DNA of 64,000 nt from Planctomycetaceae bacterium. Its GTDB lineage: Bacteria > Planctomycetota > Planctomycetia > Pirellulales > Pirellulaceae. The translations under genes were made by a program, and so were the position numbers. How positions within the stretch are numbered: position 1 is the first letter of the stretch; each line of letters starts with the position of its first letter. This document shows positions 1 to 64,000 of the stretch, piece after piece. Below the pieces are notes generated by a model, which did no database searches, had not been told where the DNA came from, and saw only the letters and a program-made list of their open reading frames with translations. The stretch is from positions 1 through 64,000 of the forward strand of contig JAAYDI010000211.1 of assembly GCA_012729315.1 (NCBI GenBank), in the 5' to 3' direction.

Positions 1-18
1 AACAGACCGGATGTATGC

Positions 19-45
19 TCGACAAATCGGAATCCTTGGTATAAT
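19..45 (+). promoter_or_regulatory. Candidate sigma-70 promoter
   Basis: A perfect TATAAT lies at 40-45. A TCGACA at 19-24 could serve as the -35 box, but the spacer is only 15 bp. It points toward the plus-strand membrane protein at 153. It is a sequence match only. Confidence 0.3.
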
Positions 46-76
46 CGTAACTCACACAGACCCAGAATCGAGGAAC

Positions 77-123
77 TGTCGATTTTGAAGCGCCGCGCAT
101 GTGTCGATTTTCAAGCGCCGCGC
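77..123. repeat. Two direct 22-bp repeats, 25-bp period
   Basis: Copies at 77-98 and 102-123 differ at one base. Each begins tgtcgatttt and ends aagcgccgcgc. They lie between a TATAAT box and the start codon at 153, so a repressor or recombinase binding site is possible. Nothing in the sequence decides between these. Confidence 0.7.
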
Positions 124-152
124 GACAGAGTTGGGGGTCTGGAGGACGCCCC

Positions 153-425
153 ATGCACGATCGCATTGCACGCCAGATCCGCGACCTGCTGATGGTGATG
201 GTCTGGATCCACGCAGGCATGCTCGCCATCATCATCCTCATGGCGCTGGTCGTCGGGTACTGGCACTTCAAGGTCGATGCGGCGCGTCAGCGCTTGCTCG
301 ATGCGCCGCCGCCAGCACCGGTCAGCCAGGCCGCGATCGTCCTGCCGACCGAGTTGAGCCTCCGTTGCCTGCCAGCGCAGCCGCAATCAGGAGTCAGCCC
401 GAGCCAGCGCTTGGCCGACACGTAG
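153..425 (+). CDS. Small single-TM protein, only plus-strand prophage gene
   Basis: The 90-residue product has a strongly hydrophobic segment at about residues 12-35 (VMVWIHAGMLAIIILMALVV), then a short basic stretch and a Pro/Ala-rich tail. The ATG at 153 is preceded by GGAGGACGCCCC, a good ribosome binding site, so I chose it over an upstream in-frame ATG at 99. The last 139 bases overlap, antisense, the end of the minus-strand gene at 287-616. It could be a holin-like, superinfection-exclusion or host membrane protein. The role is unknown. Confidence 0.5.
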   Translation: MHDRIARQIRDLLMVMVWIHAGMLAIIILMALVVGYWHFKVDAARQRLLDAPPPAPVSQAAIVLPTELSLRCLPAQPQSGVSPSQRLADT

Positions 426-616
426 CGCTCAGGGGTAATGTGGAGCCGATGCAGCACGGCGGCGCAGTAATCCCCCAGACCTGGACGCGATCCGCCCTCC
501 TGGACGAATCCGCAGCGGCAGATGATGCGCGGCGTGTCTCGCGGGACCCTCGCAGTGATCCCGCACGCCATGCACCTCCAGATCAATTGATCACCACCGC
601 CCCTGCCGCGCTCCAT
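287..616 (-). CDS. Zinc-ribbon-like phage protein
   Basis: About 109 residues. The N-terminal half has WRCMACG followed by CRCG, a likely four-cysteine zinc ribbon. The second half has GLGDYCAAVLHRLHIT, then CGCAGRQRRLN. I recognise this G-x-GD...CGC-x2-RQ-x2-LN layout from small phage proteins but cannot give it a function. It is the last gene seen in the tail run, and its start lies inside the end of the preceding gene. The ATG at 616 is assumed; an in-frame GTG lies three codons upstream. Confidence 0.55.
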   Translation of the reverse strand: MERGRGGGDQLIWRCMACGITARVPRDTPRIICRCGFVQEGGSRPGLGDYCAAVLHRLHITPERYVSAKRWLGLTPDCGCAGRQRRLNSVGRTIAAWLTGAGGGASSKR

Positions 617-1089
617 CCCATGCACCCACTCTGAGCAGCCGCGTATTGGTAGTCCGCCGCGTACTCGGCAGTACAGTCGTACGGAGCGTCCGCACCGGAA
701 TCAGCCGCGAATATCACGTGATCATGTATCCCGACTGCCTGCATATCGAGAGTCAGCGCCCATCCATGGTGTGGTGAGCCGATCACATTGGGCTCGGCAA
801 CACAACGGATCGACAACATGCCGCATGGCGTGGCATACGTCTCACTCCACTCGCACGGCACGTATGCGCTCCTCCGTACCACATACGTGCCGTTCACGCG
901 ATCGCATCGCGGGCACCCACCATTCACGAGTCCGGATATGGTGATCGTAGCTGCATCCGCGTCTACAGAGCATGAGTCGCAGAGCGCGGTGCCGCCATCA
1001 TCGCAGCAGCACCACGGGAACCACGAGTGCGCCGCCATCAGCACGATGACGTAGAGGCCGACCAGATAGTAGTAGTCCACATGTATCAC
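583..1089 (-). CDS. Cysteine-rich protein with N-terminal hydrophobic segment
   Basis: 168 residues starting at a GTG two bases after the previous stop. Residues 5-22 are hydrophobic (YYYLVGLYVIVLMAAHSW), consistent with a signal or anchor. A cysteine-rich stretch follows: CCC at about 27-29, then CDSC, CPRC and later single cysteines. Around residues 47-68 is the pattern TITISGLVNGGC..C..VNGTYVV, a beta-strand-like motif with paired cysteines. Its place after the tail genes suggests a tail-tip or virion accessory protein. No family was recognised. Confidence 0.5.
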   Translation of the reverse strand: MIHVDYYYLVGLYVIVLMAAHSWFPWCCCDDGGTALCDSCSVDADAATITISGLVNGGCPRCDRVNGTYVVRRSAYVPCEWSETYATPCGMLSIRCVAEPNVIGSPHHGWALTLDMQAVGIHDHVIFAADSGADAPYDCTAEYAADYQYAAAQSGCMGWSAAGAVVIN

Positions 1090-1090
1090 A

Positions 1091-1474
1091 TCATTGCTCC
1101 GGACATGCGCGGTGCAGTTGTATTATGAGCCACCCATTTCGCGCTGGATCCCATAGTGCCTCGCCGACAGTTCCGGCCACGCCGTAAAACATGCGAGCAG
1201 TGCCGGCGAGGGGATTGAGTACGGTGATAGAGGTGTCCATGTGATCGCGTCCAGCACCATACTGGTCGATGATCACCGCGCTGCCAGCAGCATCCGACGC
1301 GGATAGCGCGGTCGAGAGCGCGAATGTGCATGCCGGCTTCATGCCACGATCACCAGCAGCGGCCATGTAGGCCCGCAATCGCGCGCGCGTCGCCATCAGC
1401 TCGTAGCGCAGGCGTTCATGGTCGCGCCGCAGCGCCTGTATGGAATCCTCGGACAGGATGCGGATCTCGGCCAT
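1091..1474 (-). CDS. Tail-region protein, N-terminal coiled coil
   Basis: 127 residues. The first about 40 residues form a charged helix (DSIQALRRDHERLRYELMATRARLRAYMAA), likely a coiled coil. A small beta-rich domain follows (TCTF-like ACTFALSTALS, VIIDQYGAG, ITVLNPLAGT). The start ATG at 1474 overlaps the stop of the upstream tail gene (ATGA), so translation is coupled. The context fits a tail-tip or fibre-connector protein; there is no clear family match. Confidence 0.5.
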   Translation of the reverse strand: MAEIRILSEDSIQALRRDHERLRYELMATRARLRAYMAAAGDRGMKPACTFALSTALSASDAAGSAVIIDQYGAGRDHMDTSITVLNPLAGTARMFYGVAGTVGEALWDPARNGWLIIQLHRACPEQ

Positions 1475-2568
1475 CACGGCGCCTTGAAGACAGGGACTGG
1501 CAGGCTAAGGAAATTCATCGGCTCGTATGGGTGCACTCGCCAACGGAAATACACCGGGGGCGCCATCCAGGTGTCCGACCCATGGAGCGGTTGCCCGTGC
1601 CCATTGAGCAGCACCATTTCCGGTACGCGCTCGCCCTGCCAGTCGCGAATCGCAGCGGCCTCTGCCATACCCGCCTCGACGTCTGCCCCTGTAATCGTAT
1701 CGCCAGCACCGTCCGGAGAGCCAGCGTTGGCCAGACGAGTGATCCCGCGGTCTAGCACGGTTTCCAGAAAACCATCCTGCGGATTGGTGTCGCTTGCCCT
1801 GGTGCGAATCGCGAATTCCCACGTCCAGGCCCAGAAATCGCGGGAGTTTTCGCGGCGGTACACTGCTCCTGCGGATGCGCATAACAGGCAGTATTTCTGG
1901 ATTGTCGTTGGCACCATGCGATACTTGGTCTTGAGTCGATCAGACCAGGTCAAAGCAAATTTGTTAATATGATTCGCTACGTCCGCCCACGCCTGATCGT
2001 ACATCGATACGTTGGCAGTGATGCGCACAATGTGCTCGGCCTGGTTCCGCATGAGCGGCGGATCCAACACAACACCCGCGGAGTTGTGCACTGGCCCCAG
2101 CGTATCGGCTGCCCGGTTGTACCCTGTAAAGTCTCCGTCGTCTGGAGGGAACGGGTCGACATTCCATGCCTTCCATACTGGCGTCTGAAAATACTGCACC
2201 CCAGTCGACACGTCCCACCTATAATCGAGCGGGTCGGTCGCAGGGTTCCCGTCCTCGTCCTCCCTGGTTTGCGGGTCGCGGACGTTTATCGGCCCGTAGT
2301 GCAGCACAACGTCCCACACGAAGCGTGATCCGGCACGACGTACCGGTGTAATCGATCGGCAGACGACCAGCGTTTCCTCTCGGTCCGCGTAGTATAATCG
2401 CGATCCCAGGCCACGGCCGATGGAGTCGAAATAGTTGACGATCGTCCTGCCATCGTCGCGCGCACTGTCGACGGTCACAATATACGGGCATTCCCACTCG
2501 TCATTGTCCCCGATCCCTGCCGTCAGTGTCGCGTGTTGCTGCGCTTCGTCACACTTGATTACTGCCAT
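1474..2568 (-). CDS. Phage tail protein downstream of the tape measure
   Basis: 364 residues, stop-start coupled to the tape-measure gene (ATGA at 2568). Genes at this place in siphophages usually encode distal tail or baseplate hub components. The sequence is aromatic-rich and beta-rich, with stretches such as TGVQYFQTPVWKAWNVDPFPPD and HIVRITANVSMYDQAWADVANHIN. I could not identify a Dit or Tal signature, so the call rests on position and size. Confidence 0.55.
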   Translation of the reverse strand: MAVIKCDEAQQHATLTAGIGDNDEWECPYIVTVDSARDDGRTIVNYFDSIGRGLGSRLYYADREETLVVCRSITPVRRAGSRFVWDVVLHYGPINVRDPQTREDEDGNPATDPLDYRWDVSTGVQYFQTPVWKAWNVDPFPPDDGDFTGYNRAADTLGPVHNSAGVVLDPPLMRNQAEHIVRITANVSMYDQAWADVANHINKFALTWSDRLKTKYRMVPTTIQKYCLLCASAGAVYRRENSRDFWAWTWEFAIRTRASDTNPQDGFLETVLDRGITRLANAGSPDGAGDTITGADVEAGMAEAAAIRDWQGERVPEMVLLNGHGQPLHGSDTWMAPPVYFRWRVHPYEPMNFLSLPVPVFKAP

Positions 2569-3701
2569 CAGATGTTCACCGTCTGAACCTGGATTCGGTC
2601 ACGCTTCACCGCCGCTTCTACCCGGGCAAAGTAGTCCAGCACCTTCGCTTGATAACGTCGATCGTCTGCCGCCTTGCGTCGTGCTTCCTGCACCGCGGAG
2701 AACCCCGCAGCGCTCGCCCGCGTCACAGCGCCGATCGATGGTGTAGCGATCTCCTGCGGTTTCGGGATTCCTTCCCAGGATTTTTTGATTTTCTCCGCGG
2801 CACGGGCGGCAGATTTCTCCGTCGCCTTCACGCTCTTGTCCACTTCAATCGCCGCTTTCTTCGCCGCAGATTCATAGCCCCTGAATACACCCGTCGCCCC
2901 CGTAGCTCTGCCCATCATCCGGTTGAACGCACCGACGATCGACGTCAGCAGATCCGCGATAGACTTGAGCGCCGGTGCTACCAGCACAGCCACCTGCTGG
3001 ACGAATGCGCCCCAGGCACGTTTCATGGAGTCGATCGCGTCGTTGGCAGCTTCTACGGCGCCGCGCGAATTGCCAAACAGCAGACCCATTCGCTGCGCCT
3101 GCTCCCCCATTTCATTCAGCCCTTCCGCGCCATCCTTAAGCAGCGGCAGCAGCTCGCCACCGCTGCGGCCGAAGATATCCATCGCGATCCTGGTCGCCTG
3201 TGTGTCGTCGCCCAACAGTTGGATTTGTTCAGCGATCGCGGCAAACACCTGATCGGCCTGCATGCCATCGAGGTCCGATATTCGCAGGCCCAAGTCGTTG
3301 AAGGCCTTGATCGCCGTCGCGTTCCCCTCGCGCGCGTCGCCGAGCGTGTTCTGCATTTTCTCGATCGAGCGATTGAAATTCTCGGTGCTGGATCCTGCCA
3401 GGTCGGCGGCGAACCCAAGCGCCGTGAGCTGGTCCGCGTCGGCGCCGATACGCGCTGCGATCTTGGCCTGCTGATCGAGCACGGCCATCTCGCCACGCAC
3501 TGCCGCGATGGCGCCCTGCACCGACGAGAGCACGCCCTGCACAGCCAGCATGCCGGCATGGAATTTCGCCATGCCGGCAGCGACACTGCCGGACATGCCG
3601 GCGCTCAGATCAGTGATCGCGGCCTTCGCCTCCGCAAACCCTTTCTGTAGGGTCGCCGTCTGGGCTTCAATCGCAATGGATATTTTCGCAGCGGTTGCCA
3701 T
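2568..3701 (-). CDS. Short tail tape measure protein
   Basis: 377 residues from the ATG at 3701. The protein is highly helical and Ala-rich. The segment LDQQAKIAARIGADADQLTALGFAADLAG, then NFNRSIEKMQNTLGDAREG, DIFGRSGGELLPLLKDGAEGL and QRMGLLFGNS is typical of tape measures. It follows the tail tube and frameshifted chaperones, as expected. Using about 1.5 angstrom per residue, a tail near 55 nm is implied, short for a siphovirus. The C-terminal third is charged and probably lies at the tip end. It overlaps the preceding T frame by 35 bases. Confidence 0.8.
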   Translation of the reverse strand: MATAAKISIAIEAQTATLQKGFAEAKAAITDLSAGMSGSVAAGMAKFHAGMLAVQGVLSSVQGAIAAVRGEMAVLDQQAKIAARIGADADQLTALGFAADLAGSSTENFNRSIEKMQNTLGDAREGNATAIKAFNDLGLRISDLDGMQADQVFAAIAEQIQLLGDDTQATRIAMDIFGRSGGELLPLLKDGAEGLNEMGEQAQRMGLLFGNSRGAVEAANDAIDSMKRAWGAFVQQVAVLVAPALKSIADLLTSIVGAFNRMMGRATGATGVFRGYESAAKKAAIEVDKSVKATEKSAARAAEKIKKSWEGIPKPQEIATPSIGAVTRASAAGFSAVQEARRKAADDRRYQAKVLDYFARVEAAVKRDRIQVQTVNI

Positions 3702-3981
3702 GCTCGGCCTCATTCACGTCGTCTATCACGCCCTGGATCTCGTCGGCCGTCATCGGTCCGTCAATGTACGGCCAGGTCACGCGCACGTCCCGCCCAACCT
3801 GCAGCATCGCATGGGCACCGGATCTCAGGTCGTCGCGTAAGTCGCCCCACGGTTCGTCATGCCACAGTACCCACCATTCCCACAGCTGGGCCGCAGTCAG
3901 CCGCTCCAACAAGTGATCAGGATGCAGGACCCCCATGCACCGGCACAGCAGGAAGCAGAACCGGTACAGGGGGCTGGTCAG
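3667..3981 (-). CDS. Frameshifted C-terminal part of GT tail chaperone (T domain)
   Basis: This frame is open from the slippery site at 3981-3987. After a -1 shift it reads LTSPLYRFCFLLCRC, then MGVLHPDHLLERLTAAQLWEWW and DEPWGDLRDDLRSG. The LTA-x-Q-x-x-EW...EP-G-x-R-D pattern matches the minor tail protein T family. The 45 bases from C-3981 to the ATG at 3936 are exactly 15 codons, so the shift joins the frames cleanly. The full GT product would be 207 residues. The ATG at 3936 is probably not the real start. GT normally acts as an assembly chaperone bound to the tape measure. Confidence 0.75.
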   Translation of the reverse strand: MTSPLYRFCFLLCRCMGVLHPDHLLERLTAAQLWEWWVLWHDEPWGDLRDDLRSGAHAMLQVGRDVRVTWPYIDGPMTADEIQGVIDDVNEAEHGNRCENIHCD

Positions 3982-4289
3982 TTTTTTTCCGTCTCCTCAA
4001 CCAATAGGCCGTTAATCTCCAGCGCACGTCGCCCGACCGTTTTCAGTGTATCCACAGATATGTCCAACCACTCGTCGGCTGTCGCCTCGTGGCTCACGAC
4101 AGACGCGGCCAGCACCGCGGCGTAGAACCGCAGCGCTTCTGGGGTGTCGACACTCTCTCCGTGCAGGTTTCCGAATTCGCCGGAGAGTGTCGCCAACTGC
4201 CGTGCGCTGATAGGCCGAAACACGATATCCGCGTCCCACCGGTCATAGTGCCAGGTCACGGTCGGCCGGTCCATGTCTGCGAGACTCAT
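3978..4289 (-). CDS. Tail assembly chaperone G-like
   Basis: 103 residues, coupled to the tail tube gene (ATGA overlap at 4286-4289). Size and position, between tail tube and tape measure, match lambda gpG-type chaperones, and it ends in the slippery run GAA AAA AAC TGA that allows the -1 shift into the T frame. The sequence is acidic and helical at the end (WLDISVDTLKTVGRRALEINGLLVEE). Most ribosomes should make G alone and a minority GT. Confidence 0.7.
   Translation of the reverse strand: MSLADMDRPTVTWHYDRWDADIVFRPISARQLATLSGEFGNLHGESVDTPEALRFYAAVLAASVVSHEATADEWLDISVDTLKTVGRRALEINGLLVEETEKN
3981..3987 (-). promoter_or_regulatory. -1 programmed frameshift slippery heptamer
   Basis: On the minus strand the heptamer is A-AAA-AAC in the G frame, directly followed by the TGA stop. 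It fits the canonical X-XXY-YYZ rule. The -1 frame then continues open into the T domain. Confidence 0.75.
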
Positions 4290-4717
4290 GCGACGGTATC
4301 CTCTATGTCTCCGGTGCGCACGACACGCACCTGGCGTGTTACTCGGCCGTTGGCGTCAAAACCTGTCGGCACGATCGCCAAGACGCGGCCTTTGAACACC
4401 TTGGTCCAGGTACTGGTAGCGCTGTACCGCAGCGTGATTTTCCAGTTCGCTTCGTTGCCGCTGGAATACAGCGCGTCGATCGCGTCGTCCACAGCGTCAT
4501 CGGGGTCGTGGAAGCCCTCAAAAACAAATTCAGATATCTGCTCGATGCCTGGTACCGCCTGTGCGCTGTTATCCTCCATCGCAGTGACGTCAATGCTCGA
4601 TCGCTCCTGCGGAGGTGGCGTGATCTGCACGGTCGCCCCCACGTCCTGCCAGGCTGTCCCTCCGGCCGGATCAACGGACACTTTCGCGCCTCGCCCGACC
4701 GCACGTTTCTTTGCCAT
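4286..4717 (-). CDS. Major tail tube protein
   Basis: 143 residues. It starts MAKKRAVGRGAKVSV and has the layout of lambda gpV-like tail tube proteins: an early beta strand, a loop with ERSSIDVTAMED, then ISEFVFEGFHDPDDAVDDAIDALYSSG (the common long helix after a strand), and a C-terminal strand pair WKITLRYS...KGRVLAIVPTG. It sits upstream of the G/GT chaperones, as in other siphophages. Confidence 0.75.
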   Translation of the reverse strand: MAKKRAVGRGAKVSVDPAGGTAWQDVGATVQITPPPQERSSIDVTAMEDNSAQAVPGIEQISEFVFEGFHDPDDAVDDAIDALYSSGNEANWKITLRYSATSTWTKVFKGRVLAIVPTGFDANGRVTRQVRVVRTGDIEDTVA

Positions 4718-4748
4718 GATTCATTCCTTCTTTTCAGGTTTGGCCAGG

Positions 4749-5375
4749 TCAGGCGCGGATATCGACCAACATTTCGAGCGCCCCGACGTCCCCGATCACC
4801 GCGGTTCCAGTCGCCGTATCTGTGATGGCGATCACCATCAGGATATCCAGCACGTCCCCCGCGGTCAGGCCCGTGGGCGTGATCTGAAACGTCTGGTCAG
4901 CCCAAGCGGTATCGTTGATATCCTTCGCGGCTGTCGCGCAGATGTCGGCACTCACACCAGCTTCTCGGTCTGATTTGTGCACTACAAAATCCAGCGTCGC
5001 TGCACCGTCCGCGGCCGTCGTGGTCATGCCACAACTGGCACGAATCGCGACTGTCTGCCCCGCGTCGTATTCCGCGGGCAGCTGGAATTGAAAACGCGCG
5101 CACCTGGTGCAGCCCGCGCCCTTGACGTCACCCGTCGAAACCTTGGGAGATGCGCTGCCAAACGCCCCGCCGACCAGCGCCAGGTCGTCGTCGGCCGCAG
5201 TCCCCGGAAGGTTCGTCGCCAGCGCGTCGTGCACGCGCAGGGAAGTCAACGGGATGGCAAACACCGCTTCGGCCGTCTGCTCGATGCTTGTGCGTTTCAC
5301 GGTCGGCATGGTGCCATCCACCTGCAGGGCACCGGTCACTCGCATGTCTCCGTCTACTCTCAGTGCGACTGTCAT
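4749..5375 (-). CDS. Phage structural protein, unknown
   Basis: 208 residues from the ATG at 5375, which overlaps the previous stop (ATGA) and follows a GAGG ribosome binding site. The sequence is beta-rich: an N-terminal repeat-like VALRVDGDMRVTGALQVDG, then YDAGQTVAIRASCGM, TLDFVVHKSD and GDVLDILMVIAITDTATG. This looks like a jelly-roll or Ig-like virion protein, perhaps a decoration or tail accessory. It stands between the tail completion genes and the tail tube. Confidence 0.5.
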   Translation of the reverse strand: MTVALRVDGDMRVTGALQVDGTMPTVKRTSIEQTAEAVFAIPLTSLRVHDALATNLPGTAADDDLALVGGAFGSASPKVSTGDVKGAGCTRCARFQFQLPAEYDAGQTVAIRASCGMTTTAADGAATLDFVVHKSDREAGVSADICATAAKDINDTAWADQTFQITPTGLTAGDVLDILMVIAITDTATGTAVIGDVGALEMLVDIRA

Positions 5376-5776
5376 GGTCTGATTACCTCGCAATCCAGAC
5401 TCGACACAAACAAATATTCATCCGCGGACAGGTTCCGCGGCACGTAGTTTTCCGCCGCATCAGCAATAGTGATGCTGCTGTAGTGGTGATCGCCAATCAG
5501 TCCGTACCGGTCGTGCAGGCAGGCCCGCACTAGGTCGGCCACCGCGACCGCCTCTCCGGGATCGTCCGCCACTATCTCAATGTCAAACCGTTCCATAAGT
5601 GGTTCGTTTTCGTCGCACATGCACCCGCCGTACTCCACGCTGCGACGCTGCAGCCAGATCAGCGGTCGCATGGTTCCGTGCGGCACGCGACCGGCGTAGA
5701 CTCGATCGGCCACCGCAGCCACCACCGCCGCGCTGTGCGTTAATTCGTCGACCAGATCCGCCGCCACATCCGCCAT
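5372..5776 (-). CDS. Tail completion protein (DUF3168-like)
   Basis: 134 residues: ADLVDELTHSAAVVAAVADRVYAG, then PLIWLQRRS, MERFDIEIVADDPGEAVAVADLVRACLH. The pattern 'short N-terminal helix with A-V-V-x-R-V-Y, then P-x-I-x-x-x, then a ferredoxin-like half' fits DUF3168/gp17-type tail completion proteins. Its place just after the HK97-gp10-like gene is the usual one. Confidence 0.65.
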   Translation of the reverse strand: MADVAADLVDELTHSAAVVAAVADRVYAGRVPHGTMRPLIWLQRRSVEYGGCMCDENEPLMERFDIEIVADDPGEAVAVADLVRACLHDRYGLIGDHHYSSITIADAAENYVPRNLSADEYLFVSSLDCEVIRP

Positions 5777-5778
5777 TG

Positions 5779-6345
5779 TCAGATCCCGCTCAGGACATGC
5801 TGGAATGATGTGCGTGCCTTCTCGGCTTCCCTAAGAAACGCCATGCCGAACTTAATTCCAAAGGCATTGATCGCCGTCTGGAACGCCGCATCGGCTGCCT
5901 GTTCCATAAATGGGCGTGGTTTCGCTCCGGGGTGCTGGATCCGCTGGTAGTAGCCCTGTGGCGTCGCCAGGCTACCTCCATCCCTCCTCGTGATCTCGTG
6001 TGGCTTGGTCCCACCGATCACCATGTGCGCGTACCTGGACGCGAACCGCACTCCGCTGTCACGCTGTCGCTTGGTCGCTCTAGACTTGCTCTCTCCGCGG
6101 ACATCCCCGCTGATCTGGTCCATTTTTACCGTGCCGCGAATCTGCCGTTTTAGCTCACCGGATTTCCCGACTGGCGCTCGCGATCGCGCCTCGCGGACGA
6201 TCACCGCATTGGACGCGCGGACCGCAGCCAATACGACCCTTCGCCGGGCCGCAAACTCCAACTGCTGCAGCGCCTTGATTGCGGCGTCGGCCCCCACGAT
6301 CCGTGTCGTGATTGTGGATGTGCCACCGGAGTGTCTGCTATACAT
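5779..6345 (-). CDS. HK97 gp10-family tail-component protein
   Basis: 188 residues from the ATG at 6345, which overlaps the stop of the adaptor gene and has a GGAG site just upstream. Diagnostic features: IVREARSRAPVGKSGELKRQI and a C-terminal HPGAKPRPFMEQAADAA. 'RAPV-x-x-G-x-L' and 'G-x-x-x-RPFM' are hallmarks of the gp10 family, which terminates or completes tails and joins them to the head. Confidence 0.8.
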   Translation of the reverse strand: MYSRHSGGTSTITTRIVGADAAIKALQQLEFAARRRVVLAAVRASNAVIVREARSRAPVGKSGELKRQIRGTVKMDQISGDVRGESKSRATKRQRDSGVRFASRYAHMVIGGTKPHEITRRDGGSLATPQGYYQRIQHPGAKPRPFMEQAADAAFQTAINAFGIKFGMAFLREAEKARTSFQHVLSGI

Positions 6346-6704
6346 CAGGCATCTCCTTCCGTGCACAGCAACTCAAGAGTGACATTGGCTTCGTTCCGGT
6401 TTATCACTGCACCGATATGCAGCACACGCGACCCGTACAGCAGCCGACATGCATTAGTGACGTCGGCCCGGTAGTCGATGAATACACGGTGCGTTGCCTC
6501 GCTGTAGAGCGCCCTGGCGTATTCCGCGGTCCGCGCATTGAGCGGTTCGACCGACGCCCACACGGTCGGCGTCATCACGCCGACCCACTCCCCGATGGGC
6601 TGACCGCGGACGTCTGCCCCCAGCTTGTTGAACCGCTGGATAGTCACCTGCCGGTCTTTGCGCCAGATTGCGGTCGGGACCGGTTGCATATACCTATCGG
6701 CCAT
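6345..6704 (-). CDS. Head-tail adaptor / head closure protein
   Basis: 119 residues. The core is VTIQRFNKLGADVRGQPIGEWVGVMTPTVWASVEPLNARTAEYA, then THRVFIDYRADVTNACRLLYGSRVLHIGAVIN. The W-A-x-V-x-P-L...H-x-V-x-x-x-Y...R-x-L-x-I pattern matches SPP1 gp16-type head-closure proteins. The start ATG is nested in the preceding TAA (TAATG), so the two connector genes are translationally coupled. Confidence 0.75.
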   Translation of the reverse strand: MADRYMQPVPTAIWRKDRQVTIQRFNKLGADVRGQPIGEWVGVMTPTVWASVEPLNARTAEYARALYSEATHRVFIDYRADVTNACRLLYGSRVLHIGAVINRNEANVTLELLCTEGDA

Positions 6705-7345
6705 TACAACGCACTCCAGGTCAGGCGCCTGATTTCGTTCTGCCAACACCTCTCGACGCCTTCTGCGTCGGCCATGGTCCCCAGCTCGCGCCCGCGCGCG
6801 TAAAGGTAGGCCGCCTTGACAAGCACCGCGTTGACACTCTCCGGGGGCAACTGTGCGACGAGGTCTCCGTAGCCGCAGCGATACGACACCTCGACGGCGT
6901 TTGGTCGCGTGTCCAGCGACGGGCTGGTAATCGTCGCACCTTCCGCCAGCACGACCCGCGCAGGTTCTGTTAGCACGTCGACCATGTAATCCGCAGCGCT
7001 CCAGGTCTGCTGCACGGAGTCGATGTCGTAATACTTGATCGATGTCACGGACACGACAGGCGCCCGTGCCAGCTGCAGCATATTGGCCCAGTCCCACGGC
7101 CAGACGTCAAACGCTTCCACGACGGTTCCTGTCAGCAGCAATCGCCGGCTGTCATCCTCGAGCGCCCTAGTGGCGACGTCGAGGAACCGCAACAGCAAAT
7201 CATCTTCGGCATTCCCCGATACACGCAGGTGATCTCGGAATGTGTCCAGCAGCTGCGCACTTGCGCTCGCGCGCGTCAATGTAACAGTGCGCGGTATGGT
7301 GGCTTGCTGACTGCGCGACCAGGCGTTCTGCGGGTATCGGGGCAT
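6704..7345 (-). CDS. Head-tail connector protein (gp6-like)
   Basis: 213 residues from the ATG at 7345, with GAGGT upstream; a GTG three codons earlier is possible. LLLRFLDVATRALEDDSRRLL, WPWDWANMLQLARAPVVSVTSIKYYD and the terminal PPESVNAVLVKAAYLYARGRE match phiE125-gp8/HK97-gp6-type connectors: two helices, a beta strand pair around 'P-V-V-S-V-x-S-I-K-Y-Y-D', and a final helix. The protein would form a ring below the portal. Confidence 0.75.
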   Translation of the reverse strand: MPRYPQNAWSRSQQATIPRTVTLTRASASAQLLDTFRDHLRVSGNAEDDLLLRFLDVATRALEDDSRRLLLTGTVVEAFDVWPWDWANMLQLARAPVVSVTSIKYYDIDSVQQTWSAADYMVDVLTEPARVVLAEGATITSPSLDTRPNAVEVSYRCGYGDLVAQLPPESVNAVLVKAAYLYARGRELGTMADAEGVERCWQNEIRRLTWSAL

Positions 7346-7360
7346 GGCCTGCACCTCACA

Positions 7361-7849
7361 TCAGTCTATGATCGCGGACCTGTCCAGGGTCGGTGCGTAC
7401 CGCGGTGCGTGCAGGATGTAGACCACACTCAGCACCATGTTGGCAGCATTGGCCGTACCAACACCCACGCAATCAAACCCGTTGTCCATGTCCAGGTCGT
7501 CGGCATCGATCTCAATGACATAGAGCGCGTTCTTGTTGTTGGTCGTCAGCGTCGTGAAGGTACTGGACGCTACTGCAATTTCCACGAGCGTGTCACTTGC
7601 GTCCGTGTCCATGTTCGCCCACATTCGGGAAAACGCCAGCGTCCGCGCGTCCGTGCCGCCCACAGCGGTCGCCTCCTTGAGCGTGATCGCCGATCCAGTG
7701 ACCGTGTTGCCGTTGTCTACAGCAATGATCACCGTGCATTTCTGGTAACCCTTCATGCAGACCAAATCGGGAATCGATGCGTTGGGGGTGATCGGCGCCA
7801 GGCCCATCACTACCTTTGCTTTGTTCAATAGCGGCAGAAACCGTTCCAT
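7361..7849 (-). CDS. Virion structural protein, likely head decoration
   Basis: 162 residues: LVCMKGYQKCTVIIAVDNGNTVTGSAITLKEATAVGGTDARTLAF, then NALYVIEIDADDLDMDNGFDCVGVG and ANMVLSVVYILHAPRY. These are regular beta strands ending in a conserved-looking 'VVYILHAPRY' stretch. Position directly after the major capsid gene suggests a capsid decoration or stabilising protein. The 94 bases between it and the capsid gene hold no gene. Confidence 0.6.
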   Translation of the reverse strand: MERFLPLLNKAKVVMGLAPITPNASIPDLVCMKGYQKCTVIIAVDNGNTVTGSAITLKEATAVGGTDARTLAFSRMWANMDTDASDTLVEIAVASSTFTTLTTNNKNALYVIEIDADDLDMDNGFDCVGVGTANAANMVLSVVYILHAPRYAPTLDRSAIID

Positions 7850-7943
7850 TTTCGTATTGCTCCGTGTTGATGTCGAAATACGTGGGCAGTTTCAGGACGT
7901 GCCCAGGTCCAGCACGCCAGCACCGTGCTCGACGTCTCCCAGC

Positions 7944-9269
7944 TTACCCGCGCTCGGCCAGGCTGACAAACGGAGAGTATGTCGCGGACCCATCACGAGC
8001 GGAAATCACCGTCGACCATTTCGGCATCCCGCACAGGCGCCAGGTGGCGCGGACCGCTGTCATCCCGTAATCGAAATACAGATGGATCGACGATGCGAAC
8101 TGCGGGCCAGCACTCTTATAGCCGATGATGTACTGCGACAGGTCGCACAAGAGAATGTCGCCATGGTCGCCAAGTGTCTCGCAGGCTTGGTGTGGGATCA
8201 TCGGCCGCCCCAAAAGCGTCCCATTGGGCGCGTTTGCAAGCGCGTTGTAGTTGCCGGGCGGCAGCCAGATCGGGACGTCTGACGACGAGCCCGCAATAAC
8301 CATCTTGAACAGCTGCGGCTCGACGTCCTGATTGAGGAGCCAAACGGCATTCCCTCGAAACTGGCCATACAGCGCCGTATACATCTTGATGATGTTGGAG
8401 CTGTTCACCGTATCGGCACTCTGCGATTCTTCTTTGGCCACGGACTTCAGGCATGGCGCTCGCAGGATACCCAACGGCATCCCCGCGCCAGTCCCCTGCA
8501 GGATCGCGAAATCGACTTTCCATCGCAGCTTTCGACTGATCACGCTGCTGAGGTACACAGACAGCTGCGGCGCATCCTCTAGAAGCTCGTCGGTGACAGG
8601 GCAGAGAGCGACGAGCTTGTTGAGTCGCATCCCCGCCGTGCGCAGCTTCACTTTGGATTGCGCGTACAGGTCGCCTTCGCCCTCCCAGTACGCTTGCGGC
8701 CCGCTGGTGCTCCAGGGGCTCTCTTCATCCACGGGCCAGTTTAGCGAGTTGTTTACGGGTGTCTTGTCGACCATCCCGTAGAGCGCCCCCTGCTCGCCCA
8801 CGTACTGCATGATCTGAGTTGAGAACTCTGGCGGGACAGCATATCCACCATCAGCTCCGACGCCCTCAACGCTGTACGTGCTGGGCGCCATCTGGGCCAA
8901 TCGCGGATCAATCTGCGCTTGAGGCGTCCCCGCCATGGCGATCGCCTGCGCGAAGTCGCCAAAATGCAGGAAGCCGCAGCGTGGATCGAGCGAGCGCTGG
9001 GTGCTACGTCCTTCCGGCAGTGGCGCGGTGCGCCGCTGACTGCCTTGAGCCTGTCGTTCTGGCTCGGCCGTCAGGCGCCCGATGCGTTCGCGGGCCTCGA
9101 TTTGCTGCACCGTATAGTCCACTTGGCTCTCGATCTCTTCCAGGCGGGCAATGTCATCCGCGCTCATCTCGGTGGCCTTGCGGCCTTCCGCGATTTGCTT
9201 GGCTTCATCGCGCAGATTTTGCAGATTGGCGCGCAGTTGCGATAGCCGATCTTGATCTTCGTTGCCCAT
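7944..9269 (-). CDS. Major capsid protein, HK97 fold, with N-terminal delta domain
   Basis: 441 residues. The first about 90 form a coiled coil (LSQLRANLQNLRDEAKQIAEG..., ARLEEIESQVDYTVQQIEAR), the internal scaffold usually removed by the prohead protease. The capsid domain follows: GYAVPPEFSTQIMQYVGEQGALYGMVD, TDELLEDAPQLSVYLSSVISRKLRWKVDFAILQGTG, and the end VRATWRLCGMPKWSTVISARDG. This is the usual gp5 layout. AGGAG lies 9 bases upstream of the ATG. It is preceded by the ClpP-like protease. Confidence 0.9.
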   Translation of the reverse strand: MGNEDQDRLSQLRANLQNLRDEAKQIAEGRKATEMSADDIARLEEIESQVDYTVQQIEARERIGRLTAEPERQAQGSQRRTAPLPEGRSTQRSLDPRCGFLHFGDFAQAIAMAGTPQAQIDPRLAQMAPSTYSVEGVGADGGYAVPPEFSTQIMQYVGEQGALYGMVDKTPVNNSLNWPVDEESPWSTSGPQAYWEGEGDLYAQSKVKLRTAGMRLNKLVALCPVTDELLEDAPQLSVYLSSVISRKLRWKVDFAILQGTGAGMPLGILRAPCLKSVAKEESQSADTVNSSNIIKMYTALYGQFRGNAVWLLNQDVEPQLFKMVIAGSSSDVPIWLPPGNYNALANAPNGTLLGRPMIPHQACETLGDHGDILLCDLSQYIIGYKSAGPQFASSIHLYFDYGMTAVRATWRLCGMPKWSTVISARDGSATYSPFVSLAERG

Positions 9270-9273
9270 ATCG

Positions 9274-9891
9274 TCAAACTCCTATGTTTTTCAGAATCTC
9301 GGACACGTCACGAACTATCTTGCGCTGGCCCAGCATCCTGGCCAATCGCTCCTTATCACGCACCTGGTAATCGTCCAGACGCAGATTGTGGACATGGTGA
9401 CTGGCATGCGTCACATTGTTGACAAACCCCTTCCCTAGCGCCTCCTCGGACGTCATGTACGTTTCATCCCGCATCATCTCCGCCAGGCTCCGCTTGGAGA
9501 GCTTGGTTTTATCGTGGTAGATTTCAATGGCCTGGCCGCGGGTGGCCTTCAAGTACCGTGTCGCCTTGTCGAGTTCGTCGATTGTTGCGGGAGATAGCAT
9601 CTGTATCCACGGCTCGTGGATCATCAGCAGCGCATTGGACGGCATCTCCGCGTAGTCGGCAGCGCAGATCAACAGCGTGGCCGCGCTGAACGCATCGCCA
9701 TCCATGTACGCGTGGACTTCGTGCGGCGTACTGCGCAGGATGTTGTAGGCGGTGACCCCCTCGGACATCACACCGCCAGGACTGCTGATATGCAGCTCAA
9801 TCGGCTCATGGTCTGGCACGTCCCGTATGTCGCGCCGCAGCTGATCACTAAAACCTGGAGCAATCAATCCGTAGCAGGTTATTTCAGCCAT
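9274..9891 (-). CDS. ClpP-like (S14) prohead protease
   Basis: 205 residues from the ATG at 9891, with GAGG upstream; the ATG overlaps the portal stop. It carries the ClpP fold: IELHISSPGG (residues 31-40, oxyanion loop), GDAFSAATLLICAA with the probable nucleophile Ser-69, and ALLMIHEP with His-92. The helix region and EALGKGFVN follow. In HK97-like phages an S14 peptidase at this place cleaves the scaffold part of the capsid protein during maturation. Confidence 0.85.
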   Translation of the reverse strand: MAEITCYGLIAPGFSDQLRRDIRDVPDHEPIELHISSPGGVMSEGVTAYNILRSTPHEVHAYMDGDAFSAATLLICAADYAEMPSNALLMIHEPWIQMLSPATIDELDKATRYLKATRGQAIEIYHDKTKLSKRSLAEMMRDETYMTSEEALGKGFVNNVTHASHHVHNLRLDDYQVRDKERLARMLGQRKIVRDVSEILKNIGV

Positions 9892-11155
9892 TGTCTGCTG
9901 CCTCGTCTGCGCGTTCGCCATCCTCATCGTCGGTCGCGGTAGGCACGACATGTGGAGGCGGAGCGGGTGGTGCCGCGGCCCGCTCCAGGGTTTGCATATT
10001 CACAGGGACCAATCGCACGTCTCCATCTGCACCTACGGTGTCCATGTCTTCGAGTGCTGCAATTTGATTTGGAGAGAAAACTCCTAGGTCACGGAGCCGC
10101 GTGTACCAGTTCGCGCGCGTGTCGGGGTCCATTCTGAGAATCGCATTTGCGTTAATTTTCGAAAAGAATCTCCCCGCCGCGGCCGGGCTGATCAATTTAC
10201 GGTTTACCTGCTGCTCAAGCTTTACTATCCACGGTCCAATCGTGTCGGTCTGGAATTCCAGGCTCTGATGCGTAATGTTGGAAAACGTCGCGCGCGTCAA
10301 GTCAAATACTTTGTGCGGGGGAACCCGCATGAACCGGCAGATATCGATCACGCTAAACTGCCTTGACTCAAGCAACTGCGCATCGGTGTTCGGCATAGAC
10401 AGCGGCGTAAACTCGATGCCCTGGTTTATTAGGTAGACGCGACCATGGTTTTTGCTGCCGGCGTTTTGCTGCTGCCAGGCAGCCGCGATCGCATCGGTTT
10501 TTTCTCGTGTGAAGGATCCCGCGCCTGGCGGCCTGAGAATTCCAGATAGCTTCGCCCCATTCTCCTGCTGCGCGGCCATGCTTTCCTCTTGGGCCATCGA
10601 CAGACCCAGGCTGCGGGCAGCGTATCGCAGGACAGACCAACCCACCAGGTCGTCCCCCAGCCCACGAAAATGCAGCACGTCGGCAGCAGGCAGGGTGACA
10701 GGGTCTCCGTCCGCCTGCTGCACTTCATACCAGAGCGCGTTGTCTGCCCGGAGCGGGGCAACACGCCACGGTTCGATTGGCCACAATTCAATCGGGCGAT
10801 ACGATGAATCTCGAACGATCTCAGAGTACGCATTGCCCCAGGTCAATACCCACCTCAGCATCAGCTCGCGCCATGTCGCCGCATCCTGCTCTCTGTTCGG
10901 TATCCTGTTAACCAGTCGATCCGCGGGGTGATACTCAGCTACCCGCTGGCCGGAACTCGTGCGCTCGTGTATGCGCCATGGCATCTGCCCCACTGTCTCT
11001 GAGATCACGCGCACGCAGCACCAGTATGCGGATACTGTGTAGGCAGTTTCCTCGGTGATCGGCTGACCTGCCGCGCGCGACATGATTGGCCACCCGCCGC
11101 TACTGCGGCCAGGCCGAGTGAGTCTCTGCATGAGTGCGCGCAGCCTAGAGCGCAT
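9884..11155 (-). CDS. Portal protein, HK97 family
   Basis: 423 residues. Typical portal stretches: TVSAYWCCVRVISETVGQMPWRIHER, HPADRLVNRIPNREQDAATWRELMLRWVLTWGNAYSEIVRDS, VLHFRGLGDDLVGWSVLRYAARSLGLSMAQEE, and INQGIEFTPLSMPNTDAQLLESRQFSVIDICRFMRVPPHKVFDLTRAT. The last is the near-diagnostic 'V-x-P-x-x-x...F' region. It forms the dodecameric ring through which DNA enters. It overlaps the terminase gene by 11 bases. Confidence 0.9.
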   Translation of the reverse strand: MRSRLRALMQRLTRPGRSSGGWPIMSRAAGQPITEETAYTVSAYWCCVRVISETVGQMPWRIHERTSSGQRVAEYHPADRLVNRIPNREQDAATWRELMLRWVLTWGNAYSEIVRDSSYRPIELWPIEPWRVAPLRADNALWYEVQQADGDPVTLPAADVLHFRGLGDDLVGWSVLRYAARSLGLSMAQEESMAAQQENGAKLSGILRPPGAGSFTREKTDAIAAAWQQQNAGSKNHGRVYLINQGIEFTPLSMPNTDAQLLESRQFSVIDICRFMRVPPHKVFDLTRATFSNITHQSLEFQTDTIGPWIVKLEQQVNRKLISPAAAGRFFSKINANAILRMDPDTRANWYTRLRDLGVFSPNQIAALEDMDTVGADGDVRLVPVNMQTLERAAAPPAPPPHVVPTATDDEDGERADEAADNG

Positions 11156-12875
11156 AGCCGACTACCTCATCTTCCTGGTATAGCCGTGCCTGCGAAAACG
11201 CCATCACGGCGGCCTGTACGCCATCCACGCCTTTGTGTGGCGCGCCCTCCGGATCAGGCTTGATTGGCTTGCGGTAGCCGTGCGTGGTCTCTCGGCAGAG
11301 TGCGTGTTTAGCCTGCCATGTCAGGATCGGGTGCCGCGGGTGGCGCATCACGCCAGCCTTGATATCCCCCTCGTAGCAGTCTGTCGGCTCATGGTAGTTT
11401 TCATGGGACTGCCTGAACGGATACAGCTGCACGCCCACCTGCTCATCCACGTACCTGACGATCAATGTCGCCTCTTTCGGATCGTAGATCAGACCACGGA
11501 CGTCGTGTGTCTCGCACAGCTCGCAGATCCGCCGCGCGATCTCCAATTGGTCGATCGTATTGCCGGGCTGCACGGTCAGGTACCCACCGCGCTCCCACAC
11601 CTCGACCGCGCAGTATTTCCTCAGCTCGGCCGCCCGTTGTCGTGGGACAAAGTACAATGGCCACTGGCGAAACACGCCACTATCGTCCCTGGCCACGAGC
11701 ACGACGGCCGACATATCACACACGCTCGACAGGTCCATCCCGATCCAGCACGGTTGCCCCTGCAGGTCGTCTAGTGTGTAATCGTCGCCGCAATCGTCCC
11801 ACCAGCGGTTCAGCCACTCGAGCGCCCCTGCGACGCGCCACACGCAGTAGCGAAAACGCAGCAGGTTTGCCATATTCGACGGGATCCGGATCGCCTGGCG
11901 GATATCGGTCAGTAGATCGCTTTCCCTCTGGATGGTTCCCAGCCCAGGGTTTGTCTGCCTGGCCACTGGCAGGTCGGTTGCACCGTCTGCTACCAGTTCG
12001 ATCTCCGCTTCCGCCAGCTCACGCGGCACGGAGTAGACCTTCCCGTAATAGCTCGGGTCAGCGACCTTTCCGGCCATCACGTCCTGACAGTAGCTCCGCT
12101 GCCGGTAGCACACGCTTTCCTCGTCGTCACCCGCGTTGGTGATCGCCAGGTGCAGCCAGTTATCGCGTGCCACAGAGCCATAGGTCCAGCGCTCGAATGC
12201 GGTGGCCCCCTGCCACTCGTGCAACTCGTCCATCACCAGGCAAAACGGATTGAAGCCTGAGGCGCCCTTCCCGCTCTTGGCTTCAATGCACGAATCTGTC
12301 TGAGGCCACTGGATCAGCTGACCGGTGCGGATCCGCGCTCTGGGCTCCAACTGGGGAGAATTCCGGATGCACTGTTCCACTTGCAGCTGCACGATCCGTG
12401 CCTGGTGCTCTGTCCCGGCCAGGCAGTACACCTCTGCACCAATCTCCCCGAAGAAAATCGCCATATATGCTGTCACGGCTGCGGCGAACGTGGATTTTCC
12501 GGATTTCTTTCCGCACTCGATATAGACGCGGTTGATTGCGCGCAGCCCATCGTGAGTGATCCAGCCGAAGATCGGCCGGACCCAGTCCCGCAACTGCCAC
12601 TCATGCCAGGTGAGCGGCTGACCGGCCCAGCGGCCCTTGCTGTGCCGGAGAAACTGCTCACAGCACACCACGAAGTGGTCCGCGGCTGCGGGCGAATACA
12701 TGCACCCCGCATCGATTCGCACCAGGTCAGACGGTCCCAGCTCTGGCACACCAAGGGCAGCCTGGATCGCGTCAGGAGTCGATAGCGCATCACAGAGCGG
12801 ATCCGGTCTAGCCGGATACACCAATGGCGCGAGTTGCTTAGGATCGATCTTACCAGTCACAGTTCCCAGCTTCAC
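11145..12875 (-). CDS. Terminase large subunit
   Basis: 576 residues from a GTG start. Walker A is GKKSGKS at residues 122-128; Walker B is CLVMDELHEW with Asp-216/Glu-217; the nuclease domain begins IGMDLSSVCDMSAV with Asp-381. This is the HK97/Terminase_1 type ATPase-nuclease that packages DNA into the prohead. It overlaps the HNH gene by 26 bases and the portal by 11. No recognisable small terminase subunit lies next to it. Confidence 0.9.
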   Translation of the reverse strand: MKLGTVTGKIDPKQLAPLVYPARPDPLCDALSTPDAIQAALGVPELGPSDLVRIDAGCMYSPAAADHFVVCCEQFLRHSKGRWAGQPLTWHEWQLRDWVRPIFGWITHDGLRAINRVYIECGKKSGKSTFAAAVTAYMAIFFGEIGAEVYCLAGTEHQARIVQLQVEQCIRNSPQLEPRARIRTGQLIQWPQTDSCIEAKSGKGASGFNPFCLVMDELHEWQGATAFERWTYGSVARDNWLHLAITNAGDDEESVCYRQRSYCQDVMAGKVADPSYYGKVYSVPRELAEAEIELVADGATDLPVARQTNPGLGTIQRESDLLTDIRQAIRIPSNMANLLRFRYCVWRVAGALEWLNRWWDDCGDDYTLDDLQGQPCWIGMDLSSVCDMSAVVLVARDDSGVFRQWPLYFVPRQRAAELRKYCAVEVWERGGYLTVQPGNTIDQLEIARRICELCETHDVRGLIYDPKEATLIVRYVDEQVGVQLYPFRQSHENYHEPTDCYEGDIKAGVMRHPRHPILTWQAKHALCRETTHGYRKPIKPDPEGAPHKGVDGVQAAVMAFSQARLYQEDEVVGYAL

Positions 12876-13260
12876 ACGTCATAAAATTGTGGAGGGGCGG
12901 AGGTCTCCGGTTGGATGGCACAGCTTTTTGCCCCCCTATCCCCTTGCCATGTCTGGCGTTGTGGCAATCGTGGCACAGCGCAATTAGATTCGTTTCATTT
13001 AGAGCCAGGTCGGGCCGATCCAACATTGGTGCCAGGTGGTGCACTTCCGCCGCAGGCACCGGCTGCCCATAGATGCGCAAGTGATCTTCGCAGTACGGGT
13101 GTTCGGCCAAGTACGCATCACGCACCTTTCTTCCGCGTCTTGATCTCCATGCTTTATTGTCTTGCCTGGTGTCCTTTGGTGCGCACGCCTGGTGCATGGC
13201 ACAATAGCCGTTGGTAGTGCGTGGTCTACTGCATAGCATACACGTGCGCACCTTGGGCAT
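12850..13260 (-). CDS. HNH endonuclease
   Basis: 136 residues from the ATG at 13260. It starts with a CMLC...CAMHQ zinc-binding stretch and has the HNH core EVHHLAPMLDRPDLALNETNLIALCHDCHNARHGKG: HH, then N, then CHDCHNARH. HNH nucleases beside the terminase are common in cos-type HK97 phages and help cut the genome ends. Only one base separates it from the upstream gene. Confidence 0.85.
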   Translation of the reverse strand: MPKVRTCMLCSRPRTTNGYCAMHQACAPKDTRQDNKAWRSRRGRKVRDAYLAEHPYCEDHLRIYGQPVPAAEVHHLAPMLDRPDLALNETNLIALCHDCHNARHGKGIGGQKAVPSNRRPPPLHNFMTCEAGNCDW

Positions 13261-13261
13261 G

Positions 13262-13585
13262 TCAGGCTTTCTTGAACAGTGGTACATCAGCAGTTGCGTC
13301 ACCAGCAGATGCAACCAGTTTTGCGCGGGGGAAGTTATATACGATAGCGGGCAGCGCATAGGCACCACCGGCCATAACAGTGATTGCTGCTACTGGGATT
13401 GCATCTTCGTCGTGCGGTATTGCGAAATCGACGTCGCCCACCTGCACGTACAGCGTGACTTCAGTTGTCGCGCTGTCGCCAGGTAACTGAATCGATCCTC
13501 CCGCATAGTCGGCCAATGAGAAGCTAGTAGACTCGGCCACTGACGTGCCGATGGTAATCCATTGTTCTTCCGACGTGCGAAGCAT
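13262..13585 (-). CDS. Small beta-rich phage protein
   Basis: 107 residues from the ATG at 13585, which follows GGAGGGTGTCT; in-frame upstream ATGs lack such a site. The sequence is alternating beta strands (SIQLPGDSATTEVTLYVQVGDVDFAIPH, AIPVAAITVMAGGAYALPAIVYNFPRAKLVASAGD). It looks like a virion or fibre-accessory protein rather than a small terminase, although it occupies a place near the terminase. Confidence 0.5.
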   Translation of the reverse strand: MLRTSEEQWITIGTSVAESTSFSLADYAGGSIQLPGDSATTEVTLYVQVGDVDFAIPHDEDAIPVAAITVMAGGAYALPAIVYNFPRAKLVASAGDATADVPLFKKA

Positions 13586-13598
13586 AGACACCCTCCAA

Positions 13599-13733
13599 TC
13601 ACCAGGCGTCGCGTACATCAATTGCGACTGCATCTACCGCGAACTGCGCGATGGAACCCTCGATCTGGTGTTGGCCCGGAACAGCCAGCGGAGGCTTGGC
13701 TGTTGGCGGAATTAATGATCGCATCATTGCCAT
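13599..13733 (-). CDS. 44-residue peptide
   Basis: A short reading frame MAMMRSLIPPTAKPPLAVP...VDAVAIDVRDAW with AAGGAGAG a good distance upstream of the ATG at 13733. Its start overlaps the end of the tail-spike gene and its stop lies 13 bases before the next gene. The Pro-rich N-terminus and length give no functional clue. The coupling and ribosome binding site make it probably real. Confidence 0.5.
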   Translation of the reverse strand: MAMMRSLIPPTAKPPLAVPGQHQIEGSIAQFAVDAVAIDVRDAW

Positions 13734-15052
13734 GGACTCTCCTTCGAGTGGATTTGCACGACGTCTCTCGTGTCCGTGCGATATGCGACAGCGTCATCCA
13801 GTGTCGCGCCACGCTCTGTAGCTATCCATTCGTGCGGCAGCAATGATCGTGGCGTTCTCGTTCGCGCATTACACACGCGAATCCTGTGGTACTCGCCAGG
13901 ACCAGTGCAGCAGATGATGCCGCCCTTTAGGCCGATAGCGCGAATCCCATCAACCAGCACGTTTGATACGCATGCCGCTCCGTGGTCATCGCGCGCGAGT
14001 CTGAGGAAATACCTGCAATGTGCCTCAGTGTCGAGCGCGGTGAAATCATTAACGCAGTCCGTGTCGCGGAATATCATCCCACCAGATCCACCGCTCGTGG
14101 GATAACTCGATGCGTGAATTATGCAGTCGTGCTGATAGCACGCCTCCACGTGCAGACGCGTGAAGCTGATTTGCCGCGATCGGTGGTGCGGAATGTACAC
14201 CAGTGGCTTGCTGCCGTAATGGCAGTTCTCGAACATCACATGATCGAATGCAACGTTCGCGCTGTCACACAGCACGCACGCTCGATACGCTTCCGGGGTG
14301 CGAACACGGTACGTCGTGCCATCCGACTCACGCCTTAGCACGAGCGTGCCATCATCAGCGGCTGGCCAACTCTCCATGTAGTCATCGCCATACTGTTTGC
14401 GCGTATCGTTGTACCCGCATTTCATCTCGTGCAGGGACAGCGCGCGAGAGTCCGCGGCGTAGCCCCCAGGAGGATGCAGATGCGCGTCATCGGCACGGTG
14501 CCACATGCCGCGGCAATACCCGATGCGCACGTTGTCGATCCGCATATTGTCGTGCCCACCGTTGAGTCGCCATGCGAATCCACGGCAGTTCAAGATGTGC
14601 ACATCCCGGACAAACGATTTCCAACAGCTACACGTATCGAGCGCCACTTGCACGGTCTGCTCGATGTGGATTTTCTCGATGCCCTGGAAGTGGAACTGCC
14701 TGGCAATCAGCATGCCGCGGCACTTGTTGTTTGCCTGGATTTTGAGCCCGCTTACCACGGCGCGAGAGTACCCGCCGCGGTCCCCAATCGTGTTGCCGTA
14801 CACGCTCAGGGCGTAATCGGTCGGCTTCCAGCCAGTGCCAACACATTCAATGATCACAGGCCCCAGCGCGATGATGCTCGGCCCATAGCGTCTTGCGTGT
14901 GTGGGATCACCGGACACCAGCCCTGCATTGATCCGGTAATGCCCGGACAGCACGACAGCACCGGGGCACGATTCGGACGTGCCCTCAGCTAACGCGCGCT
15001 GCAAGTTGCGCGTGTCCTTTTCTCCAGATGTGTCTCCGGATGGATTTATCAC
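13724..15052 (-). CDS. Tail spike with right-handed beta-helix, likely
   Basis: 442 residues from a GTG start overlapping the previous stop (GTGA). N-terminal pattern DTRNLQRALAEG...GAVVLSGHYRINAGL is the common start of pectate-lyase-like phage spikes. Repeated short strands follow: VVSGLKIQANNKCRGMLIARQFHFQGIEKIHIEQ, SFVRDVHILNCRGFAWRLNGGHDNMRIDNVRIGYCRG. These are typical rungs of a beta-helix. Such spikes bind or degrade surface polysaccharide. It is coupled to the fibre gene. Confidence 0.65.
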   Translation of the reverse strand: MINPSGDTSGEKDTRNLQRALAEGTSESCPGAVVLSGHYRINAGLVSGDPTHARRYGPSIIALGPVIIECVGTGWKPTDYALSVYGNTIGDRGGYSRAVVSGLKIQANNKCRGMLIARQFHFQGIEKIHIEQTVQVALDTCSCWKSFVRDVHILNCRGFAWRLNGGHDNMRIDNVRIGYCRGMWHRADDAHLHPPGGYAADSRALSLHEMKCGYNDTRKQYGDDYMESWPAADDGTLVLRRESDGTTYRVRTPEAYRACVLCDSANVAFDHVMFENCHYGSKPLVYIPHHRSRQISFTRLHVEACYQHDCIIHASSYPTSGGSGGMIFRDTDCVNDFTALDTEAHCRYFLRLARDDHGAACVSNVLVDGIRAIGLKGGIICCTGPGEYHRIRVCNARTRTPRSLLPHEWIATERGATLDDAVAYRTDTRDVVQIHSKESPWQ

Positions 15053-16848
15053 GTAGCGATGATCCCCATTGCCCGTAGATGTGCCAGCAGCAGGTTCAGC
15101 TGCGTTTCAGCCGCGCCCGCCCCGGCGTCCGCAATCGCCGCGCCCTGAAACAACTTAATTACGCCGCCATTCTCGGTCCGCGTATGGATGCACGCGTTGC
15201 CAGGTACGTTGTCAGCGACGTAAATCGAGGCCGCATCCGTTGGGTTGGTAGTTGGTGGCGTCCCAGCACCGAGCACTATGTTTTTCTTGGCGTTGCTTCC
15301 CCACGACGTGACGCCAATACACAGATTGCCCGCGCCACTGATGCGCAAGCGCTCCACTGGATCCCTGTCGGCGGTCCCTGATGATCCAGGCTCCGGAGTC
15401 CAGAAGGACATTGTGCCGTATCCGGTTCCCGTAGCCGACCCTGTCTTTAGTTCGAGCGCACCAGCCTGCTTGTTGGTCGACCCAGCCGCCGCGCTCCCAG
15501 ATTGGATCGTTAATTTGCATCCGGCTGCGCCTAGCGTCTCATTGCGTTCGACTCCAATCGTGCGTGCTTCCGCGCCTTCAAAGCCGACGCTGAATGTCGG
15601 CGAGACGGTAAGTATGCCGACGCGCCCGTTTTTGAGCGTGAGCGCATCGACCACCTGCTGGCTCGCGCCAATTGTCTGCAGCGTCAGTCGTGACGTAGTG
15701 AACGCTGTCCCATCATACACCCCAATGATCCTGCCGGCCTTGTAACGATCTGCCCCCGCCATGGTTGACGTCTGGAACTCGATTGCCGCGACGTTGCCTG
15801 CCGCGCCAGAGTTGTCGACGACGAGCGACGCGGCATCCGCACCCTCGATCATCGTGTCAATCCATGTCTTCCCGCCGGACCACCAGAATCCGCCAACGTA
15901 GCGCGCGGCGAACATGTTTTCCGTCGAGTTCTCGAATACGGCGCCGCTAGCGTCCGCAAGAGCGACGGCACCATTGGCAGATGCAATAGCCTGGTTTCCC
16001 CACGCGATCGCGTGATTGCCTCGTGCTCTACACAGGTATCCGTTTACGATGGTCGCGAAATCTCCATCGGTGATGCGATTACCAGTGCCCGACCCGATGA
16101 ATCCTTGAATATGCGGGCCGTGGATGGCGTTCAATGTTCCACCCACAATCGCGCTGCGTCCGCTAGAAACCAAGTTGAACGATCCGCCAACAATAACGCT
16201 GTGGCCTTGCGCGTTGTACTTGATGAAATTGTGCCCACCTCCGCATATCAGCCCCGCGATCTGATTGCATATGTGATCGTATCCGCCACAGATGGTAGCC
16301 ACCGTGGCTGCGTTGTCGGGGTAGGCCGCATCCGCTTCCCACTCTGGAGGCAATGCGGGTGGTATTCCATACGGAAGTCCTGGCGACCCAATTGCGTTGA
16401 TGTAGTTGGCGGCGCCGCCACCTAGTATGCTATTAGTTTGCGTTCCATCGTCGATTTTATTCACATCACTGCGCGCGCAGTAGTTGCTTCCAGACGCGGC
16501 AATCTGGAATGCGGCACCGAGCGTGAGCGGCCCATCCGCAATCCGCAATCCCTTCGACGCGACGAATGAATCCGCCGAGTCGTCCCACCACAACTTGGGC
16601 GTGTCAGCGACATTCAGCGTCAGTATGTCGATGTCGCCGTCGCTTTCGTCCGCCGTGCCAAAATTGATGCCGGCACCTGAGTTGATCAACACTGGATCAC
16701 TGATGGCGGCGAGCAGTTCCTTGCGAACGTTCGCCGTGCTGATCTTCCTGCTAGCGGGGACCGTCGCCGCATTGACGACCACTGGCAGTATGTCGTCATT
16801 CGCCAGTGACGTAGTTTCCTTGAACTGGGATATTTTTTTCTTTGCCAT
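15049..16848 (-). CDS. Tail fibre protein
   Basis: 599 residues. It starts MAKKKISQFKETTSLANDDILPVVVN, a known virion-anchoring fibre N-terminus. The middle (about residues 180-300) has repeats such as GHSVIVGGSFNLVSSGRSAIVGG, TIVNGYLCRARGNHAIAWG, NQAIASANGAVALAD, which look like the left-handed beta-roll of YadA-type head domains. The C-terminal part resembles triple-stranded fibre shafts. It recognises the host surface, probably with the downstream spike. Confidence 0.7.
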   Translation of the reverse strand: MAKKKISQFKETTSLANDDILPVVVNAATVPASRKISTANVRKELLAAISDPVLINSGAGINFGTADESDGDIDILTLNVADTPKLWWDDSADSFVASKGLRIADGPLTLGAAFQIAASGSNYCARSDVNKIDDGTQTNSILGGGAANYINAIGSPGLPYGIPPALPPEWEADAAYPDNAATVATICGGYDHICNQIAGLICGGGHNFIKYNAQGHSVIVGGSFNLVSSGRSAIVGGTLNAIHGPHIQGFIGSGTGNRITDGDFATIVNGYLCRARGNHAIAWGNQAIASANGAVALADASGAVFENSTENMFAARYVGGFWWSGGKTWIDTMIEGADAASLVVDNSGAAGNVAAIEFQTSTMAGADRYKAGRIIGVYDGTAFTTSRLTLQTIGASQQVVDALTLKNGRVGILTVSPTFSVGFEGAEARTIGVERNETLGAAGCKLTIQSGSAAAGSTNKQAGALELKTGSATGTGYGTMSFWTPEPGSSGTADRDPVERLRISGAGNLCIGVTSWGSNAKKNIVLGAGTPPTTNPTDAASIYVADNVPGNACIHTRTENGGVIKLFQGAAIADAGAGAAETQLNLLLAHLRAMGIIAT

Positions 16849-17001
16849 CTATCGGTCTTCGCCCTCGATGTCTTCGCCCTCTTCGGTCAGGATGATTTCG
16901 GTCTGGTCCGAATCTTCCTCGGTCAGCAGCTCATCTGCTCCGCGTTTGCGCTTTACTGGAAACAGGTAGATGTTCGTCAGGTCCTGTTTCGTCTCGGCCA
17001 T
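16849..17001 (-). CDS. Small acidic protein
   Basis: 50 residues from the ATG at 17001, preceded by GGGAGGGG. A short basic patch (PVKRKRGADELL) is followed by a strongly acidic tail (TEEDSDQTEIILTEEGEDIEGEDR). Its stop directly abuts the fibre start. An assembly cofactor or DNA-mimic-like role can be imagined, but the sequence supports no function. Confidence 0.5.
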   Translation of the reverse strand: MAETKQDLTNIYLFPVKRKRGADELLTEEDSDQTEIILTEEGEDIEGEDR

Positions 17002-17020
17002 CGTTTTTACCCCTCCCAGA

Positions 17021-17401
17021 TTATCCGCTCGATCTCGGCACAGTGGCGATCTCCCGTGGTCCGCCGCCATGCAGTCTGCAGTGCGCGATGGCACTGCTCA
17101 TCTCGTTGGCCGCGTCACAGATCGATTGGGCCGCCGACAGCATCTTCTCCATGACGACAGAGTTAGTCTGTAGGGAGTCTATCATCTTCGTGCGGATGAA
17201 GTCCTCAAGCTGGTTGATGCGCGTGTTGGCGTCTTTCTCGCGCTCGCGTGCCTCGGTCATTGTCTTTCGAATGAGATAACCGAGTGTCCCGAATGAGGCT
17301 AGCACGATCGTGACGAACAGCATGACGACCCAGCCTTCTGCCGATGCCGCTTTGAGTGACTCATCGACACCCGGGATCTGCGCGATCAAATGTAGCACCA
17401 T
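17021..17401 (-). CDS. Single-TM protein with cytoplasmic coiled coil, holin-like candidate
   Basis: 126 residues. One hydrophobic segment at about residues 24-44 (WVVMLFVTIVLASFGTLGYLI) is followed by a long charged helix (KTMTEAREREKDANTRINQLEDFIRTKMIDSLQ). A strong G-rich ribosome binding site precedes the ATG. Its place beside the peptidase gene, at the end of the lysis-like block, fits a holin or spanin-like protein, but one TM plus coiled coil is not diagnostic. Confidence 0.5.
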   Translation of the reverse strand: MVLHLIAQIPGVDESLKAASAEGWVVMLFVTIVLASFGTLGYLIRKTMTEAREREKDANTRINQLEDFIRTKMIDSLQTNSVVMEKMLSAAQSICDAANEMSSAIAHCRLHGGGPREIATVPRSSG

Positions 17402-17430
17402 GCCGCCCCCCCCTCTGTTGGCGTGTGGAA

Positions 17431-17751
17431 TTATTGGCGGAACAGCTTAACCAGATCCGCGATTGCTTTCACGATTGCGACGAGCGTCAGCGGGTCGATC
17501 CCGACCTCGGCCGATGCTGCCAAGACCTCATCCACAACAGGTTCAGACTCGACTAGAGTCGACCCATCCACGAATCCATCCAGCAGCCTCCAGGCCCAGC
17601 CCCAAATCACGTCGGACTCAAGGGCCTTGGCGACGATCGCCACAGCCTGATCATCGATCGTAGTCGGCGTGAGCGTCGCCCCTTTGGCGATCCACTGCAG
17701 CCCATCACTGATCCACTGCCGTGCTTCGTTCTCGTCCATGTTCTCATCCAT
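17431..17751 (-). CDS. Small protein of unknown function in lysis-like block
   Basis: 106 residues starting one base after the peptidase stop. MDENMDENEARQWISDGLQWIAKGATLTPTTIDDQAVAIVAKALES, then VIWGWAWRLLDGFVDG and a C-terminal amphipathic helix PLTLVAIVKAIADLVKLFRQ. It is acidic with aromatic patches and no clear TM segment. The position suggests a partner of the peptidase or the one-TM protein. No family recognised. Confidence 0.5.
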   Translation of the reverse strand: MDENMDENEARQWISDGLQWIAKGATLTPTTIDDQAVAIVAKALESDVIWGWAWRLLDGFVDGSTLVESEPVVDEVLAASAEVGIDPLTLVAIVKAIADLVKLFRQ

Positions 17752-17752
17752 T

Positions 17753-18550
17753 TCACGTGTCCACGTGTCTGGTCGCCATCACACCGTACAGTTCGTCGGG
17801 CACGCCCCGCGAACCGCCCAAACGAATCAGCCCGTCTGCGTGGCTATTCCAGTGGATCGTCGCGACGTTATTCGGCTGCGACTCATCCCAGTCCATGCCG
17901 ACACAAGCCAGCGCGTGGTGCCACCAGCCAAACGCCTCGTATCCAGCGCGTCCGGTCCGTAGGATCGACAGCAGTTGTCGCAGCATAGTGATTTCGTCGG
18001 GCTTCCGCGTGTCCCACCACTCGGTCGGCGCGTACTGCAGCGCATCATCTTGCCAACCAGCCTTGAAGCGGCTTCTGTTGAGCGTGTACTCCGGCACATA
18101 CTCAACCGATGCAATGCCAGCTTGTCTCGCCCCTGCAATGGCGCGATCGCAGTAGTAGCCGCTGTTGCGCCAGTTCACCAACCAACCGAGCGAAAACGGC
18201 GACAGGCGAACCGCTGGCTTACCCTCCGCCGCACGGCAGCTCATCACCGCCGCCGTCAATCCATAGGCCCAGCAAAAACCGTAGCCGTCCTGATCCCACC
18301 CTGCATCCATCACCCCAGAGCTGTCGAGGTGGTACATCGGGAAGATTTTTTTCTCGTGGCAGAACGCGATGATTTCTTTCGCGTCCGCCCAGTCGGCGAG
18401 CACGTCCGGGTAGTCCTCCATCGGCCGCAGGCCCATGCTGACCGCCTCGGGACCGCCGTATACCGTCTGACGCGGATACCACTGGGGTGTACCATCCTCG
18501 GTCGCCGGACGTCGCAGGAGCTTGTGGCAGTTGTCGGCCGTGTAGATCAT
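17753..18550 (-). CDS. Papain-like cysteine peptidase (C1 fold)
   Basis: 265 residues. All catalytic elements of the papain family are present: Gln-87 six residues before Cys-93 in DQDGYGFCWAYG; His-212 in HHALACVGMDWDE; Asn-235 in IHWNSHADG; and the terminal GLIRLGGSRGVPDELYGVMATR, matching the usual G-x-x-R-x-x-R-G...YGVMA end. There is no signal peptide. It is coupled by ATGA to the secreted protein upstream and followed by the holin-like gene. It may be a lysis enzyme acting on wall proteins or cross-links, or a host-takeover protease; neither is shown. Confidence 0.8.
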   Translation of the reverse strand: MIYTADNCHKLLRRPATEDGTPQWYPRQTVYGGPEAVSMGLRPMEDYPDVLADWADAKEIIAFCHEKKIFPMYHLDSSGVMDAGWDQDGYGFCWAYGLTAAVMSCRAAEGKPAVRLSPFSLGWLVNWRNSGYYCDRAIAGARQAGIASVEYVPEYTLNRSRFKAGWQDDALQYAPTEWWDTRKPDEITMLRQLLSILRTGRAGYEAFGWWHHALACVGMDWDESQPNNVATIHWNSHADGLIRLGGSRGVPDELYGVMATRHVDT

Positions 18551-19227
18551 GGCCGAGCCTCCTGGAGCAGCTGCAGCAGCTCAGCAGCACTGGCGGGCAA
18601 AGGGAAGTCCTGCACGGCGCCGCCTCCAATCGGTGCGATGGCGACACGCGGGAGTGGGTCGCCTGAGATTGCCGCCCAGAAGGCGTCGTACTTTCCACCG
18701 GCCGACACCTGACGGCAGACGGTGCCGTCGCAGACAGTGGTTGTTGGCCTGTCCTTGTCCCAGACTCCAAGTAGCTTGTGGCCTGATGCTTCAAGTGTCT
18801 TGCGGAACGTCAGGCTACTTGTGATCTCCAGCTGCGCCAGCGGCATACTGTCGAGATCGCCAGACTCAACGAAAATCACAACTTGCCATCTCGCGCCAGG
18901 GTCGGGGTCAGGCTGCGGGCCAGGCTTCGCAGCCCCGAGCGTCACGCGCTGCACCACAGGCTGCGCATCACCAGGTGGAAAGTATATCACCGCGTAGTCG
19001 CCCGCCTCACCCTCCCACTGCACCGTCTTGCCTCCGTCCAGGAGGATCGGCCGCACCGGGAGAAAGCCAGCCGTAAACAGGATCCATTTCCCCGGCTCCG
19101 GCGCAGACGCACTACCAAGTGATTTCCCCTGCGTGGGCAGCACGGATATCTGCGCCGGAGCCTGGAGGGTGAGGAGTAGGGTGGCGGAGAAAGCGAGGAG
19201 AATCGGGAATCGCCGTAAGAATGTCAT
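18547..19227 (-). CDS. Secreted protein: beta domain plus thioredoxin-fold-like domain
   Basis: 226 residues from the ATG at 19227 (GGAGGGT upstream; an in-frame upstream ATG lacks it). Residues 1-26 are a Sec signal peptide (FLRRFPILLAFSATLLLTLQAPAQ). About 30-105 look like a beta sandwich (EPGKWILFTAG...GDYAVIYFPPG...VVQRVTLG). The rest has strand VVIFVES, helix, strand HKLLGVWD, helix YDAFWAAI, then LPRVAIAPIGGGAVQDFPLP and a last helix, resembling a thioredoxin fold without the CxxC. Its stop overlaps the peptidase start, implying joint function. Confidence 0.6.
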   Translation of the reverse strand: MTFLRRFPILLAFSATLLLTLQAPAQISVLPTQGKSLGSASAPEPGKWILFTAGFLPVRPILLDGGKTVQWEGEAGDYAVIYFPPGDAQPVVQRVTLGAAKPGPQPDPDPGARWQVVIFVESGDLDSMPLAQLEITSSLTFRKTLEASGHKLLGVWDKDRPTTTVCDGTVCRQVSAGGKYDAFWAAISGDPLPRVAIAPIGGGAVQDFPLPASAAELLQLLQEARP

Positions 19228-19272
19228 CGTCGTACCCTCCGCCCGCAGGCTGATGGTTCGACACTGCATTTG

Positions 19273-19488
19273 TCAACCCAGATCCTGGAAATCTTTACGC
19301 AAGCGGCTGGAGAGGTGCCAGCGGCGGCAGCCCTCACGGACGTAGTGTGAGACCGTCCGTGGATCGATGCGAAGCCTCGAGGCGATCTCCTCGTACGAAT
19401 GCACCCAGCGGCCGTCAGCGTCGCGGTAGGATACCAGTCGCTGGATCTCGGACACGAGCCCTGGCGTCAGCTTCCTGCCTGATGTCAT
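19273..19488 (-). CDS. Small helix-turn-helix protein
   Basis: 71 residues: LTPGLVSEIQRLVSYRD, then VHSYEEIASRLRIDPRTVSHYVREGCRRW, a homeodomain-like HTH with recognition helix around DPRTVSHYVREG. GAAGGGG precedes the ATG. It is placed just ahead of the late genes, so a late-gene activator role is possible but unproven. Confidence 0.6.
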   Translation of the reverse strand: MTSGRKLTPGLVSEIQRLVSYRDADGRWVHSYEEIASRLRIDPRTVSHYVREGCRRWHLSSRLRKDFQDLG

Positions 19489-19519
19489 CGGCTACCCCTT
19501 CGACTGATGGTTGATAAGG

Positions 19520-19723
19520 TCAGTCACATCCGAGGCCCTCCATATCACGCCCCCGCATGCCGTCGCCGACCCGCTCCACGACATGCGTCTCGACTGGTGC
19601 GGACCGATACGCGCCGCACATACGTCCGCGCCGCTCGGCCTCTGACCAGGTGGCCTTCAGAGCCAGGCAGCGGCCGCCGCGCGGATAGGTCCGCCGGCAC
19701 TGCGGACAGCGTGTGATCGCCAT
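19520..19723 (-). CDS. Small putative zinc-binding protein
   Basis: 67 residues starting MAITRCPQCRRTYPRGGRCLALKATWSEAERRGRMCG: CPQC and two further cysteines may bind zinc. GGAGAGGGGG precedes the ATG. The C-terminal half is low in features. It lies 19 bases after the DUF1064-like gene in the same transcript. Confidence 0.45.
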   Translation of the reverse strand: MAITRCPQCRRTYPRGGRCLALKATWSEAERRGRMCGAYRSAPVETHVVERVGDGMRGRDMEGLGCD

Positions 19724-19742
19724 GGGATTCCCCCTCTCCGGA

Positions 19743-20117
19743 TCAGTTGAACTCCTCGCGCTCCCAGGATCCGGACCTGGTGAGCGTGTATCCGACCCAG
19801 TGAAACTCCGGGAACCGATCGGCCGCGGCCTTGATCTTCACCCGGGCGGTGTCCTCCCAGCCTGCCGAGCCCTTCACGTCGATCAGCTCGAGCTCGAGGT
19901 CCGCCCGCAAGACCAGGAAATCGGGCGTGTAGTAGGTCGCCTGGCGTTTTCCTGGCAGACCTGGTGTGATGCACAGCTTCACCGCCTCGTAGTGGTAGCC
20001 AAGGATCTCGCCGGCCGCTTTGAGCGACAGCAACCGCTCCGCGAACCGGGCCTCCGTCCGGTTCATGATGCCAGTCGGTGCATATCCACGCCGGCCCTTC
20101 GCTCTCCGCGTCCTCAT
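19743..20117 (-). CDS. DUF1064-like nuclease-fold protein
   Basis: 124 residues. MNRTEARFAERLLSLKAAGEI, then YYTPDFLVLRADLELELIDVKGSAGWEDTARVKIKAAADRFPEFHW. Glu in the first helix, T-PDF, E-x-I-D-V-K-G and the following helix match DUF1064, a phage family of PD-(D/E)xK nuclease fold sometimes placed near replication genes. The start overlaps the replication gene stop (ATGA). It probably acts in DNA replication or recombination. Confidence 0.7.
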   Translation of the reverse strand: MRTRRAKGRRGYAPTGIMNRTEARFAERLLSLKAAGEILGYHYEAVKLCITPGLPGKRQATYYTPDFLVLRADLELELIDVKGSAGWEDTARVKIKAAADRFPEFHWVGYTLTRSGSWEREEFN

Positions 20118-20995
20118 GGGTCGCCCTCCGTGCCCTGCAGCATCCGCAGCTGATCGACGAGTGGCATCTCATCCGGATCCGCCCTCGCTCGAGGCCCAAC
20201 AGCGGCCAACAGATCGCGCGTGATGCGCTTCTCCTGCTCGGCCCATTCAGACTCGCGGCTCGATGGCGTGCGCTCCGGCCAGGTCCCTCGTGTGAGACGC
20301 CAGTAGAGACCGCCGACGTCCCACGCCGGCCTGGCTCGCTCCCATTGGTCGATCAGGTCGCCGGCAACGCCGGCCGACATGCCGTCGCTCTTGGCCGCGG
20401 CGATCGCTCCAGGCGCGTCAGCCATCCCGAGAGATCGCAGGCGGCTGCGGACTTCCTCCCAATCCACAGCACCTCCCCCCCCTTCCGGCATTTCAGAAGG
20501 AGGAGGTGGTTCTATAGGTGGATCAAGAAATGGTTCTTGTTCCTTATAGGGAGTGACAGTTTGACACTGGGGAGTGACAGTTTGACACTCCCCAGTGACA
20601 GTTTGACACTGGGGAGTGACACCTCTAGTGACCTGTGGAGGGGTGGCTGGTACGGCGTGCGTGGAATGGAGCACGAGCGCACGAACTCCGTCCCAGTCGA
20701 TCGCGTAGGCGTTCTCTCGCTGCCCACCGGATCGGTATATGTCGCCAGAGACGACGAGCAGGCCGGCATCCACGCAGCGCTGCACGAGGCGGATCGCCGT
20801 GCGGCGGCTGCAGTTGACACGGTCCGCGATCTCCGCATAGGTCCGACGCAGCTGCCCGTCGCGGCTGACGTCGTGCACGTACGTGACGAACGTCTCTTCC
20901 GCGGCGCGCAGGCCGGCCAGGCGAATCGCTCGCACCAGGCTGGCACGTTCCTCGCGAAAGGCGTGTCCAAACGGCAGGGTCAGCTGTTGCATCAT
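20114..20995 (-). CDS. Lambda-O-like replication initiation protein
   Basis: 293 residues from the ATG at 20995; a TTG six codons upstream is possible. Residues about 50-105 form a winged helix (TYAEIADRVNCSRRTAIRLVQRCVDAGLLVVSGDIYRSGGQRENAYAID). A linker with a heptad (QCQTVTP repeated, residues about 127-149) follows, then a Pro-rich hinge and a helical C-terminal domain (WEEVRSRLRSLGMADAPGAIAAAKSDG). The heptad is encoded by DNA iterons, so gene and origin coincide as in lambda O. Coupled to the DUF1064-like gene. Confidence 0.7.
   Translation of the reverse strand: MMQQLTLPFGHAFREERASLVRAIRLAGLRAAEETFVTYVHDVSRDGQLRRTYAEIADRVNCSRRTAIRLVQRCVDAGLLVVSGDIYRSGGQRENAYAIDWDGVRALVLHSTHAVPATPPQVTRGVTPQCQTVTGECQTVTPQCQTVTPYKEQEPFLDPPIEPPPPSEMPEGGGGAVDWEEVRSRLRSLGMADAPGAIAAAKSDGMSAGVAGDLIDQWERARPAWDVGGLYWRLTRGTWPERTPSSRESEWAEQEKRITRDLLAAVGPRARADPDEMPLVDQLRMLQGTEGDP
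20552..20632. repeat. Iterons, putative phage replication origin
   Basis: Three perfect copies of agtgacagtttgacact at 20552-20568, 20573-20589 and 20594-20610, 21 bp apart, separated by GGGG, CCCC and GGGG. Shortened copies (agtgac) start at 20615 and 20627. An AT-rich 40-bp stretch at 20511-20550 lies next to them. Iterons plus AT-rich tract inside the replication gene match the lambda ori plan. Confidence 0.65.
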
Positions 20996-21087
20996 GCTCA
21001 CGTTCGAATCCAATCAACTGTTCGAATAATGGATCACTTCCGTCTCCGTCGTAGTTCCTCGAGGCCTGCATCCACCTTCGCCGCTAT

Positions 21088-21300
21088 TCACTTCCTACTC
21101 CCCGTTGGACGTAAGTTTGTGAAAAAAAAGATGTCACTTTTAGATAAAAGTAACATCAATACCCCCCAACGATGCGGTGTCTGAGTAGCATCCCACCACA
21201 TGCTCGACGGCGCGCACCTCTCACAGATCGCGTCCCGGTGGACCTCCAGTGGGCCTCCACACGAGCCGCATGCGCTGTCGTCGTGGCATTCGTTGCTCAT
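21088..21300 (-). CDS. Small zinc-ribbon protein with terminator-coded end
   Basis: 70 residues from the ATG at 21300, overlapping the upstream stop (ATGA). CGSCGGPLEV then CERC form a likely zinc ribbon in residues 12-31. The C-terminal part (VLMLLLSKSDIFFFTNLRPTGSRK) is encoded by an AT-rich hairpin and T-run that looks like a terminator, so this tail may have little function. Confidence 0.5.
   Translation of the reverse strand: MSNECHDDSACGSCGGPLEVHRDAICERCAPSSMWWDATQTPHRWGVLMLLLSKSDIFFFTNLRPTGSRK
21122..21157 (-). terminator. Intrinsic terminator candidate, also palindromic
   Basis: Arms of 12 bp at 21130-21141 and 21146-21157 pair with one mismatch around a 4-base loop. On the minus strand a run of eight T follows (21122-21129). 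It would end the early transcript just before the replication gene. The same palindrome could be a repressor operator. Confidence 0.6.
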
Positions 21301-21518
21301 CGCATCCCTCGCTTCCTCGTGTTGTGCCGATTCCAGTGCCACTGGCACATCGGAAAGACGCTGAACCCTTCCGTCTCGCGGTATTCGGGCGGCGACCCGA
21401 ACTGCACCCAGGAGATTGCGACAAGGTGGTTAGCCTCGCGCTTGCACGGCGCATACATGCAAGACTCCCGGCCGAACAGCAGGCGCCCGATGACCCACAT
21501 GTCATTGCGCCGGCTCAC
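21297..21518 (-). CDS. Small Cys/His protein, possibly zinc-binding
   Basis: 73 residues: MSRRNDMWVIGRLLFGRESCMYAPCKREANHLVAISW, then VFPMCQWHWNRHNTRKRG. The cysteines CMYAPC and C-x2-H-x3-H could hold a zinc ion, as in small phage HNH-like or DksA-like proteins, though no catalytic HNH is seen. Coupled to the next gene by ATGA. Confidence 0.5.
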   Translation of the reverse strand: MSRRNDMWVIGRLLFGRESCMYAPCKREANHLVAISWVQFGSPPEYRETEGFSVFPMCQWHWNRHNTRKRGMR

Positions 21519-21564
21519 TTCCCCACCCTCCCTCCGCCCTCATTGATCGCTGGTGCGTGCGTCT

Positions 21565-21855
21565 TCATCCCAGCACCTCGAAGTCCGCCTCTCCGAAGAC
21601 GGCGCGCAGCACACGGACCAGGTGCTGTTCCGCGTGCCTCTCGGCCTGCTCCGCGGCGGCGAGGCGCTGGCGCTGCGTTGCGATGTCCTTCCGCCGGGCC
21701 TCGAGATCCGTGATCGCTGCGATGACTTTCTCTTTGTGATCCATGTCCCCCTCCGTACTGCTGGATATGACCATTGCAGCCGGCACGAGCATCCAGCCGA
21801 AGTAGCCGCTGCCCGGCTGAAACGCCCTGCGCGGGTCCAGTACCTCATGCTCCAC
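21565..21855 (-). CDS. Small coiled-coil protein
   Basis: Up to 96 residues, starting inside the end of the preceding gene. A second ATG at 21744 would leave only the helical part: MDHKEKVIAAITDLEARRKDIATQRQRLAAAEQAERHAEQHLVRVLRAVFGEADFEVLG, clearly a coiled coil. The N-terminal segment with YFGWMLVPAAMVISSS is hydrophobic. Start uncertain; function unknown. Confidence 0.45.
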   Translation of the reverse strand: MEHEVLDPRRAFQPGSGYFGWMLVPAAMVISSSTEGDMDHKEKVIAAITDLEARRKDIATQRQRLAAAEQAERHAEQHLVRVLRAVFGEADFEVLG

Positions 21856-22021
21856 TCGCGTCTCCCGCCAGGTCAGCCTGCACGTCTGAAAACGACTTCC
21901 AATCCGCCTCGGTCAGCTCCCGAGAGTACACCTCGCCGCGCGGCTGGTTCGGCTGCCAACGCTCGTCCGAGCAACAGGCCGGTGAGCAGCTTGTTGCGGC
22001 AGTGGTGTCTTGAATCAACAT
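21845..22021 (-). CDS. Short early protein
   Basis: 58 residues: MLIQDTTAATSCSPACCSDERWQPNQPRGEVYSRELTEADWKSFSDVQADLAGDASGA. The ATG at 22021 overlaps the stop of the preceding gene (ATGTTGA), and its own end overlaps the next start. The SRELTEADWKSFSDVQADL helix looks protein-like. Function unknown. Confidence 0.4.
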   Translation of the reverse strand: MLIQDTTAATSCSPACCSDERWQPNQPRGEVYSRELTEADWKSFSDVQADLAGDASGA

Positions 22022-22287
22022 GTCATCAGCTCCTCGAACTTCGCCAGTGCTCTCTCCCAGTCGTCCTGCATCATCCGCGCCTGGCGGCGTCTCGTGCGAT
22101 CGCGCACCTGGTGGCAGACGACGAACTCGCCAGGCTTGCATGGCAGCTGCCGCTCGGCGGCATGGAATGCGGCGATGATCGCCTCTGTCTCGCTGGGAGC
22201 CTGGACGACAACGCCTCCATCCGGGAGCCGGATATCGTAGCGCTCGTCGCCGCGCACGCGGAAAATGAAGCAGTGCATGGTGATCAC
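22015..22287 (-). CDS. Early phage protein, unknown
   Basis: 90 residues. MHCFIFRVRGDERYDIRLPDGGVVVQAPSETEAIIAAFHAAERQLPC resembles a small alpha-beta domain: strand, hairpin, then helix after 'APSETEAI'. The end is a charged helix. ATGA overlap with the upstream gene. No family recognised. Confidence 0.5.
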   Translation of the reverse strand: MITMHCFIFRVRGDERYDIRLPDGGVVVQAPSETEAIIAAFHAAERQLPCKPGEFVVCHQVRDRTRRRQARMMQDDWERALAKFEELMTC

Positions 22288-22559
22288 GTGGGTCTCATCT
22301 GCACCGTGTACGTGTAGCTCGCGTCCCGCGGCATGGCGGCCTGGATCAGCTCGAGTACCTCGTACATCCCGGCCGCCTGGCTATCGAGCCGGATGGCCAG
22401 CTCCCGGTCCGCGCCAGCCATCTGGTTATCTCCGTCGAGTACTCGCAGGGCAGCGGCCCCTGCATCCTCCCGGCGCTCGTCGATCGCCTCGAGCACCTGC
22501 GACTCGAGCAGCCGCAGAGCGGCGTATAGCCTGCGACTGGACTTACTCACTTTCTCCAT
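22284..22559 (-). CDS. Early helical protein, unknown
   Basis: 91 residues, 9 bases after the integrase. SRRLYAALRLLESQVLEAIDERREDAGAAALRVLDG, then RELAIRLDSQAAGMYEVLELIQAAMP. Mostly helical and acidic. Possibly a small regulator; there is no motif to support a function. Confidence 0.45.
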   Translation of the reverse strand: MEKVSKSSRRLYAALRLLESQVLEAIDERREDAGAAALRVLDGDNQMAGADRELAIRLDSQAAGMYEVLELIQAAMPRDASYTYTVQMRPT

Positions 22560-22568
22560 GTCAACTCC

Positions 22569-23171
22569 TCATCCCGTGGGGGCGAACAATCGGAGCCGCG
22601 GCCGCGCCACATGGTGGTGCTCGTCGCCGCGGATCCGCATAAGACATGCCTCTGGCACCGGAGCCAGACTGGCCAGATACACCTCGGTGGACTTGATGCT
22701 GCGGTGGCCCAGCAGCCGCTGCACGAGGAACAGGTCGTGCGACTCCGCGTAGAGCCGCATCGCGAACGTGTGGCGCAGAGAATGGAACCGGACTGACTCG
22801 GAGAGCACCTGGTGCGTGAATCGCCGGGCCGCACGCTCGAGATGGCTGCGCTGCATCTGGCCGCCAGGGCGGGTGTATAGCAGCCAGGGGTGATGGGCAG
22901 CAGCGCCACGCCACTCGAGCAGTGCGGACACCAGCGACTCGTGTAGAGGCACGTCTCGAGGGCGCCCCCCCTTGAGAGTCGCTACGTGCAGTCGACAGCC
23001 GGCGACGAACAGATCCGCCCGTAGTGCCCGGCAGACCTCTCCGACTCGCAGTCCGTGCAGTCCAAGAGCCATGGCCAGGGCGTCCCTCGCGCGCGTCCAG
23101 CTGCCGCACTCGATCTCCGCGGAAAGAGCCGCCTCGAGCGCGGGCACCATCTCCAGCGGCACAAATCGCAT
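22569..23171 (-). CDS. Tyrosine-type integrase, catalytic domain only
   Basis: 200 residues carrying the six active-site positions: Arg-42 (GLRVGE), Lys-67 (LKGGRPRDVPL), His-130 and Arg-133 (HSLRHTFA), His-156 (LLGHRSIKSTEVYL) and Tyr-165. The usual N-terminal arm-binding and core-binding domains (about 100-170 residues) are missing, and the bases upstream do not continue the frame. It may rely on another protein for DNA contacts, or be a truncated but active form. Its place near the tRNA-Leu supports integration there. Confidence 0.8.
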   Translation of the reverse strand: MRFVPLEMVPALEAALSAEIECGSWTRARDALAMALGLHGLRVGEVCRALRADLFVAGCRLHVATLKGGRPRDVPLHESLVSALLEWRGAAAHHPWLLYTRPGGQMQRSHLERAARRFTHQVLSESVRFHSLRHTFAMRLYAESHDLFLVQRLLGHRSIKSTEVYLASLAPVPEACLMRIRGDEHHHVARPRLRLFAPTG

Positions 23172-23283
23172 CGTCCACCCGATCCATCACGCGTCCCTTG
23201 CCTGCCGGTGAATTACGCCGCTTCGTGGCCGTCCACAAGGACCACAATGGACGGCCACGTGGCGGGGCAACGCACCCCGGTCA

Positions 23284-23508
23284 TCAGTCAGGTCTCATTC
23301 CCGTCGCACGGTCCCGGTCCACGACGACGACGTCATATCCAGCCGCGCGCAAATCCGAGATGCGGCTCGTGTATTTCAGCGAGATCGCGGCCAGCTCCCG
23401 ATTCGTCGCCGGGCCGCGTTTGAGCCGCTCTAGGATCGCGGCGTTCTGGCCGGTCAGACGCGGCCGCTCCACGATCGCCCAGGTTTCGAACGTCTTTGAT
23501 TCAGTCAT
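23284..23508 (-). CDS. Small winged-helix protein
   Basis: 74 residues. RLTGQNAAILERLKRGPATNRELAAISLKYTSRISDLRAAGYDVVVV is a compact HTH of the kind used by phage helix-turn-helix proteins that contain 'T-N-x-E-L-A...S-R-I-x-x-L-R-x-x-G'. A regulator or Xis-like cofactor of the adjacent integrase is plausible. Confidence 0.6.
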   Translation of the reverse strand: MTESKTFETWAIVERPRLTGQNAAILERLKRGPATNRELAAISLKYTSRISDLRAAGYDVVVVDRDRATGMRPD

Positions 23509-23728
23509 CCGTCAATCTCCATGTCAAACGGCCAACGTAAAAGAAGGGCGCCAAAGTGCATCCACCGCACACGGCGTAACGCCCGCGAGCCTCACTGTTG
23601 CCAGGTCGCAAAACTGCTCTCCTATCTCAATCCCAGTGAACCGCCGGTGCAGCTCGATGGCCGCCAGCGTTTGCGTGCGACCCGGGCCGCCGCGATGTCT
23701 GGCTTTGCGTACAACTCCGCCATCTCAG

Positions 23729-23911
23729 TCACTCCATCACACGGCGCGTCTCTTTACGCAGACCACGTTCGCGCTCAAGCAGCTCGCCGCGTGCGATCGT
23801 GATCTCACGCGGCGCGTCGATGGCAAGCGACACACGCGCGCCTTTCACCAGCACGCGGATGTCGTCGCCGATCTGAATCCATTCGCCATCCTTCCGGCTG
23901 AGCACCAACAT
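23729..23911 (-). CDS. csrA: CsrA-family RNA-binding regulator
   Basis: 60 residues. MLVLSRKDGEWIQIGDDIRVLV...ARVSLAIDAPREITIARGELLERE follows the whole CsrA core, including MLVLSRK and the conserved I-x-A-P-x-x-x-x-x-R-x-E-x RNA-contact strand. CsrA dimers bind GGA motifs near ribosome binding sites to block translation or stabilise mRNA. Prophage copies may control phage leader RNAs or interfere with the host CsrA. It sits in the control block between the HTH genes and the integrase. Confidence 0.85.
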   Translation of the reverse strand: MLVLSRKDGEWIQIGDDIRVLVKGARVSLAIDAPREITIARGELLERERGLRKETRRVME

Positions 23912-24013
23912 CCTGTCGTCTCCTTCATGTGTGGCCGCCGCTGGCTCCTGCCGGCGACGGCCGGTTCCGTAGGCCCGCAGCCATGCAGGCCGAACTCCTG
24001 ACCCGGTTACTGG

Positions 24014-24223
24014 TTACTGGTTCTCGAGCTGGTCGAGCAGCTGCTCGAGCACGATCAGGTCGCTGTGCTCGTAGGCCGGACCTGCTACGTGCGGCAGCCA
24101 GAGCTGCCAGAGATTGCGCTCCTGGTCGAGCGTGATGCGCGCGGCAGAAGGCGAGTCCATTCCGAACCCTCCGTGTGATTCCATGAGCTGTCTGTACTGC
24201 GACAGGCGGCCCAGAGGGGCCAA
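24014..24223 (-). CDS. Small protein, unknown, in control block
   Basis: 69 residues: MAPLGRLSQYRQLMESHGGFGMDSPSAARITLDQERNLWQLWLPHVAGPAYEHSDLIVLEQLLDQLENQ. The end is a clear leucine-rich helix. The start lies 25 bases from a perfect palindrome that may be its operator. No family recognised. Confidence 0.45.
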   Translation of the reverse strand: MAPLGRLSQYRQLMESHGGFGMDSPSAARITLDQERNLWQLWLPHVAGPAYEHSDLIVLEQLLDQLENQ

Positions 24224-24247
24224 GAGTCGCGTGATTTTGGATTGCTG

Positions 24248-24271
24248 GATTTCTACACTATCGTAGAAATC
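24248..24271. promoter_or_regulatory. Palindromic operator-like site
   Basis: gatttctac and gtagaaatc form a perfect 9-bp inverted repeat around actatc. The 13-bp core acactatcgtaga (24255-24267) recurs at 24535-24547, upstream of the HTH gene. Likely binding site of a prophage repressor or of Xis/Int. Confidence 0.6.
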
Positions 24272-24311
24272 AAGTCAATAGGGAAGGCCGGAATCTTATC
24301 CGGCCTTATTC

Positions 24312-24521
24312 CTATTGATCGCGACGGCGTGGCCTGCCCACGGTGTGTTCGGTACCGGCAATTTTCTCGGCCTCCCGCCGATGTACCATCCAGGTTCTGC
24401 CGCTGACTTTCTTGCCCTTCATCAGCTTGTTGATGAGCATGTAGCGGACGTGGGCATCTGAACAACCGATCACGTCGGCTGCCTGCGCGGTATTCAAATA
24501 GTCTTCCAGCACTGTTGACAT
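24312..24521 (-). CDS. Excisionase/MerR-like small HTH protein
   Basis: 69 residues. YLNTAQAADVIGCSDAHVRYMLINKLMKGKKVSGRTWMVHRREAEKIA is the compact winged HTH used by phage excisionases and MerR-like DNA-binding proteins. A GGAGG site precedes the ATG. It lies between two copies of a 13-bp motif and is the rightmost prophage gene. It may control both neighbouring promoters, direct excision, or both. Confidence 0.65.
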   Translation of the reverse strand: MSTVLEDYLNTAQAADVIGCSDAHVRYMLINKLMKGKKVSGRTWMVHRREAEKIAGTEHTVGRPRRRDQ

Positions 24522-24534
24522 GCCTCCATTTTAC

Positions 24535-24547
24535 ACACTATCGTAGA
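24535..24547. promoter_or_regulatory. Second copy of operator-like motif
   Basis: acactatcgtaga identical to the core of the palindrome at 24248-24271, here as a half site, about 14 bases upstream of the HTH gene start. Suggests autoregulation or an integrase arm site. Confidence 0.5.
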
Positions 24548-24563
24548 TACTTAAAGACCAACC

Positions 24564-24630
24564 GGCCGCCGGATGATCCAGGGCTCACGCGGAGCCCTCT
24601 GGCCATTGCTGGTGACAGCATCCGGCGGCC
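24564..24630. other. Strong structured element at prophage/tRNA junction
   Basis: An outer 12-bp perfect stem GGCCGCCGGATG (24564-24575) / CATCCGGCGGCC (24619-24630) encloses a hairpin GGGCTC/GAGCCC (24581-24597) and a second hairpin tgctg-gtga-cagca (24607-24620), whose last bases overlap the outer stem. On the plus strand the second loop is a GNRA type. It lies 3 bases beyond the tRNA-Leu 3' end. It may be a terminator of the tRNA transcript, a small structured RNA, or part of the attachment site; no T-run follows on either strand. Confidence 0.6.
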
Positions 24631-24633
24631 AAG

Positions 24634-24719
<86 letters not shown>

Positions 24720-24754
24720 AGATTGGTTTCGATGACGTGGCCAACAGAATACTA

Positions 24755-24783
24755 ACGGTAGAGGCACAAGGGGCGGGCGTCAA
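24755..24783 (-). promoter_or_regulatory. Candidate promoter of tRNA-Leu
   Basis: On the minus strand TTGACG (24778-24783) and TACCGT (24755-24760) are 17 bp apart, about 35 bases ahead of the tRNA. The -10 keeps only the T-A-x-x-x-T positions. Confidence 0.4.
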
Positions 24784-24876
24784 GAGTGAGGGGGCTGAAC
24801 GACGGCGCCGGCAGGTGCAGGAATGCACTTTCTCGGGAGAGCGACCAGGGGAACTCGGGTATTCGGGTCGCGTGGC

Positions 24877-24932
24877 ACTTGTTAGCCGTGCCGAAGGAGC
24901 AGAACGACCGCCACCTCACACGGCTAACAAGT
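24877..24932. other. Perfect 14-bp inverted repeat, possible operon end
   Basis: acttgttagccgtg at 24877-24890 pairs exactly with 24919-24932 across 28 bases. It lies about 70 bases after the metallopeptidase stop, so it may end or protect the long ribosomal transcript. There is no T-run, so factor-dependent termination or a processing site is as likely. The remaining bases of this 282-bp gap show no gene. Confidence 0.5.
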
Positions 24933-25001
24933 AAGCCGCCACACACCTGCAAACGGAACAGAACGGATGACCAACACGGCGCACGGCCAACAAGCCGGCC
25001 G

Positions 25002-25661
25002 TTATCTCGTCTGTTCTGTCGCCGTGTCGCAGGGGCCGCCGGGTGTCTGGTGCTCGAGCTCGTGCGCTTCTTCGGCCGTGATCGGCAGCAGTTTGGGGCG
25101 AGTGACTTTCAGTCCGTAGACGCGCCCGTGCTGCCGGATCAGGTCCTCGAAACGATCGTGCAGAAAGGCGGTCAGCGCCGGGTCGGGACCCAGCGCGAGC
25201 CAGCGTTCGGCCAGCCGGAGCATGGCCGCATCGTAGTGCTGCCGCGACGAGCTGTGCACATAGCAGCGTCCGGAATGGCGGCGAATGTCGCCATCAAATC
25301 GCGGCCCGATGTGCCAGAGTTCGTGCAGGATGGTCGCCAGCTTCTCCCGGAACTCGAGATCCATGAACCGCGGCAGGCAGAAGGTCAGGATATAGAGCAT
25401 TTCGCGTCCCTGGGCATCGTACAGCACCTGGGACCGGTAATAGCGTCCCCGCCGCCGTTCGACCCGCGCACCGTGGGCGAACCGCAGGGGAGTGAGCGAG
25501 GCGTACAGGCCGTACGGCCCCGGTTTGCGTGCCTGCGTGAAGCTGACCGCCACGCGCGTCAGATCCACATGCGCCAACTCGGGCAGACGCGCGACCATGT
25601 CCTGACAGACACGTCGCGCGTGGAACGTGAAATCGAACCCAGGGCGCTGCACTGGGAGCAT
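25002..25661 (-). CDS. Putative zinc metallopeptidase (HELWH)
   Basis: 219 residues. The only clear motif is LATILHELWHIGPRFDGDIRRH: HExxH at 113-117 (zinc and catalytic base), a few residues after a conserved-looking stretch ILTFCLPRFMDLEFREK. No signal peptide. This gene follows rplQ and may belong to the ribosomal transcript; a role in protein turnover or modification is possible, but nothing indicates a substrate. I regard it as a conserved hypothetical with likely peptidase fold. Confidence 0.65.
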   Translation of the reverse strand: MLPVQRPGFDFTFHARRVCQDMVARLPELAHVDLTRVAVSFTQARKPGPYGLYASLTPLRFAHGARVERRRGRYYRSQVLYDAQGREMLYILTFCLPRFMDLEFREKLATILHELWHIGPRFDGDIRRHSGRCYVHSSSRQHYDAAMLRLAERWLALGPDPALTAFLHDRFEDLIRQHGRVYGLKVTRPKLLPITAEEAHELEHQTPGGPCDTATEQTR

Positions 25662-25706
25662 GGAACCTCCCTGATCCGCTGCACCGACCGAACGGGGAAC
25701 CGGCAG

Positions 25707-26336
25707 CTAACTGTTGTCGTCGACCGTCTCCGCAGCCGCCTCGGTGGTGGAGGGCTCGGGGGTCGTCTCCTCCACGTCTTCGAATGCCGGCCGCTCGCTG
25801 CGCTGTACGGGGCGATCGTTCCGCCCGACGAACTCAAGGATAGCCCGCGTGCCGGCATCGCCCAGGCGCGGTTTGGCCAGCCGCAGGATCCGCGTGTAGC
25901 CTCCGTCACGACTCTCGAACTGCGGGGCCACGTCGGCCATCAGCACGCGCACCGCCTGTTTGTCGCGCAGTAACCGCAGCAGCTGGCGGTGAGCTGTCAC
26001 GACCGGTCCACGCGCCGCGCACCATTCCTGCCACTGGCTGCTGCGCCGCCAGGCCTTCCACGCATCGGTACCCCGTTCGGCGTCAGTGCCGAACTGCTGC
26101 GCGGCCTGCTGGTGCACCAGCGCGCGGCGCGCGATGGTAATGCACTTTTCGACCAGCGGTCGGACTTCCTTGGCCTTCTGGATGGTGGTGACAATCCGCC
26201 CCTTGACCTTGGGGGGGGTCGGATCGAATTCAGCGTCGCGCTCGGTCAGAAACAGCGAGCTGGCCAGGTTGCGGAGCATGGCTGCGCGGTGGCTGGATGA
26301 ACGCCCGAAACGGCGGCCTCGTTTTCGATGTCGCAT
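25707..26336 (-). CDS. rplQ: 50S ribosomal protein bL17, enlarged
   Basis: 209 residues against the usual 115-130. The N-terminus MRHRKRGRRFGRSSSHRAAMLRNLASSL and the later LRDKQAV...FESRDGGYTRILRLAKPRLGDAGTRAILEFV are standard bL17. Extra parts: about 14 residues near 32-46, about 38 at 72-110 (including GTDAWKAWRRSSQWQEWC), and an acidic Thr/Glu-rich tail of about 35. It binds 23S rRNA near the exit tunnel. It is last in the alpha cluster, just after rpoA. Confidence 0.92.
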   Translation of the reverse strand: MRHRKRGRRFGRSSSHRAAMLRNLASSLFLTERDAEFDPTPPKVKGRIVTTIQKAKEVRPLVEKCITIARRALVHQQAAQQFGTDAERGTDAWKAWRRSSQWQEWCAARGPVVTAHRQLLRLLRDKQAVRVLMADVAPQFESRDGGYTRILRLAKPRLGDAGTRAILEFVGRNDRPVQRSERPAFEDVEETTPEPSTTEAAAETVDDNS

Positions 26337-26349
26337 GGCTTCTCGTCAA

Positions 26350-27342
26350 CTAAATAATCGAGTGGTGACCTGGTAATCGCATGCCCAGATGCAGGCCGAA
26401 CTCCTTGAGCCGGTCGCGGACCTCGGAGAGCGTGGTGTCGCCGAAATTGCGAACTTCCAGAAGCTGATCCTCCGTCCGTTGCACCAGGTCGCGCACAGTG
26501 TTGATGTTTTCCGATTCCAGACAGTTGCTGGCCCGCACCGACAGGCGCAGTTCTGCCAGGCTCATGTTCAGCTTGGCCTCCAGGGCCGCATCGCCCGTGC
26601 CAACCCCCGAACGGACCGCGGAGTGGACGCGGTGTCCCAGTTCGGCGTACTGCACAAACGGATTGAGATGCTTGCGGAGGATCTTGGCAGCCTCGACCAG
26701 AGCCATCTCGGGGCCGATCGAGCCGTTGGTCCAGATTTCCAGGATCAGTTTGTCGTAGTTTGTCTTCTGCCCCACACGCGTCTCTTCGATCTGGAACCGC
26801 ACGCGCGTGCAGGGACTGTACACGGCGTCGACCGGAATAATACCGATCTCGTGGTCTCCCGTGCTGTGTTCTCCCGACGGGACGTAGCCACGGCCGTTCT
26901 CCACCACCATCTCCATCATGAAGGGGACCTTGTCGGTCAAGGTGGTCAGCACGTGGTCCTTGTTGATGACTTCGACGTCGGCATCGGTTTGCACGTCCCC
27001 GCCGGTTACCAGGCCCGGCCCGTCCTTCTCGACGGTGATTACCCGGGTCGAATCGCTGTGGTTTTTGACGACCAGCGATTTGACATTGAGCACGATATCC
27101 GTCATGTCCTCCAGGACCCCCGGAATCGTGGTGAATTCGTGCTGTGCACCGCGGATCTTGATCTGTGTTACCGAGCTGCCCTCCAGACTCGACAGCAGAA
27201 TGCGGCGCAGACTGTTGCCGATGGTCACACCAAAACCGTGTTCGAAAGGCTCGGCTGTGAACTTGCCATACGTCGGCGTGAGAGTCTTGGCGTCACAATC
27301 GACAGTACTCGGCAGCTCCAACCCACGCCATCGAATATGCAT
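26350..27342 (-). CDS. rpoA: RNA polymerase alpha subunit
   Basis: 330 residues from the ATG at 27342 ([12 protein letters not shown]). The N-terminal assembly domain has [33 protein letters not shown] and VNKDHVLT-like features; the C-terminal domain contains [46 protein letters not shown], which contacts UP elements and activators. It follows rpsK directly; rpsD, usual between them, is missing here. Confidence 0.97.
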
Positions 27343-27437
27343 CGGTAGTCTCCGTTGAAAGCGTAACTTCAGCCGCCTCGCCGCACGCCCGGCCACCGGG
27401 ACCGCTCGGGCCAGCTGTCTTGTGGTCCGAGCATTAC

Positions 27438-27818
27438 CTACACGCGCCGCTTCTTGCGTGGCCGGCACCCGTTGTGAGGAATCGGCGTGACGTCCTCGAT
27501 CAACTTCACCGTCATTCCGGCCGACTGGAGCGCTGTGATCGCGCTTTCGCGTCCGGAACCCGGACCCTTGACCCGCACCTCCAGTTCCTTCACGCCGAAC
27601 TTAGCCGCCTTCTCGGCCGCCTGCTGCGCTGCACACTGACCGGCAAACGGGGTGCTCTTGCGACTCCCCTTGAAGCCGCTCGTCCCGGCACTCGCCCAGC
27701 ACAGGGTATCTCCCTTCGTGTCCGTAATGGTCACGGTCGTGTTGTTGAAGGTCGCCTTGATATGGGCGATCCCCACCGTGACGTTCCGACGAAGTTTGCG
27801 TTTCTTGGTCTTCGCCAC
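27438..27818 (-). CDS. rpsK: 30S ribosomal protein uS11
   Basis: 126 residues. [56 protein letters not shown] and the end [18 protein letters not shown] are standard. It forms the platform of the small subunit with uS7. Between rpsM and rpoA as in alpha operons. Confidence 0.97.
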
Positions 27819-27895
27819 TGCTGGCTAACTCCTAGCTTGTTCTTGGGGTACTCAACAGCACCGATATGTTCTCGCGGAATTCCCCGACCGCTTGA

Positions 27896-28279
27896 CTACC
27901 GCAGGTCCTTCACGCCCTTCTTGCCGGCCACTGTCTTGCGCGGTCCCTTGCGCGTCCGCGCGTTGGTTCGCGTGCGCTGTCCGCGGACCGGCAACCCCAT
28001 CCGATGGCGGATGCCACGGTAGCACTTGATGTCCCGCAGCCGATTGACGCTCTGCTGCACCTGCCGCCGCAACGGACCCTCGACCATGTAGTCGCGTTCA
28101 AGCAATACGGACAACCGCCCGAGTTCGTCCTCGGCCAGCTCGCGCGCCCGCTTCTGCGGATCGACGCCCGCCTTGTGACACAAATCCCGGGCGACTTTCG
28201 GTCCCACCCCATACAGGTAAGTCAGGGAAATCACCGACGGCTTGTCGTTGGGAATATCCACACCGAGCAGACGCGGCAT
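27896..28279 (-). CDS. rpsM: 30S ribosomal protein uS13
   Basis: 127 residues. PRLLGVDIPNDKPSVISLTYLYGVGPKVARDLCHKAGVD and the tail RGIRHRMGLPVRGQRTRTNARTRKGPRKT are diagnostic. It sits at the head of the small subunit and contacts P-site tRNA and bL5/uL5. It follows rpmJ. Confidence 0.97.
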   Translation of the reverse strand: MPRLLGVDIPNDKPSVISLTYLYGVGPKVARDLCHKAGVDPQKRARELAEDELGRLSVLLERDYMVEGPLRRQVQQSVNRLRDIKCYRGIRHRMGLPVRGQRTRTNARTRKGPRKTVAGKKGVKDLR

Positions 28280-28347
28280 GAGTCAACACTCCTGATCATG
28301 ATCAACAAAGGAAGTCCACAGCGGCCGTGAGCGTCCACGGGTCCGCA

Positions 28348-28461
28348 TCAGCCTTGGCGCTGTTTGTGACGCGGATTGGTGCAAATCACATAGACGCGGC
28401 CTTTACGGCGCACGATTTTGCAGTTCTCGCACATCCGTTTGACGCTCGTCCGTACCTTCAT
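28348..28461 (-). CDS. rpmJ: 50S ribosomal protein bL36
   Basis: 37 residues: [19 protein letters not shown], then [18 protein letters not shown]. The C-x2-C...C...H zinc-binding set is complete, marking the zinc-containing (C+) paralog. It lies between adk and rpmM-type gene rpsM, the classic place; infA, often next to it, is absent. Confidence 0.95.
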
Positions 28462-28551
28462 GACTGTTCCCCATCAAAATCGCCAAAGCACATGAGTATA
28501 AACCCTTTACGCCGAACCCTTCAAGGGTCGCGGCAAACGTTTTCGCAGGAC

Positions 28552-29103
28552 CTACCGCCCGGTAGCGGCCCGGATCCGGGCGAATACTTCGTCCGGCGTA
28601 CCCGTCCCGTCGATGGCCGTGAGCAGATTCCGTTCGGCGTAGTATTGCAACACCGGAGCTGTCTGATTCTTGTAGACGATCAAGCGTTCCGAAATGGTCT
28701 CGGACGTGTCGTCGGGGCGTTTTCGGGCCAACATCCGGCGGACGAGTTCCTGGGTCTCGACCTGCAGTTCAAGTACCATATTGAGAGGGGTGTTGCGGTT
28801 GGCCAGCAATTGATCCAGCGCCTCGGCCTGTTCGACGTTGCGTGGGAACCCATCGAACAGGCAGCCGTTCTGCAGGCGCGGGTCATCCAGGCACTCGTTG
28901 ATGATTTCCAGCACCAGTTCGTCCGGCACCAGCTTACCCGCCTGCATGTAGTTTTGTGCCTGTTTGCCCAGATCCGTTCCCTGGCTGATGGCCTGACGCA
29001 GCATATCGCCGGTCGAGACATGGGGAACGTTGAGCAGTTCCACGAGTCGCTGGGCCTGAGTACCTTTCCCCGCACCGGGTGGACCGATAAAGACAACAAA
29101 CAT
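28552..29103 (-). CDS. adk: Adenylate kinase, short type
   Basis: 183 residues. P-loop GPPGAGKGTQA at residues 8-18; AMP site VSTGDMLRQAI and CLFDGFPRNVEQAE; then LARKRPDDTSETISERLIVY. The long LID insert with a zinc ribbon is missing, so this is the short form. It balances ATP, ADP and AMP. The gene follows secY as in many spc operons. Confidence 0.95.
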   Translation of the reverse strand: MFVVFIGPPGAGKGTQAQRLVELLNVPHVSTGDMLRQAISQGTDLGKQAQNYMQAGKLVPDELVLEIINECLDDPRLQNGCLFDGFPRNVEQAEALDQLLANRNTPLNMVLELQVETQELVRRMLARKRPDDTSETISERLIVYKNQTAPVLQYYAERNLLTAIDGTGTPDEVFARIRAATGR

Positions 29104-29177
29104 GGCTGGCAGTATTCCTCCCCCGTTCTTGACAAATCGAGCCGCGCTGTAACCGAACGGGGATGTGGCACGCCGGC

Positions 29178-30557
29178 TTAGCCCTCCAGTAACCCTCGAT
29201 AGTTCCGCATGACGAGGTGACTGTCTATCTTCTGCACCAGGTCGAAGGCCACGCTCACGGCGATCAGGAGTCCGGTTCCACCGTAGAAGCTCGCGACCGC
29301 GAAGCTGACGCCGAGCGAGCTCGAGATGAGCGTGGGGACGATCGCCACGAGTGCCAGGAAGCCGGCCCCGACGTAGGTGATGCGGACCATGACCTTTTCC
29401 AGGTAGTCGGCCGTCCGTTTACCGGGCCGGTAACCGGGAATAAAGGTGCCATAGTCCTTCAGGTTCTCGGACATCTCCTTCGGGTTGAACGTGATGGCGG
29501 TCCAGAAGTAGCAGAAGAAGTAGATAAGCAGGATGTACAGCAGGTTATACGTCACGGATGTACCGCGCGAGAACATGGAGGCCAGGGATTGGAACACCTG
29601 GGCCCAGGTTGCGTTCATGGGCCAATTGCTCATCATGTTGAAGAGCATGCCGGGGAGCATCAGCAGGCTGCTGGCGAAGATGATCGGCATCACGCCGGCC
29701 TGGTTGATACGCAGCGGCAGGTACTGCCGCGTACCGCCGTAGACGCGGCGGCCGCGCACGTGCTTGGCGCTCTGCGTCGGGATCCGCCGTTGTCCGAGCG
29801 TGATGAAGACGACCCCCGCTACCACCGCGATGAACAGCGCTCCGAGAACCAGCAGCGATTCGACACCGATCCGGCCGGGGCCGATTCCCACCAGCTCGAA
29901 TTCGGCCTGGTTGACCAGCAGGTCCCACAGCGCGCCGGGCATGCGGGCGAGAATGCCGGCCATGATCAGCAGGCTGATGCCGTTGCCGATTCCGAACTCG
30001 TCGATCTGTTCGCCGATCCACATCAGGAAGATGGTGCCGCAGGTCATGGTGAGCACGGCTGTCAGCTGCCAGCCGAAGCCGAGGGTCCCGTTAGCATTGC
30101 GGAAGGCTTCGGCGATCATGTTTCCACCGTCGGGCGACTCGCGCAGCAGCCAGAACTTGACGTAGAAGTAGCTCTGGATGAGGCAGAGGAAGACGGTCAG
30201 GTAGCGGGTGTATTCATTGATCTTCTTGCGGCCGGTTTCCCCTTCCTTCTTCAGGTCCTCGATCGGCTTCCAGACGCTGCCCAAAAGCTGGAAGATAATG
30301 GAGGCGGAGATGTAGGGCATGATGCCCAGGCCGAAAATCGTGGCCTGCGTCAGGTCGCTGGCGCTGAACACGGCCACCTGGTTGATGATGTCCGCCAGGT
30401 TCCCGGTGCCCCCGGCCAGGCCCTGCAGCTTAGCCTGATCGACCATCGGCAGGGTGATCCAGTAGCCGACGCGATAGATCGCCAGGAACAGCAACGTCAG
30501 GAAGATCTTCTGCCGCAGTTCCGGAATCGTGAAGACAACGCGAAGTTTTTCCCACAT
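29178..30557 (-). CDS. secY: Protein translocase channel subunit SecY
   Basis: 459 residues with about ten membrane segments. Typical stretches include IFGLGIMPYISASIIFQLL (TM2 plug region), GQRRIPTQSAKHVRGRRVYGGTRQYLPLRINQAGVMPIIFASSLLMLP and NPKEMSENLKDYGTFIPGYRPGKRTADYL. It forms the Sec pore with SecE, which is encoded near 56 kb in this window. Located between rplO and adk. Confidence 0.97.
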   Translation of the reverse strand: MWEKLRVVFTIPELRQKIFLTLLFLAIYRVGYWITLPMVDQAKLQGLAGGTGNLADIINQVAVFSASDLTQATIFGLGIMPYISASIIFQLLGSVWKPIEDLKKEGETGRKKINEYTRYLTVFLCLIQSYFYVKFWLLRESPDGGNMIAEAFRNANGTLGFGWQLTAVLTMTCGTIFLMWIGEQIDEFGIGNGISLLIMAGILARMPGALWDLLVNQAEFELVGIGPGRIGVESLLVLGALFIAVVAGVVFITLGQRRIPTQSAKHVRGRRVYGGTRQYLPLRINQAGVMPIIFASSLLMLPGMLFNMMSNWPMNATWAQVFQSLASMFSRGTSVTYNLLYILLIYFFCYFWTAITFNPKEMSENLKDYGTFIPGYRPGKRTADYLEKVMVRITYVGAGFLALVAIVPTLISSSLGVSFAVASFYGGTGLLIAVSVAFDLVQKIDSHLVMRNYRGLLEG

Positions 30558-30627
30558 AACGCCGATCCGTCCCAGTTCGAGTAGTTAACCACCACCGTCC
30601 TCCGGCGCGGGCAACCTGATGGCGTCA

Positions 30628-31137
30628 TCAGGCTGGCGTGCCGGTCCCATCCTGGCGTTGCTGTTTCTTCTTGTCGGCCACCGGCGTCGGTACGGGCAGG
30701 ATGACGACTTCGCCACCCGCCTGTTCGATCTTCGTCTTGGCCGTCTCACTGAACCGGTGCGCGCACACGCGGAGCTTCTTGGTCAGGTCGCCGTTGCCCA
30801 GAACTTTGAGCTGGTCCCAACGGGAGCGGGCGAGGTGCTTAGCGCGCAGCGACGCGGGAGTGACTTCCGCGCCGGCTTCGAACGCCCGTTCGAGATCGCT
30901 CAGGTTGACGGTCGCCACCCGCACGGCAAAGGCGTTGTGGAACCCGCGTTTGGGCACACGGCGGACGACGGGCATCGTGCCCCCTTCGAAAATCGACTTG
31001 GCGGACCAGCCGGCCCGCGATTGCTGGCCTTTGTGCCCGCGCCCGGCGGTTTTACCCCAGCCGGAGCCCTGTCCGCGCCCGATGCGCCGGCGTTTCTTGT
31101 GGCGTTGAATTCCGCGATTGACTTCTTCGATATTCAC
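30628..31137 (-). CDS. rplO: 50S ribosomal protein uL15
   Basis: 169 residues. The N-terminus RGIQRHKKRRRIGRGQGSGWGKTAGRGHKGQQSRAG is the Gly-rich rRNA-binding arm; FEGGTMPVVRRVPKRGFHN follows. The end has a Lys/Gln-rich extension. The start overlaps rpsE (ATGA): uL30, usually between them, is absent. Confidence 0.96.
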   Translation of the reverse strand: MNIEEVNRGIQRHKKRRRIGRGQGSGWGKTAGRGHKGQQSRAGWSAKSIFEGGTMPVVRRVPKRGFHNAFAVRVATVNLSDLERAFEAGAEVTPASLRAKHLARSRWDQLKVLGNGDLTKKLRVCAHRFSETAKTKIEQAGGEVVILPVPTPVADKKKQQRQDGTGTPA

Positions 31138-31625
31138 TTCAAGGATACTCCCCGCAGCCGCTCCACCTCCTGCAAGGTGCGCATCCGCGACAAGGCATTC
31201 ATGGTGGCTTTGACCAGCGTCACCGGATTGTTACTACCATAGCTCTTGGTCAGGATATTATTGATCCCGGCGGCCTCACAGACGGCACGGACGGCGGCGC
31301 CGGCGATGATGCCCGTTCCCAGGCTGGCCGGCAACAGGATGACCTTGGCGGCACCGAAGCGGCCGACCGCGCGGTGCGGGATCGTGCCATTGATCAGCGG
31401 GACCGTGACCATTTCGCGGGTGGCCTGTTTCTGGGCCTTCTCCACGCTGGCGGGGACTTCGTTGGCTTTACTGTAACCCCACCCCACACGCCCGCGCCCG
31501 TCGCCCATGACCACCATGGCCGCGAAGCTGAAGCGGCGGCCACCTTTGACGACGGCCGCGCAACGCTTGATCTTGACCACGCGGTCGATGTATTCGCCAT
31601 GTGAAGATGATGATTCAGTTGACAC
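31134..31625 (-). CDS. rpsE: 30S ribosomal protein uS5
   Basis: 163 residues: DRVVKIKRCAAVVKGGRRFSFAAMVVMGDGRGRVGWGYSKANEVPASVEKA and RAVGRFGAAKVILLPASLGTGIIAGAAVRAVCEAAGINNILTKSYGSNNPVTLVKATMNAL. Standard uS5; it helps decoding fidelity with uS4. It lies between rplR and rplO. Confidence 0.97.
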   Translation of the reverse strand: MSTESSSSHGEYIDRVVKIKRCAAVVKGGRRFSFAAMVVMGDGRGRVGWGYSKANEVPASVEKAQKQATREMVTVPLINGTIPHRAVGRFGAAKVILLPASLGTGIIAGAAVRAVCEAAGINNILTKSYGSNNPVTLVKATMNALSRMRTLQEVERLRGVSLK

Positions 31626-31706
31626 GATGTGGGGTGCTCCCGATATCGAGTTTGCTCAGCGTCTGGACCGCGCCGCCGATCCGCTGGCCAGGCGACGCCC
31701 TAGTGG

Positions 31707-32075
31707 TCAGAAACTCAATCCTGCTTCGCGTGCGGCGTCGGCCAAGGCGGCGACGCGACCGTGGTACTTGTGGCACCCCCGATCGAACCGCACCGCCTTG
31801 ATCCCCGCGCCAAGCGCCCGTTCGGCCACGACTTTGCCGATGAACCTGGCCGCGTCGCAATTGCCGCCGTACTTGATCTGCGTGCGGAGTTCCTTGTCGC
31901 GCGTGCTGGCCGAGACCAGCGTCTTGCCGGTGGCGTCGTCGATCACCTGGCAGGCGACATGCGCGCAGCTGCGGAACACCGACATGCGGGGGCGCTCGCC
32001 GTCCCCGCGGACCCGGTTGCGGACATTGAACTTGCGCCGCTGTTTCTGTTTGCCAATCTGTTTCTGTTTGTTCAC
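31707..32075 (-). CDS. rplR: 50S ribosomal protein uL18
   Basis: 122 residues, basic N-terminus (NKQKQIGKQKQRRKFNVRNRVRG) then RPRMSVFRSCAHVACQVIDDATGKTLVSAST and GIKAVRFDRGCHKYHGRVAALADAAREAGLSF. Binds 5S rRNA. Between rplF and rpsE. Confidence 0.97.
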   Translation of the reverse strand: MNKQKQIGKQKQRRKFNVRNRVRGDGERPRMSVFRSCAHVACQVIDDATGKTLVSASTRDKELRTQIKYGGNCDAARFIGKVVAERALGAGIKAVRFDRGCHKYHGRVAALADAAREAGLSF

Positions 32076-32109
32076 GGTTCTTGCTCTGTCAAGTGGCCAG
32101 GACTACGCG

Positions 32110-32160
32110 GCCTGAACTATGTGGTGGCATGAATTATGTGGTGGCCTGAACTATGTGGCG
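32110..32160. repeat. 17-bp triple tandem repeat spanning rplF stop
   Basis: Three copies of gcctgaactatgtggtg with few changes (32110-32126, 32127-32143, 32144-32160). The rplF stop (32151-32153) lies within the last copy, so the end of the gene has been copied downstream. Confidence 0.85.
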
Positions 32161-32690
32161 GCCTTACCCGGTTTGATCTTGACGTGTTCGCCCTCGTAAC
32201 GCACACCCTTCCCTTTGTACGGCTCCGGCTTACGGACCGACCGCACTTCCGCCGCAAATCTACCGACCAACTGCTTGTCGCACCCGCGGATCACGACGTG
32301 CGTCTGATCGGGGCAGGTGACCTGCAGCCCTTCCGGCACGGTCTTGCGGACTTCGTTGGCATAGCCGACGCGCAGGGACAGGGTCTGGCCCTGGAGCGAC
32401 ACGATGTAGCCGACCCCGACGACTTCGAGCCGCTTTTCATAGCCCTGGACCACGCCGACCACCATGTTCTGGATCAGCGAGCGGGTCAGTCCGTGGTAAG
32501 CGCTGGCGATACGGTCGGTGCCGGCCGTGACGGAGACTTCGCGGCTCGCATCGTCGTAGGCCACCTGCACTTCCGGCCGATGGGTGTAACTGAGTTTCCC
32601 CTTAGGGCCTTCGACGGTAACGACCGAGTTGTCCACGGAGACCTGCACCCCCGCAGGGACGCTGACCGGTTTCTTGCCGATACGGGACAT
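32151..32690 (-). CDS. rplF: 50S ribosomal protein uL6
   Basis: 179 residues from the ATG at 32690; the upstream extension of the frame covers a repeat and is not coding. MSRIGKKPVSVPAGVQVSVDNSVVTVEGPKGKLSYTHRPEV, ending DQTHVVIRGCDKQLVGRFAAEVRSVRKPEPYKGKGVRYEGEHV, is the standard double-domain uL6 near the sarcin-ricin loop. Confidence 0.97.
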   Translation of the reverse strand: MSRIGKKPVSVPAGVQVSVDNSVVTVEGPKGKLSYTHRPEVQVAYDDASREVSVTAGTDRIASAYHGLTRSLIQNMVVGVVQGYEKRLEVVGVGYIVSLQGQTLSLRVGYANEVRKTVPEGLQVTCPDQTHVVIRGCDKQLVGRFAAEVRSVRKPEPYKGKGVRYEGEHVKIKPGKAAT

Positions 32691-32752
32691 GGTGATTTCT
32701 TTCCAAACGCCAAACGCGCGACCGCAACTGCGGGGCGCCGGGGTTACCCAAT

Positions 32753-32797
32753 CTGTACTGTTACCAGCTGTACTGTTACCAGCTGCACTGTTACCAG
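32753..32797. repeat. 15-bp triple tandem repeat at rpsH stop
   Basis: ctgtactgttaccag twice and ctgcactgttaccag once, in direct series (32753-32797). The stop of rpsH (32791-32793) lies in the last copy. Confidence 0.85.
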
Positions 32798-33183
32798 ACC
32801 TCGCACAGGACCTCGCCGCCGAGGTTCTTCTGGCGTGCCTCACGGTCACTGATCACTCCACGGCTGGTGCTGAGGATGCAGATCCCCAGGCCATCCAGCA
32901 CGGGGCGCAAGTCACGCGCCTTGCTGTACACGCGGCAGCCTGGCTTGCTGATCCGCCGAATCCGTTGAATCACGCGTTCGCCATTCGGGCCGTATTTCAG
33001 TTCAATACGGAGCTGCTTCACAGGCTGCGCGTCGAGCTCCGACCAATCCCAGATAAAGCCCTCGCGCTTCAGCACATCGGCCAAACCGCGTTTGACTTTG
33101 GAGAGGGGCATTTCGACGTGGGGCCGCTCGACACCTACCGCGTTGCGAATGCGGGTTAACATATCGGCGATCGGATCGGTCAT
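32791..33183 (-). CDS. rpsH: 30S ribosomal protein uS8
   Basis: 130 residues. TDPIADMLTRIRNAVGVERPHVEMPLSKVKRGLADVLKREGFI and RISKPGCRVYSKARDLRPVLDGLGICILSTSRGVISDREARQKNLGGEVLCEVW. Standard uS8, a 16S central-domain binder that also represses spc operons in other bacteria. Its last codon and stop are triplicated downstream. Confidence 0.97.
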   Translation of the reverse strand: MTDPIADMLTRIRNAVGVERPHVEMPLSKVKRGLADVLKREGFIWDWSELDAQPVKQLRIELKYGPNGERVIQRIRRISKPGCRVYSKARDLRPVLDGLGICILSTSRGVISDREARQKNLGGEVLCEVW

Positions 33184-33202
33184 CATAGTGGTTCGGATCC
33201 CT

Positions 33203-33388
33203 TTACCAGCTAGCCTTACGAACGCCAGGAATCAGACCCTGGTCCGCCAGTTTACGGAAGCAAATGCGACACAGCCCAAACTTCCGGTAGACCGCGCGTG
33301 GGCGCCCGCACATCTTGCACCGCCGCACGCGCCGCGTTGCAAACTTGGGAGCCCGGTTCGCTTTGGCAATCTTCGATTTGCTCGCCAC
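33203..33388 (-). CDS. rpsN: 30S ribosomal protein uS14, zinc form
   Basis: 61 residues. [38 protein letters not shown] contains the C-x2-C...C-x2-C zinc set of the short uS14 type. Confidence 0.97.
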
Positions 33389-33470
33389 GTGTAGTACCTA
33401 CTTGCTAAACAGGTCGTGGTGGATGGGAAAACGCATCCGATTTATCAATCTGCCATCACCTCTGACACAC

Positions 33471-34034
33471 TCAGGCCGCGGCGGTCGCGCCCTCTTGTCG
33501 GAAGGGGACGCCGAAAAGCCGCAACAACTCCCGCGCTTCATCGTTACTGCGGGTCGTGGTCACCATGGTGATATTCATCCCCTGGACGCGGGTGAACTTG
33601 TCCGGGTTGAGTTCCGGGAAGACCAGTTGTTCAGTCAATCCCAGGCTGTAATTGCCGAGGCCGTCGAACGCGTCAGGGTTGACCCCGCGAAAGTCTCGCA
33701 CGCGCGGGAGCGCCAACGAGATGAGGCGGTCGAGGAACTCGTACATCCGCGCCCGGCGCAGAGTCACCTTGCAGCCGATGGGCACGTTTTCGCGGAGGCG
33801 AAAGCCGGCGATCGCCCGGCGCGACTTGGTGATGATCGGTTTCTGGCCGGTGATCTGCCCGAGGGCCTCGACCGCCATCTCCAGGTATTTCTTATCCTGG
33901 ATGGCGACCCCCACCCCCATGTTCACGACGATCTTTTCCAGCCGGGGCAGGGCCAACCGGTTGGTGCGTCCGAGCTTCTCACTCAGCGCGGGGAGGATGT
34001 CCTGTTCGTATTTCTGTTGCAGTCGCGGGATCAT
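33471..34034 (-). CDS. rplE: 50S ribosomal protein uL5
   Basis: 187 residues. IPRLQQKYEQDILPALSEKLGRTN, LEKIVVNMGVGVAIQDKKYLEMAVEALGQITGQKPIITKSRRAIAGFRLRE and RDFRGVNPDAFDGLGNYSLGLTEQLVFPEL are standard. Binds 5S rRNA. Confidence 0.97.
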   Translation of the reverse strand: MIPRLQQKYEQDILPALSEKLGRTNRLALPRLEKIVVNMGVGVAIQDKKYLEMAVEALGQITGQKPIITKSRRAIAGFRLRENVPIGCKVTLRRARMYEFLDRLISLALPRVRDFRGVNPDAFDGLGNYSLGLTEQLVFPELNPDKFTRVQGMNITMVTTTRSNDEARELLRLFGVPFRQEGATAAA

Positions 34035-34101
34035 GTTTCGTTCTCACCCCATCTGTCGCGGCCGGCCGGGCGCGTAGTGCGCGGGCGGGCGGCGCGGATA
34101 C

Positions 34102-34452
34102 TCATTTCTGGCTGCTGCGGGCACGGCGGGGCGGCGCGATCTCCCCGCTGCCGGCGCCACACTTCTTGCAGTAGCGTTCCTTGCTGCCGTCGTCGAGGAA
34201 ACGCGCTCCGGTCCGCGAGGGCTGGCCGCACTTCGGGCAGATCAGCAGGACGTTGGAGATCTGGACCGGCATCTCTTTCGACAGGCGGCCCCCCTGCGGG
34301 TTGCGCTGGCTGCGCCGCACGTGCTTGTAGACGCGGTTGACCCCTTCCACGATCAGTTTGCCCGCGGCACGATTGATTTTGAGCACCTTGCCGCGCACGC
34401 CGCGATCGTCGCCGGTGATCACTTGCACAATATCATTGGTTCTAATACGCAT
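34102..34452 (-). CDS. rplX: 50S ribosomal protein uL24 with zinc ribbon
   Basis: 116 residues. KOW part VQVITGDDRGVRGKVLKINRAAGKLIVEGVNRVYKHVRRSQ, then CPKCGQPSRTGARFLDDGSKERYCKKCG, a C-x2-C...C-x2-C ribbon. The ATG at 34452 overlaps the rplN stop (TGATG); a GTG one codon upstream is possible. Confidence 0.96.
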   Translation of the reverse strand: MRIRTNDIVQVITGDDRGVRGKVLKINRAAGKLIVEGVNRVYKHVRRSQRNPQGGRLSKEMPVQISNVLLICPKCGQPSRTGARFLDDGSKERYCKKCGAGSGEIAPPRRARSSQK

Positions 34453-34820
34453 CACACGACCTCGCTGGCGAGGCTCACAATCTTCATGTAGTTACGGTCG
34501 CGCAGCTCGCGGGCCACCGCTCCGAAAATCCGCGTGCCGCGCGGGTTTCCGTCGTTGTCGATGATCACGACGGCATTGCTGTCGAAGCGGATGTAGCTCC
34601 CGTCGGGGCGCCGCGTCGGCTGTTTGCAGCGGACGATGACCCCCCGCACCAGGGCCTTCTTCTTGACCTCGGAACCGGGGATCACGCTCTTGACGCTGCA
34701 GATAATGACGTCGCCGAGTCCGGCAAAGCGTCGCCGCGAGCCGCCCAGAACCTTGACACACATTACTTCCTTGGCGCCCGTATTGTCCGCGACGGCCAAG
34801 CGAGTCTCTTGCTGGATCAT
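34452..34820 (-). CDS. rplN: 50S ribosomal protein uL14
   Basis: 122 residues starting [27 protein letters not shown], with [52 protein letters not shown]. Standard length and sequence. Confidence 0.98.
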
Positions 34821-34826
34821 CTCGAC

Positions 34827-35186
34827 TTACCCTTCTACCGGCGCCTCGTTGTCGCCCGTGGCCGTGCCCTGTTCGGCGGTCTGCTCGGTGCCCTGTTCAG
34901 TGGTCTGTTCGGTGGCCACTTTCTCCGCAGCCACTTCCATGGCCGAATGCCTGGCGATCACCCGCACCAACTCCCAACGCTTCTTCCTGGATCGCGGTCG
35001 CGACTCGATGATCTCCACGGTGTCCCCCTGCGACGACTCGTTCCGCTCATCGTGGACAAAACACACGGTCGCACGGCGGATGATCTTGCCGTACATGGGA
35101 TGCTTGACCAGCCGGGGGATTTCCACGCGGCGGGTCCGCATCATCTTGTCACTCGCGACCACTCCAACGGCAACTTTCTTGGGCAT
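34827..35186 (-). CDS. rpsQ: 30S ribosomal protein uS17 with repetitive tail
   Basis: 119 residues; the core ends near residue 85. Core: [68 protein letters not shown]. The tail has a short acidic repeat ([16 protein letters not shown]) encoded by a degenerate DNA repeat at about 34858-34920. The tail is unusual; the core is normal. Confidence 0.95.
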
Positions 35187-35192
35187 GGCTGG

Positions 35193-35429
35193 CTAGCTCT
35201 CTTGACTCGCACCGGTTTTTGTTAGGACACGGCCTGCGTTCCTGATTTCCCGTTCGCGCTGGATCGTCTTGATCTGCGCGACCAGACGACGATGGTGCCG
35301 CAGTTCACTCGGCGCATCCAGGCGTTCGGTCTGCGCCTGCATCCGCAGGCGGAACAGGTTCTCGACGGTCTCGTGGAGCGTCAGACGCAGCTGTTCGTCG
35401 CTCATTTCACGCAGTTCAGTCATCTTCAT
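35193..35429 (-). CDS. rpmC: 50S ribosomal protein uL29
   Basis: 78 residues. MKMTELREMSDEQLRLTLHETVENLFRLRMQAQTERLDAPSELRHHRRLVAQIKTIQRERE. GAGGATAG upstream supports the ATG at 35429. Near the exit tunnel beside uL23. Confidence 0.94.
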   Translation of the reverse strand: MKMTELREMSDEQLRLTLHETVENLFRLRMQAQTERLDAPSELRHHRRLVAQIKTIQREREIRNAGRVLTKTGASQES

Positions 35430-35480
35430 GGTCAACTATCCTCAGGGCGTCTCGGCCGGGGGCAGTTCGGGGGGACGCGG

Positions 35481-36549
<1,069 letters not shown>

Positions 36550-36551
36550 GC

Positions 36552-36908
36552 TTACAGCTCGCTAATGTCTTCCAGGGCGACCGAGATGTGGGAAAACCGC
36601 CGGCGAATCATGAAGGCCATGCCTCGCGCGTGCGGACGAATCCGTTTGTACATGGGCCCGCCGTCGACGCGAGCCTCCACCACCACCAGGTGCTCCACCT
36701 TCACGGTGCGTCCGGAATTCTGGTCCGGATCCTGGGCATTGCCCAACGCGCTCTTGAGCACCTTTTCCAGGAGCCGCGCGCCGCGTTGCGGCTGATACCG
36801 CAGCACGTCGAGCGCTTCATCCGCGAATTTGCCCCGCACCATGTCGGCCAGGGGCCGCACCTTACGAGCGCTGATGCGGGCGAATCGATGGGTAGCCCGG
36901 AACGCCAT
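36552..36908 (-). CDS. rplV: 50S ribosomal protein uL22
   Basis: 118 residues from the ATG at 36908; an ATG two codons upstream is possible, but GAGG is 9 bases from this one. [59 protein letters not shown] and the hairpin [26 protein letters not shown], which lines the exit tunnel. Confidence 0.95.
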
Positions 36909-36927
36909 GACCATAATCCTCGTCGGG

Positions 36928-37197
36928 TTATCGTTTGCCCTTGCCACCGTGGCCGCGGAACACACGCGTTGGGGCGAACTCGCCCAGCTTGTGTCCCACC
37001 ATGTCTTCTGTCACAAACACCTTGGCGAACATCTTGCCGTTGTGGACCAGAAAGTTCACGCCGACAAACTCGGGGACGATCGTGCACGCACGCGCCCACG
37101 TCTTGATCGGTTCCTTGCTGCCCGCCGCCTGCTGCTGCTGGACCTTGCGGTACACCTTGAAATCGACGAACGGCCCTTTTTTGAGCGACCTACTCAT
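36928..37197 (-). CDS. rpsS: 30S ribosomal protein uS19
   Basis: 89 residues: [88 protein letters not shown]. Standard head protein partner of uS13. Confidence 0.98.
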
Positions 37198-37221
37198 ATC
37201 CGATCCCTATCTCGCGAGGCC

Positions 37222-38079
37222 CTATTTCAATCGCAGTTGACCATATCGTCGGGAGCGCCGGCGGCGGACGATCGCCGCATTGGACGGCTTGCGCCGCTGC
37301 CGCGTCGAACCGCCCTTGGCCGATTTGCCCTGCGGGCTCACCGGGTGCCGCCCCCCCTTGGTCCGCCCTTCACCTCCGCCGTGCGGATGGTCGATCGGGT
37401 TCATGGCGGTCCCTCGCACGAACGGGCGCCAGCCGAGCCACCGGTTCCGCCCGGCCTTGCCGATCTGGATGGCCATGTGGTCGGCGTTGCCGACCTTGCC
37501 GATCGTGGCCCGGCATTTGGACGGGATGCGGCGGATCTCGCCGCTGGGGAGGGTGATCTGTGCCCAGTCCGCTTCGCGCGCTACGAGCGTCGCCGCGCTG
37601 CCGGCGCTGCGGCACAGGCAGCCGCCTGCTCCAGCCAGCAGTTCGATGTTGTGGATATCGGTACCGAGCGGGATCTTCCGCAGCGGCAGGCAGTTGCCCA
37701 CCGTGGGAGGTGCTTCTTCGCCACTCTCGACGACCGCTCCGCGCGCCAGCCCATCGGGGGCCAGAATGTAACGTTTCTCACCGTCGGCATAGTGCAGCAG
37801 GGCGATCCGTGCGCTGCGGTTGGGATCGTACTGGACCGAGGCGACCCGGGCGACCACGCCGTCCTTGTCGCGCCGGAAGTCGATCACGCGCAGCCGGCGC
37901 TTATGGCCTCCGCCGCGGTGCCGTGCGGTGATCTTGCCCTGGTTGTTACGTCCCCCGGTCTTGCGTTTGGGGCGCAGCAACGACTTCTCGGGGCGGGCCC
38001 CTTTGGTCAGGTCGGCGAAGTCGCTGACCGTCGCGCCGCGTCGTCCTGCCGAGGTCGGTTTGTATTGTCGAATGCCCAT
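37222..38079 (-). CDS. rplB: 50S ribosomal protein uL2
   Basis: 285 residues. [52 protein letters not shown] and the C-terminal [32 protein letters not shown] with the conserved HPHGGGEG near the peptidyl transferase centre. Confidence 0.98.
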
Positions 38080-38143
38080 AGCTTGCGTCTCATAACCGCC
38101 ACCAAGGTGCCGCGCGCCGCCGGGCGGGACACCTCAGGAAGGT

Positions 38144-38473
38144 TTAAAAGAAGTCAATCCGATGTTCCGAGTCGAGCGTCACCACGGCCTTCTTCCAGTT
38201 CTTTGTACGCCCCTCTTTGAACCGGTAGCGGCGTGGCTTGCCCTTGCGATTCTGTGTCCGCACCTTCAACACGTGCACGTTGAACAACGACTCCACCGCC
38301 GTACGGATGTCGTCCTTCTCGGCCAGCGGGTTCACCTCGAACGCGTACTGGTTGTTCCGCGTGGCGCGGTGCGTGCCTTTTTCGGTCACCAGCGGACGCA
38401 GGATGACCTGGTGCGGCTCGAGCTGCAACTTCGGTTGCCGGCCCGCTGGCGATGCTGACGTCTCTTGAGCCAT
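38144..38473 (-). CDS. rplW: 50S ribosomal protein uL23
   Basis: 109 residues from the ATG at 38473 (GGAGAGGG upstream); a GTG-started longer form is less likely. LEPHQVILRPLVTEKGTHRATRNNQYAFEVNPLAEKDDIRTAVESLFNVHVLKVRTQNRKGKPRRYRFKEGRTKNWKKAVVTL. Docking site for SRP and trigger factor. Confidence 0.95.
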   Translation of the reverse strand: MAQETSASPAGRQPKLQLEPHQVILRPLVTEKGTHRATRNNQYAFEVNPLAEKDDIRTAVESLFNVHVLKVRTQNRKGKPRRYRFKEGRTKNWKKAVVTLDSEHRIDFF

Positions 38474-38529
38474 CTGTCTGTATCCCTCTCCACCCGGCTG
38501 CCGGAACGGCGACCTTGAGTCCTCGGATA

Positions 38530-39159
38530 TCACGCCGACGCGCGCTGCTTGATCGAATCGAGCGCGGCCTTCGTCACCAGCATGCGGCGCGGTGCGAGGA
38601 CGCTCAACGCATTGAGATCCGACACGGGCGCGACCGACACACGCGGAATATTGCGCGCGCTCTTGTACACATTCGCGTCCAGCGTCGCCGTGGTCACCAG
38701 CGTGCTGACGCCCCGCAGCCCCAGTGCCTGCAGGATGCCGGCCATTTCACGCGTCGCCGGAGCCGGCAGCGACAGCTCGTCGATCACCACCACCTGCTGG
38801 TCGGCGATCTTCGAGGCGATCGCCATCCGCGTGGCGGCCCGCAGGGCCTTGCGCGGCAGGCGGTAGCTGTAATCCCGCGGCCGCCTGGCGAACGCGTTGC
38901 CGCCCCCGCGGCGGATGTTGGTGCGGCGCGAGCCGGCCCGCGCATTACCGGTCCCCTTCTGGCGATACATCTTTTTGGTCGTGCCGGCCACCTCGCTCCT
39001 GGACTTGGTCTTGGCCGAGCCCTGGCGCCGGTTCGCCTGGTACATCACGACCACGTCATGCAGCAACTGCTTGCTGATGCGAGGAGCCAGCGCAGCCGGG
39101 TCGATCTCGTACGTCCCGACCTCAGCGCCGGTGCGGTCAAATACAGGCAGCGTAGTCAT
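38530..39159 (-). CDS. rplD: 50S ribosomal protein uL4
   Basis: 209 residues. PVFDRTGAEVGTYEIDPAALAPRISKQLLHDVVVMYQANRRQGSAKTKSRSEVAGTTKKMYRQKGTGNARAGSRRTNIRRGGGNAF. The long loop KKMYRQKGTGNARAGS reaches into the tunnel. Confidence 0.97.
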   Translation of the reverse strand: MTTLPVFDRTGAEVGTYEIDPAALAPRISKQLLHDVVVMYQANRRQGSAKTKSRSEVAGTTKKMYRQKGTGNARAGSRRTNIRRGGGNAFARRPRDYSYRLPRKALRAATRMAIASKIADQQVVVIDELSLPAPATREMAGILQALGLRGVSTLVTTATLDANVYKSARNIPRVSVAPVSDLNALSVLAPRRMLVTKAALDSIKQRASA

Positions 39160-39214
39160 AGTCCACCGACCAATAAAAAAGCAGCTCGCGTCGCGCAGCG
39201 GCGAGCGAGCCGTC

Positions 39215-39937
39215 CTAACCTACCTTGTTCGTTTCTTTGACAATCACAAACCCGCCGTTGGGACCCGGCACGGCACCGCGCACCAGCAACAGATTGCGCT
39301 GCTCGTCCACCCGTACCACCGCCAGATTACGGGAGGTGACGCGCGCGTTGCCGTACTGACCCGCCCTGCGCTCTCCCTTGAACGACCGGCTGGGCGAGGC
39401 ACTCATCCCCATACTGCCCGGTTGGCGGTGTGCCTTTTTGACGCCGTGCGACGCCCGCTGGCCGCGGAAATTGTGGCGTTTCATCACGCCCGTATAGCCG
39501 CGTCCCTTGCTCACCCCCACGACGTCCACCGCTTTCACGTCGGCCAGCTGACCGACGGTCACCACCTGGCCCACTTCCACACCGGCCGCCGCTCCGCGCA
39601 GCTCGCGTACAAACCGCTGCGGTTCACATTCGGCTTTCGGGACCACCTGGACGCCGGCCGACTGGCGACGCTTGGCCCGCTTGCTGTTGAGCCGGGACGT
39701 GACGTGACCGCGCTCGCTGCGACGTGACTGGCTGGAACGCGAACGGGGCCGGTCGGCTGCCGGCCGCTTCTTGTCCAAGAACCCCAACTGGACCGCCTCG
39801 TAACCATCCCGCTCCGGTGTCCGCACCTGCAACACATGGCAAGGACCGGCCTCGATCACTGTCACCGGGATGGCCCGCCCGGAATCGTCGTACACTTGCG
39901 TCATCCCGACCTTGCGGCCGAGCAGTCCTTTTACCAT
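39215..39937 (-). CDS. rplC: 50S ribosomal protein uL3
   Basis: 240 residues: VKGLLGRKVGMTQVYDDSGRAIPVTVIEAGPCHVLQVRTPERDGYEAVQLGF and the C-terminal SKGRGYTGVMKRHNFRGQRASHGVKKAHRQPGSMGMSASPSRSFKGERRAGQYGNARVTSRNL. Residues about 58-85 are an extra basic Arg/Ser-rich segment. Confidence 0.97.
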   Translation of the reverse strand: MVKGLLGRKVGMTQVYDDSGRAIPVTVIEAGPCHVLQVRTPERDGYEAVQLGFLDKKRPAADRPRSRSSQSRRSERGHVTSRLNSKRAKRRQSAGVQVVPKAECEPQRFVRELRGAAAGVEVGQVVTVGQLADVKAVDVVGVSKGRGYTGVMKRHNFRGQRASHGVKKAHRQPGSMGMSASPSRSFKGERRAGQYGNARVTSRNLAVVRVDEQRNLLLVRGAVPGPNGGFVIVKETNKVG

Positions 39938-40068
39938 GACTCAACACCCTTGCGGTCTGTTACCTGCAGGAAGCCGGGAACTGTCGCCTGGACCAGTCCC
40001 GCTTTACCCGCACGGCTTCCATCTCATGGAACGTCTGCCAATAAACGGGGATCGTTGCTGTGGGAAGG

Positions 40069-40392
40069 CTACCGCGTGGAGGCCTTGATCTTGATGTCCA
40101 CGCCCGCCGGTAAACTCAGCTTGTTGAGCGCTTCAATCGTCTTCGCAGTCGCCTGCACGATATCGATCAGACGCTTGTGCGTCCGAATCTCAAACTGCTG
40201 CCGCGCTTTCTTGTCTACGTGCGGTCCGGACAACACCGTGTACCGCTCGACACGCGTGGGCAGCGGAATGGGACCGTGGACTTCCGAGTGTGTCCGCTTG
40301 GCAGTGTCCACGATATCCAAGGCACTTTGATCGAGTATCGCATGATCGTATGCCTCCATCCGGATCCGAATGACTTCGTGCTGACCTGCCAC
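40069..40392 (-). CDS. rpsJ: 30S ribosomal protein uS10
   Basis: About 107 residues. [76 protein letters not shown] is standard. No ATG fits; a GTG at 40392 after GGGGGA is the best start, with another GTG two codons upstream. Also the NusE antitermination partner of NusB. The 234 bases between it and fusA hold no gene. Confidence 0.93.
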
Positions 40393-40626
40393 GTCCACTC
40401 CCCCACTGGGTCCCTGGAGTCTTCCGATCCGGCACATAGCTCGGATCGGACTACCACCGCCCGTCTTGCCAAGTATCCGCCCGCCACCTTCTCGGGCGCG
40501 GGAAACCGATGAGTGTAGAGTTCGACGCGCTCGGCGTCAACTCCCACTGGCAGGCACTGGAAGGCAGAATTCCAGGAATTTCGCTCCCACCGCACGCGCA
40601 CCGCGCACTCTGGGCGCGCGCGAGCA

Positions 40627-42717
40627 TTACATTCCGTATTGTCGCCCGACTTCCGGTGGGGCGGGGGCGTAGTGGAGGGGCTCCATGGAACACCCAGCTC
40701 GCCCCTGGCTGAGACTGCGGATCGCATTGGCGTACCCGAAGAGCTCGCGGAGTGGAGCGTGCGATTCGACCGCCACGTCCCCCGCCCGATGCTCGGTCTG
40801 GCAGATGATGGCCCGCCGCTGTTGCAGATCGCCCACGATATCGCCCAGGTACGCCTCGGGCGTGGTAATGCTCAGCCGCATGACGGGTTCCAGCAGGGTC
40901 GGCCCGCCGGCCTGCATGCCGAGTTCAAAGGCGTGTGCGGCAGCGATCCGGAAGGCGACCTCGTCGGAGTTCTCGGGATTAGCTTCCCCGCCCGTGACGG
41001 TCACCTTGATGCCCGAGAGGGGAAAGCTCCCGATGGGCCCTCCCCCTTCGCCGCAGAGCTTCAGCTCGTCCACGGCCGCCGCGACCAGTTCGGGCGGCAC
41101 CACCTCCGGATCGACAAAGCTCAGCACCTGCACCTTCTGCTTGGCCTGGTCGACCGGTTCGAACGAGACGTGCAGGCGCGCAAACAGTTGCCGGCCCCCG
41201 ATCTGCCGGTGGCATTCTCCGGTGACGGTGGCCGCGCGTTCAATCGTTTCGCGATAGCTGACACGCGGCTTGTGGACTTTCACTTCGAGATGGAAGTCCC
41301 GCAGCAACCGGTGCTTGATCACTTCCAGGTGCAGTTCGCCCATCCCGCTGATGATCGTCTGTCCCGTTTCTTCGTTCTCCACCGCATTGAAGGTCGGATC
41401 CTGCCGTTTGAGCATCTCGAGCACGTCGCCGAGTTTCTTGCGTTCGGCGGCGCTTTCGGGTTCGATCGCCATGGAGATCACGGTCTCGGCGAACTGGATC
41501 GTGGGCAGCGCAATCGGATGCTGGGACTCGCACAGCGTATCGCCGGTGATCGAGTGGCGTGGGCCGATGACCCCCACGATATCGCCGGTCGTGACCCGGT
41601 CGACCTGTCCGTCGCGTTCTTTGCGTGTGGCATGGATCTGCCACAGCTGCGCGATGTTTTCCTTTTTGTCCCGCTGCGGGTTGTAGACCCGCGAGTTGGC
41701 TTTCAGGGTACCGGAGTAGACGCGGATCCAGTACAAGTCGCCGGTCTTGGCCGGCAGGACCTTGAACACCAGGCCACAGAACGGCTCGTCCGGGGAGGGC
41801 TTGCGCCGCTCCGGTTTTTCGGGGGCATCCGGGTGCACCCCGGTGACGGGTGGCCGGTCCGCGGGACTGGGAAGATACAGTCCGACGGCGTCGAGCAACG
41901 GCTGGATGCCGAGCCTATGCAGGGCCGAGCCGCACAGCAGCGGCTGGATCTGCAGCTGCAGCGTCGCCTCGCGCAGCACGCGGCGAATCAGGTCGGCCGG
42001 AATCTCCTGTTCCTCCAGCGCCAGCTCCATCAGCTCGTTGCTGTAGCCATAGAGGGTCTCCAGCATGGTTTCGCGCCAGGCGAGCGCGTCGTCGCGCAGC
42101 GCCGCGGGGATCTCCGACTCAATCACCTCCCCGCCCCGTTCGCAGAGCTGGAACTCCAGTAGCCGCATGTCGATCAGGTCGATGATGCCGCGAAAGGGGG
42201 AGTTCGTGTGACTGGGTCCCTGGCCAACCGGGATGCTGACGACGACCGGCTGAGCCCGGAGCCGGTCGCGGATTTCGTTGACGGTCCCTTCGAAGTCGGC
42301 CCCTTCGCGATCCAGCTTGTTGATGAAGGCGATGCGGGGCACCTGGTAGCGGTCTGCCTGGTGCCACACCGTCTCGCTCTGTGCTTCGACCCCTTCCCGG
42401 GCGCTGAACACGACCACGGCACCGTCGAGCACGCGGAGGCACCGCTCGACTTCGGCCGTGAAATCGACATGTCCGGGCGTATCGAGCAGATTGATGTGGT
42501 AGTCGGCCCAATCGAAGGTCACGCAGGCCGAGTAGATGGTGATGCCCCGCTCCTGCTCTTCCGTATCGCAGTCGGTTTCGGTCGTGCCCTGATCGACGCG
42601 TCCCGCCCGATGCTTCGCCCCACTGAGAAACAGCATCTGCTCGGTGACCGTGGTCTTGCCGGCGTCGATGTGCGCGATGATGCCGATGTTGCGAATGTCG
42701 TCCAGATTGCGTGCCAT
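40627..42717 (-). CDS. fusA: Translation elongation factor G
   Basis: 696 residues. P-loop AHIDAGKTT at about 15-23, EEQERGITIYSACVTF in switch I, DTPGHVDFTAEVERCLRVLDGAVVVFSAREGVEAQSETVWHQADRYQVPRIAFINKLDREGADF. The C-terminal domains IV and V are complete. The start of switch I (GRVDQGTTETDCDTEEQERG) belongs to the variant EF-G subtype I associate with planctomycetes and some other phyla. It drives tRNA-mRNA translocation. It follows rpsG after a spacer with two hairpins. Confidence 0.95.
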   Translation of the reverse strand: MARNLDDIRNIGIIAHIDAGKTTVTEQMLFLSGAKHRAGRVDQGTTETDCDTEEQERGITIYSACVTFDWADYHINLLDTPGHVDFTAEVERCLRVLDGAVVVFSAREGVEAQSETVWHQADRYQVPRIAFINKLDREGADFEGTVNEIRDRLRAQPVVVSIPVGQGPSHTNSPFRGIIDLIDMRLLEFQLCERGGEVIESEIPAALRDDALAWRETMLETLYGYSNELMELALEEQEIPADLIRRVLREATLQLQIQPLLCGSALHRLGIQPLLDAVGLYLPSPADRPPVTGVHPDAPEKPERRKPSPDEPFCGLVFKVLPAKTGDLYWIRVYSGTLKANSRVYNPQRDKKENIAQLWQIHATRKERDGQVDRVTTGDIVGVIGPRHSITGDTLCESQHPIALPTIQFAETVISMAIEPESAAERKKLGDVLEMLKRQDPTFNAVENEETGQTIISGMGELHLEVIKHRLLRDFHLEVKVHKPRVSYRETIERAATVTGECHRQIGGRQLFARLHVSFEPVDQAKQKVQVLSFVDPEVVPPELVAAAVDELKLCGEGGGPIGSFPLSGIKVTVTGGEANPENSDEVAFRIAAAHAFELGMQAGGPTLLEPVMRLSITTPEAYLGDIVGDLQQRRAIICQTEHRAGDVAVESHAPLRELFGYANAIRSLSQGRAGCSMEPLHYAPAPPEVGRQYGM

Positions 42718-42756
42718 GCTGCGAGTCCACTTTCTCGGTGCATTTCAACATGCAGC

Positions 42757-42797
42757 GGGGCCCGCGCGCGGGCCCCGGCCGGTCCCACCGGGCCGGC
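42757..42797. other. Two GC-rich hairpins between rpsG and fusA
   Basis: A palindrome built from ggggcccgcg (42757-42766) and its complement (42767-42776) is followed by a second stem ccggccggt / accgggccgg with one bulge (about 42776-42797). There is no T-run. It could be an attenuator, processing site or mRNA stabiliser within the operon. Confidence 0.55.
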
Positions 42798-42872
42798 CGT
42801 TGCGGCGCCCTGGAAACAGAAACGCCACGCCGAACCCAAGATCCAGCGCGGCGCAGATGTTCGCATGCCGCC

Positions 42873-43343
42873 CTACCACGCAAAGTGGGCGAACGCCTTG
42901 TTGGCATCCGCCATGCGGTGGACATTCTCGCGACGGGTGATCGCCGTGCCCTCTCTCTTATATGCGGCCAGCAGCTCGTCCGCCAGCTTCAGGTGCGTCG
43001 CGCGTCCCTTCTTTTCCCGTACGGCCAACAGGATCCAGCGGAAGGCCAGGGACTGCTGGCGTCCCTTGCTCACCTGCATGGGCACCTGATAGGCGGCTCC
43101 CCCCACGCGTTTGGAACGCACTTCGATGTGCGGCTTGACGTTTTCCACCGCCTGCGTGAACACCTCGATCGGCGACTGGTCCGAGATCTTCTTTCCGATC
43201 ACGTCCAAGGCGTCGTAGAACACACCCTGAGCCACGGATTTCTTGCCATCGCGCATCAGGCAGTTGATGAATTTGCTCGCCAGGACCGAATTGTACCGCG
43301 GATCCGGCTTGATTTGTGTGCGGCTCGAGGTGATACGACCCAT
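42873..43343 (-). CDS. rpsG: 30S ribosomal protein uS7
   Basis: 156 residues from the ATG at 43343 ([52 protein letters not shown]). VEVRS-type [47 protein letters not shown] is standard. Confidence 0.96.
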
Positions 43344-43466
43344 AACTACTGCCATCCAAACTACTGTGTTCCAACCACTCAAATGCGTTTCAACCACCCG
43401 TGTGCGCGCCGACGACCCGCAGTTGTGCGGGCGAGCGGGCGGGCTGCGGCGGGCACCGCACGTCAC

Positions 43467-43492
43467 ACACCGGCTCTAACACACCGGCTCTA
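43467..43492. repeat. 14-bp tandem repeat just after rpsL stop
   Basis: Two copies with 14-bp period (core acaccggctcta at 43467-43478 and 43481-43492). The second directly touches the rpsL TAA at 43493. Confidence 0.75.
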
Positions 43493-43861
43493 TTACGACT
43501 TCTTGGCCCCGTAGCAACTGCGAGACTGCTTGCGGCCGTCGACACCCAGCGTATCGAGCGCACCACGCACCACATGGTATCGCACGCCGGGCAGGTCGCG
43601 TACGCGGCCGCCGCGGACCAGCACGATCGAGTGTTCCTGCAGGTTGTGCCCCTCGCCCGGGATGTAGACCGTTACTTCCTTCCCGTTGGTCAACCGCACA
43701 CGCGTGATCTTCCGCAGGGCCGAGTTCGGCTTCTTGGGGGTCATCGTGCGCACCTGCAGGCAGACCCCCTGCCGCTGCGGGCACTTGTCCAGGACCGGCG
43801 CCTTGGTGAATGTGCGTTGTTTCCGGCGCGGTTTGCGCACCAGCTGGTTAATTGTCGGCAT
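43493..43861 (-). CDS. rpsL: 30S ribosomal protein uS12
   Basis: 122 residues from the ATG at 43861. [99 protein letters not shown]. Residue Lys of TPKKPNSA, important for streptomycin, is retained. Confidence 0.97.
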
Positions 43862-43987
43862 TCGAATCTCGCACTCGTCTAGAAACCGTCGCTTGTTGTC
43901 CGGCCGTCCGATTTTCCCAATAGAGAACCTTAGGGTATCGATTGCCGGCAAGTTGTCAAGGCGGAGGAGGGCTGCTTTGCCGGCCTC

Positions 43988-46900
43988 CTATTCGTCGTCG
44001 CTGTCATCGCCACTGTCGTCGAAATCGCCGTCGGATTCGTCGTCAGAGGACGCATCGTCGGACTCCTCCATTGACAGGATACCCAGATCCAGCCCGGCCA
44101 GTTCGTCCTCCTGTTGGAGCGACTCGCTGCCGGCTGTCAGGCGGCCGCCGGCGCGTGCCCCTTCCGTCTCGACGCCCTCGGTATCCACCGCCATCTTCAG
44201 CAGCGGGAAGGAGGTAACCAGGGACTTGTCCCCTTCGATGGCCAGTTCGTGGAGCACTTCAGGCCGGTACCGCACCTCCGAATCCTGGAAGGTGTGGAAG
44301 CCGGTGCCTGCCGGGATCAGGTGTCCGAGAATCACGTTTTCCTTGAGGCCGACGAGGTTATCGACCTTGCCGGCCAGTGCCGCCTCGGTGAGCACCTTGG
44401 TGGTTTCCTGGAAGCTGGCCGCCGAGATGAAGCTGGAACTCTGGACCGACGCCTTGGTGATGCCCAGCAACTGGGTGCTGGCCGTCGCCGGTTTGGGCCG
44501 GGCTCCCTTGGCCGGGGTGCCCCCCAGCCGCTCGATCTGCGCGTTGGCCTGTTCGACCGCCTCCAGGGGCACAATGGATCCGACCGCGAAGTCGCTGTCC
44601 CCCTTGTCCGAGATCTTCAGGCACTTGGCCAGATCCCGGTTCACGCGGCGGTATTCGAACCGGTCCATCACGATGCCCGGCAACAGGTTGGTGTCGCCGG
44701 CGTTTTCGACGCGGACTTTGCGGAGCATGCGGGCGATGATGATCTCGATGTGTTTGTCGTTGATTTCCACACGCTGGCTGCGGTACACCTGCTGGATTTC
44801 GTGCATCAGGTATCGCTGCACCTCCTCTTCGCCAGAGACGCGGAGGATGTCGTGCGGCACGAGGGGGCCGTCGACCAGCGCCTGGCCGGCTTTGACGTGG
44901 TCCCCCGAGTGGACAAGAAAGCGTTTGCCGTGGGAGACCAGGTGTTCGCGTTCGATCCCTGTCTCGCTGCGAATCACGACGGTCCTCTTGCCACGCTGCT
45001 TCTTCCCCGAGATCTCGATGATGCCGTCGATTTCGGCGATCACGGCCGGATCCTTCGGCTTGCGGGCCTCGAAGATCTCCGTCACGCGGGGCAGACCGCC
45101 CGTGATGTCGGACACCCCGGACGCTTCACGCGGCGTCTTGGCCAGGATCGCACCGGCGTTCACTTCTTCCCCTTCGGGCACTTCGATATAGGCCCGTTCC
45201 GGCAGGTAGTAGACGTCCAGCGGCTTGCCGTCGGCATCTTCGAGCACGATCTGCGGGTGCATGTCCCCCTTGAGATCCAGGATGTGGCGGCGGATGTGGC
45301 CGCTTTGATCCTTTTCGATGCGGAGCGTTTCCCCTTCCACCACTTCTTCGTAACGCACCTTGCCGGACCGTTCCGCCAGGATCGGGATGCTGTGCGGGTC
45401 CCACTGGCAGAGCACGGTGCCGATCGTGACCGCCTGCCCCTCTTTGACCTGCAGCACGGCGCCAGTGGGGACATCGTGCTTCTCGAGTTCGCGTCCTTTG
45501 GCGTCCAGCAGCGAGATTTCGCCGTTGCGGGTCAGCACGATTTCGTCGTGACTCTCGTTCCGCACGGTCCGTATGCGTGTCAAGCGGACGACACCGTCGC
45601 GTTTGGCGCGGGTCTCGCTTTCCTCGACGCTCATGTTGACCGTGCCACCGATGTGGAACGTCCGCATGGTGAGCTGCGTGCCCGGCTCGCCAATGCTCTG
45701 GGCGGCGATGATCCCGACCGCCATGCCTTCTTCGACCAGGGCGCCGGTGGAGAGATCCATGCCGTAGCAGAGCCGGCAGACGCCCAGGTCCGCGTCGCAG
45801 GTCATCGGGCTGCGGACCTGGATCTTCTCCAGCCCCAGGTCCTCGATCTTGCGCCCCACGTCGGAGGTGATCAGTTCATTCTCCCGCACGATCACTTCGT
45901 CGGTCACCGGATTGACGATGTTCTGGCGGCTGACGCGCCCTTTCACGGCGTCGGCCAACCGCACTTCCACCTTCTCACCACGGTAGATGACCCCCTTGGT
46001 GATGCCCTGGGTGGTCCCGCAATCGTGCATGGTGACGACCACGTTCTGGGCGACGTCGGCGAGCTTGCGGGTCAGGTACCCGGAGTCGGCCGTCTTGAGT
46101 GCCGTATCGGCCAGACCTTTGCGGGCCCCGTGCGTGGAACTGAAGTACTCGAGCACCGACAGGCCTTCGCGGAAATTGGCCTTGATCGGCGTCTCGATGA
46201 TTTCGCCGGTCGGCTTGGCCATCAGACCGCGCATGCCGGCCAGTTGGCGAATCTGCTCCACGCCGCCACGGGCGCCGGACTGAGCCATCAGGAACACCGG
46301 GTTGACGTAGGCGCCGCCGCGGTCGTCGGCCTTCATGGCGGACATCATTTCCGTGGTGATCTTTTCGCGGGCATGCGTCCAGGTGTCGAGCACCTGGTTG
46401 TAGCGTTCGGCCTCGGTGATCACCCCCTTCTCGTACAGCTTGCGGAAGCGCAGCACCTTCTTCTCGCTCTCCGCGATGACGCGGGCCTTCGTGTCGGGGG
46501 TCACCAGGTCATCGGTGGCGAACGACAGCCCGCTCCGCGTGCTCTCGCGGAACCCCAGTTGGTTCATGTCGTCCAGCAGGTCGATGGTGGCGCGGCGGCC
46601 GAGAGTCCGGTAGCAGTCGGAGATGACAGTGGCCAGGTCGCCGCTGCGCAGCTCCATGTTGTAGAAGTCCATGCCGTGAGGGAGCATCATGTTGAACAGG
46701 ATGCGCCCGTAGCTGGTGGTAATGCGCGCGCCGGGTTTACTGATCGTCTCCTCATCCCGGCGTTCGCAGCGGTCCGCAGGGAGTCGGACCTCGATCTGGG
46801 CGTGCATGTCGAGTGCCCCGAGCGAGAAGGCCAGATCCGCCTCCTCGACCGAGGCGAACTTCATGCCCTCTCCCCGGCGGCCAGGGGTCTGCAGCGTGAT

Positions 46901-48430
46901 GAAGTTGCAGCCCATCACCGTGTCCTGGGAGGGGCTCATGATCGGCCGACCGTTCGAGGGGGTGAAGATGTTGTTGGTCGACATCATCAGCGTGTGGGCT
47001 TCGACCTGGGCCTCGATCGACAGCGGCAGGTGCACCGCCATCTGGTCCCCGTCGAAGTCGGCGTTGAAGCCTTTGCACACGAGCGGGTGCAGGTGAATCG
47101 CGTTACCCTCCACCAGGATCGGCTCGAAGGCCTGGATGCCCATGCGGTGGAGCGTCGGAGCGCGGTTGAGGAGCACCGGGTGGTTCTGGATGACCGCCTC
47201 GAGGATGTCCCAGACCTCCTCGTCCTTGCGCTCCAGCATCTTCTTGGCGCTCTTGATCGTGTCCGCATGCCCGAGTTCCTTGAGCTTGCGGATGATGAAC
47301 GGCTGATACAACTCGAGGGCGATCTTCTTGGGCAGCCCGCACTGGTGCAGCTTGAGGGTCGGGCCGACCACGATCACGCTGCGGGCCGAGTAGTCGACGC
47401 GTTTGCCCAGCAGGTTTTCGCGAAACCGCCCCTGTTTGCCCTTGATCATGTCGGTGAGCGACTTGAGGGGGCGGTTGCTGCTGCCCAGCACCGGCCGCTT
47501 GCAGCGGTTGTTGTCGAACAAGGCGTCAACCGACTGCTGCAGCATGCGTTTCTCGTTGCGGATGATCACTTCCGGCGCGTTCAAGTCGACCAGCTTGCGG
47601 AGCCGGTTGTTGCGGTTGATGATGCGGCGGTAGAGATCGTTCAGGTCGCTGGTGGCGAAGTTGCCCGAGTCGAGCAGGACGAGGGGGCGGAGGTCGGGGG
47701 GGATGACCGGGATGGCGTCGAGCACCATCCATTCCGGCTGATTGTCGCTGTCGCGGATGGCTTCGACGATCTTGAGCCGGTTGGTAAGGTCCTTGGTCTT
47801 CTGTTTGGAACGCGTCTCGGCCAGCTCGGTCCGCAGCTGGTCGGAGAGCGCCACGAGGTCGAGCGACTTGAGGAGGGTCCGGATGGCCTCGGCCCCCATA
47901 TCGGCCTCGAAGCTCCCCTCGCCGTACTGTTCGCGCGCGGCCCGATACTCCTCTTCCGTCAGCAGCTGCTGCTTCTCCAGCTCCGTCTCGCCCGGATTGA
48001 CGACCACGTAGTCCTGGAAGTAGATGACCTTTTCCAGGCTGGTGGTTTTCATATTGAGCAGGTTGCCCAGGCGGCTGGGCATGGCTTTGAAGAACCAGAT
48101 GTGGACGACCGGGGCGGCCAGTTCGATATGCCCCATCCGTTTGCGGCGGACGCGGGAATGGGTGACTTTCACGCCGCAGCGGTCGCAGATCATGCCCTTG
48201 TATTTCATGCCGCGGTACTTGCCGCAGGCGCATTCCCAGTCCTTCTCGGGGCCAAAGATCCGTTCACAGAACAGCCCGTCCTTTTCCGGGCGGTAGGTGC
48301 GGTAGTTGATGGTCTCGGGCTTCTTCACCTCACCGAACGACCAGCTGCGGATGTCATGCGGCCGCGCGAGGCTGATTTTGACCGAAGCGTAGTCATTAAT
48401 GCGGTCATACGAACTTTCGCCGATGGTCAT
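43988..48430 (-). CDS. rpoC: RNA polymerase beta' subunit
   Basis: 1480 residues. N-terminal zinc module [26 protein letters not shown], catalytic [16 protein letters not shown] binding Mg2+, second zinc site [15 protein letters not shown], and bridge/trigger regions ([45 protein letters not shown]). The C-terminus is a strongly acidic Ser/Asp/Glu tail of about 50 residues. Follows rpoB. A 1,451-codon antisense frame lies opposite but is a codon-usage shadow. Confidence 0.98.
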
Positions 48431-48524
48431 GTGCCCGTGCTCCTTATCGAGATCCCTGTGAGGTGGTGATCGTCTTGTATATGTCCGCGCCGCGGGCCCC
48501 TGGGAGAGATGCTCCGCACAGAGG

Positions 48525-52247
<3,723 letters not shown>

Positions 52248-52503
52248 GTGCAACAAAGCTCCATGCAAAGCGAGTCACGAAACGGGCAGCAGCTGGCGCG
52301 GCCCGAGAGCGCACGGCGCGCGGCGCACCGGGAGGCAGAGGACGTGCACCACGGCAGGGGAGGATCGGCGCACACCTTCCCCCCAGAACGACACAAGCAC
52401 GATCGAACGCTTGCACTGAAGGATTTTGAGGACCAAGCGTGCTCAACCTGCCTCCTGCCCGGCGGACATGGCCAGGCAGGACGATTACTCGGGAATCGGT
52501 GAA

Positions 52504-52917
52504 TTACTTGAGTTCGACCGACCCGCCAGCTTCTTCCAGTTCGGCCTTGACTTTTTCGGCCTCTTCCTTCGAGACCTTCTCCTTGATCGCTACCGGAGCG
52601 CTTTCGACCATCTTCTTGGAGTCCATCAGCGTGGCACCGGTCAGATTCTTGACGACTTTCACGACATTGAGTTTCTTGTCGCCGAAGCCCGTCAGCACGA
52701 CATCCCATTCGGTCTTGGCGGCCTCCGCGGCCACTCCCTCGTCGCCGGCCGGAGCGGCAGCCATCATCACCGCTCCGCCTGCTGCGGGCTCGATCTTATA
52801 CACTTCCTTGAGGTAGTCGCTCAGTTCCTTCGCCTGCTTGAGTGTCAGGTTGGCGATCTTATCCCCCAGTTCCTTGCATTCCCCGGAGAATTCCACGGTG
52901 GCAGTACTATCAGACAT
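52504..52917 (-). CDS. rplL: 50S ribosomal protein bL12
   Basis: 137 residues from the ATG at 52917. N-terminal dimer helices LGDKIANLTLKQAKELSDYLKEVYKI, hinge rich in Ala/Gly, then EWDVVLTGFGDKKLNVVKVVKNLTGATLMDSKKMVESAPVAIKEKVSKEEAEKVKAELEEAGGSVELK. Recruits translation GTPases. Confidence 0.97.
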   Translation of the reverse strand: MSDSTATVEFSGECKELGDKIANLTLKQAKELSDYLKEVYKIEPAAGGAVMMAAAPAGDEGVAAEAAKTEWDVVLTGFGDKKLNVVKVVKNLTGATLMDSKKMVESAPVAIKEKVSKEEAEKVKAELEEAGGSVELK

Positions 52918-53068
52918 GGCGGATGGTTCCCTTTCCCATAATTCGATGGCATCGCGCGGGAGCGACGCCAAGCGCTAAAGTGAAACTGTCAAGGAATATT
53001 GTTGTCGCACGGGCAACCCAGGCCCCCGCCCCTGGCATGCCTCGCCGCGTCGGAAGACTCTCCGGCGC

Positions 53069-53599
53069 CTACTCCGGATCCTCCTCCTGTGCGGCCTGTT
53101 TCTCAATCTGGCTGGCCAACGCCCCGCCTGGTCCCACGAGCTGCGATGCCAGCTGCGCGCCGGGCGACAGGATCTGTCCCGACAGGATGCTCAGCTGTTC
53201 GAGCCGGTTGGGCCAGGAGGCAATTTCGCGAACCCGTTCCGGCGTGAGCCGTTCGCCGTCCATCACTCCGCCGCGAGCCTGGAAGTGCTCGTACTGAGTG
53301 GACTTGTCCAACCGGGTTGCTTCCTTCACCAGGGAGATGAAGTCTTCCCCCCCCCACATCACGGCCAGCGTACCTTCGGCGTCCTGGAAAGCGGGTGCCA
53401 AAGGGGTTCCCTCCGTGGCACGCCGCGCCATGCCGTTCTTGACGACCAGCAGTTTGATGTTCTTTTCGCGGAGTTCCCGCCGCAAGGCGACCGTCTGATT
53501 GGCATCAATGCCGATCACATTGACCAGCAGGGCGTCGTCGACCCCCTGAAGTCGCTTGGCGATGTCCCGGATCACTAAGTTCTTGACGTACTTGCTCAT
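53069..53599 (-). CDS. rplJ: 50S ribosomal protein uL10
   Basis: 176 residues. [66 protein letters not shown] with [14 protein letters not shown]. The end is the helical stalk for bL12 dimers. Followed by rplL after about 150 bases. Confidence 0.96.
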
Positions 53600-53704
53600 G
53601 TTTGCTCAGCCACCATCCAGCTCAGCCGCCACGGGGTGGCCCTGGTCGGACTTTCTGGACTTCTTGCCTTCCCACTTGCCTTCCCACTGCCGGCTCACGT
53701 TCAC

Positions 53705-54382
53705 TCACGCCGCCACGCGCACCGATGGACTCATCGTCGCGCACAGCGCGATCGTGCGGACGAACGATCCTTTGACCGAGTTGGGCTTCATTGACACGAT
53801 GCGGTCGAGGAACGCCTGCACGTTTTCCTGGAGCTTGATGGGATCGAAACTCATTCGGCCCACCACCGCGTGGACGTTGCCCCCCGAGTCGTTGCGGAAC
53901 TCCACCTTGCCCGCCTTGTACTCGCGAACCACCTTGGCCACTTCCTGCGTCACCGTGCCGCTGCGCGGCGACGGCATCAGGCCACGCGGCCCGAGCACTT
54001 TGCCCAGCCGCCCGACGACCCCCATCATGTCGGGCGCGGCGATGCAGGCGTCAAAGTCGAGCCACCCTTCCTGGATACGTTTGGCCAGATCCTCCTGCCC
54101 GACTACGTCCGCGCCGGCCTCCTGCGCCGCGTCCGCCAGTTCCCCCTTGGCGAACACCACGACGCGCTGCGACTTGCCGATCCCGTGCGGCAACACGATC
54201 GAGCCGCGTACCAGCTGATCTGCCTGCTTGGGATCGATGCCCAGCCGCATGTGGACCTCGACCGTCTGGTCGAATTTGGTGGTCCCGAATTCCTTCAACC
54301 TGGCGATGGCTTCCGCCAGCGGCAGCGCCTCCCTGGTGCTGACCTTTGCCATGGATTCGTAACGCTTTGACTTTTTCGCCAT
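53705..54382 (-). CDS. rplA: 50S ribosomal protein uL1
   Basis: 225 residues. [79 protein letters not shown] and [46 protein letters not shown]1 stalk protein that also represses its own operon in other bacteria. Confidence 0.97.
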
Positions 54383-54409
54383 CTGCCTACCCTTGTCTGC
54401 CTACCCTTC
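54382..54409. repeat. 14-bp tandem repeat at rplK stop
   Basis: tctgcctacccttg at 54382-54395 and tctgcctacccttc at 54396-54409. The rplK stop (54401-54403) lies in the second copy, and the rplA start is at the edge of the first. Confidence 0.8.
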
Positions 54410-54829
54410 GATGACGTCCAACCCCATGCTGCGAGCGGTCCCCTCAATCATTCGGCGCGCGTGGTCCAGGTCCCGCGCGCTGAGATCGGCCGCCTTCTTC
54501 CGGCAGATCTCGTCAATCTGTGAGCGCGTGACCTTTCCCACCTTGTCGCGGTTCGGTGCGCCCGAGCCGCTGGCGATGCCCGCCGCCTGCTTCAACAGTG
54601 ATGCCGCCGGAGGGCTCTTCGTCACGAACTCAAAGGACCGGTCACTGAACACGCTCACAATGACCGGGATCGGCGTTCCATTGTATTCCTTGGTGCGGTC
54701 GTTGAACTGCTGCACGAACTGCCCCAGGTTGATGCTGAACTTGCCCAGCGACGTGCCGACCGGCGGCGCGGGAGTGGCCTGCCCGCCGGGAACCTGGAAC
54801 TTCGCTTGCCCTATCAATTGCTTCGCCAT
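54401..54829 (-). CDS. rplK: 50S ribosomal protein uL11
   Basis: 142 residues from the ATG at 54829. AKQLIGQAKFQVPGGQATPAPPVGTSLGKFSINLGQFVQQFNDRTKEYNGTPIPVIVSVFSDRSFEFVTKSPPAASLLKQAAGI. Conserved Pro-rich hinge; binds the GTPase centre. Confidence 0.97.
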   Translation of the reverse strand: MAKQLIGQAKFQVPGGQATPAPPVGTSLGKFSINLGQFVQQFNDRTKEYNGTPIPVIVSVFSDRSFEFVTKSPPAASLLKQAAGIASGSGAPNRDKVGKVTRSQIDEICRKKAADLSARDLDHARRMIEGTARSMGLDVIEG

Positions 54830-54897
54830 AAACAATACACTCCGCCGTTATCTGAGCCGGTCGCCGGAACGCCCACGGACCTCTGCGGCCTGCCGGA

Positions 54898-55839
54898 CTA
54901 GACCGATTCAACCTGCCAGTGCTCCAGTTCCACAGGGGTGGAGCGACCGAAAATGTTGATCATCACCGTGATGCGGCCATTGGCCTCGTCGATCGACTCG
55001 ACATCCCCTTCGAAGTTCTCGAAATACCCCTCTTTTACCCGCACCCGATCGCCCGACTTGAACGGGATCGCCGTCCGGACCGGCGACTCACCCGCTTCCA
55101 CACCCTTACTGGTCGCCAAGATCCGCTGCACTTCATGGGCGGCCATCGGCGTGGGCTTGCCGGCCGATCCGGTGAAGTCGCCGATGCCCGGTGTTTCCCG
55201 GACCAGGAACCACGTGTCTTCGTTCAGCACCATGTTGATCATCAAGTAGCCCGGGTAGAGCTTCTTCTTGACGATCCGCCGCTTGCCACTCTTGTTGTAC
55301 TCCGCGACGTCTTCAGTGGGGACGACGATCTCGCCGAAATACTGCTCCAGGCCCGCGACTTTCACACGCCGCTCCAACGCGCGGCGAATCGACTCCTCGC
55401 GATTCACCTGGACCTTGAGTATATACCACTGCTTGACCTCTTCCTCTGCTCCTTCCTCTGCTCCTTCCCCTACTTCCTCCGTATCCCCTGTATCATCCTC
55501 GTCGTCTTTCCCTTCCACCTTGGCCGTGTCTTGCGGCATCGGCTGAGTGTCTACTTTGCTCTGGCGTTTCTTATCTTCCTTCTTGTCTTCCTTGTCTTCC
55601 TTGTCTTCGTCTGCCTTGCCTGCTGATGGTTTGTCGTCTGCCGCGCGGTCTTTGTCCGTGTCGGAGTCCGGGGCTGTCAGGCCTGGCTCGACCGGCGTCT
55701 GCTCGGTCGCGTTTTTTTTCGTCTCTGGCGTCTGGTCGGTCGGCAGGGCTACCGCCTTGGACCCAGCGTCGCCGGGGGCCAGTTCATCGCGCACGGGTTC
55801 GGAGGCCAGTTCATCACGGCTATCCGGGTCACCTGCCAA
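54898..55839 (-). CDS. nusG: NusG with long charged N-terminal extension
   Basis: 313 residues. Residues about 1-135 are a low-complexity acidic/Lys extension (DKEDKEDKKEDKKRQSK, DDEDDTGDTEEVGEGAEEGAEEE). The NGN domain starts KQWYILKVQVNREESIRRALERRV and includes KKKLYPGYLMINMVLNEDTWFLVRETPGIGDFTG; KOW is FKSGDRVRVKEGYFENFEGDVESID. The start is a TTG with GAGGGTG 5 bases upstream; the frame has no upstream ATG. NusG joins RNA polymerase to Rho or the ribosome. Confidence 0.9.
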   Translation of the reverse strand: MAGDPDSRDELASEPVRDELAPGDAGSKAVALPTDQTPETKKNATEQTPVEPGLTAPDSDTDKDRAADDKPSAGKADEDKEDKEDKKEDKKRQSKVDTQPMPQDTAKVEGKDDEDDTGDTEEVGEGAEEGAEEEVKQWYILKVQVNREESIRRALERRVKVAGLEQYFGEIVVPTEDVAEYNKSGKRRIVKKKLYPGYLMINMVLNEDTWFLVRETPGIGDFTGSAGKPTPMAAHEVQRILATSKGVEAGESPVRTAIPFKSGDRVRVKEGYFENFEGDVESIDEANGRITVMINIFGRSTPVELEHWQVESV

Positions 55840-55922
55840 CTTTACACCCTCGCGTTCTGGGGCATCGCAGCTGTCAACTTAGCGCATCATCGACCGGAGA
55901 GGCCCGCGTGGGCGGAGCCTTC

Positions 55923-56354
55923 TCAGCCGGGCCGCACTCCGATCAACACGAACAACTGTTGCCAGACCAGGTCATATCCGAACAGCACGGCTGCCAGCAG
56001 GAAGATGACGAAGATCACCACTGCGGAGCTGCGCACCAACTCGGCTCGCGACGGCCACGAGACCTTGTTCATTTCGGCTTCCACCGCGATCAGGAAATCG
56101 GCAAATTGCGAGACGTTCACCAAGCGGTAACCGACCCACAAGCCGACCAGCAACGTCAGGCCGGAGAGCGGGTACTGCAACTGGGAACCAGGCCCGAGCA
56201 GCGTCCAGATCCGCCAGGTGAAAATCAGTACCAAGACCCAGATGACGGCACATGTCACCTGGCGGGCGATCCGCCCCTGGCTCTTCTTGTACACGTCAAG
56301 GCGGAAGAGCTCCTGCAGCCAGACGGCCCAAAGCGACTTGCTGTCATTTCCCAT
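55923..56354 (-). CDS. secE: SecE translocase subunit with extra TM segments
   Basis: 143 residues from the ATG at 56354. Hydrophobic segments at about 32-52 (VTCAVIWVLVLIFTWRIWTLL), 62-80 (LSGLTLLVGLWVGYRL) and 110-138 (SSAVVIFVIFLLAAVLFGYDLVWQQLFVLI). The SecE core is VEAEMNKVSWPSRAELVRSSAVV. Most bacterial SecE have one or three; this is a three-TM form. Confidence 0.9.
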   Translation of the reverse strand: MGNDSKSLWAVWLQELFRLDVYKKSQGRIARQVTCAVIWVLVLIFTWRIWTLLGPGSQLQYPLSGLTLLVGLWVGYRLVNVSQFADFLIAVEAEMNKVSWPSRAELVRSSAVVIFVIFLLAAVLFGYDLVWQQLFVLIGVRPG

Positions 56355-56390
56355 CGGGTAATCCACATTCTTCCGGACGACAAAAAATGG

Positions 56391-56463
56391 CAGGGGCGGC
56401 GGGAATCGAACTCGCAACCTTTGGTTTTGGAGACCAACGCTCTGCCAATTGAGCTACACCCCT
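56391..56463 (-). tRNA. tRNA-Trp(CCA)
   Basis: 73 bases. Acceptor AGGGGTG pairs CGCCCCT, discriminator G; anticodon loop CTCCAAA gives CCA. CCA tail is not encoded. Lies between tuf and secE. Confidence 0.96.
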
Positions 56464-56492
56464 GCATAGTCCTCGTGCCGCAGTGAACCGCC

Positions 56493-57689
56493 TTACTTAA
56501 TCACCTTCGTGACGACGCCGGACCCCACGGTACGGCCTCCCTCGCGAATCGCGAAGCGGACGCCGTCGTTGATGGCGATGGGCTTGTGCAGTTCGATCTG
56601 CAGCCGGACGTTGTCGCCGGGCATGCACATTTCCGCTTCTACCAGGTTGGCGGTGCCAGTCACATCGGTGGTGCGGAAGTAGAACTGCGGGCGGTAGCCG
56701 CTGAAGAACGGCGTGTGCCGGCCCCCTTCGTCCTTCGACAGACAGTAGACTTCGGCTTCGAATTCCGTGTGCGGCGTGATGGAGCCGGGCTTGGCCAGCA
56801 CCTGGCCGCGCTGGATCTCGTCGCGCTTGATGCCCCGCAGCAGGCAGCCCACGTTGTCGCCAGCGCGTCCTTCGTCGAGCAGCTTGCGGAACATTTCAAC
56901 GCCTGTGCAGGTCGTCTTGCGGCTCTCGGCGCTGAGCCCGACGATCTCCACTTCGTCGCCCACTTTCACCACCCCCCGCTCAATACGTCCCGTCGCCACC
57001 GTCCCGCGGCCTTCGATCGAGAACACGTCTTCGATCGCCATCAGGAACGGCTTGTCGGTCACGCGCTCCGGCTCCGAAATGTACGAGTCGATGGCGTCCA
57101 TCAGCTCGCTAATGCACTTGCTCGCCGCCGGATCCTTCGGATTCTTGTACGCACTCAGACTGTCGCCGCGGACGATGGGAATCTCGTCCCCGGGGAAACC
57201 GTACTTGTCGAGCAGTTCGCGGACCTCGATCTCGACCAGGTCCAACAGCTCGGCATCATCCACTAGGTCGACCTTGTTCAGGAAGACCACGATGGCGGGC
57301 ACGTCCACCTGGCGGGCCAACAGCACGTGCTCTTTGGTCTGCGGCATGGGGCCGTCGGCGGCCGACACGACAAGGATCGCACCGTCCATCTGGGCCGCCC
57401 CAGTGATCATGTTCTTGATGAAGTCCGCGTGCCCCGGGCAGTCAATGTGGGCGTAGTGCCGGTTGTCGGTCTCGTACTCCACGTGGGCCACGGCGATCGT
57501 CACCGTCTTGGAAGCGTCACGCACCGTACCTCCCTTGGCGATGTCGGCGTACGACTTGAAAGTCGCCAGCCCCTTGGCAGCCTGCACCGCCAGGATGGCG
57601 CCGGTCAAAGTCGTCTTGCCATGATCAATGTGACCGATCGTACCAACGTTGATGTGCGGCTTGTCTCGTTTGAATGTGTCCTTGGCCAT
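56493..57689 (-). CDS. tuf: Elongation factor Tu, planctomycete-type switch I
   Basis: 398 residues from the ATG at 57689 ([31 protein letters not shown]). P-loop GHIDHGKT at 19-26; DCPGH at 83-87; NKVD present. In switch [22 protein letters not shown] replaces the usual E-R-x-R-G-I-T-I, giving K-T-V-T at 61-64. I associate this form with planctomycete EF-Tu, so it supports the taxonomic call. Delivers aminoacyl-tRNA to the ribosome. It is placed with tRNA genes and secE, not with fusA. Confidence 0.97.
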
Positions 57690-57728
57690 TGCTTTCCACA
57701 CCTAGTTTACGTATGCGTTTGTCGACGT

Positions 57729-57752
57729 ACCCAAATACAAACCCAAATACAA
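57729..57752. repeat. 12-bp tandem repeat upstream of tuf
   Basis: Two perfect copies of acccaaatacaa at 57729-57740 and 57741-57752, in the spacer between tRNA-Thr(GGT) and tuf. Confidence 0.75.
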
Positions 57753-57808
57753 CACAGTCCATCACCATCAGCAGAAATCGTTTTCTGCGGGCCCCTGCAC
57801 CTGCCAAG

Positions 57809-57881
<73 letters not shown>

Positions 57882-57891
57882 AACCAATCAG

Positions 57892-57962
57892 AGCGGGTGA
57901 AGGGAATCGAACCCTCGTGTTCAGCTTGGAAGGCTGACGCTCTACCATTGAGCTACACCCGC
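57892..57962 (-). tRNA. tRNA-Gly(TCC)
   Basis: 71 bases. Acceptor GCGGGTG/CACCCGC, discriminator T; anticodon loop CTTCCAA gives TCC. Its first bases are duplicated twice upstream. Confidence 0.95.
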
Positions 57963-57993
57963 GTTCCCCACACCCGCGTTGCACACCCGCGTT
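57956..57993. repeat. Triplicated 10-bp end of tRNA-Gly
   Basis: cacccgcgtt occurs at 57956-57965 (covering the 5' end of tRNA-Gly), 57971-57980 and 57984-57993. These look like duplications of the gene edge. Confidence 0.7.
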
Positions 57994-58098
57994 CTCCCGG
58001 ACACATCCTCGCTGTTCCCGCGTTGCTCCCGCATCCAACAGTTGCCTGCCGCAGACGCTGTCGCCGTTGTTCCGCCGCGTCCAGCGGCGCTCTACAAA

Positions 58099-58180
58099 TG
58101 GGGGGTGTAGGATTCGAACCTACGAAGGCATCGCCATCAGATTTACAGTCTGACCCCTTTGACCACTCGGGTAACCCCCC
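58099..58180 (-). tRNA. tRNA-Tyr(GTA)
   Basis: 82 bases. Acceptor GGGGGGT/ACCCCCC, discriminator A; anticodon loop CTGTAAA gives GTA; long variable arm as expected for class II. Confidence 0.95.
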
Positions 58181-58280
58181 GGAATGATGCTACCTTGTAT
58201 CTGCAACCTTGCACCTGCAGTCAGGTTGCGCACGCCACCCTACCACGTTCAGAGTGGTCAGACATCTCCGCGCGGCACGA

Positions 58281-58353
58281 AGCCAGCGGAGGGACTTGAA
58301 CCCACAACCTGTTGATTACAAATCAACTGCTCTGCCAATTGAGCTACGCTGGC
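58281..58353 (-). tRNA. tRNA-Thr(TGT)
   Basis: 73 bases. Acceptor GCCAGCG/CGCTGGC, discriminator T; anticodon loop TTTGTAA gives TGT. First gene of the long minus-strand run. Confidence 0.95.
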
Positions 58354-58383
58354 CTGCGGATATCCATCCTGTGAAAACCAGTA

Positions 58384-58411
58384 AATATAACGAAGACCGG
58401 TTATCACGCAA
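58384..58411 (-). promoter_or_regulatory. Candidate promoter for the tRNA-tuf-ribosomal run
   Basis: On the minus strand TTGCGT (58406-58411) and TATATT (58384-58389) are 16 bp apart, about 30 bases ahead of tRNA-Thr(TGT). It may drive the tRNA/tuf part of the long operon. The rest of the 58,412-58,675 gap shows no gene; the frames there lack coding signs. Confidence 0.5.
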
Positions 58412-58675
58412 TACGGATGGTGCAAAAAACGCGTCTGGCTGCACCAACAGCACTAGGCCTGGACCGGCCGGTCGCAGGCCGTACCCCAGTGTGGGGATGG
58501 ATGGATCGGTTCCCCACCCTGTCAGAGCCCCCATCCCGTCAGGGACTGTGTCGCGAACTGCGTCGCGAACTGCGCGCGGCGCGTGCCGGTATCACGTCTG
58601 CCAGCGAAGAAAGACCTCCCCTGCACTCTAGATCCCCTGTCTCGGGGTGCCACTGATCCGGCTGCCCGGATGGGC

Positions 58676-60340
58676 TCAATCGGGCAGCTCAATGCGTTCT
58701 TCTTGAGCGGCGAGCCGCAGTTTATTCAGCGCTCGAGCTTCGATCTGTCGCACCCGCTCCTTGGTGACCCCCATTTCGTGGCCCACCTCTTTAAGCGTCA
58801 GCGGTTCCTGGCGATGATCGAGGCCGAAGCGGCTAATGATAATTTTCTGCTCCCGTTCGTCAAGCCGGGAGAGGATCCGACCGATCTGGCGCTGCCGCAG
58901 GTGCTGCGCGGTTTCCTGCTCGTAGCGATCCGACCGTTCATCCTCGCGGGAGGTGAACATTTCGTCGTGACTGGTGCGGAACCGGTCGCGGTGTTTGAAC
59001 TCGTCGGGAATGGTCCGGGCGAAGTTCTTCATGATGGCCCAGCTGGCGTAGGTGCTGAACTTGTTGCCGCGCGCGTAGTCGAACTTCTCGACGGCCCGGA
59101 TCAGCGACATGTTGCCGTCGCTCACCAGGCCGAAGAAGTCGTCGGCGTTGGTGACGTGCCGCTTGGCGATCGAAACAACCAGTCGCAGGTTGGCCTGCAC
59201 GATCTGGTTCTTGGTCTGGACCGCCTCGTTGTAGAGGTCTTCGATGCGATCCATCAGGCTGCTCTTGGCCCGCGCCGGATCGAGTTGTTGACGCAGCTGG
59301 CTGGCCCGGTGCTTGAAGTAGTTGAACTTGCGGAACAGGTACTGCTCCTGCTCGCGCGTCAGCAGCGGGACCTCGTAGAGCGACGCCAGGTACCGGGGCA
59401 GTCCGGCGGGGACGCGGGTACGTTTGCGCGACTCGCTGGATGCGGGCATCGGGCCGAGGATCGACTTCTCTGCGCCCGCCTTGTCGAACTCCTTGTTGTA
59501 CATGTAGTCCAGCGGCAATTCGAGGATGGCGCGGGCCCGCATTTCGTTGACGACCCGGTAGATGCTCGTCTTGGTCCGGCCGTAGCGTTTGGCCAGCACA
59601 TCGACCGACGTGCCACGGCGGTATTGCTGATAGACCTTCTTCTTCGTCTCCTTGCTCAGCGGCCCGGTGTGATCGGGGAAGATGGCCAGCGTCGGGAACT
59701 TCTGGTCGAACTGCTTGAGCGTGTAGCGAATCGTCTCGACGCTGCGATTCATCCGCTTGGCGATGCGGCGAGTGACCTCCGCCGGACCGCCGCCCGCCAG
59801 CGCGAGCCGGCGCGCGCGGTCGATGATCGACGTGCGTTCGGAATTGGAGAGCTGACTGAAACGGCCGCCGCGCTGGATCCGCTCGGGATTGCTCGACACA
59901 AACCGCTGCACGCTGCTGTTGAGGAACCCGACGCGTTTACGCCCCTGAAACACGAACTTGCGGCTGACCAGACCCTGACGCCGCCACCGCGAGATCGTCT
60001 TGCTCGAGACGTTGAAGCCCTTGCTCAACTGCTCCACCGTATAGACCGGCTCCGACACTTCCTCCACCAGTACGTTGGCCGCGTCCGACAAGTCCTCCAC
60101 AAACAGCAACAGGTCGTGCAACGCCTCGGACCCGGACATCGTGACGTCGGGAGATGCCTCCGGACGGAAGGTGGTGATCCGGAAACAAAGATAGGCATAC
60201 GAGTACGTGCGCGCAACATCGATCTCGCTGATCAACTTCTCGGCGCGATCAAGCTGCTCCAGCTTCTTGTCGCGCGGAGCGAAACGGACCTGCTGATCTC
60301 GCAGTTCGCGCATCGCCGGGATGTAATAGTCGGAATGCAT
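58676..60340 (-). CDS. Sigma-70 family factor with three N-terminal HTH modules
   Basis: 554 residues from the ATG at 60340. Residues 100-147 look like a MerR-type HTH (YTVEQLSKGFNVSSKTISRWRRQGLVSRKFVFQGRKRVGFL); 186-212 and 244-275 are two more HTHs (AEVTRRIAKRMNRSVETIRYTL; SVDVLAKRYGRTKTSIYRVV). Sigma region 2 lies at about 328-447 (NLRLVVSIAKRHVTNADDFFGLVSDGNMSLIRAVEKFDYARGNKFSTYASWAIMKNF) and region 4 at about 485-545 (LDEREQKIIISRFGL...LTLKEVGHEMGVTKERVRQIEARAL). Region 3 is short or absent. Possibly a specialised or regulatory sigma. Confidence 0.85.
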   Translation of the reverse strand: MHSDYYIPAMRELRDQQVRFAPRDKKLEQLDRAEKLISEIDVARTYSYAYLCFRITTFRPEASPDVTMSGSEALHDLLLFVEDLSDAANVLVEEVSEPVYTVEQLSKGFNVSSKTISRWRRQGLVSRKFVFQGRKRVGFLNSSVQRFVSSNPERIQRGGRFSQLSNSERTSIIDRARRLALAGGGPAEVTRRIAKRMNRSVETIRYTLKQFDQKFPTLAIFPDHTGPLSKETKKKVYQQYRRGTSVDVLAKRYGRTKTSIYRVVNEMRARAILELPLDYMYNKEFDKAGAEKSILGPMPASSESRKRTRVPAGLPRYLASLYEVPLLTREQEQYLFRKFNYFKHRASQLRQQLDPARAKSSLMDRIEDLYNEAVQTKNQIVQANLRLVVSIAKRHVTNADDFFGLVSDGNMSLIRAVEKFDYARGNKFSTYASWAIMKNFARTIPDEFKHRDRFRTSHDEMFTSREDERSDRYEQETAQHLRQRQIGRILSRLDEREQKIIISRFGLDHRQEPLTLKEVGHEMGVTKERVRQIEARALNKLRLAAQEERIELPD

Positions 60341-61034
60341 CGCAATCCTCTTCTCGTCGCGATCGTCTCTGCGGTGCTCCCTGCGACTCCCATCGCCCAC
60401 CGAGACCCTGTTCCAGCTTGGGAAACGCGTCCCATCCCAGGGCCGCTCCCCGCCCCCTCACGCGCGTACGCGATGAGTGGTCATTAGTTCATTACGCCCG
60501 CACTCGAAAATTGGTTCTCGCCGGTCCTCGATCTTCCACCGCTTCGGCACCACTTCTCCACCCACATGCGCCGCGCGGCAGACACGACCGCCATCTGTTA
60601 TACCCAATTAAGTCGTTTTGTGTCGCGAAAAAGTTCGCGCCCAACTACTACCAACCCCCCAGAAAGCCCGCCGGGCCGGGTCCTCCGGACAGACTCCCAA
60701 GGGCGGCTGTCTTCCAAGAGCGGCTGGTACTCGGTGTTAATCTGGGCCAGTTGCTTGCCTGCACAATCTAGGCAGCCTGGCCTGCCTGCACTCAGGGTGG
60801 GCACGCACCGCTCCGGAGACTGGCCTGTCCATTTGCCGCTTCTTCTCAGGCCGCTCCCTGACCACTCCCCGGTCGTCGCGTGCCATCTGGTTTTCTACTG
60901 AATGGCCGAGCCTCGATCGGTCGATCTACCGAATGTGGTACTGTCGACGACCTGCCGCTCGATTCGTCGCCACCACTGCGTGGGCGCTTGCAGCCATTCG
61001 TTCCCGCAGCTCCTATCTTGTCTTGGATGCACCG
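60341..61034. other. Intergenic region, divergent
   Basis: 694 bases between the sigma gene and the divergent secreted-protein gene. No frame looks coding and no RNA was recognised. Promoters for both directions are expected here; I found no clear match. Confidence 0.5.
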
Positions 61035-62483
61035 ATGCCCATCAAAGAATCAATAAAACCAAATCTGCGGTTTATTCACGCCTATCTCATTATAGTTGCA
61101 CCGCTATGCCTCCTGCAGCTGGAAGCCAACCCCACCATGGCGGCAGTTCGCGGCGACAAGGTCAACCTGACGCCCGCTTTGTCGACGGGGGACACGTATC
61201 GTGTGAAGGTCCAGTTCGAGCTGGATGGCGACCTGAAGCTCAAGGCCGAGGGGAGCCAGCCGGCCAAGTCCCCGGTGAAGGTCAACGCTCAGCTGATATA
61301 CAACGAGAAGACGCTGCAGGTACATGATGGGCACCGGCTGGCCGCCAGCGCGGTGCGGGACTACGAGTCGGCGCGGGCGACGATCAAGTATCGTGAAGGG
61401 TCGGTGCGCCCACAGCTGCGTGAGGACCGTCGGATCGTGGCGGTGGCGGCCGACAGCCCGCAGGATGTGGTGCTCTTTTCCCCGCTCGGTCCGCTCGACC
61501 GTGACGAACTGGATCTGCTCAACGTGCCGGCCAGCAGTGCGTTGGTCGACGTCATTTTGCCGGGGCGATCGGTGGCCGTTGGGGAGACGTGGAAACTCGA
61601 TTCCGACTGGCTGGCACCGCTTCTCGGGCTGGACGCCGTCGACCACAGCAGTGTGGTGTGCACGTTGCAGCGTGTTGACAAGAATCTGGCGGTGATCCAC
61701 GCGCAAGGCACCGTGACCGGCTCGGTGGAGGGTGTATCCAGCCAGCTGTCGGTGGCGGCCAAAATCAGCTTCGACACGCAACTGAAACGGATCACCTGGT
61801 TCGCCATGTCGCTCAAGGAGAGCCGGGCGGTGGGACACGCCTACCCGGGTCTGGAGGCGACCGCGCGCGTGCAGATGGCGGTCCAGCGGCAGGTGAACGT
61901 CCCGGCGCTGCACAACGAGGTGCTGGCCGACCTGAATCTGAAGCCGGACGAACCGGCGCGGCTGCTAGAGTTCCACTCCCCGTCCGGCGGCTTTGAAATG
62001 CTCCTGGACCGACGTTGGCACGTCATGATCGAGCGGGCCGACGTGAGTGTCCTGCGATTGGTGGACCGCGGGGATCTGGTCGCCCAGGTGAATTTCTCCG
62101 CACTGCCAAAACTCAAGGAGGGGGAGACGTTCTCCATCGTCGATTTCCAGCAGGACGTCAAACGGGCCCTGGCCGACCATTTCGGCGAGTTCGTCACCGC
62201 CTCCGAATCGGTCACCGACCATGGACTGCGCGTGATGCGTGTCGTCACGACGGGGCAAGCCAAGGACCTGTCCATCGACTGGATCTACTACCACGTGACG
62301 GACGAGCAGGGTCGCCGGCTCTCGTGCGTGTTCACGCATGAGGCTGAACTGGCTGAGCGTTTCGGGGCGTGCGACCAGTCGGTGGTGAGTTCGCTGCAGT
62401 TCACCGACGTGACGGCGGGCCGCGTCACCGACGCTGCCCAACGCCCATCGACCGCCGGCGCGGCCCGCCAGAAGAAGCGCTAA
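61035..62483 (+). CDS. Secreted protein of unknown function
   Basis: 482 residues from the ATG at 61035; an upstream in-frame ATG would add a run without a signal-like shape. Residues 5-33 hold a hydrophobic segment (FIHAYLIIVAPLCLLQL) that fits a signal peptide. The mature part is beta-rich: TYRVKVQFELDGDLKLKAEGS, VILPGRSVAVGETWKLDSDWLAPLLGL, TVTGSVEGVSSQLSVAAKISFDTQLKRITWFAMSLKESRAVGHAYPGLEATARVQM. The pattern repeats in other planctomycete proteins but I know of no function. Confidence 0.65.
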   Translation: MPIKESIKPNLRFIHAYLIIVAPLCLLQLEANPTMAAVRGDKVNLTPALSTGDTYRVKVQFELDGDLKLKAEGSQPAKSPVKVNAQLIYNEKTLQVHDGHRLAASAVRDYESARATIKYREGSVRPQLREDRRIVAVAADSPQDVVLFSPLGPLDRDELDLLNVPASSALVDVILPGRSVAVGETWKLDSDWLAPLLGLDAVDHSSVVCTLQRVDKNLAVIHAQGTVTGSVEGVSSQLSVAAKISFDTQLKRITWFAMSLKESRAVGHAYPGLEATARVQMAVQRQVNVPALHNEVLADLNLKPDEPARLLEFHSPSGGFEMLLDRRWHVMIERADVSVLRLVDRGDLVAQVNFSALPKLKEGETFSIVDFQQDVKRALADHFGEFVTASESVTDHGLRVMRVVTTGQAKDLSIDWIYYHVTDEQGRRLSCVFTHEAELAERFGACDQSVVSSLQFTDVTAGRVTDAAQRPSTAGAARQKKR

Positions 62484-62521
62484 TGCCCGGCGACGTCTCG
62501 TCTGAAAAGCACTCGGATCGG

Positions 62522-62541
62522 GGGGCGCTCCCTGGCGCCCC
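62522..62541 (+). terminator. Candidate hairpin terminator
   Basis: GGGGCGC and GCGCCCC pair around TCCCTG, 38 bases after the stop of the secreted-protein gene. There is no T-run, so factor-dependent or mere processing is possible. Confidence 0.35.
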
Positions 62542-62687
62542 AAGCTCTTCCTCCGAGTTCCGCAGCCCCGTTCCGCCACCTGTCAGGCCGGTTGCTGGCT
62601 CTTATCCGAAGCGAGTCAGGCTGGTCGGAATGTGTGGAAAACGCAGCCTGGCGAGGCCTGTCTGGCGGGTCTCTGCCCGGTCGACGC

Positions 62688-62717
62688 TTGATTCTGGGGA
62701 AACTGGGCAATTATACT
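62688..62717 (+). promoter_or_regulatory. Candidate sigma-70 promoter
   Basis: TTGATT (62688-62693), an 18-bp spacer and TATACT (62712-62717), followed by a start codon at 62792. Fits a housekeeping promoter for the next gene and rpmA. Confidence 0.55.
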
Positions 62718-62791
62718 GAAGGTCCGGTCTCGCTCGACGTTGGTCTTATCGGGTGGCAATCCTCCCTCTAGCTGAGAGTCTGGATCTTCAC

Positions 62792-63757
62792 ATGGCATGG
62801 CGATTGGCTTCCTGCTCGCTGACTGTATTGATTGCGTTAATGGCAGCTCCTGTGGTATTCGCGCAGAGTCGGCCGTTGGCCCCTGGTGTGCTGACGGTCA
62901 TTCCACCGGACCCGCAATATGGAGAGACCTATTCGGGACCGATGACGCTGGTGGAGGTGGCCAAGGGGCTACCGGAGCTGGATTGGCAACCGAACTTCGC
63001 GGCCAAGTCGCGCACCGTATTCGAGCGGTCGCGTCTGGTGGTGTTGCGGCGTCAGATCTGGAGTCTGGAGTTTGCGTTCAAGCCGTTGCGGACGATCGTG
63101 GTGGACGTGCCTCAGGACACGGGGAAGATGCAGCGGAAGGTGATCTGGTACCTGGTGTATCGGCTGCGTTATCTGGGCAACGACATGGTCCCGGAGGCGC
63201 GGAAGGACGCGTTTGGGCACGATTTGTACGACGGCCAGCCGGTCAGTCAGGAGGGTTGGACGTTCTTCCCGCAGTTGGTGCTGGCCAGCCACGATTTCGC
63301 GAAGTCGTATCAGGACCGGATCATTCCGGCGGCCAAGGCACCGATTGAAGCGCGGGAGATGCGTGGCGAAAAGCTGCTCAACTCGGTGGAGATCAGCCGG
63401 CAGCCAATCCTGCTGTCGACGGCGGACGATCCGCAGGAGGTCTGGGGGGTAGCCACCTGGGAGGACATCGACCCGCGTCTGACCTATTTCTCGGTGTTTG
63501 TCAAAGGGCTGACCAACGCGTACCAGCCTGTGGACTTGCCCGACGCGTTCCAGGCGGGTGATCCGCCGGGGACGGGGCGGGACATCCTGTCCAAGACGTT
63601 GCAGCTGAATTTCTGGCGGCCGGGTGACGCGGTCAACGAGGTGGAGGACGAGGTGCGTTACGGCGTGCCGTACGACGCGGACGCCGCGCGGCAGAAGCAG
63701 ATCCTTGAGGCCTACAGCCTGCCGGAACGGGTTGATTACCTGTGGGTTTATCGCTAA
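62792..63757 (+). CDS. Secreted protein of unknown function, upstream of rpmA
   Basis: 321 residues from the ATG at 62792. The signal peptide WRLASCSLTVLIALMAAPVVFAQS ends in an AQS cleavage site. The mature part has IWSLEFAFKPLRTIVVDVPQDTGKMQRKVIWYLVYRLRYLGND and STADDPQEVWGVATWEDIDPRLTYFSVFVKGLTNAYQ. Not a known family to me, but the position before rpmA suggests a conserved planctomycete gene. The ATG 13 codons earlier is less suitable. Confidence 0.65.
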   Translation: MAWRLASCSLTVLIALMAAPVVFAQSRPLAPGVLTVIPPDPQYGETYSGPMTLVEVAKGLPELDWQPNFAAKSRTVFERSRLVVLRRQIWSLEFAFKPLRTIVVDVPQDTGKMQRKVIWYLVYRLRYLGNDMVPEARKDAFGHDLYDGQPVSQEGWTFFPQLVLASHDFAKSYQDRIIPAAKAPIEAREMRGEKLLNSVEISRQPILLSTADDPQEVWGVATWEDIDPRLTYFSVFVKGLTNAYQPVDLPDAFQAGDPPGTGRDILSKTLQLNFWRPGDAVNEVEDEVRYGVPYDADAARQKQILEAYSLPERVDYLWVYR

Positions 63758-63809
63758 AAGTTAAGGTTTCTCCAATGGACGACCAAGACTGGTAGCGAGG
63801 ATAGACGCA

Positions 63810-64000
63810 ATGGCTCACAAGAAAGGGCAGGGGTCCAGCCGCAACGGGCGCGACTCCAATGGTCAGCGGCGGGGCGTGAAGCGGTTTGGCGGCCAGCGTG
63901 TGCGGGCCGGCAGCATCCTGGTCCGCCAGTTGGGCACGCGGTTCCAGGCCGGGGCGAACGTGGGGCAGGGCAAGGACTACACGCTCTTTGCGCTCACCGA
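63810..64000 (+). CDS. rpmA: 50S ribosomal protein bL27, cut by window edge
   Basis: First 63 residues: [20 protein letters not shown], then [43 protein letters not shown]. Standard bL27 whose N-terminus reaches the peptidyl transferase centre; no cleavable extension. rplU, which usually precedes rpmA, is not present immediately upstream. Confidence 0.95.

Follow-up and report, generated by a model that had tools for sequence, protein, structure and literature searches.

A coupled phage gene pair for a papain-type peptidase and an exported partner of probable thioredoxin fold, with a possible role in egress from planctomycetes

Introduction

Pseudomurein endoisopeptidases (family C71), carried by phages of methanogens, are viral cysteine peptidases that open a wall other than murein, and to our knowledge no comparable exported partner accompanies them; they differ from the enzyme described here in peptidase family and in wall, the two being likened by description and not by sequence. 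Papain-fold phage lysins are already known in the form of CHAP and NlpC/P60 enzymes (PMC10318531). These endolysins share with the present peptidase the papain superfamily, a phage origin, and an expected role in release, but they belong to other families, cut peptidoglycan, and lack an exported thioredoxin-fold partner. The papains proper (MEROPS C1, PF00112), among which cathepsin K, ananain, and ficin gave profile matches, have the same order of Gln, Cys, His, and Asn, but the phage peptidase has no recognized prodomain or signal peptide and is encoded beside an exported protein with a probable thioredoxin fold. The predicted fold of the C-terminal domain of that partner resembles ERp27 and the b domains of PDI, which likewise have no redox motif and in the known cases bind; these, however, are eukaryotic and unrelated to it in sequence. 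In phages, the combination of a C1 papain with an exported thioredoxin-fold partner was absent from the PHROGs, from annotated phage records, and from the open literature searched.

The composition of the planctomycete wall has been disputed for decades. Early chemistry, as cited in PMC2754498, described a protein sacculus with disulfide bonds; several cultured planctomycetes have lysozyme-sensitive peptidoglycan sacculi (PMC4432640); and in Planctopirus limnophila the peptidoglycan genes are mostly dispensable (PMC10632474). Phage exit from planctomycetes is apparently undescribed in the open literature searched. The gene pair analyzed here may be how phages break open planctomycetes that apparently lack parts of the usual cell-wall machinery.

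Gene pair in a planctomycete prophage

The window, that is, the whole stretch of 64,000 nucleotides analyzed (contig JAAYDI010000211.1 of the Planctomycetaceae assembly GCA_012729315.1), holds integrase, terminase, portal, head protease, capsid, and tape measure genes around the gene pair, and the prophage setting given in the preliminary description is therefore borne out. Since the window starts at the contig start (window base 1 is contig base 1), the left end of the prophage lies outside the sequence. A tRNA-Leu gene adjoins the integrase (window 24633-24719, minus strand) and is a likely attachment site. The genes follow one another on the minus strand in the order partner, peptidase, small protein with a C-terminal hydrophobic helix, and single-TM protein (Table 1). 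The partner stop and the peptidase start share an ATGA, an overlap of 4 nt that had been described earlier and was found again here together with both genes; plausible ribosome-binding sequences, GGAGGG and AGGAGG, precede the two ATGs, the latter being that of the peptidase, and the third gene begins 1 nt past the peptidase stop.

Table 1. Features of the gene pair and its downstream neighbors in the window
Feature	Coordinates	Strand	Evidence
Exported partner gene, 226 aa	18547..19227	(-)	Sequence; fold prediction and structure search; upstream of peptidase in ~70 loci
Predicted thioredoxin-fold domain of partner, residues 109-226	18550..18903	(-)	Block pLDDT 61-87; Z ~5; family alignment
Predicted papain-family (C1) cysteine peptidase, 265 aa	17753..18550	(-)	Catalytic residues; family profiles
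Oxyanion-hole Gln87 codon	18290..18292	(-)	Sequence; Q in 70/73 alignment rows
Catalytic Cys93 codon	18272..18274	(-)	Sequence; C in 74/74 alignment rows
Catalytic His212 codon	17915..17917	(-)	Sequence; H in 73/73 alignment rows
Catalytic Asn235 codon	17846..17848	(-)	Sequence; N in 69/73 alignment rows
Small protein, 106 aa, C-terminal hydrophobic helix	17431..17751	(-)	Read by eye; no family
Single-TM coiled-coil membrane protein	17021..17401	(-)	Weak profile matches: holin E 0.033, spanin 0.17

A papain-type peptidase

Judged by its sequence and by the profiles of its relatives, the downstream gene of the pair encodes a genuine papain-family (C1) peptidase, and catalytic activity is predicted. 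Gln87, Cys93, His212, and Asn235 stand in papain order, so that the C1-type enzyme with an intact residue set that had been proposed from the letters of the DNA is upheld. The window sequence on its own gave no meaningful match in Pfam or PHROG, none among annotated phage records, and none in the PDB; as an endolysin candidate, it matched no known murein-hydrolase domain in Pfam or PHROG. Profiles built from the relatives matched cathepsin K, ananain, and ficin in the PDB (E ~2e-5), and three relatives passed the cut-off for Pfam Peptidase_C1 (PF00112): L082 (7.6e-9), L086 (2.5e-6), and L072 (4.2e-4). The conservation counts in Table 1 cover 73 loci, with the alignment rows that cover each site as denominators (74 for Cys and 73 for the others); the retention of Cys, His, Asn, and Gln across the peptidase family is the pattern expected from selection for an active enzyme. 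The structure model of the peptidase (AlphaFold2, four-sequence alignment) had a pLDDT of 37. Together, the peptidases found here form a large family of papain-type enzymes in phages that has so far gone without annotation.

An exported partner with a probable thioredoxin fold

The partner N-terminus reads MTFLRRFPILLAFSATLLLTLQAPA followed by Q and contains a clear Sec signal peptide (about residues 1 to 25), after which fold prediction places a beta-rich N-terminal part of low confidence, a proline-rich linker, and a C-terminal thioredoxin-like domain (block pLDDT ~61 to 87). The predicted secondary structure of this domain runs in thioredoxin-fold order (beta-alpha-beta ... beta-beta-alpha), with a Pro (LP) before strand 3, a feature shared with thioredoxins. 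In the structure search, most PDB matches were thioredoxin-fold proteins at a Z of ~5, including thioredoxins, PDI domains, and ERp27, and many had no redox role; Foldseek returned nothing below 1e-3 for the domain, its E values being above 0.2. The window partner has no CxxC, because its only cysteines are C166 and C171, both in an insertion, and the motif is missing from most partners in the family. Relatives of the partner are Sec-exported, probable lipoproteins (L069, L070, and L082), or TM-anchored (L003, L009, and L085). The thioredoxin fold of the domain has moderate support. Of the preliminary description, which had seen a secreted thioredoxin-like protein without CxxC and had asked whether the fold might be unrelated to thioredoxin, the Sec signal and the missing motif stand, and the fold is favored by the kind of structures matched but held to a moderate grade by the Z, the pLDDT, and the Foldseek result.

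Spread and linkage of the pair

A gene for the exported partner stands directly before that of the peptidase, mostly overlapping or nearly touching it, in ~70 phage or prophage loci, which range from prophages of planctomycetes and contigs of uncultured viruses to one huge phage of 595 kb. The two genes are therefore not a pairing peculiar to this locus, as would have spoken against the coupled unit first described; peptidase and partner form a conserved, coupled phage module in fixed order. A second copy lies in the genome of the window itself, on contig 50 (C50) of G000, the two peptidases being 40% identical. Viral contigs with the pair include L003, L005, L006, and L039 to L042, and the pair is also present in L091 and L133. 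In a class-wide survey, peptidase relatives occurred in 25 of 397 genomes; the partner was directly upstream in the 28 survey pairs measured, at gaps of −4 to +156 nt (mostly −4 to +3), with the ATGA overlap usual among them. A further scan for the peptidase yielded 43 viral contigs. Among 43 loci of viruses or phages in which a peptidase was scored, 41 had the partner upstream, the huge phage included, with the partner lying within 300 nt in 36 and at 447 to 790 nt in 5; of the two loci without it, one encodes a distantly related C1 protein (Burkholderia phage FLC9) and the other starts at a contig end. No partner was found beside 10 more generic C1 peptidases of the phylum. On the peptidase tree (n = 42), paired peptidases group together: the paired label required 2 changes versus 9.9 when shuffled, and none of 500 shuffles was as low.

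Phages of different build carry the pair, the window phage being of the tape-measure type and those of C50, G577, and G578 of the giant-internal-protein type. The C50 prophage (L021 and L022) is podovirus-like, with an internal protein of 1,149 aa and the same cassette. In the huge phage, which is uncultured (L145; LR756511.1, 478774-485505), the two genes overlap by 4 nt, as they do in the window. In genus g44 (L035 and L068), the pair-bearing prophage has the same RNA-recognition-motif gene nearby in both G044 and G629, and the peptidases are close; this prophage is vertically inherited and is perhaps a domesticated or gene-transfer-agent-like element. At L084 (5449-7059, plus strand), partner and peptidase are read as one 536-aa ORF with a signal peptide, either a fusion or an assembly or sequencing error. 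As a single ORF it would export the peptidase too, and it was weighed lightly because the assembly is poor (65% complete) and a sequencing error is possible. Two other candidate fusions were rejected: G729:C478 turned out to consist of two separate genes side by side, and the first part of the 569-aa ORF of L081 was out-of-frame sequence.

Neighboring genes in the cassettes

Small single-TM genes were concentrated near the pair: within 2.5 kb they made up 22 of the 78 small genes, and farther away 1 of 56 (p 3e-5); 3 of the 22 encode exported proteins and not membrane proteins. Family matches of these genes were weak in general, as in the window (Table 1). A neighbor gene in L159 matched spanin at 4.9e-4, and among the matches listed at least one neighbor gene of another pair copy matched a PHROG holin at 3.3e-9. 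The window TM protein is 79% identical to its C50 counterpart, against the 40% of the peptidases, a sign of module exchange; no viral relatives of the window TM gene were found. Small proteins resembling the product of the third window gene adjoin the pair in other phages, as judged by eye. Exported thioredoxins with CxxC were encoded in the cassettes of L009, L010, L075, L079, L173, L175, and L186, and exported trypsin-thioredoxin fusions in those of L008, L069, and L070. The fusions at L008 (339-1472, minus strand) and L069 (7589-8611, plus strand) combine a trypsin-like protease with a thioredoxin domain (CGPC or CEPC) and adjoin the pair.

Murein hydrolases and the host wall

Pfam scans covered ~150 proteins, drawn from the window phage, C50, three viral contigs, and the prophages of G387 and G044, and recognized no lysozyme, amidase, CHAP, NlpC/P60, M23, or similar enzyme. 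The window part of the prophage, whose left end lies beyond the contig start, yielded no murein hydrolase, in keeping with the earlier remark that neither a muramidase nor an amidase was visible there; no endolysin was found in the better covered sister prophage G000:C50 or in three related viral contigs. In the wider set, no lysin families appeared near the pair among the matches listed (25 of the 39 Pfam and 25 of the 48 PHROG families). Because many of the phage proteins belong to no family, an unrecognized lysin is possible, and the result of these scans is an absence of recognized murein-hydrolase families, short of proof that an endolysin is absent.

In the host (G000; assembly 96.65% complete), neither the PBP transpeptidase (D,D-transpeptidase, PF00905) nor MurG was detected, and the same held for G602; in G044 and G629, PBP was undetected and MurG was reduced to a C-terminal trace; G387 and G831 had both. 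The searches were positive in the controls, E. coli and others. Hosts of the f21 family have PBPs and MurG and carry the pair too, so that its occurrence cannot be put down to missing peptidoglycan, and a restriction of the pair to hosts without peptidoglycan was ruled out. The DUF1559 family marks the host as a planctomycete, with 26 copies in the genome of the window and none in 14 control genomes.

Egress and its alternatives

The reading that we favor, at a rough probability of 0.48, is that the pair is a phage module for egress (lysis) whose targets are envelope proteins. The linkage of the genes is observed; from the cassette-like neighbors, the exchange between phage builds, the lack of a recognized endolysin, and the odd host wall, we infer that the pair serves in lysis. 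The substrate, the timing, and a direct contact between peptidase and partner are likewise inferred. Sec would export the partner to the periplasm, where it would stand on its proline-rich arm, and in some relatives it would be tethered to the membrane as a lipoprotein or through a TM helix. The peptidase, which has no signal peptide, would be synthesized in the cytoplasm and released late, probably when one or more of the neighboring small membrane proteins permeabilize the inner membrane; once freed, it would join the partner and cut structural envelope proteins or peptide cross-links, and the cell would open. In the cassettes that encode them, the exported thioredoxins with CxxC and the trypsin-thioredoxin fusions would break disulfides and maintain the thiol of the peptidase in its reduced form.

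A more specific proposal, that the C1 protease, aided by exported proteins that have a thioredoxin fold or are redox-active, takes apart a protein envelope linked by disulfides where the host has no canonical peptidoglycan, and so replaces a murein endolysin, is tentative and less likely than not. Several points count against egress: the f21 hosts with their PBPs and MurG, the lysozyme-sensitive sacculi of planctomycetes (PMC4432640), the weak holin and spanin matches of the window TM protein, the lack of CxxC in most partners, the low pLDDT (37) of the peptidase model, and the truncation of the window prophage at the contig start, with an unrecognized lysin possible. If protein-directed lysis is true, it would be a new kind of lysis system. 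A module found in ~70 loci, in varied phage builds, and in some hosts without detectable PBPs and MurG is a handle on both phage exit and the wall, and the substrate of the peptidase would reveal what holds planctomycete cells together.

An unlikely alternative, and the one that fares best, is that the pair is a virion-associated entry enzyme, packaged or displayed and cutting surface proteins during infection instead of at exit. Podovirus-like relatives have the pair after the giant internal virion protein and before fiber-like genes, and the L079 pair sits among head and tail genes, positions that would suit such a role. The exported partner, however, bears a Sec signal, and structural virion proteins are normally without one; the pair also moves between unrelated virion types, and in L009 and L068 it directly precedes the gene for terminase and is accompanied by small TM genes, a usual lysis position. 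Slightly less probable again is a murein endopeptidase in the guise of a C1 papain, with the stem or cross-link peptides of peptidoglycan, not proteins, as its target. Papain-fold CHAP and NlpC/P60 enzymes do this in many phages (PMC10318531), and the f21 hosts have PBPs and MurG, but the closest profile relatives of the peptidase are protein-cleaving C1 papains and not CHAP or NlpC enzymes, and PBP and MurG are undetectable in the window host and G602, as are PBPs and a full MurG in G044 and G629.

That the prophage uses the pair for surface change or exclusion, altering or trimming host envelope proteins in lysogeny or infection, is improbable: export of the partner and the vertical maintenance of the prophages in genus g44 (L009, L010, and L068) would fit, but the pair occurs in many unrelated viral contigs and in a huge phage, the peptidase has no signal peptide, and the pair clusters with small membrane genes. 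Least probable is a toxin and its guard, the peptidase attacking host proteins and the partner restraining it or shielding the envelope, for which strict pairing, a partner gene that comes first, translational coupling, and a peptidase without a prodomain can be cited, but an export signal on the partner alone would keep the two in separate compartments until the membrane opens, and the single ORF of L084 would join them.

Additional genes of the cassettes

A protein encoded by C50 (32695-33633) was considered as a TIM-barrel glycosidase and dropped, since neither family nor structure searches matched. The gene at L003 (6305-7159, plus strand) encodes GDEDCAVA and a later His and is maybe another cysteine peptidase, with no family or PDB match. 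A single cassette, that of L005, encodes two further exported proteins, one metalloprotease-like with HEYGH (3799-4554, plus strand) and one CAP-domain-like (6766-7362, plus strand).
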